Shown piece after piece: positions 1 through 14,590 of a DNA stretch of 14,590 bases. The first letter of the stretch is position 1. Every line of letters starts with the position of its first letter. Where the stretch lies: positions 526-15,115 of the forward strand of contig JAOZRC010000051.1 of assembly GCA_029940345.1 (NCBI GenBank). Reading direction: 5' to 3'. Source of the DNA: Desulfobacterales bacterium. GTDB taxonomy: Bacteria > Desulfobacterota > Desulfobacteria > Desulfobacterales > JAUCGF01. Under the pieces are notes generated by a model that saw only the letters and a program-made list of their open reading frames with translations, was not told the DNA's origin and ran no database searches. Both the position numbers and the translations under genes were made by a program.

Positions 1-46
1 AGAGAAAAGTCAAATACACTGTGTCCAAAATAAGGATTTCAGGGAT

Positions 47-117
47 GCCATAGGATTCACAGGATTATCTTGGATATCCTTTAACATCCCGGTCATCCTG
101 ATTCAGATTCACCCACC
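47..117. repeat. possible short dispersed repeat (family A) with a central GGATATCC palindrome
   Basis: The stretch contains ggattcacaggat on the left and atcctgattcagattcac on the right, roughly inverted relative to each other, around the palindrome ggatatcc at 72-79. The wording resembles the short noncoding repeats built from variants of 'ggattcacaggat' seen dispersed in many environmental bacterial genomes. The arms pair only imperfectly and only one copy is visible here, so the call rests mainly on resemblance. Positions 1-46 hold nothing I can name. Confidence 0.35.
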
Positions 118-189
118 CATACGAATTTCTGACAGAAAGAAAATCTCTTCTTAAAAAAAATCGTCGTAGTTTTAATCCCAACCGATATG

Positions 190-417
190 GTAGGGTGGGT
201 AAAATGCCGCCCCCAACGTCCGCATTCACACAAACCTCCATCGGCATTTTGCCCACCATTTTAACCACAGCCCATTGTTTACAATCAATTTTTGCGTTGA
301 AACGATAGGGTGTGGCTCGTAAATGGTGGGCAACGTTCGATTCTTTTAACAGCATTCGTGTATTGCCGTCTTGTTCAACAATAAACACCCGTTGAATCAT
401 GCGGTTGCCCACCCTAC
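190..417. repeat. 228-bp palindromic element (family B) with GTAGGGTGGG ends, copy 1
   Basis: The element starts with gtagggtggg (190-199) and ends with its exact reverse complement cccaccctac (408-417). Inside is a second perfect inverted pair, gcccaccattt (251-261) and aaatggtgggc (321-331), so the GTGGGC core occurs four times in the order + - + -. The left half also folds on itself: gggtaaaatgccg pairs with cggcattttgccc at 12 of 13 positions. Both ends carry GTAG outward, the foot tetranucleotide typical of REP sequences. One minus-strand frame is open through the whole element, starting at a GTG at 412 inside the right arm and running to 65. I regard this as an incidental or repeat-borne reading frame rather than a cell gene, because it ends in unrelated sequence. 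A second copy with the same architecture lies at 4786-4991. Confidence 0.75.
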
Positions 418-419
418 GT

Positions 420-567
420 TCAGAACCGCGGATTTACGCGGATAGCGCCGATTTCACGGATGCGTTGCCGGTGCGTGCAGGCGTGAGGGTGCAATATCTC
501 CGGCTGCCGTCACACAGGCTGAAAAATCCGTGTAATCCGCGTAATCTGTGTGAATCAGCGGTTCTGA
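420..567. repeat. 148-bp imperfect inverted-repeat element (family C)
   Basis: The left end tcagaaccgcgga (from 420) is mirrored at the right by tcagcggttctga (555-567). Inside both ends are ladders of CGCGGAT/ATTACACGGATT-like words: 'gatttacgcggat' on the left, and 'aaatccgtgtaatccgcgtaatctgtg' broken over 525-550 on the right. This word pattern is typical of short nonautonomous dispersed repeats. It directly abuts family B on one side (2-bp gap) and a truncated AAA gene on the other, so it is probably the insertion that cut that gene. The middle (about 470-520) is not obviously paired. No transposase is encoded. Confidence 0.65.
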
Positions 568-829
568 CAATATGCACCTCGTAAATGGAAGCCGGCGTCC
601 ATAAGGCCGCCAGGGAATTAACGGTTTCAATGCAACAATCCGTGCCGTGTTTTTCCTGGCATATTTTTTTATAAATATGTAAAAAGAGCGATTTGCCCAC
701 ACCGGATGGGCCGCAGATCATAATCGGAGCCTCCTTTCGGATGGATACAAGGGCTTCGAATTTTTTAATCATGTTTTGCAAACCGGGTGGAACGATAAAT
801 CTGTTTTTGGGGAGAGATGGATTTGGCAT
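434..829 (-). pseudogene. truncated sigma54-interaction-type AAA ATPase fragment
   Basis: The ATG at 829 begins a 131-codon frame of which only about the first 70 residues (down to about 620) look like protein. These include FIVPPGLQNMIKKFEALV, the stretch that precedes the P-loop in sigma54-dependent regulator AAA domains, and the Walker A motif GPSGVGKS at residues 40-47. The expected continuation (the GAFTGA loop, Walker B, arginine fingers) is absent. After residue 70 the sequence stops resembling the family, and from 567 downward the frame runs into repeat element C and terminates there. No AAA continuation is seen on the far side of the repeats (1-190). It starts 15 nt after the pagL-like stop codon, so it was probably the second gene of that operon. 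Family assignment is fairly secure from the P-loop context; the original function is unknown. Confidence 0.7.
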
Positions 830-844
830 GGATTGCTTCTAACG

Positions 845-1396
845 TTAAAAGCGATAACCAAACCGCATGCCCAACGTATCAAGCCCTTCGTTATGATCAC
901 TTAAATAGGCATTGGAGATATGGTCGAAATAAACAGATATAGAATAATCCGGGGCAAAATAATAACCGAATTCCAGCGGTATATGAAAGAGCAAGTGTGA
1001 TCCCAGCGCTTTCATATTGTTTGCGTTTGTCTCTGTTGCGCCATTGTGCAGGGCGGCCCCGACACCCAGACTTATAAATAAGCGCATTTTAAAATCGTAT
1101 TGCCAGCGTGCATCACAATATATTTTTGATGTGTTACCGGAGTCGTTTATAGATACGCCCAATGCGGGTCGCAACGCACCACCGAATAACGTTAACGAAG
1201 GTGCTAAGATAGCTTCCAAATTAAAATCAATGCCATTTTCGCGACTAAATCCGCTCCATAGTCCGTCAACATCGTGACCGAGAACACCCAATTTAAGCAC
1301 ATGGATACATTTGCTCTTACGGAAAGATTCATTGCCGTAAGCCAGGGTGGCAAAAAGCGTCAGTCCTAAGATAAACATGGATAAAATTCGTTTCAT
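845..1396 (-). CDS. pagL: PagL-like lipid A 3-O-deacylase (acyloxyacyl hydrolase family)
   Basis: Outer-membrane beta-barrel enzymes of this family remove the 3-O-linked acyl chain from lipid A and so tune endotoxicity and envelope permeability. The 183-residue product has a signal peptide (basic MKR, hydrophobic to about residue 20, cleavage near AYG-NES) and alternating beta-strand sequence. Its C-terminal block FDHISNAYLSDHNEGLD matches the PagL active-site region: His159 and Ser161 correspond to the catalytic His and Ser. The position of the family's catalytic Glu (two residues after the Gly of the NxG turn) is Asp173 here. The protein ends in GMRFGYRF, with a terminal aromatic as in outer-membrane barrels. 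Length is typical for the family. The start is set by the ATG at 1396 with GAAGGA (1406-1411) nine nt upstream; this ribosome site lies inside an inserted repeat element. The truncated AAA gene follows 15 nt downstream. Confidence 0.82.
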   Translation of the reverse strand: MKRILSMFILGLTLFATLAYGNESFRKSKCIHVLKLGVLGHDVDGLWSGFSRENGIDFNLEAILAPSLTLFGGALRPALGVSINDSGNTSKIYCDARWQYDFKMRLFISLGVGAALHNGATETNANNMKALGSHLLFHIPLEFGYYFAPDYSISVYFDHISNAYLSDHNEGLDTLGMRFGYRF

Positions 1397-1400
1397 ATTT

Positions 1401-1541
1401 GGGCATCCTTCATAATAGCTTAAAAGTAGTTTACACTTTCATGGGGAGTGCTGAACCGAAGGTTTAGCAAAGGCCAGCGTAAACGCTAAACCTTCGGTTC
1501 AGCACTCCTTTAAAGTGTTAAGCGGAAAATGAAGGATGCCC
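1401..1541. mobile_element. 141-bp inverted-repeat element with REPIN core inserted in the pagL leader
   Basis: Terminal inverted repeats gggcatccttcat (1401-1413) and atgaaggatgccc (1529-1541) are perfect over 13 bp. They are flanked by the direct repeat atattt at 1395-1400 and 1542-1547, as expected for a 6-bp target duplication. Moving inward, further paired blocks are gcttaa/ttaagc and cacttt/aaagtg, and then the 24-bp perfect arms of the core hairpin (1445-1468 and 1485-1508). No reading frame of useful size is present, so it would be a nonautonomous (MITE-like) element. Removing the element and one atattt rejoins tcctttttt-type Shine-Dalgarno sequence (1551-1558 on the plus strand) to the pagL ATG at a normal 7-nt spacing, which supports insertion into an existing leader. 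Confidence 0.7.
1445..1508. repeat. REPIN-like hairpin: two GGAG-footed REP units in inverted orientation
   Basis: The arm 1445-1468 starts ggagtgctgaacc and is exactly repeated in reverse complement at 1485-1508, separated by a 16-nt spacer. Each arm is itself a small hairpin (aacc-gaa-ggtt). The outward GGAG foot followed by an imperfect stem is the classic REP layout, and two such units facing each other make a REPIN. As RNA it would form a very stable stem in the leader of the pagL transcript. A related GGAGTGC-footed unit with a different stem sequence lies at 12971-12998. There is no adjacent T-run, so a terminator role is unlikely. Confidence 0.75.
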
Positions 1542-1550
1542 ATATTTGCA

Positions 1551-1558
1551 TCCTTTTT
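1551..1558 (-). promoter_or_regulatory. displaced original Shine-Dalgarno of pagL
   Basis: On the minus strand the bases read AAAAAGGA, then seven nt, then an ATG at 1543 that is the far-side copy of the pagL start region created by the flanking duplication. That ATG now opens only a 14-codon frame (1543-1499, MGILHFPLNTLKEC) ending inside the REPIN arm. It may be translated as a short leader peptide, or may simply be a relic. Confidence 0.5.
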
Positions 1559-1578
1559 GTAGCGGCTGCCTAATGCCA

Positions 1579-2007
1579 TTATGTATTCCAATCCTCAATA
1601 ACAAGTCCGGGAACTCTGTCAAAATCACGGCGATTGCTCGTTATCAAAATTCCTGAGACAGATAGAACAATGGCGGCGATGCGTAAATCCAGAGTACCGA
1701 TGCGTACTTTGTCATCTTTAAGTTTTGCAAGCTGATAAGCGGCCTCGGATGTGAAAGGCAAGACATTGACGATGGAGAAATAGCGCAGCATAGCCTGTAA
1801 TCTCGAATAAGCATATACCAGATGATCGGGTTTCTTACTAATTTTGTTAATTACAGCCAAGCGGCCTCGCATTTGCTCTTAAAGCGTAACTACCGTTGTG
1901 CAAACGGATTGAGCGGGTGTGGCTTTCAGGTGTTGTATAACGGCTTCGCGGCCGGCCTGCTGAAAAGTAACACTGTCCGTGTCTAAAATATATAGCGGCA
2001 ATTTCAA
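1579..2007 (-). pseudogene. PIN-domain (VapC-like) toxin with an in-frame TAA
   Basis: Reading from a TTG at 2007 gives LKLPLYILDTDSVTFQQAG and onward, a PIN N-terminus with the acidic D-T-D motif (residues 9-11). This continues in one frame to codon 42, where TAA (1881-1879) interrupts. The same frame then resumes as EQMRGRLAVINK and runs to GTLDLRIAAIVL, TSNRRDFDRVPGL and a normal end at 1579. VapC-type toxins are ribonucleases that use four clustered acidic residues; here the stop falls one codon before the conserved Glu of 'T-L-x-E-Q'. Without the stop the product would be 142 aa, a normal PIN length. An ATG at 1872 could start a 97-aa C-terminal piece, but it would lack the first catalytic Asp and Glu. 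The TTG overlaps the antitoxin stop codon, as is common for TA pairs. Family call is firm; nonfunctionality is inferred. Confidence 0.8.
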
Positions 2008-2294
2008 TCCTTCAATTCAGCATCCCTGGATGAATAAATATCATGCAGCATCGGATCATCCTCAAACATACCGGCTGTTGCCAGCCACGGATTCGGTTTG
2101 TTGTATTCCTTGTGTGAGCATTCCACGCCAATTGAAGTGATTTCGGTGGTGTCCGCCCATTTCTAAAGCATCATTCTAAGCTGTTTCAAAGCTTCGGAGC
2201 GGTTGGCTCCCTGTCCCTTACAACTAGGCGCCGCGGGGGCGACGGCTTCATAAACACCGGTTGAATAGCGATGTAATAAAACGGTGTAACGCAT
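2004..2294 (-). pseudogene. HicB-like antitoxin gene interrupted by an amber codon
   Basis: The ATG at 2294 has AGGAG seven nt upstream and encodes MRYTVLLHRYSTGVYEAVAP and onward, the HicB-type fold with a 'P-x-x-P-S-C-x-x-Q-G' turn and 'SEALKQLR' helix. After 43 codons a TAG (2165-2163) occurs. The same frame continues for 52 more codons: KWADTTEITSIGVE, then NPWLATAGMFEDDPML and DIYSSRDAELKD, ending at TGA 2006-2004. The NPWLxxAGxFxDDP tail is typical of antitoxins paired with PIN toxins, and the PIN gene follows with overlapping codons. The intact product would be 96 aa. As it stands only the N-terminal half would be made, so this antitoxin is probably dead. A weak ttcca/tggaa inverted pair lies between this gene and hypE (about 2315-2338) but is too short to call an operator. 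Confidence 0.78.
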
Positions 2295-2356
2295 ATCAAA
2301 TCTCCTAATATTGCATTTCCAGATGGCGCAAAATGGAATTTCATAGGTTGAAAAAT

Positions 2357-3364
2357 TCAACAAATCCGCGGCAATTGCTCACCGGTGAGCATATCGACAA
2401 TGCGGCGGCCGCCGATGCGGGTTTGCATAAACACCTGACCGGGAAAAGCGTCTGCCACTTCGCCGATGATGCACGCATCCTGGCCGAAAGGATTTTCCCT
2501 GACAGCGGCCAGTACGCTTTCGGCATGTCGGGCCGACACGCAAGCCAGCAGTTTGCCCTCATTGGCAACATAAAGCGGGTCCAATCCCAACAACTCACAT
2601 AATCCGGCGACCGCGGCTTTCACCGGAATCATATCTTCATAAATTTTAATCCCCATCTGTGACTGCAGGGCAATTTCGTTTAAGGTCGTTCCCACGCCGC
2701 CGCGTGTCGGGTCTCGTAAAACATGCACTTCGTCGGAAACAGCCAGCATTTGCTCAACCATCCCATTTAACGGCGCGGTGTCGCTTTGAATGGCAGCATC
2801 AAAACGAAGCCCTTCACGCTGCGTCAAAATGGTGACGCCATGATCAGCAATCGACCCGCTTAAAATAATTTTATCTCCCGGTTGCGCGTTGGTGCCGCTA
2901 ATGTCAGCATTTGCGAATGGCTGTCCGATACCGGATGTGTTGATAAAAATTTTATCGGCGGCCCCTTTGGGAACTACTTTGGTGTCACCGGTGACAAGGG
3001 TGACATCAGCATTTTTAGCGGCAGCCGCCATATTTTTTATGACGTCGCTCAGTTCCTGCATGGAAAACCCTTCTTCAATAATCAGGCCGGCGCTTAAAAA
3101 AAGCGGTCGGGCACCGCACATGGCCAGGTCGTTGACGGTGCCGTTCACCGCCAAATCACCAATGCAGCCACCGGGGAAAAAAATCGGGTCCACCACATAG
3201 CTGTCCGTGGAAAAGGCCAGACGTTGTTCACCTACGGTAACGACCGCGCCGTCATCCAAGCGGTTTAACACAGGATTGTCGAAAGCCGGCAACACCAGGT
3301 CCTTAATGAGATTGTGGGATGCTTTGCCGCCGCTGCCATCGTCTAATAGAATTGTGTCTTTCAT
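2357..3364 (-). CDS. hypE: HypE, carbamoyl dehydratase for [NiFe]-hydrogenase cyanide ligand synthesis
   Basis: HypE takes a carbamoyl group from HypF onto its C-terminal cysteine and dehydrates it with ATP to a thiocyanate, the source of the CN ligands of the NiFe site; it works with HypF and the HypCD complex in the cytoplasm. The 335-aa product is full length. It has the N-terminal glycine-rich motif DDGSGGKASH (residues 8-17), the AIRS-type ATP-binding core (FSTDSYVVDPIFFPGG, VNDLAMCGARP, VTGDTKVVPKG), the second domain with LRDPTRGGVGTTLNEIA, and the diagnostic C-terminus GEQLPRIC with Cys335 last. The ATG at 3364 lies one nt after the stop of the DUF4276 remnant; GGAGA is 12 nt upstream, within that remnant. 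No hypA-D/F or hydrogenase gene is in the window, so it looks separated from its usual operon. Confidence 0.96.
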   Translation of the reverse strand: MKDTILLDDGSGGKASHNLIKDLVLPAFDNPVLNRLDDGAVVTVGEQRLAFSTDSYVVDPIFFPGGCIGDLAVNGTVNDLAMCGARPLFLSAGLIIEEGFSMQELSDVIKNMAAAAKNADVTLVTGDTKVVPKGAADKIFINTSGIGQPFANADISGTNAQPGDKIILSGSIADHGVTILTQREGLRFDAAIQSDTAPLNGMVEQMLAVSDEVHVLRDPTRGGVGTTLNEIALQSQMGIKIYEDMIPVKAAVAGLCELLGLDPLYVANEGKLLACVSARHAESVLAAVRENPFGQDACIIGEVADAFPGQVFMQTRIGGRRIVDMLTGEQLPRIC

Positions 3365-3365
3365 T

Positions 3366-3561
3366 TTAATTCAACATCTCCAATTTTTCCAGCCATTCGT
3401 GAAAATGAGGGCATTCTGTTCGTATTTTATCCAATCCGATAGAATTTGCTATGATTGTTCCGAACGGGTCTTTTTGATATTCGGGAATAACATTGCCAAT
3501 TCGTCGATTCGGACATGTTTCAGGCTTATCATTTATATATTCGGGGTTTGGAAATTTATCA
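3366..3561 (-). pseudogene. C-terminal remnant of a DUF4276 protein
   Basis: The recognisable part is EDPDKFPNPEYINDKPET and onward to IGLDKIRTECPHFHEWLEKLEML, which is the conserved C-terminal third of DUF4276 proteins (the 'PEDINDGPET..P' and 'CPHFxxWLxxLE' motifs). DUF4276 proteins are TOPRIM-like, normally about 200 aa, and usually sit directly downstream of an AAA_21 ATPase, as here. The N-terminal two thirds, which hold the E-G and D-x-D acidic motifs, are missing. Homology begins essentially at the stop codon of the upstream ATPase, pointing to an internal deletion. The open frame extends up to an ATG at 3617 and overlaps the ATPase tail, but those first residues do not resemble the family. 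Its stop (3368-3366) is one nt before hypE. Confidence 0.72.
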
Positions 3562-4668
3562 GGGTCTTCCGCCAATAACATTTTCTTCCCACAATTCCGC
3601 AATCGAATAATCATCAAGCCAGTCTTTTAATTCGACCTCACTCAATCTTTTAAATGTGGATTCCTGGCCGACCTCTCCACAACGATGATATCTTCAGGTA
3701 CAAAATAGTCTATAAAAGCAGGTGATTGAGTGGCGAAAAATATTTGTGATTTTGTAGCAGCGCTTTTAATCAAACCTGAAATAATATTCAGAGCCGACGG
3801 ATGCAAGCCGAGTTCAGGCTCATCAATAATAATTACAGCCGGACGTTTCTCTTCCGGTTGTAAGAGCAAAGTGATCAGCGCCATTGTGCGCAGCGTTCCG
3901 TCTGATGCCTGATGAGGCCCGAAAACAGTATCAGAATTGCGCTCGCGCCAGCGGAGAATAACATTGTAACCATCCGGTTCCAGAATGAAATCATCGAAAA
4001 AAGGCGCTATGAGTTGTAATGTGCTGACTATGTTTGAATATTCCAGATGATGTGATTCACGCATCCACAGCAGATATGAGGCTAAATTTCCACCATCCGC
4101 CTTAAAAAAAACGTTGTCACTGACGCTCTGAATCTGTTTGATTTTAGCTTCATCCGATGTATCATGAAATTGATAGGCCATGCACTGTCTCAATAACTGC
4201 AAGATGGCTTTTGCAGTTGCGTTCTCGTTATGGGCTTCTTGTATCAAACCAGTTTCACCATGCCCGGCACCGAGACTTTTCCATGGGGCTTGCGTAGAGA
4301 ACACGGTTTTGCTAAAACGAAATTGTTCTTCTACAAAAATCAAAGTATCCATAGCGGCATAAGAAAGGGTCATGCAGTACTCATTTTCACCTTGATCTGT
4401 TTGAAACGATAACTTGGCAACAATATGCTTTGTTTTTTTTTTTGGGACTTTCAAATAGAAATGAACTCGCGCCTCCGCCTGCAGCGATAAATGTTTTCAG
4501 ATTTCCAGAACCGCCCGTCATCCAGTTCAGCAATTTAAAAAAAGTGATGAAATATGATTTTCCGGAACCGTTAGCACCAATCATAATATTAATCTTGCTA
4601 AGTTCGAAATTTTTCAGTTGTTTGATTGTTTTAAAACCGGATAAGTCTATTTTTGTCAGACGGTTCAT
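3559..4668 (-). pseudogene. AAA_21 (RecF/SMC-like) ATPase broken by two compensating frameshifts
   Basis: The ATG at 4668 begins MNRLTKIDLSGFKTIKQL with Walker A GANGSGKS at residues 31-38, a typical AAA_21 N-terminus. In an 11-A run (plus-strand T 4433-4443) the frame must shift by one base to continue as PKKKTKHIVAKLSFQTDQ. That second frame carries the signature region (ASDGTLRTMALI), Walker B PAVIIIDEPELGLHPSAL and the H-loop FFATQSPAFIDYF. Near 3667-3670 (GGTCGGCCAGG on the minus strand) one base appears lost, and the original frame resumes as ESTFKRLSEVELKDWLDD and ends NVIGGRP-stop at 3559, the usual ending of the family. Restored length is about 369 aa, normal. In prokaryotes these ATPases pair with DUF4276 proteins and are suspected defence components. 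Loss may be real, or the shifts may be homopolymer sequencing errors. Confidence 0.82.
4433..4443 (-). other. A11 homopolymer at the ATPase frameshift (possible slippage site)
   Basis: Eleven consecutive T on the plus strand, hence A11 in the ATPase mRNA, coding for PKKK. With 10 A the ATPase frame would be continuous at this point. Runs of this length are prone to replication slippage, RNA polymerase slippage and sequencing error. Confidence 0.6.
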
Positions 4669-4785
4669 TTTATTGGCGGTTTCCTTTATGTAAAACGGTT
4701 GTGTTTTTTATTGTTCATTCCGAACGGCCGAGAGAAAAATTTGGCTTTACCTTTGCGAGTGAATACATACTGTACAATAGTCAAA
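4669..4785. other. intergenic leader of the broken ATPase; no gene seen
   Basis: This stretch lies between element B copy 2 and the ATPase start. It contains AAAGGA about 13 nt before the ATG at 4668, a rather distant ribosome site. A TTGACT occurs on the minus strand near 4780-4785 but no acceptable -10 follows at normal spacing, so I do not call a promoter. Confidence 0.4.
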
Positions 4786-4991
4786 ATGTAGGGTGGGCAA
4801 AGGTTTAACACTTACCATTTTATAGATGATTATCGGGTCTGATAACTTATTTCCTAAAAATAAACAAACTTTGCCCACCGGTTTTTATTAAGATGGTGGG
4901 CAAAAGGCTTTTTCCTTTAACGAAGTCCATAGCTTTACCTAATCATCATGTATGAACCAGGTGAGTGCGAAAACGTTTGCCCACCCTACAT
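4786..4991. repeat. 206-bp palindromic element (family B) with ATGTAGGGTGGGCAAA ends, copy 2
   Basis: The 16-bp ends at 4786-4801 and 4976-4991 are exact reverse complements. Inside, tttgcccacc (4870-4879) and ggtgggcaaa (4895-4904) form a second perfect 10-bp inverted pair, giving the same + - + - order of the GTGGGC core as copy 1. Folded, it makes two adjacent stem-loops of about 95 and 97 nt. The sequence between the conserved cores does not match copy 1. The element ends 6 bp from the stop codon of the RND permease gene, so as RNA it would form the 3' end structure of the efflux transcript; there is no terminal U-run. No sizeable reading frame is inside. Confidence 0.8.
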
Positions 4992-4997
4992 GTAAAA

Positions 4998-7900
4998 CTA
5001 ACCAAACAGACTGAATTTTTTCTGATACAATGCAAAATAGGTGACCGGAATGACCACCAAAGTAAACAAAGTCGATGCCAGCAGGCCGAAAATCAGGCAC
5101 CAGGCCAGTCCGGAAAACACCGGATCAAATGTAATGGGTATCGCGCCCATGGCGGTGGTTGCGGCGGTGAGCAGAATCGGGCGCATCCGTATGGCGCCGC
5201 TTTGAAGGATCGCTTCCTTAAAGGCCATGCCTTTCTGAACCGCTTCCTGGATGAATTCAATTAAAATCAGCGAATTGCGAATCACGATACCACCTAATGC
5301 AATCATGCCAATCATGCTGGTAGCCGTGAAAAAAACCGGATTGCCAAAACCGCCTACGGTTTCATCCGTGATAATGTTGAGCAGCCAAAAACCGGGCATG
5401 GCGCCGATCAGCGTGAGCGGGATGGCCATCATAATTAAAACCGGCATAAAAAATGAATCAGTGGTGACAATTAACAAAATATAGATTCCGACCATGGCAG
5501 CGGCAAAGGCGATACCCATATCCCGAAACACCCGCAACGTGATTTTCCATTCCCCCTCACCGGCCCATTCGACGCGTATACCATCGGGCAGCGGATTTTC
5601 TTTGAGTCGTTTCTGCATATCCAGCACCGCTTCGGCCGGCGCCCGGCCGGCCATTTCGCCGGTTACATACACTACCCGTTCCAGGTTTTTATGATATATC
5701 GGCTGCGCTTCAGGAGCGCGCACGATATGAATCAGCTCCCCCAGCGAAACGATTGCACCCGAAGCGCCCTTAATCGGTATTTGTGTCAAAGACGCCAGGC
5801 TCGAACGTTGCGTGCGCGGCAGAATGATTTTTATCAGCAGGGGCGTGCGCTCCCCGGTAGCATGCACCGTGGCGCCGACAGAACCGCTCAACGCCGTTTT
5901 TAATGTCTGTGTGATGGTTGTTGCGGTAATGCCGTGGAGAGCGGCTTTTTCCTTATCAATGATAAAATCGCACCGCTCCCGGGACGCTTCGGTCGTATCA
6001 TCAATATCGACTACAAACGGTTCGGTCGCCATCAAATTTTTGAGTTGCGCAGCCGCATCAATTAATTCTTCATAAGATTTATCGGGGTCGCCATACACCT
6101 CTTCGACCAGCGTGGCCATCACCGGCGGGCCTGGCGGCAGTTCAACAATTTTAATATCCGCATGATGGGTTTTGGCAATTTTTTCCAAATCCTTCCTTAA
6201 TCGCAGTACGATCGCATGGCTTTGCTGCTGACGAACCGCTTTATCGGCCAGGTTGATACGAATGTCGGCCAGATGTCCGCCTTGACGGAGGTAATAATGA
6301 CGCACCAGTCCGTTAAAATCAATCGCGGATGAACACCCGACGTAGGAAACAAAATTGGTGGCCTCTGGAATCGTGCGCAGGTAATCTTCAAAGGCCAAAA
6401 CAACCGCGTTGGTAGTTTCCAGGGTTGTGCCTTCGGGCATGTCAATAACGATCTGAAATTCGTTTTTATTGTCAAATGGCAGCAGTTTCAGCGGCACTAA
6501 GCGAGCCAGCGCGAGATACACTGCTCCGCCCATCAGCATCAGCACTGCCAGAAGCAGCAGCCAGCGGTTGACGCGGAAATTGAGAAAAGGCGCAACAATC
6601 CGGCGATACATGCGTGTAATCAACGTCGTGGAAGGCTTATTCTGGCTGGATGAAGTTTCATCGGGCGGCGCAAAAGTGCGCTTTCTTAATAACAGATAGG
6701 AAAGCCAGGGAACGATGGTCAGGGCGCAGCCCGTTGAAAAAATAACCGTGATCGGTACGTTGGAGGCCATGGGCGCCATATAGGGGCCCATCATGCCGGT
6801 GATAAAAAAAAGGGGCGTAAAACTGAGAATGATGGCAATCGTGGACATAATCACCGGGGGCAGCACTTCCTGCACGGCGAAAAGGGTGGCCTGGAGCGGG
6901 TTGTGCTTTTTCCTCCAGATATGACGTTGAATATTATCTACGTTAGTGATGGGATCATCAACAACCAAGCCTAACGAAAGAATCAGGGCAAACAGGGTCA
7001 CCCGGTTAATGGTGAAGCCCAATAAAAAATTGACGAACAGCGCCAGAGAAAAGCTGATGGGAACGGCAACGGCGACCACCAGCGCTTCGCGCCATCCGAG
7101 GGTGAACGCCAGCAAAATAACGACCGAAATAACGGCAAACGTCAAAGAGCTTAACAGTCCGTCAACTTTTTCCTGGGCGGTTTGGCCATAGTTGCGTGTA
7201 ATCTCAATATGGACACCATCCGGGATGACCGATTTCTTCAGCAAATCCAGTTGCGCCAGAATCTTTTCGGATACGACGACGGCATTGGTTCCTCTCTTTT
7301 TGGCGAGCGCCAGCGTTACGGCCGGAAATGTCAGGGGCTGATTTTTTAATTGATGGGTCTGGCGATAATAGTGCGAATAGCCGATGCGGGAGTAAGCGTT
7401 GACCTCCTCGGGGCCGTCAATGATTTCAGCTATATCGCGTAAATACACCGGACGCCCGCGTTGCACGCCGACCACCAGCGCAGCCACTTCATCTGACGAG
7501 GTCAAAAAGGAGTGGCTACTAACGGTGTAAGCGGTGTTGGCGCGGACCATGCCGTCCGTCGTCACCGAAGCATCCGCGCCTTGAAGGGCGTTTTGCACCT
7601 CCTGAAAAGAGACGCCTAATGAGGCCATCTTTTCAGGCAACAGCTCCACACGCACTTCCCGCTTGCGCCCGCCGATAATCTCAGTGCGGGAAATATCCTT
7701 CACTTCAGACAGTCGCGCCAGCACCTCTTCACCGATGCGATGAAGCTCATGGTCGTTATAGCGCTCTGAAAACAGGGTTATATTCACAATGGGCACATCA
7801 TCGATCTCCACCGGCTTTACCACCCAGCCTTTGACGATCGGCGGTGCGCGGTCAATGTTCATAGATATCTTGTTGTGAAGTTTAAAAATAGAGTCTTCGC

Positions 7901-8234
7901 GATTCTCGCCCACAAAAAAACGCACAATGATAAGCGCTTTATCCTGACTGGAAATGGAATACACATATTCAACACCGTCAATTTGCCATAACAACCGCTC
8001 TAACGGGGTCGCTACCAATTTTTCAACTTCCTCGGGCGATGATCCCGGCGCAGACACCATCACATCGGCCATGGGAACCACGATTTGCGGCTCCTCTTCC
8101 CGGGGCGTAACCAGAACAGCGGCAATCCCCAGACATAAAGAAAGAATGATCAGAATGATCGACATTTGAGATGTGAGAAATTTATGGACGATTCCGAGGA
8201 TAAAACCCTTGGGTGAATATTCTTCTGTTGTCAT
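4998..8234 (-). CDS. RND-family efflux transporter permease (inner-membrane pump)
   Basis: This is the proton-driven trimeric pump subunit that passes substrate through a periplasmic adaptor and outer-membrane channel. The 1078-aa product has normal RND length and two-fold layout: TM1 at about 24-43, a large periplasmic loop with PGSSPEEVEKLVATPLE (63-79), a TM bundle from about 362, a second periplasmic loop from about 590, and a second TM bundle near the C-terminus (GGIVIRNSLILIEF is the TM10 signature). TM4 has the proton-relay pair Asp426-Asp427 in GLVVDDPITNVDNI, which favours the hydrophobe/amphiphile type (HAE) over the metal type. Substrate cannot be told from sequence. The ATG at 8234 has GGAAA nearby and lies 30 bp after the TOPRIM gene, so it is co-directional and probably co-transcribed with it. 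The partner adaptor and channel genes lie upstream beyond the cassette. Confidence 0.93.
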   Translation of the reverse strand: MTTEEYSPKGFILGIVHKFLTSQMSIILIILSLCLGIAAVLVTPREEEPQIVVPMADVMVSAPGSSPEEVEKLVATPLERLLWQIDGVEYVYSISSQDKALIIVRFFVGENREDSIFKLHNKISMNIDRAPPIVKGWVVKPVEIDDVPIVNITLFSERYNDHELHRIGEEVLARLSEVKDISRTEIIGGRKREVRVELLPEKMASLGVSFQEVQNALQGADASVTTDGMVRANTAYTVSSHSFLTSSDEVAALVVGVQRGRPVYLRDIAEIIDGPEEVNAYSRIGYSHYYRQTHQLKNQPLTFPAVTLALAKKRGTNAVVVSEKILAQLDLLKKSVIPDGVHIEITRNYGQTAQEKVDGLLSSLTFAVISVVILLAFTLGWREALVVAVAVPISFSLALFVNFLLGFTINRVTLFALILSLGLVVDDPITNVDNIQRHIWRKKHNPLQATLFAVQEVLPPVIMSTIAIILSFTPLFFITGMMGPYMAPMASNVPITVIFSTGCALTIVPWLSYLLLRKRTFAPPDETSSSQNKPSTTLITRMYRRIVAPFLNFRVNRWLLLLAVLMLMGGAVYLALARLVPLKLLPFDNKNEFQIVIDMPEGTTLETTNAVVLAFEDYLRTIPEATNFVSYVGCSSAIDFNGLVRHYYLRQGGHLADIRINLADKAVRQQQSHAIVLRLRKDLEKIAKTHHADIKIVELPPGPPVMATLVEEVYGDPDKSYEELIDAAAQLKNLMATEPFVVDIDDTTEASRERCDFIIDKEKAALHGITATTITQTLKTALSGSVGATVHATGERTPLLIKIILPRTQRSSLASLTQIPIKGASGAIVSLGELIHIVRAPEAQPIYHKNLERVVYVTGEMAGRAPAEAVLDMQKRLKENPLPDGIRVEWAGEGEWKITLRVFRDMGIAFAAAMVGIYILLIVTTDSFFMPVLIMMAIPLTLIGAMPGFWLLNIITDETVGGFGNPVFFTATSMIGMIALGGIVIRNSLILIEFIQEAVQKGMAFKEAILQSGAIRMRPILLTAATTAMGAIPITFDPVFSGLAWCLIFGLLASTLFTLVVIPVTYFALYQKKFSLFG

Positions 8235-8264
8235 TGCAGATTTCCGGGATTGGTTAGATAGTAA

Positions 8265-8975
8265 TTATTCCAAATTTTTCCAAATAGTTAAAAGATATTT
8301 CAGGCTTTTTAAATGATTCGTTTGAAAGCATCGTTCATATAAAGATTCTAAATATTCTTTATTGGCCGCAATACCTGGTTTTAGTTTTGAATATCTTTGA
8401 TTTCTTTCAAGAAACATCTCTTTCAAATAAGCTTCATGAAACTTTGCTTTGTTTGAGAATGAATAGTCTCCGCTATCATAGCAATCCATCTTTTCCGGAT
8501 CTTTGGCACTCACATCATAAAATTTTTTAAAAATGGACAATCTTTTGCTTTGCGGATTTCTCCTCAACATTTTTGTATTGCCAAGAAACCATGTTTCAAT
8601 ACAGCAATTTTGTATAATGATATGATAATCAGGCTGATAGGTTGATATATTGCAATTTGTATCTTCTATTTTTTTTATTTTTTCATTCACTGTTTCGAGT
8701 CTTTTTTCATAACCATCATCATCAGCATCCAAGCATATAAAAAAATGATCAATCATCATCGCACTGTTTTTATTATGATTATAAATATCAGAAAAAGATT
8801 GTTCAATTAGTTGTAAAATTCTTGGGTAGCCTTTAGCTGCGTAAAGCAAAAAACAATCAGAGGAAACATCCTCAATTCTATTCACTCTGGTCAAATTCGG
8901 GAATTGATGATTGATCCACGCAGGATAGACTTTGGGTTCTGTCCTTCTGCCTTCAAGTAAAAAATACAGATTCAT
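8265..8975 (-). CDS. TOPRIM-like (RloB/DUF4276/AbiLii-type) putative nuclease
   Basis: The 236-aa product has the acidic pattern of small TOPRIM proteins that partner with ATPases. It starts at once with FLLEGRRTE (Glu8, Glu13), corresponding to the catalytic Glu-Gly motif, and has FICLDADDDG (Asp83, Asp85, with Asp86 and Asp87) after a hydrophobic strand, corresponding to D-x-D. CIETWFLGN (124-132) resembles the 'E-x-W' segment that follows in RloB- and DUF4276-like proteins. The rest is lysine-rich helix. Its ATG overlaps the upstream ATPase stop as ATGA, indicating translational coupling and a two-protein system. In related pairs (OLD class, PARIS, AbiL, Rlo) the TOPRIM protein cuts nucleic acid when the ATPase senses phage; that role is inferred. 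Base composition is clearly more AT-rich than the pump genes on both sides. Exact family uncertain. Confidence 0.7.
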   Translation of the reverse strand: MNLYFLLEGRRTEPKVYPAWINHQFPNLTRVNRIEDVSSDCFLLYAAKGYPRILQLIEQSFSDIYNHNKNSAMMIDHFFICLDADDDGYEKRLETVNEKIKKIEDTNCNISTYQPDYHIIIQNCCIETWFLGNTKMLRRNPQSKRLSIFKKFYDVSAKDPEKMDCYDSGDYSFSNKAKFHEAYLKEMFLERNQRYSKLKPGIAANKEYLESLYERCFQTNHLKSLKYLLTIWKNLE

Positions 8976-10129
8976 CCGATTCCTTCCTCATACGCCGGTA
9001 AATTAATCAATCTGACATATTTTTCAAGAGTCGAAGCGGTTTCAAGTGCGGGAATAGCTGTGGAATCAATTACGCTGACGCGACCTCCTTTTCTTTGAAC
9101 TATTTTCCAGTTTTTCCATGATATCTCATTGATTATATACGGATGATGGCTGGTAACAATAAATTGTAACTTAGTGGCGTATTCATTGATAAAATCAGCC
9201 GCACCCGGCATACAATTGATACCTAAGCTGTTTTCAAATTCATCAATGATAACAACTGCTCCGGCAGGAGCAAGATGTATCCCGGCCAAGTGTTCAAATA
9301 TGTTGAGCATACCAGAAGATAAACGGCTTTGGTCTATCCAATCATTGGAATCATGTTCTTTGATACTTAAAAAGAGTGTGTGTTCACCAGCCTTTTTTAT
9401 GTGGGCAATCTTAAATTCTTTAATAAATGGAAAAATATCAATAAACGCATGCTTAATAGTATTAAATTCTTTGGGGTAGAATTTCTGCAAAAAATAAGTT
9501 TTCCAGAGCCAATGCATTGTTCTTGCTATTTTTTTGAATTCATTGAAATTTAAATCCTTATTGTTTTCATCTCGCATTTTTTTATCAAACGGAACAAGCG
9601 GATTTATTACACTTATACTGGAATAGATATTTTTTTCTAAAAATATCAAATAGTCGAAAGCTTTTCGAATCGGTATCAGAACTTCTTCTTCGGAAAATAT
9701 AGTGACAATACTCTCAGTTTTTTTTACTTTTGGAATCACTTGGCTATTATTCCATTCCAATGTATTGAGGTTACGCTCAAAAATAATCGCATTATCACTT
9801 AAATCAGTGAGCTTTTCATAAGTGATTCGCGCCTCTTTTGATGACTTAGAGGTTTCAACTGATTTTTTTTCATATTCATTTTTTATCCGGCTGCTTTTAA
9901 GTATCCACTCATATTCTTTTTCTTCGTGAGCAAAACGAACCTTCCATTCAATTCCATCCAACCTGTAATTATCGTCAATTGCGACATCCCGAACCAGTAA
10001 AAGCGCTTTTAATATTCTCGTCTTACCCACTGCGGATATCCCCACAAGCAAATTCAATTGTTCAAAACAGATCTCTTCTAAATGCCAATTGTTTTTTTTA
10101 TCATCAAATTTAAAGCTTTTTATCTCCAT
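8972..10129 (-). CDS. ABC/AAA_21-type ATPase of a two-gene ATPase-TOPRIM cassette
   Basis: From the ATG at 10129 the product is 385 aa: MEIKSFKFDDKKNNWHLEEI, Walker A GISAVGKT (30-37), a long lysine-rich middle likely to form a coiled-coil or insertion, a signature-like RLSSGM (269-274), Walker B VVIIDEFEN (Asp296, Glu297) and H-loop VTSHHPYII (His328/329). These are the complete ATPase motifs of the AAA_15/AAA_21 group related to OLD and RecF/SMC heads. I chose this start because GAGAGGG lies four to five nt upstream; an upstream ATG at 10192 would add 21 basic residues without a good ribosome site. The stop overlaps the TOPRIM gene. The cassette sits between the adaptor and pump genes of an efflux operon in the same direction, which is unusual. 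Function as phage sensor or effector driver is inferred from family context. Confidence 0.78.
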   Translation of the reverse strand: MEIKSFKFDDKKNNWHLEEICFEQLNLLVGISAVGKTRILKALLLVRDVAIDDNYRLDGIEWKVRFAHEEKEYEWILKSSRIKNEYEKKSVETSKSSKEARITYEKLTDLSDNAIIFERNLNTLEWNNSQVIPKVKKTESIVTIFSEEEVLIPIRKAFDYLIFLEKNIYSSISVINPLVPFDKKMRDENNKDLNFNEFKKIARTMHWLWKTYFLQKFYPKEFNTIKHAFIDIFPFIKEFKIAHIKKAGEHTLFLSIKEHDSNDWIDQSRLSSGMLNIFEHLAGIHLAPAGAVVIIDEFENSLGINCMPGAADFINEYATKLQFIVTSHHPYIINEISWKNWKIVQRKGGRVSVIDSTAIPALETASTLEKYVRLINLPAYEEGIG

Positions 10130-10274
10130 GTTTCCCTCTCTAATTGCTATCTGACGTTTGTATTTCGATTTGAATTTGTTCCGGCAGAACACACAAGCTG
10201 AAACCTGCGCTTCTTCTTTTATGCCTTTTGCGAGAAGCCTTTATTCCACAAAAAACAAAATCAGATTCAAATAT
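10130..10274. other. 145-bp junction between adaptor gene and ATPase cassette; no gene seen
   Basis: The stretch is AT-rich and carries the ribosome site of the ATPase (10134-10140). On the minus strand it includes TTCTCGCAAAAGGCATAAAAG-like sequence that vaguely resembles dispersed 'CGCAAAG' repeats, but no defined ends or inverted repeats could be drawn. No convincing promoter or terminator. Confidence 0.4.
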
Positions 10275-11414
10275 TCAATATCCCAGAGTTTCATTCCCGG
10301 ACAGTCCAGACAACACTTCCACCTTATCGCCGAAACGTTTGCCGGTTTTGATGAACTGCGAACGCCAGCGGTTATTATTGTCCTTCACCGCGACCAATTC
10401 CAGTTGCCCTACATGGCGCACGGTTGCACGAGGGATCATTATCACTTCCAGTTCCTGAACCGGGATCAGCAGTTTGCCGAACATACCGGGGAACAACCCC
10501 TCAATGGGCGGAAGAGTCGCTTTTACTAAAAAAGTACGGGTTTGGGGGTCCGCATACGGAATGATTTCATCAACCGTTGCAGTGGTCGTGCTGTCCAACG
10601 TGGTGATGACTGCTTTGAGTTCGGTTCCTTGTTTGACTTGTTTGATCAGACCTTCGCGCACATACGCTTCCAGACGCAAAGCGCCGGCCGTTTGCAGGAT
10701 TAATAACGGTTTGCCCGGAAGCGCCAGGTCGCCCTGTTCAACGAGTCGTTTTAAGACTTCACCAGATTCCGACGCTTTTATTAAGGTGTATCCCAGCGCG
10801 ATTTGGGTTTCTTTGACCACCTCTTCGGCTTGGCGGATTTGGGATTGGGAGCCTGTTTGGGCTTCACGGGCGTGTTCGACGCCGGCTTTCGCCTGTAGAA
10901 AAGCGGATTTGGCGCGTTCAAGTTCCTGGGCCGTTGCGGCCTGAGATTCATAATAGGTTTGGACGCGCTTGTAGTCGGCTTCGGCCTGTGTTAATTTAGC
11001 TTCAACGGCAATCACCGCCTGTTGGGACTGTTTTTTACCGGCAATTGCGGTTTTTAAAGCTTGGCGCGCCTGATCCAAACGTGAATTCGGCTGACGGTTG
11101 TCCAGAACAATCAGCACCTGATCCTTGGTGACTTTACTGCCCGGACTCACATTTATTTTGATAACCTTGGCCGTAATCTGAGATTCAATCCGGGTTTCGG
11201 TGCGCGGCCGCACCGTTCCCATCGCCTTACACCATTCTGTGATGGTTTCCTTCACGGCCCGCACCTCTTTTTTCGGATTGAGGGCGTTTGCACTTGAAGG
11301 ATTTGCGATTTTACCGGGTTTTATTTGTGGCTTGGAAAAATAATGAAACGCCCCAAAAGCGATCAGGACGCCCCCTGCCAGCACCAAAACAGTGACGATG
11401 ATTGTTTTTTTCAT
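10275..11414 (-). CDS. RND efflux periplasmic adaptor (membrane fusion protein)
   Basis: This subunit bridges the RND pump to the outer-membrane channel. The 379-aa product has an N-terminal membrane anchor (residues 4-25), a first lipoyl half-motif VIKINVSPGSKVTKDQVLIV (84-103), a long helical hairpin rich in Ala, Gln and Glu (about 112-205), the second lipoyl half from YTLIKASESGEVLKRLVEQG (209-228), a beta-barrel domain (PLLILQTAGALRLEAYV and onward) and a membrane-proximal end with FPGMFGKLLIPVQ and a final VLSGLSGNETLGY. Length is normal. The ATG at 11414 has AGGAAA upstream, 19 nt after the outer-membrane factor stop, so the two are in one operon. The cognate permease is displaced about 2 kb downstream by the ATPase-TOPRIM cassette. 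Confidence 0.92.
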   Translation of the reverse strand: MKKTIIVTVLVLAGGVLIAFGAFHYFSKPQIKPGKIANPSSANALNPKKEVRAVKETITEWCKAMGTVRPRTETRIESQITAKVIKINVSPGSKVTKDQVLIVLDNRQPNSRLDQARQALKTAIAGKKQSQQAVIAVEAKLTQAEADYKRVQTYYESQAATAQELERAKSAFLQAKAGVEHAREAQTGSQSQIRQAEEVVKETQIALGYTLIKASESGEVLKRLVEQGDLALPGKPLLILQTAGALRLEAYVREGLIKQVKQGTELKAVITTLDSTTTATVDEIIPYADPQTRTFLVKATLPPIEGLFPGMFGKLLIPVQELEVIMIPRATVRHVGQLELVAVKDNNNRWRSQFIKTGKRFGDKVEVLSGLSGNETLGY

Positions 11415-11433
11415 TTTAGATTATTTCCTATAA

Positions 11434-12906
11434 TTATTGAACGGCAAGCCAAAAACCGATCGCTCTTTGAATCTCGGCAAGCGCTTTTTCATGATCATAA
11501 AAAGCGGCTGTTTTACGTGTGCGCGCCCGACTCAGCGCAAGCTCGCCTTCTAAGTAGCGCGTGATTCCCACGGAGCCGCCTTCATACTGTTGTTTGACTA
11601 ATTGTAAGGATTCTTCAGCCATGGCAACGCTTTTTTCAGTCACTTGCATCCGTGCAAGCACCTCATCCATCTTTAAATAGGCGTTTTTTACATCGGATTT
11701 GACCGCCAAAACGGTTTTACGATCGGCGGACATCATCTCTTCCAACACGGCCAGGCTTTTGGCTTCGGCGCTACGCGTACTGAATCCGGTGAAGATATCC
11801 CAATTGAGGATCACCGCGGCGGTCCAATTATCGCGGTCGGTGCTGTAAGAGAAATTCGGATCGTCCAAATAATAATGGGCGGCCAGGTCGATGCGAGGCC
11901 AGTAACCGGCGTTTGCCACATCCATCGCCATACGTGATTGCACCAACTGCTCGCGAACTTTTTTTAATTCGGGTCGATATTTCAGGGCATGAACGATGCC
12001 ATCATTATAATTTTGCGGAAGTTCAACCGGCTGAACTGCGACAGCGGTCAGTTTTAGCGGTGTGGCCGGGTCCAAACCCATGACTTGGGCCAGTCCGGTC
12101 AGCGTCGCTTTCTGATTGCTTTGGCTGCGCACCAGGTCTTCGCGCGCATTGGCCAGTCGAACTTCCAATGAAAGAATATCGGATTTTAACACACCACCGG
12201 CTTTGAACCTGACTTGCATAATACGCAGTTGGGTTTCAACGGCAGCGACCGATTCCTTGGCAATACGGATAAAATCACGGGCGGCCTGGGCGCTGTAATA
12301 AATACTGATCACGGCAGTCACCAACCGGTTGTCAACGCTTTGGCGCTCTGACTCGGAAATAGCGACTTTTTTTTCAGCCATTTTATAACCCAGGATATCT
12401 TTTCCGCCATTAAACAGATTAATGCCCGCTTTAACGCCGGTTTCGTAATTTTGAAACCATCCCGGATCATTAAAATCCGTATCCGGCGGAAGTTTTCTTT
12501 GATCGATGGTTTTAAACAGATAGGCGGAGGGCGCATCTCCCTGGAGGTATTCGGTATAAACCTGCACAAACGGATAAAAAGGGGTGCGCGCCAGTTGCAT
12601 TAAGGCCTGGGCCTGGTGTATGCGAGCGGTCGCCATGTTGCTATCCGGATTGTTGGCCTTCGCGATTTCAACCGCTTTTTTCAAACTCAGCGGCTGATCG
12701 GTTGAACAGGGCGCGGAATCAGCAGATGTTTCAGATTCTTTTGGGTAGTTGCAGGCCAGATGAGCAAACGCTTTGCGAGTATTTTTGTATGTGTATTTAT
12801 CAGCGTTGTAAAATTGTTTCCCGACGGCACGACAACCGCCAAATAAAAAAATAACTAACAAACAGGTTGAAAGACGTAACGTCGAGGTCATAAAATTTTT
12901 TCGCAT
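11434..12906 (-). CDS. TolC/OprM-like outer-membrane factor lipoprotein
   Basis: This is the outer-membrane channel and periplasmic tunnel of the tripartite pump. The 490-aa product carries a lipoprotein signal (MRKNFMTSTLRLSTCLLVIF followed by lipobox LFGGC, Cys25), as in the OprM branch. Two outer-membrane efflux protein repeats follow: the first from SLKKAVEIAKANNPDSNMAT with GVKAGINLFNGGK, the second from HALKYRPELKKVREQL with AAVILNWDIFTGF. Those NLFNGG/DIFTGF strands and the alternating coiled-coil helices are diagnostic. The C-terminus VKQQYEGGSVGITRYLEGE matches the usual 'Y..G.....L' segment. AAGGAG is 11 nt before the ATG at 12906. It is the first gene of the efflux operon; a REP-like element lies just upstream. 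Confidence 0.93.
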   Translation of the reverse strand: MRKNFMTSTLRLSTCLLVIFLFGGCRAVGKQFYNADKYTYKNTRKAFAHLACNYPKESETSADSAPCSTDQPLSLKKAVEIAKANNPDSNMATARIHQAQALMQLARTPFYPFVQVYTEYLQGDAPSAYLFKTIDQRKLPPDTDFNDPGWFQNYETGVKAGINLFNGGKDILGYKMAEKKVAISESERQSVDNRLVTAVISIYYSAQAARDFIRIAKESVAAVETQLRIMQVRFKAGGVLKSDILSLEVRLANAREDLVRSQSNQKATLTGLAQVMGLDPATPLKLTAVAVQPVELPQNYNDGIVHALKYRPELKKVREQLVQSRMAMDVANAGYWPRIDLAAHYYLDDPNFSYSTDRDNWTAAVILNWDIFTGFSTRSAEAKSLAVLEEMMSADRKTVLAVKSDVKNAYLKMDEVLARMQVTEKSVAMAEESLQLVKQQYEGGSVGITRYLEGELALSRARTRKTAAFYDHEKALAEIQRAIGFWLAVQ

Positions 12907-12944
12907 GTTCGATACATCTCCTTTGCAAGCCCCGGGTATACCAA

Positions 12945-13020
12945 TCTGATTTTGGTTTTTCCGAAATAAAGGAGTGCAAACTTCAGTTTGCGTGTTCCAT
13001 CAGGAATAACCGAAATCAGA
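12945..13020. repeat. 76-bp inverted-repeat element with a GGAG-footed REP-like hairpin
   Basis: The ends tctgattttggtttttcc (12945-12962) and ggaataaccgaaatcaga (13003-13020) are inverted repeats matching at 16 of 18 positions. Inside is ggagtgcaaacttcagtttg (12971-12990), in which gcaaact/agtttgc pairs as a hairpin at 12976-12991. It shares the GGAGTGC foot with the REPIN at 1445-1508 but has a different, self-complementary stem. The element fills most of the 135 bp between the PAS gene and the outer-membrane factor gene, so it may modulate readthrough into the efflux operon; it lacks a U-run. Confidence 0.65.
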
Positions 13021-13041
13021 ATACAATAACAAAGACTGCTA

Positions 13042-13485
13042 TTACCAATCCGGCAATTCGTGAAAAGTGGCCATAATCACGGTTTTTTGTTCCCATGACA
13101 CCATTGAAGCTGACAAATCAAGCAGGCACACCATGCCGTCTGGACGAAAAAATTCCTGTTTAAAAGCACCGCCGAAGAATTGAGGCTCTTCAGGCAGCAA
13201 TTCATCTGTGGATTGCAGCACCGGCGGAAAAAGAATCGAAAAATGCTCTCCGATCAAATCTTCGTTTTCATAGCCCAAAATATCGGCGACAGCGGGATTC
13301 ACAGCCATAATCTTGCCGTTGGCAGCATTGATGATCATAATAGCGTCTTGTGTCGAATTGAAAAGCGACCTGAAATTGATTTTATATTCCTCCAGCTCCA
13401 GATTGGCCTGTTTGAAGTCACTATTTTCCTTTTCAAGCACCAGAATCCGTTGTTCTAATTCTTCGTAGCTTTCTTTTTCAGCCAT
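13042..13485 (-). CDS. small stand-alone PAS-domain protein with N-terminal coiled coil
   Basis: The 147-aa product starts with a heptad-like segment MAEKESYEELEQRILVLEKE (coiled coil to about residue 35). One PAS domain follows (about 36-143): FRSLFNSTQDAIMIINAANG, the helix AVNPAVADILGYENEDLIGE, the loop ILFPPVLQSTDELLPEE, then RPDGMVCLLDLSASMV and a final strand VIMATFHEL. No kinase, GGDEF, EAL or DNA-binding part follows, so it may be a single-domain sensor, a dimerising adaptor, or the remnant of a longer sensor. I chose the ATG at 13485 because CCGGAGGATA (13491-13500) lies about eight nt upstream; the open frame extends 40 codons further to an ATG at 13605, but those codons are arginine-rich leader sequence. 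A good promoter lies upstream and the efflux operon follows 135 bp downstream. Ligand unknown. Confidence 0.82.
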   Translation of the reverse strand: MAEKESYEELEQRILVLEKENSDFKQANLELEEYKINFRSLFNSTQDAIMIINAANGKIMAVNPAVADILGYENEDLIGEHFSILFPPVLQSTDELLPEEPQFFGGAFKQEFFRPDGMVCLLDLSASMVSWEQKTVIMATFHELPDW

Positions 13486-13650
13486 AAGCTTATCCTCCGG
13501 TTGATCAATCTTGAGAAACAGTTGCGCAATCACAAAACCCGATTGGATATGTAACTGGCCAGACGTTTTTCGGCGGCCGCGCCTGCTCCGGATGCAACGC
13601 TGCATTATTTCAGCGATTCAGACCATCAATTTCATCTACTTTTACAGTAA

Positions 13651-13680
13651 ACTATATATTATTCCACCGTATCTTGTCAA
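13651..13680 (-). promoter_or_regulatory. sigma70-type promoter for the PAS gene
   Basis: On the minus strand TTGACA (13680-13675) is followed after 18 nt by TATAGT (13656-13651). The -35 is a perfect consensus and the -10 matches at four to five positions; an overlapping TATATA gives a 16-nt spacing as alternative. The predicted leader is about 160 nt to the ATG at 13485. Just downstream of the -10 is the palindrome TTTACTGTAAA (about 13640-13650), and upstream are two CAATTG palindromes (13687-13692 and 13701-13706) eight nt apart; either could be an operator. Confidence 0.65.
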
Positions 13681-13750
13681 TCTATACAATTGGGATTGAA
13701 CAATTGATCGTCGCTTTGCAAAATGAAGGGGGCGTTGAATGCTGCGCTAT

Positions 13751-14488
13751 TCATATCTGTCCTCTGAATTTGGCCCAAACCAGGCCCAGATATTCATGCC
13801 AGGCCCGCTCGGTTTTATATAACTCGCCCGGGCTCGGCAAGAAAAATTCGGGATTAAGGATATATTCACCACGAACCATAAACCGGACCGGTGCCGGTAT
13901 AGGGTGCATTCCTCTTTTTTTAAATAAGGCGATTGCCCGTGGTATATGGGATGCCGATGTGACCAGTATAAAAGGCGCTTTGCCCACAATTTGTTGAATA
14001 TTGCGCGCTTCATCCTTAGTATCCTTGGCGCTTTTTTCGACAAGAATATCACTTTCTTTAACACCGAGTGATTGCGCCGCGGCAGACATCAGGCGAGCGA
14101 CCTTTTTTCCTGAAAAAATGAGCTTGGCGCCTTGGATACGACGATAAATGCCGATACCCTCCACCAGGCGATTCAACGACGGATCGCTTAATTGGCTAAA
14201 GATGGGCAAACGAGGATCATCAACGGCCCCGCCGCCCAAAACCAGTATATAACTGACCGCATCCCGGCCCTGATAATAAGAATAGCTGTTTTCCAGCGGC
14301 AACAGGAGAGCGCTGGAAAGCGGTCGGAAACTAAGTAAATATAGCAACCCCAGACCCATTGTCAGAAGGATTTTGGCCGCTTTTTTTTTGCGAGTGAACC
14401 AGAGTAGGATTAACCCGCAAAACGAAATTTCCCAACATAATGCCATTGGCGTAAGAAACGCCGCAATAATTTTTTTTAATACAAACAT
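13751..14488 (-). CDS. elyC: ElyC/SanA/YdcF-type DUF218 envelope protein
   Basis: ElyC-like proteins are inner-membrane proteins needed for normal peptidoglycan and lipid-carrier metabolism; the biochemical reaction is not settled. From the ATG at 14488 the product is 245 aa with the ElyC pattern: MFVLKKIIAAFLTPMALCWE (TM1), ILLWFTRKKKAAKIL, a second TM (LLTMGLGLLYLLSF), then the DUF218 domain with YILVLGGGAVDDPRL, LNRLVEGIGIYRR, KLIFSGKK, the acidic KDTKDEARN and VTSASHIPRAIALFKKRG motifs, and a C-terminal ALYKTERAWHEYLG-like helix. E. coli ElyC is of similar length and also begins M-x-F-x-L-K-K, which is why I prefer this start. An ATG at 14533 would add 15 residues (MNDASIFTRFKQASS) that look like translated repeat sequence. 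It is not obviously in the PAS operon, since that gene has its own promoter. Confidence 0.82.
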   Translation of the reverse strand: MFVLKKIIAAFLTPMALCWEISFCGLILLWFTRKKKAAKILLTMGLGLLYLLSFRPLSSALLLPLENSYSYYQGRDAVSYILVLGGGAVDDPRLPIFSQLSDPSLNRLVEGIGIYRRIQGAKLIFSGKKVARLMSAAAQSLGVKESDILVEKSAKDTKDEARNIQQIVGKAPFILVTSASHIPRAIALFKKRGMHPIPAPVRFMVRGEYILNPEFFLPSPGELYKTERAWHEYLGLVWAKFRGQI

Positions 14489-14590
14489 CGAGCTTGCCTG
14501 TTTGAAGCGCGTGAAAATTGAGGCATCATTCACGCTGAGAGCCTGTTTGGAAAGTCGTGATCGAAGCGAAAAAGTGTGAGAGCGAGGGCT
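14489..14590. repeat. possible dispersed repeat at the window edge, upstream of elyC
   Basis: A 7-bp stem gcgtgaa/ttcacgc (14509-14515 and 14529-14535) and the direct repeat gcctgtttg (14496-14504 and 14541-14549) are present. On the minus strand one frame is open through the whole stretch and into elyC, reading like SPRSHTFSLRSRLSKQALSV, a low-complexity arginine/serine-rich pattern typical of translated dispersed repeats. The true boundary lies outside the window, so this is tentative. Confidence 0.35.

Follow-up and report, generated by a model that had tools for sequence, protein, structure and literature searches.

A putative two-gene ATPase-TOPRIM anti-phage cassette inserted between the adaptor and permease genes of an RND efflux operon

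The described systems closest to the locus reported here combine an ATPase with a nuclease. In PARIS (AriA-AriB), which carries ATPase and TOPRIM functions on separate genes, the ATPase holds the nuclease in check by binding it until an infection cue sets it free, according to PMC12409363, and this behavior is the basis of the analogy drawn below. In RloAB and AbiL, the gene after an AAA_21 ATPase encodes a short TOPRIM-like partner, and HEC-01, a candidate system in PADLOC, has the same layout with a DUF4276 partner. In the OLD nucleases of class 1 (P2 Old) and class 2 (GajA), in contrast, the two functions are fused in one polypeptide. WonAB, from the V. cholerae WASA-1 prophage, is a two-gene system of an OLD-like ATPase and a nuclease for which PMC12137116 describes abortive infection with translation shut-down, and WonB has been described as a PD-(D/E)xK nuclease.

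A gene pair of this general layout lies in the window analyzed here, a 14,590-nucleotide stretch (bases 526-15115) of contig C574 from a draft Desulfobacterales genome of 6.05 Mb (G000). The ORF list gives the minus-strand order outer-membrane factor (OMF), adaptor, ATPase, partner, permease, and matches to OEP, HlyD_D23, AAA_21 and ACR_tran agree with the ORFs, strand and order that an earlier note on this DNA had given for a cassette within an RND operon. Permease and adaptor are both complete on either side of the cassette. Percent identities in the list refer to G001, a genome of the same genus.

4998-8234, minus strand: RND permease of the host operon (ACR_tran, 530.4 bits; 91% identical in G001)
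8265-8975, minus strand: TOPRIM-type nuclease partner, 236 aa, putative effector (ORF; model matches to TOPRIM domains)
8727-8729, minus strand: Asp83 codon, first acid of the TOPRIM D-x-D/E motif (sequence and 19-row alignment)
8952-8954, minus strand: Glu8 codon, conserved TOPRIM glutamate (sequence and 19-row alignment)
8972-10129, minus strand: ABC/OLD-type AAA_21 ATPase, 385 aa, putative sensor/regulator (AAA_21, 54.9 bits, cut-off 27; PADLOC AbiLi, 66.2 bits)
10019-10042, minus strand: Walker A, ATPase residues 30-37 (sequence and alignment)
10275-11414, minus strand: RND periplasmic adaptor of the host operon (TIGR01730, 125.8 bits, cut-off 94.9; HlyD_D23 match; 89% identical in G001)
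11434-12906, minus strand: TolC-like outer-membrane factor of the host operon (OEP, 187.4 bits)

The ATPase gene itself was correctly recognized in the earlier note, which had extended it to a GTG at 10192 (a 406-aa frame); the ATG at 10129 is the more likely start, as GAGAGGG stands four bases upstream of it and the family alignments begin at the same codon. Across a 17-row family alignment, G30, S32, G35 and K36 of Walker A are invariant, as are S271-S272-G273 (signature), D296-E297 (Walker B) and H328-H329, and every ATPase motif named at the outset, H-loop included, is conserved in these rows. The predicted model (pLDDT 81.8) matches PtuA, Rad50, SMC and AriA structures, and with the invariant motifs and the AAA_21 match this places the protein among the ABC-type ATPases of the ATPase-TOPRIM (OLD-like) defense kind. 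As previously described, the partner gene overlaps the ATPase gene by ATGA at 8972-8975. The E-G and D-x-D acidic motifs claimed for the partner also held in a 19-row alignment, where every row has E8, G9 and D83, and either aspartate or glutamate at position 85. Its predicted model shows a moderate match to the TOPRIM domains of OLD nucleases, which supports the proposed TOPRIM fold carrying the E and D-x-D/E acids. Compared with the closest cassette found (L001, see below), dN/dS is 0.13 and 0.30 for the pair, and the pair is under purifying selection.

Profile searches with RloB, DUF4276, DUF4435, AbiLii and PADLOC models, which had been suggested as a check, left the partner under the Pfam cut-offs and, as anticipated, clearly in no named family, none being reached at its cut-off in the Pfam and NCBIfam searches. 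The partner sequence is placed between Pfam RloB (PF13707; 28.1 bits, cut-off 31.5) and DUF4276 (PF14103; 17.5 bits, cut-off 30.2), and its match to HEC-01B is likewise weak (18.1 bits), which separates the pair from RloAB and from HEC-01 despite the common layout. In PADLOC, the best match of the ATPase was AbiLi, and the partner matched AbiLii at 18.9 bits over part of the profile (32-63 of 170). Among the 19 members of the partner family, 16 match RloB at E <= 1 and 13 match one AbiLii model at E <= 0.01. DUF4435 (PF14491), the domain of AriB in PARIS, was matched neither by the window partner at E <= 1 nor among the 13 families matched by the 19 members. The two overlapping ORFs, and the absence of a helicase gene beside them in the window, distinguish the pair from OLD classes 1 and 2; WonAB may be set apart by its PD-(D/E)xK partner, the model of the window partner matching TOPRIM domains. 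A separate RloB gene scoring above the cut-off (134.6 bits) lies on contig C635 of the same genome. The PHROG matches of the pair, phrog_16255 and phrog_5836, are annotated as unknown function. Judged by sequence comparison, the pair belongs to a subfamily that the searches of Pfam, NCBIfam, PADLOC and PHROGs gave no name. The suggestion of an undescribed subtype is fair for a subfamily; the kind is known, the nearest profiles being RloB/AbiLii and DUF4276. No such pair was named in the literature searched, and an earlier listing is possible, for example in survey or supplementary tables outside that search.

Comparison with related genomes, another check that had been proposed, bears on the origin of the cassette.

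8248-10273, no strand: stretch absent from the G001 operon (blastn, window vs G001:C74)
8252-10159, minus strand: unit common to the window and L001/L044 (blastn, 81% identical DNA)
8253-8267, minus strand: right arm of an imperfect inverted repeat, 15 bp long, close to the ends of this unit (13/15 match; overlaps the partner stop codon)
10141-10155, minus strand: left arm of the same repeat (13/15 match)

In G001, the adaptor and permease (89% and 91% protein identity to those of the window) adjoin without the pair, and 44 bp stand where the window has 2026 bp. In addition, the pair was found in none of the matching operons of 14 relatives (L029-L042; tblastn, E <= 1e-5), namely G001 and 13 others, each represented by its best adaptor match with the permease that goes with it; in 12 of these 13, the gap between the two genes, measured by tblastn ends, is about 150 bp or less. 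As the G001 operon lacks the stretch and none of the 14 operons holds the pair, the pair was acquired. This agrees with the acquisition proposed earlier and with the AT-richness on which that proposal was built, G+C being 33.1% in the pair vs 51.1% in permease and adaptor and 48.7% in the OMF gene. The same count speaks against the possibility, raised in the note against its own reading, that relatives keep the two genes in the operon as a conserved accessory of the RND pump. In the matching operon of another relative (G010), the same gap holds a REP-associated tyrosine transposase (RAYT) gene (L036:5943-6479; 188.6 bits, cut-off 80) flanked by 33-nt inverted repeats, which shows that unrelated inserts can be accommodated between adaptor and permease.

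The cassette nearest to that of the window, L001/L044, is 81% identical in DNA and sits in another context, 0.76 kb after a PIN-domain gene (L001 is from a Desulfobacterales MAG). The unit shared with the window consists of the two genes with about 30 and 13 bases at the ends. Taking the ends of this blastn unit as boundaries, a 13/15 inverted repeat was reached in 1 of 20,000 shuffles of the two end stretches, although the repeat had already been spotted by eye when the test was run. When all of G000 was scanned for the two arms with up to two mismatches, there were 48 and 57 matches vs 58 and 42 for the reversed control, and the two matches with a single mismatch both lie inside ORFs, so that the repeat forms no genome-wide family. 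A wider test of 150-bp flanks gave no inverted pair above the shuffle range in the window or in the other cassettes tested. Terminal inverted repeats were consequently rejected as a transposon signature, and an integron-cassette reading, considered in the light of attC rules, was dropped as there is no room for an attC site between cassette and permease. The picture is of a putative defense cassette that entered the adaptor-permease gap with no mobility genes in the insert and with both neighbors left intact.

Relatives of the pair are rare and patchy, with a constant gene order. At E <= 1e-3, a single-sequence search of 146 related genomes gave matches in 10, and those in 9 genomes (11 loci) were judged credible, a match of 57 residues in a 790-aa frame (G136) being set aside as chance; no pair was found in G001 by this search. 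Profile searches identified the pair in 5 of 395 genomes at the level of the phylum and in 11 of 389 at that of the order, and a class sample of 389 genomes returned the same 11. Single-sequence and profile searches together yielded 16 distinct loci in genomes of the same phylum, a number that includes one remnant (G186) and frameshifted or shortened copies (G077, G543). At one of the 16 (L080:4951-7915, G543), the partner ends early, at about 103 aa, and 9 bp separate the cassette from a prolyl-tRNA synthetase gene downstream. At L051:1255-6006 (G143), two large genes without Pfam matches and an XPB-like helicase gene (ERCC3_RAD25_C, 163 bits) follow closely after the cassette, possibly as a further defense operon.

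The survey of homologs was extended to plasmids and viruses. Among 72,556 plasmid records, seven carry the pair (Bernardetia, Nostoc, Planktothrix, Proteus, two Acinetobacter and Methylovorus), with a tyrosine recombinase gene upstream of it on the Nostoc and Methylovorus plasmids and a XamI restriction system near it on the Planktothrix plasmid. A family member also shares the small mobilizable plasmid pSU8507_OXA-72 of Acinetobacter pittii (L065) with a carbapenemase gene. One of 50,697 phage records, an unverified fecal scaffold, holds the pair; four scans of viral contigs gave 1, 8, 6 and 7 loci, mostly on the same contigs, and query A6 had no relative among them. The P2-like contigs L082 and L087 have the gpA replication endonuclease gene on one side of the pair and the portal gene on the other, each recognized by profile; the gpA side was likewise confirmed by profile in L086, L084 has the same ORFs as L082, and L086 and L087 hold one more ORF between gpA and the pair. 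L060 and L088 have the pair in other settings. A search of 5,426 E. coli genomes for near-identical DNA found one copy, 100% identical to L082, which the RefSeq annotation places between a portal gene and a replication endonuclease marked as incomplete. According to PMC9122126, the cos-proximal gpA-gpQ locus is a hotspot of anti-phage systems in which P2 keeps old and tin, and which also carries some non-defense functions. The presence of several P2-like relatives in this hotspot, together with the plasmids and nearby restriction genes, supports by context the defense role that had been proposed. This would add a rare branch, unnamed in the libraries used here, to the ATPase-TOPRIM defense kind, tied by context to an anti-phage locus, and since one relative is borne by a P2-like element of E. 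coli 23CRST009, the branch is open to direct testing in a laboratory host.

We therefore favor, with a probability of roughly 0.75, the reading that the pair is a mobile two-gene ATPase-plus-TOPRIM anti-phage cassette, OLD-like, that settled between RND adaptor and permease genes and rides there as a passenger in the same direction. The cassette is probably functional, protection being deduced from context, and by analogy it probably works like PARIS and AbiL, through abortive infection. An oligomer of the ABC-type ATPase would bind the TOPRIM nuclease and hold it quiet, as judged from relatives, until the ATPase is acted on by a product of the phage, or by a change that the phage brings about, and the nuclease is freed or activated. 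The nuclease would then cleave nucleic acid by two-metal chemistry at E8, D83 and D85; by the same analogy an RNA target is favored, most likely tRNA or other host RNA, with DNA less likely. The infected cell would stop growth before phage production, and no pump function would be needed for the cassette to work. The pair is probably transcribed with the pump operon, as the 145-bp gap that separates it from the adaptor upstream (minus strand, 10130-10274) yielded neither a promoter-like nor a terminator-like site when inspected for both.

The overlap of the two genes, their patchy spread and their occurrence on small plasmids would also suit a selfish toxin-antitoxin-like module, in which the ATPase neutralizes a toxic partner and persistence comes from addiction, not from defense. 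For PARIS, however, such a reading is reported as experimentally excluded in PMC9122126, and PMC12137116 reports a simple sequestration model as ruled out for WonAB; we consider this explanation unlikely here, and the hotspot context is no proof either way since gpA-gpQ holds non-defense functions as well. A housekeeping role of the OLD-like pair, in DNA repair or RNA processing, could draw on the Rad50/SMC heads among the structural matches of the ATPase and on an archaeal OLD-family ATPase reported as a cell-cycle factor in PMC12796447. It is highly improbable for a pair found credibly in only 9 of 146 related genomes and not in the sister genome G001, and whose relatives occur in mobile contexts such as plasmids and the phage hotspot.

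An efflux-linked module, in which the pair is preferentially retained beside the transporter genes of tripartite pumps and is triggered or controlled in part by envelope stress or the expression of the pump, or in which it guards the pump as a possible phage receptor, has some numerical support and is nevertheless quite unlikely. The next gene is an efflux-transporter gene in 3 of the 16 cassettes (two RND, one MacB-type) vs 0 of 51 controls, both totals including loci at which the contig ends before a next gene (Fisher p 0.012, and a marginal 0.049 when the test was repeated without the window, which had been picked for its operon). The distant cassettes L047 and L053 adjoin efflux transporter genes. 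L047:4194-9220 (G133) has a MacA-like adaptor gene about 60 bp upstream and a MacB-type ABC ATPase gene 2 bp downstream, then a MacB permease gene, and in G007 (contig C1107) an RND permease gene lies 60 bp downstream of the cassette, the upstream side ending at the contig end. Identity to the partner of the window is only 39% for the G133 partner and 29% for that of G007, which makes the efflux-side insertions look independent. The controls were the fetched flanks of 51 RloB or DUF4276 loci and reach 1.5 kb or less, so that only the next downstream gene could be compared. All 27 RloB matches listed were scanned, with the window itself as the sole efflux match, and 21 were kept after removal of two of the pair's own family, three pieces of one place in G114 and the short L154; the DUF4276 controls were 30 fetched loci among 115 match rows listed.

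Against this reading, the numbers are small and the comparison was picked after the data had been seen. The probes were the efflux proteins of the same cassette loci and could overlook more distant pumps next to the controls, and a DUF4276 remnant in the window (see below) also borders the RND permease, yet was not among the 30 controls fetched. No efflux neighbor is seen at the 13 other loci (their neighbors include the prolyl-tRNA synthetase gene, a restriction gene and a liv-like operon), and the RAYT gene of G010 suggests that the gap may simply tolerate inserts. Nesting in operons was dropped as a special property, as a co-directional next gene within 150 bp follows 7 of 13 cassettes, 5 of 21 RloB loci and 16 of 30 DUF4276 loci (neighbors unreadable in 2, 3 and 2 of these, respectively; the count leaves out L052, frameshifted, L070, a remnant, and L079, at a contig end). 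We count efflux adjacency as a lead, and the coupling of defense to efflux induction suggested in the note as a hypothesis. The stronger version, that tripartite efflux systems of at least two unrelated classes (RND and MacAB) selectively harbor the subfamily between their adaptor and transporter genes, with defense co-expressed with, or sensing damage to, the export machinery, is very doubtful; if true, it would define an efflux-coupled branch of ATPase-TOPRIM immunity.

Further features lie beyond the permease in the window.

1579-1872, minus strand: PIN-domain (VapC-like) ORF (26.0 bits, cut-off 23.6)
2357-3364, minus strand: AIRS-family gene (Pfam AIRS/AIRS_C)
3366-4668, minus strand: broken second ATPase/DUF4276 cassette, PADLOC HEC-01A/B (ORFs, Pfam, PADLOC)

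The second cassette lies about 330 bp past the permease, between it and the AIRS-family gene, which we take to be hypE-like. Its ATPase is in two frames and its DUF4276 partner was found as the C-terminal part only. With this remnant at 3366-4668 and the pair at 8265-10129, two different ATPase-TOPRIM-type cassettes flank one permease. The PIN-domain ORF is a third module of toxin or defense type in the window. The G001 ortholog of the hypE-like gene (90%) lies on another contig than the operon, and within 10 kb around it the window DNA matches only the gene itself and a 41-bp patch; the hypE-like end of the window therefore looks rearranged. The 15-mers GCCAGTTAACAATTA and GTCGGTTAACAATTA are repeated on several contigs of G000 and are perhaps the ends of a repeat or insertion element.
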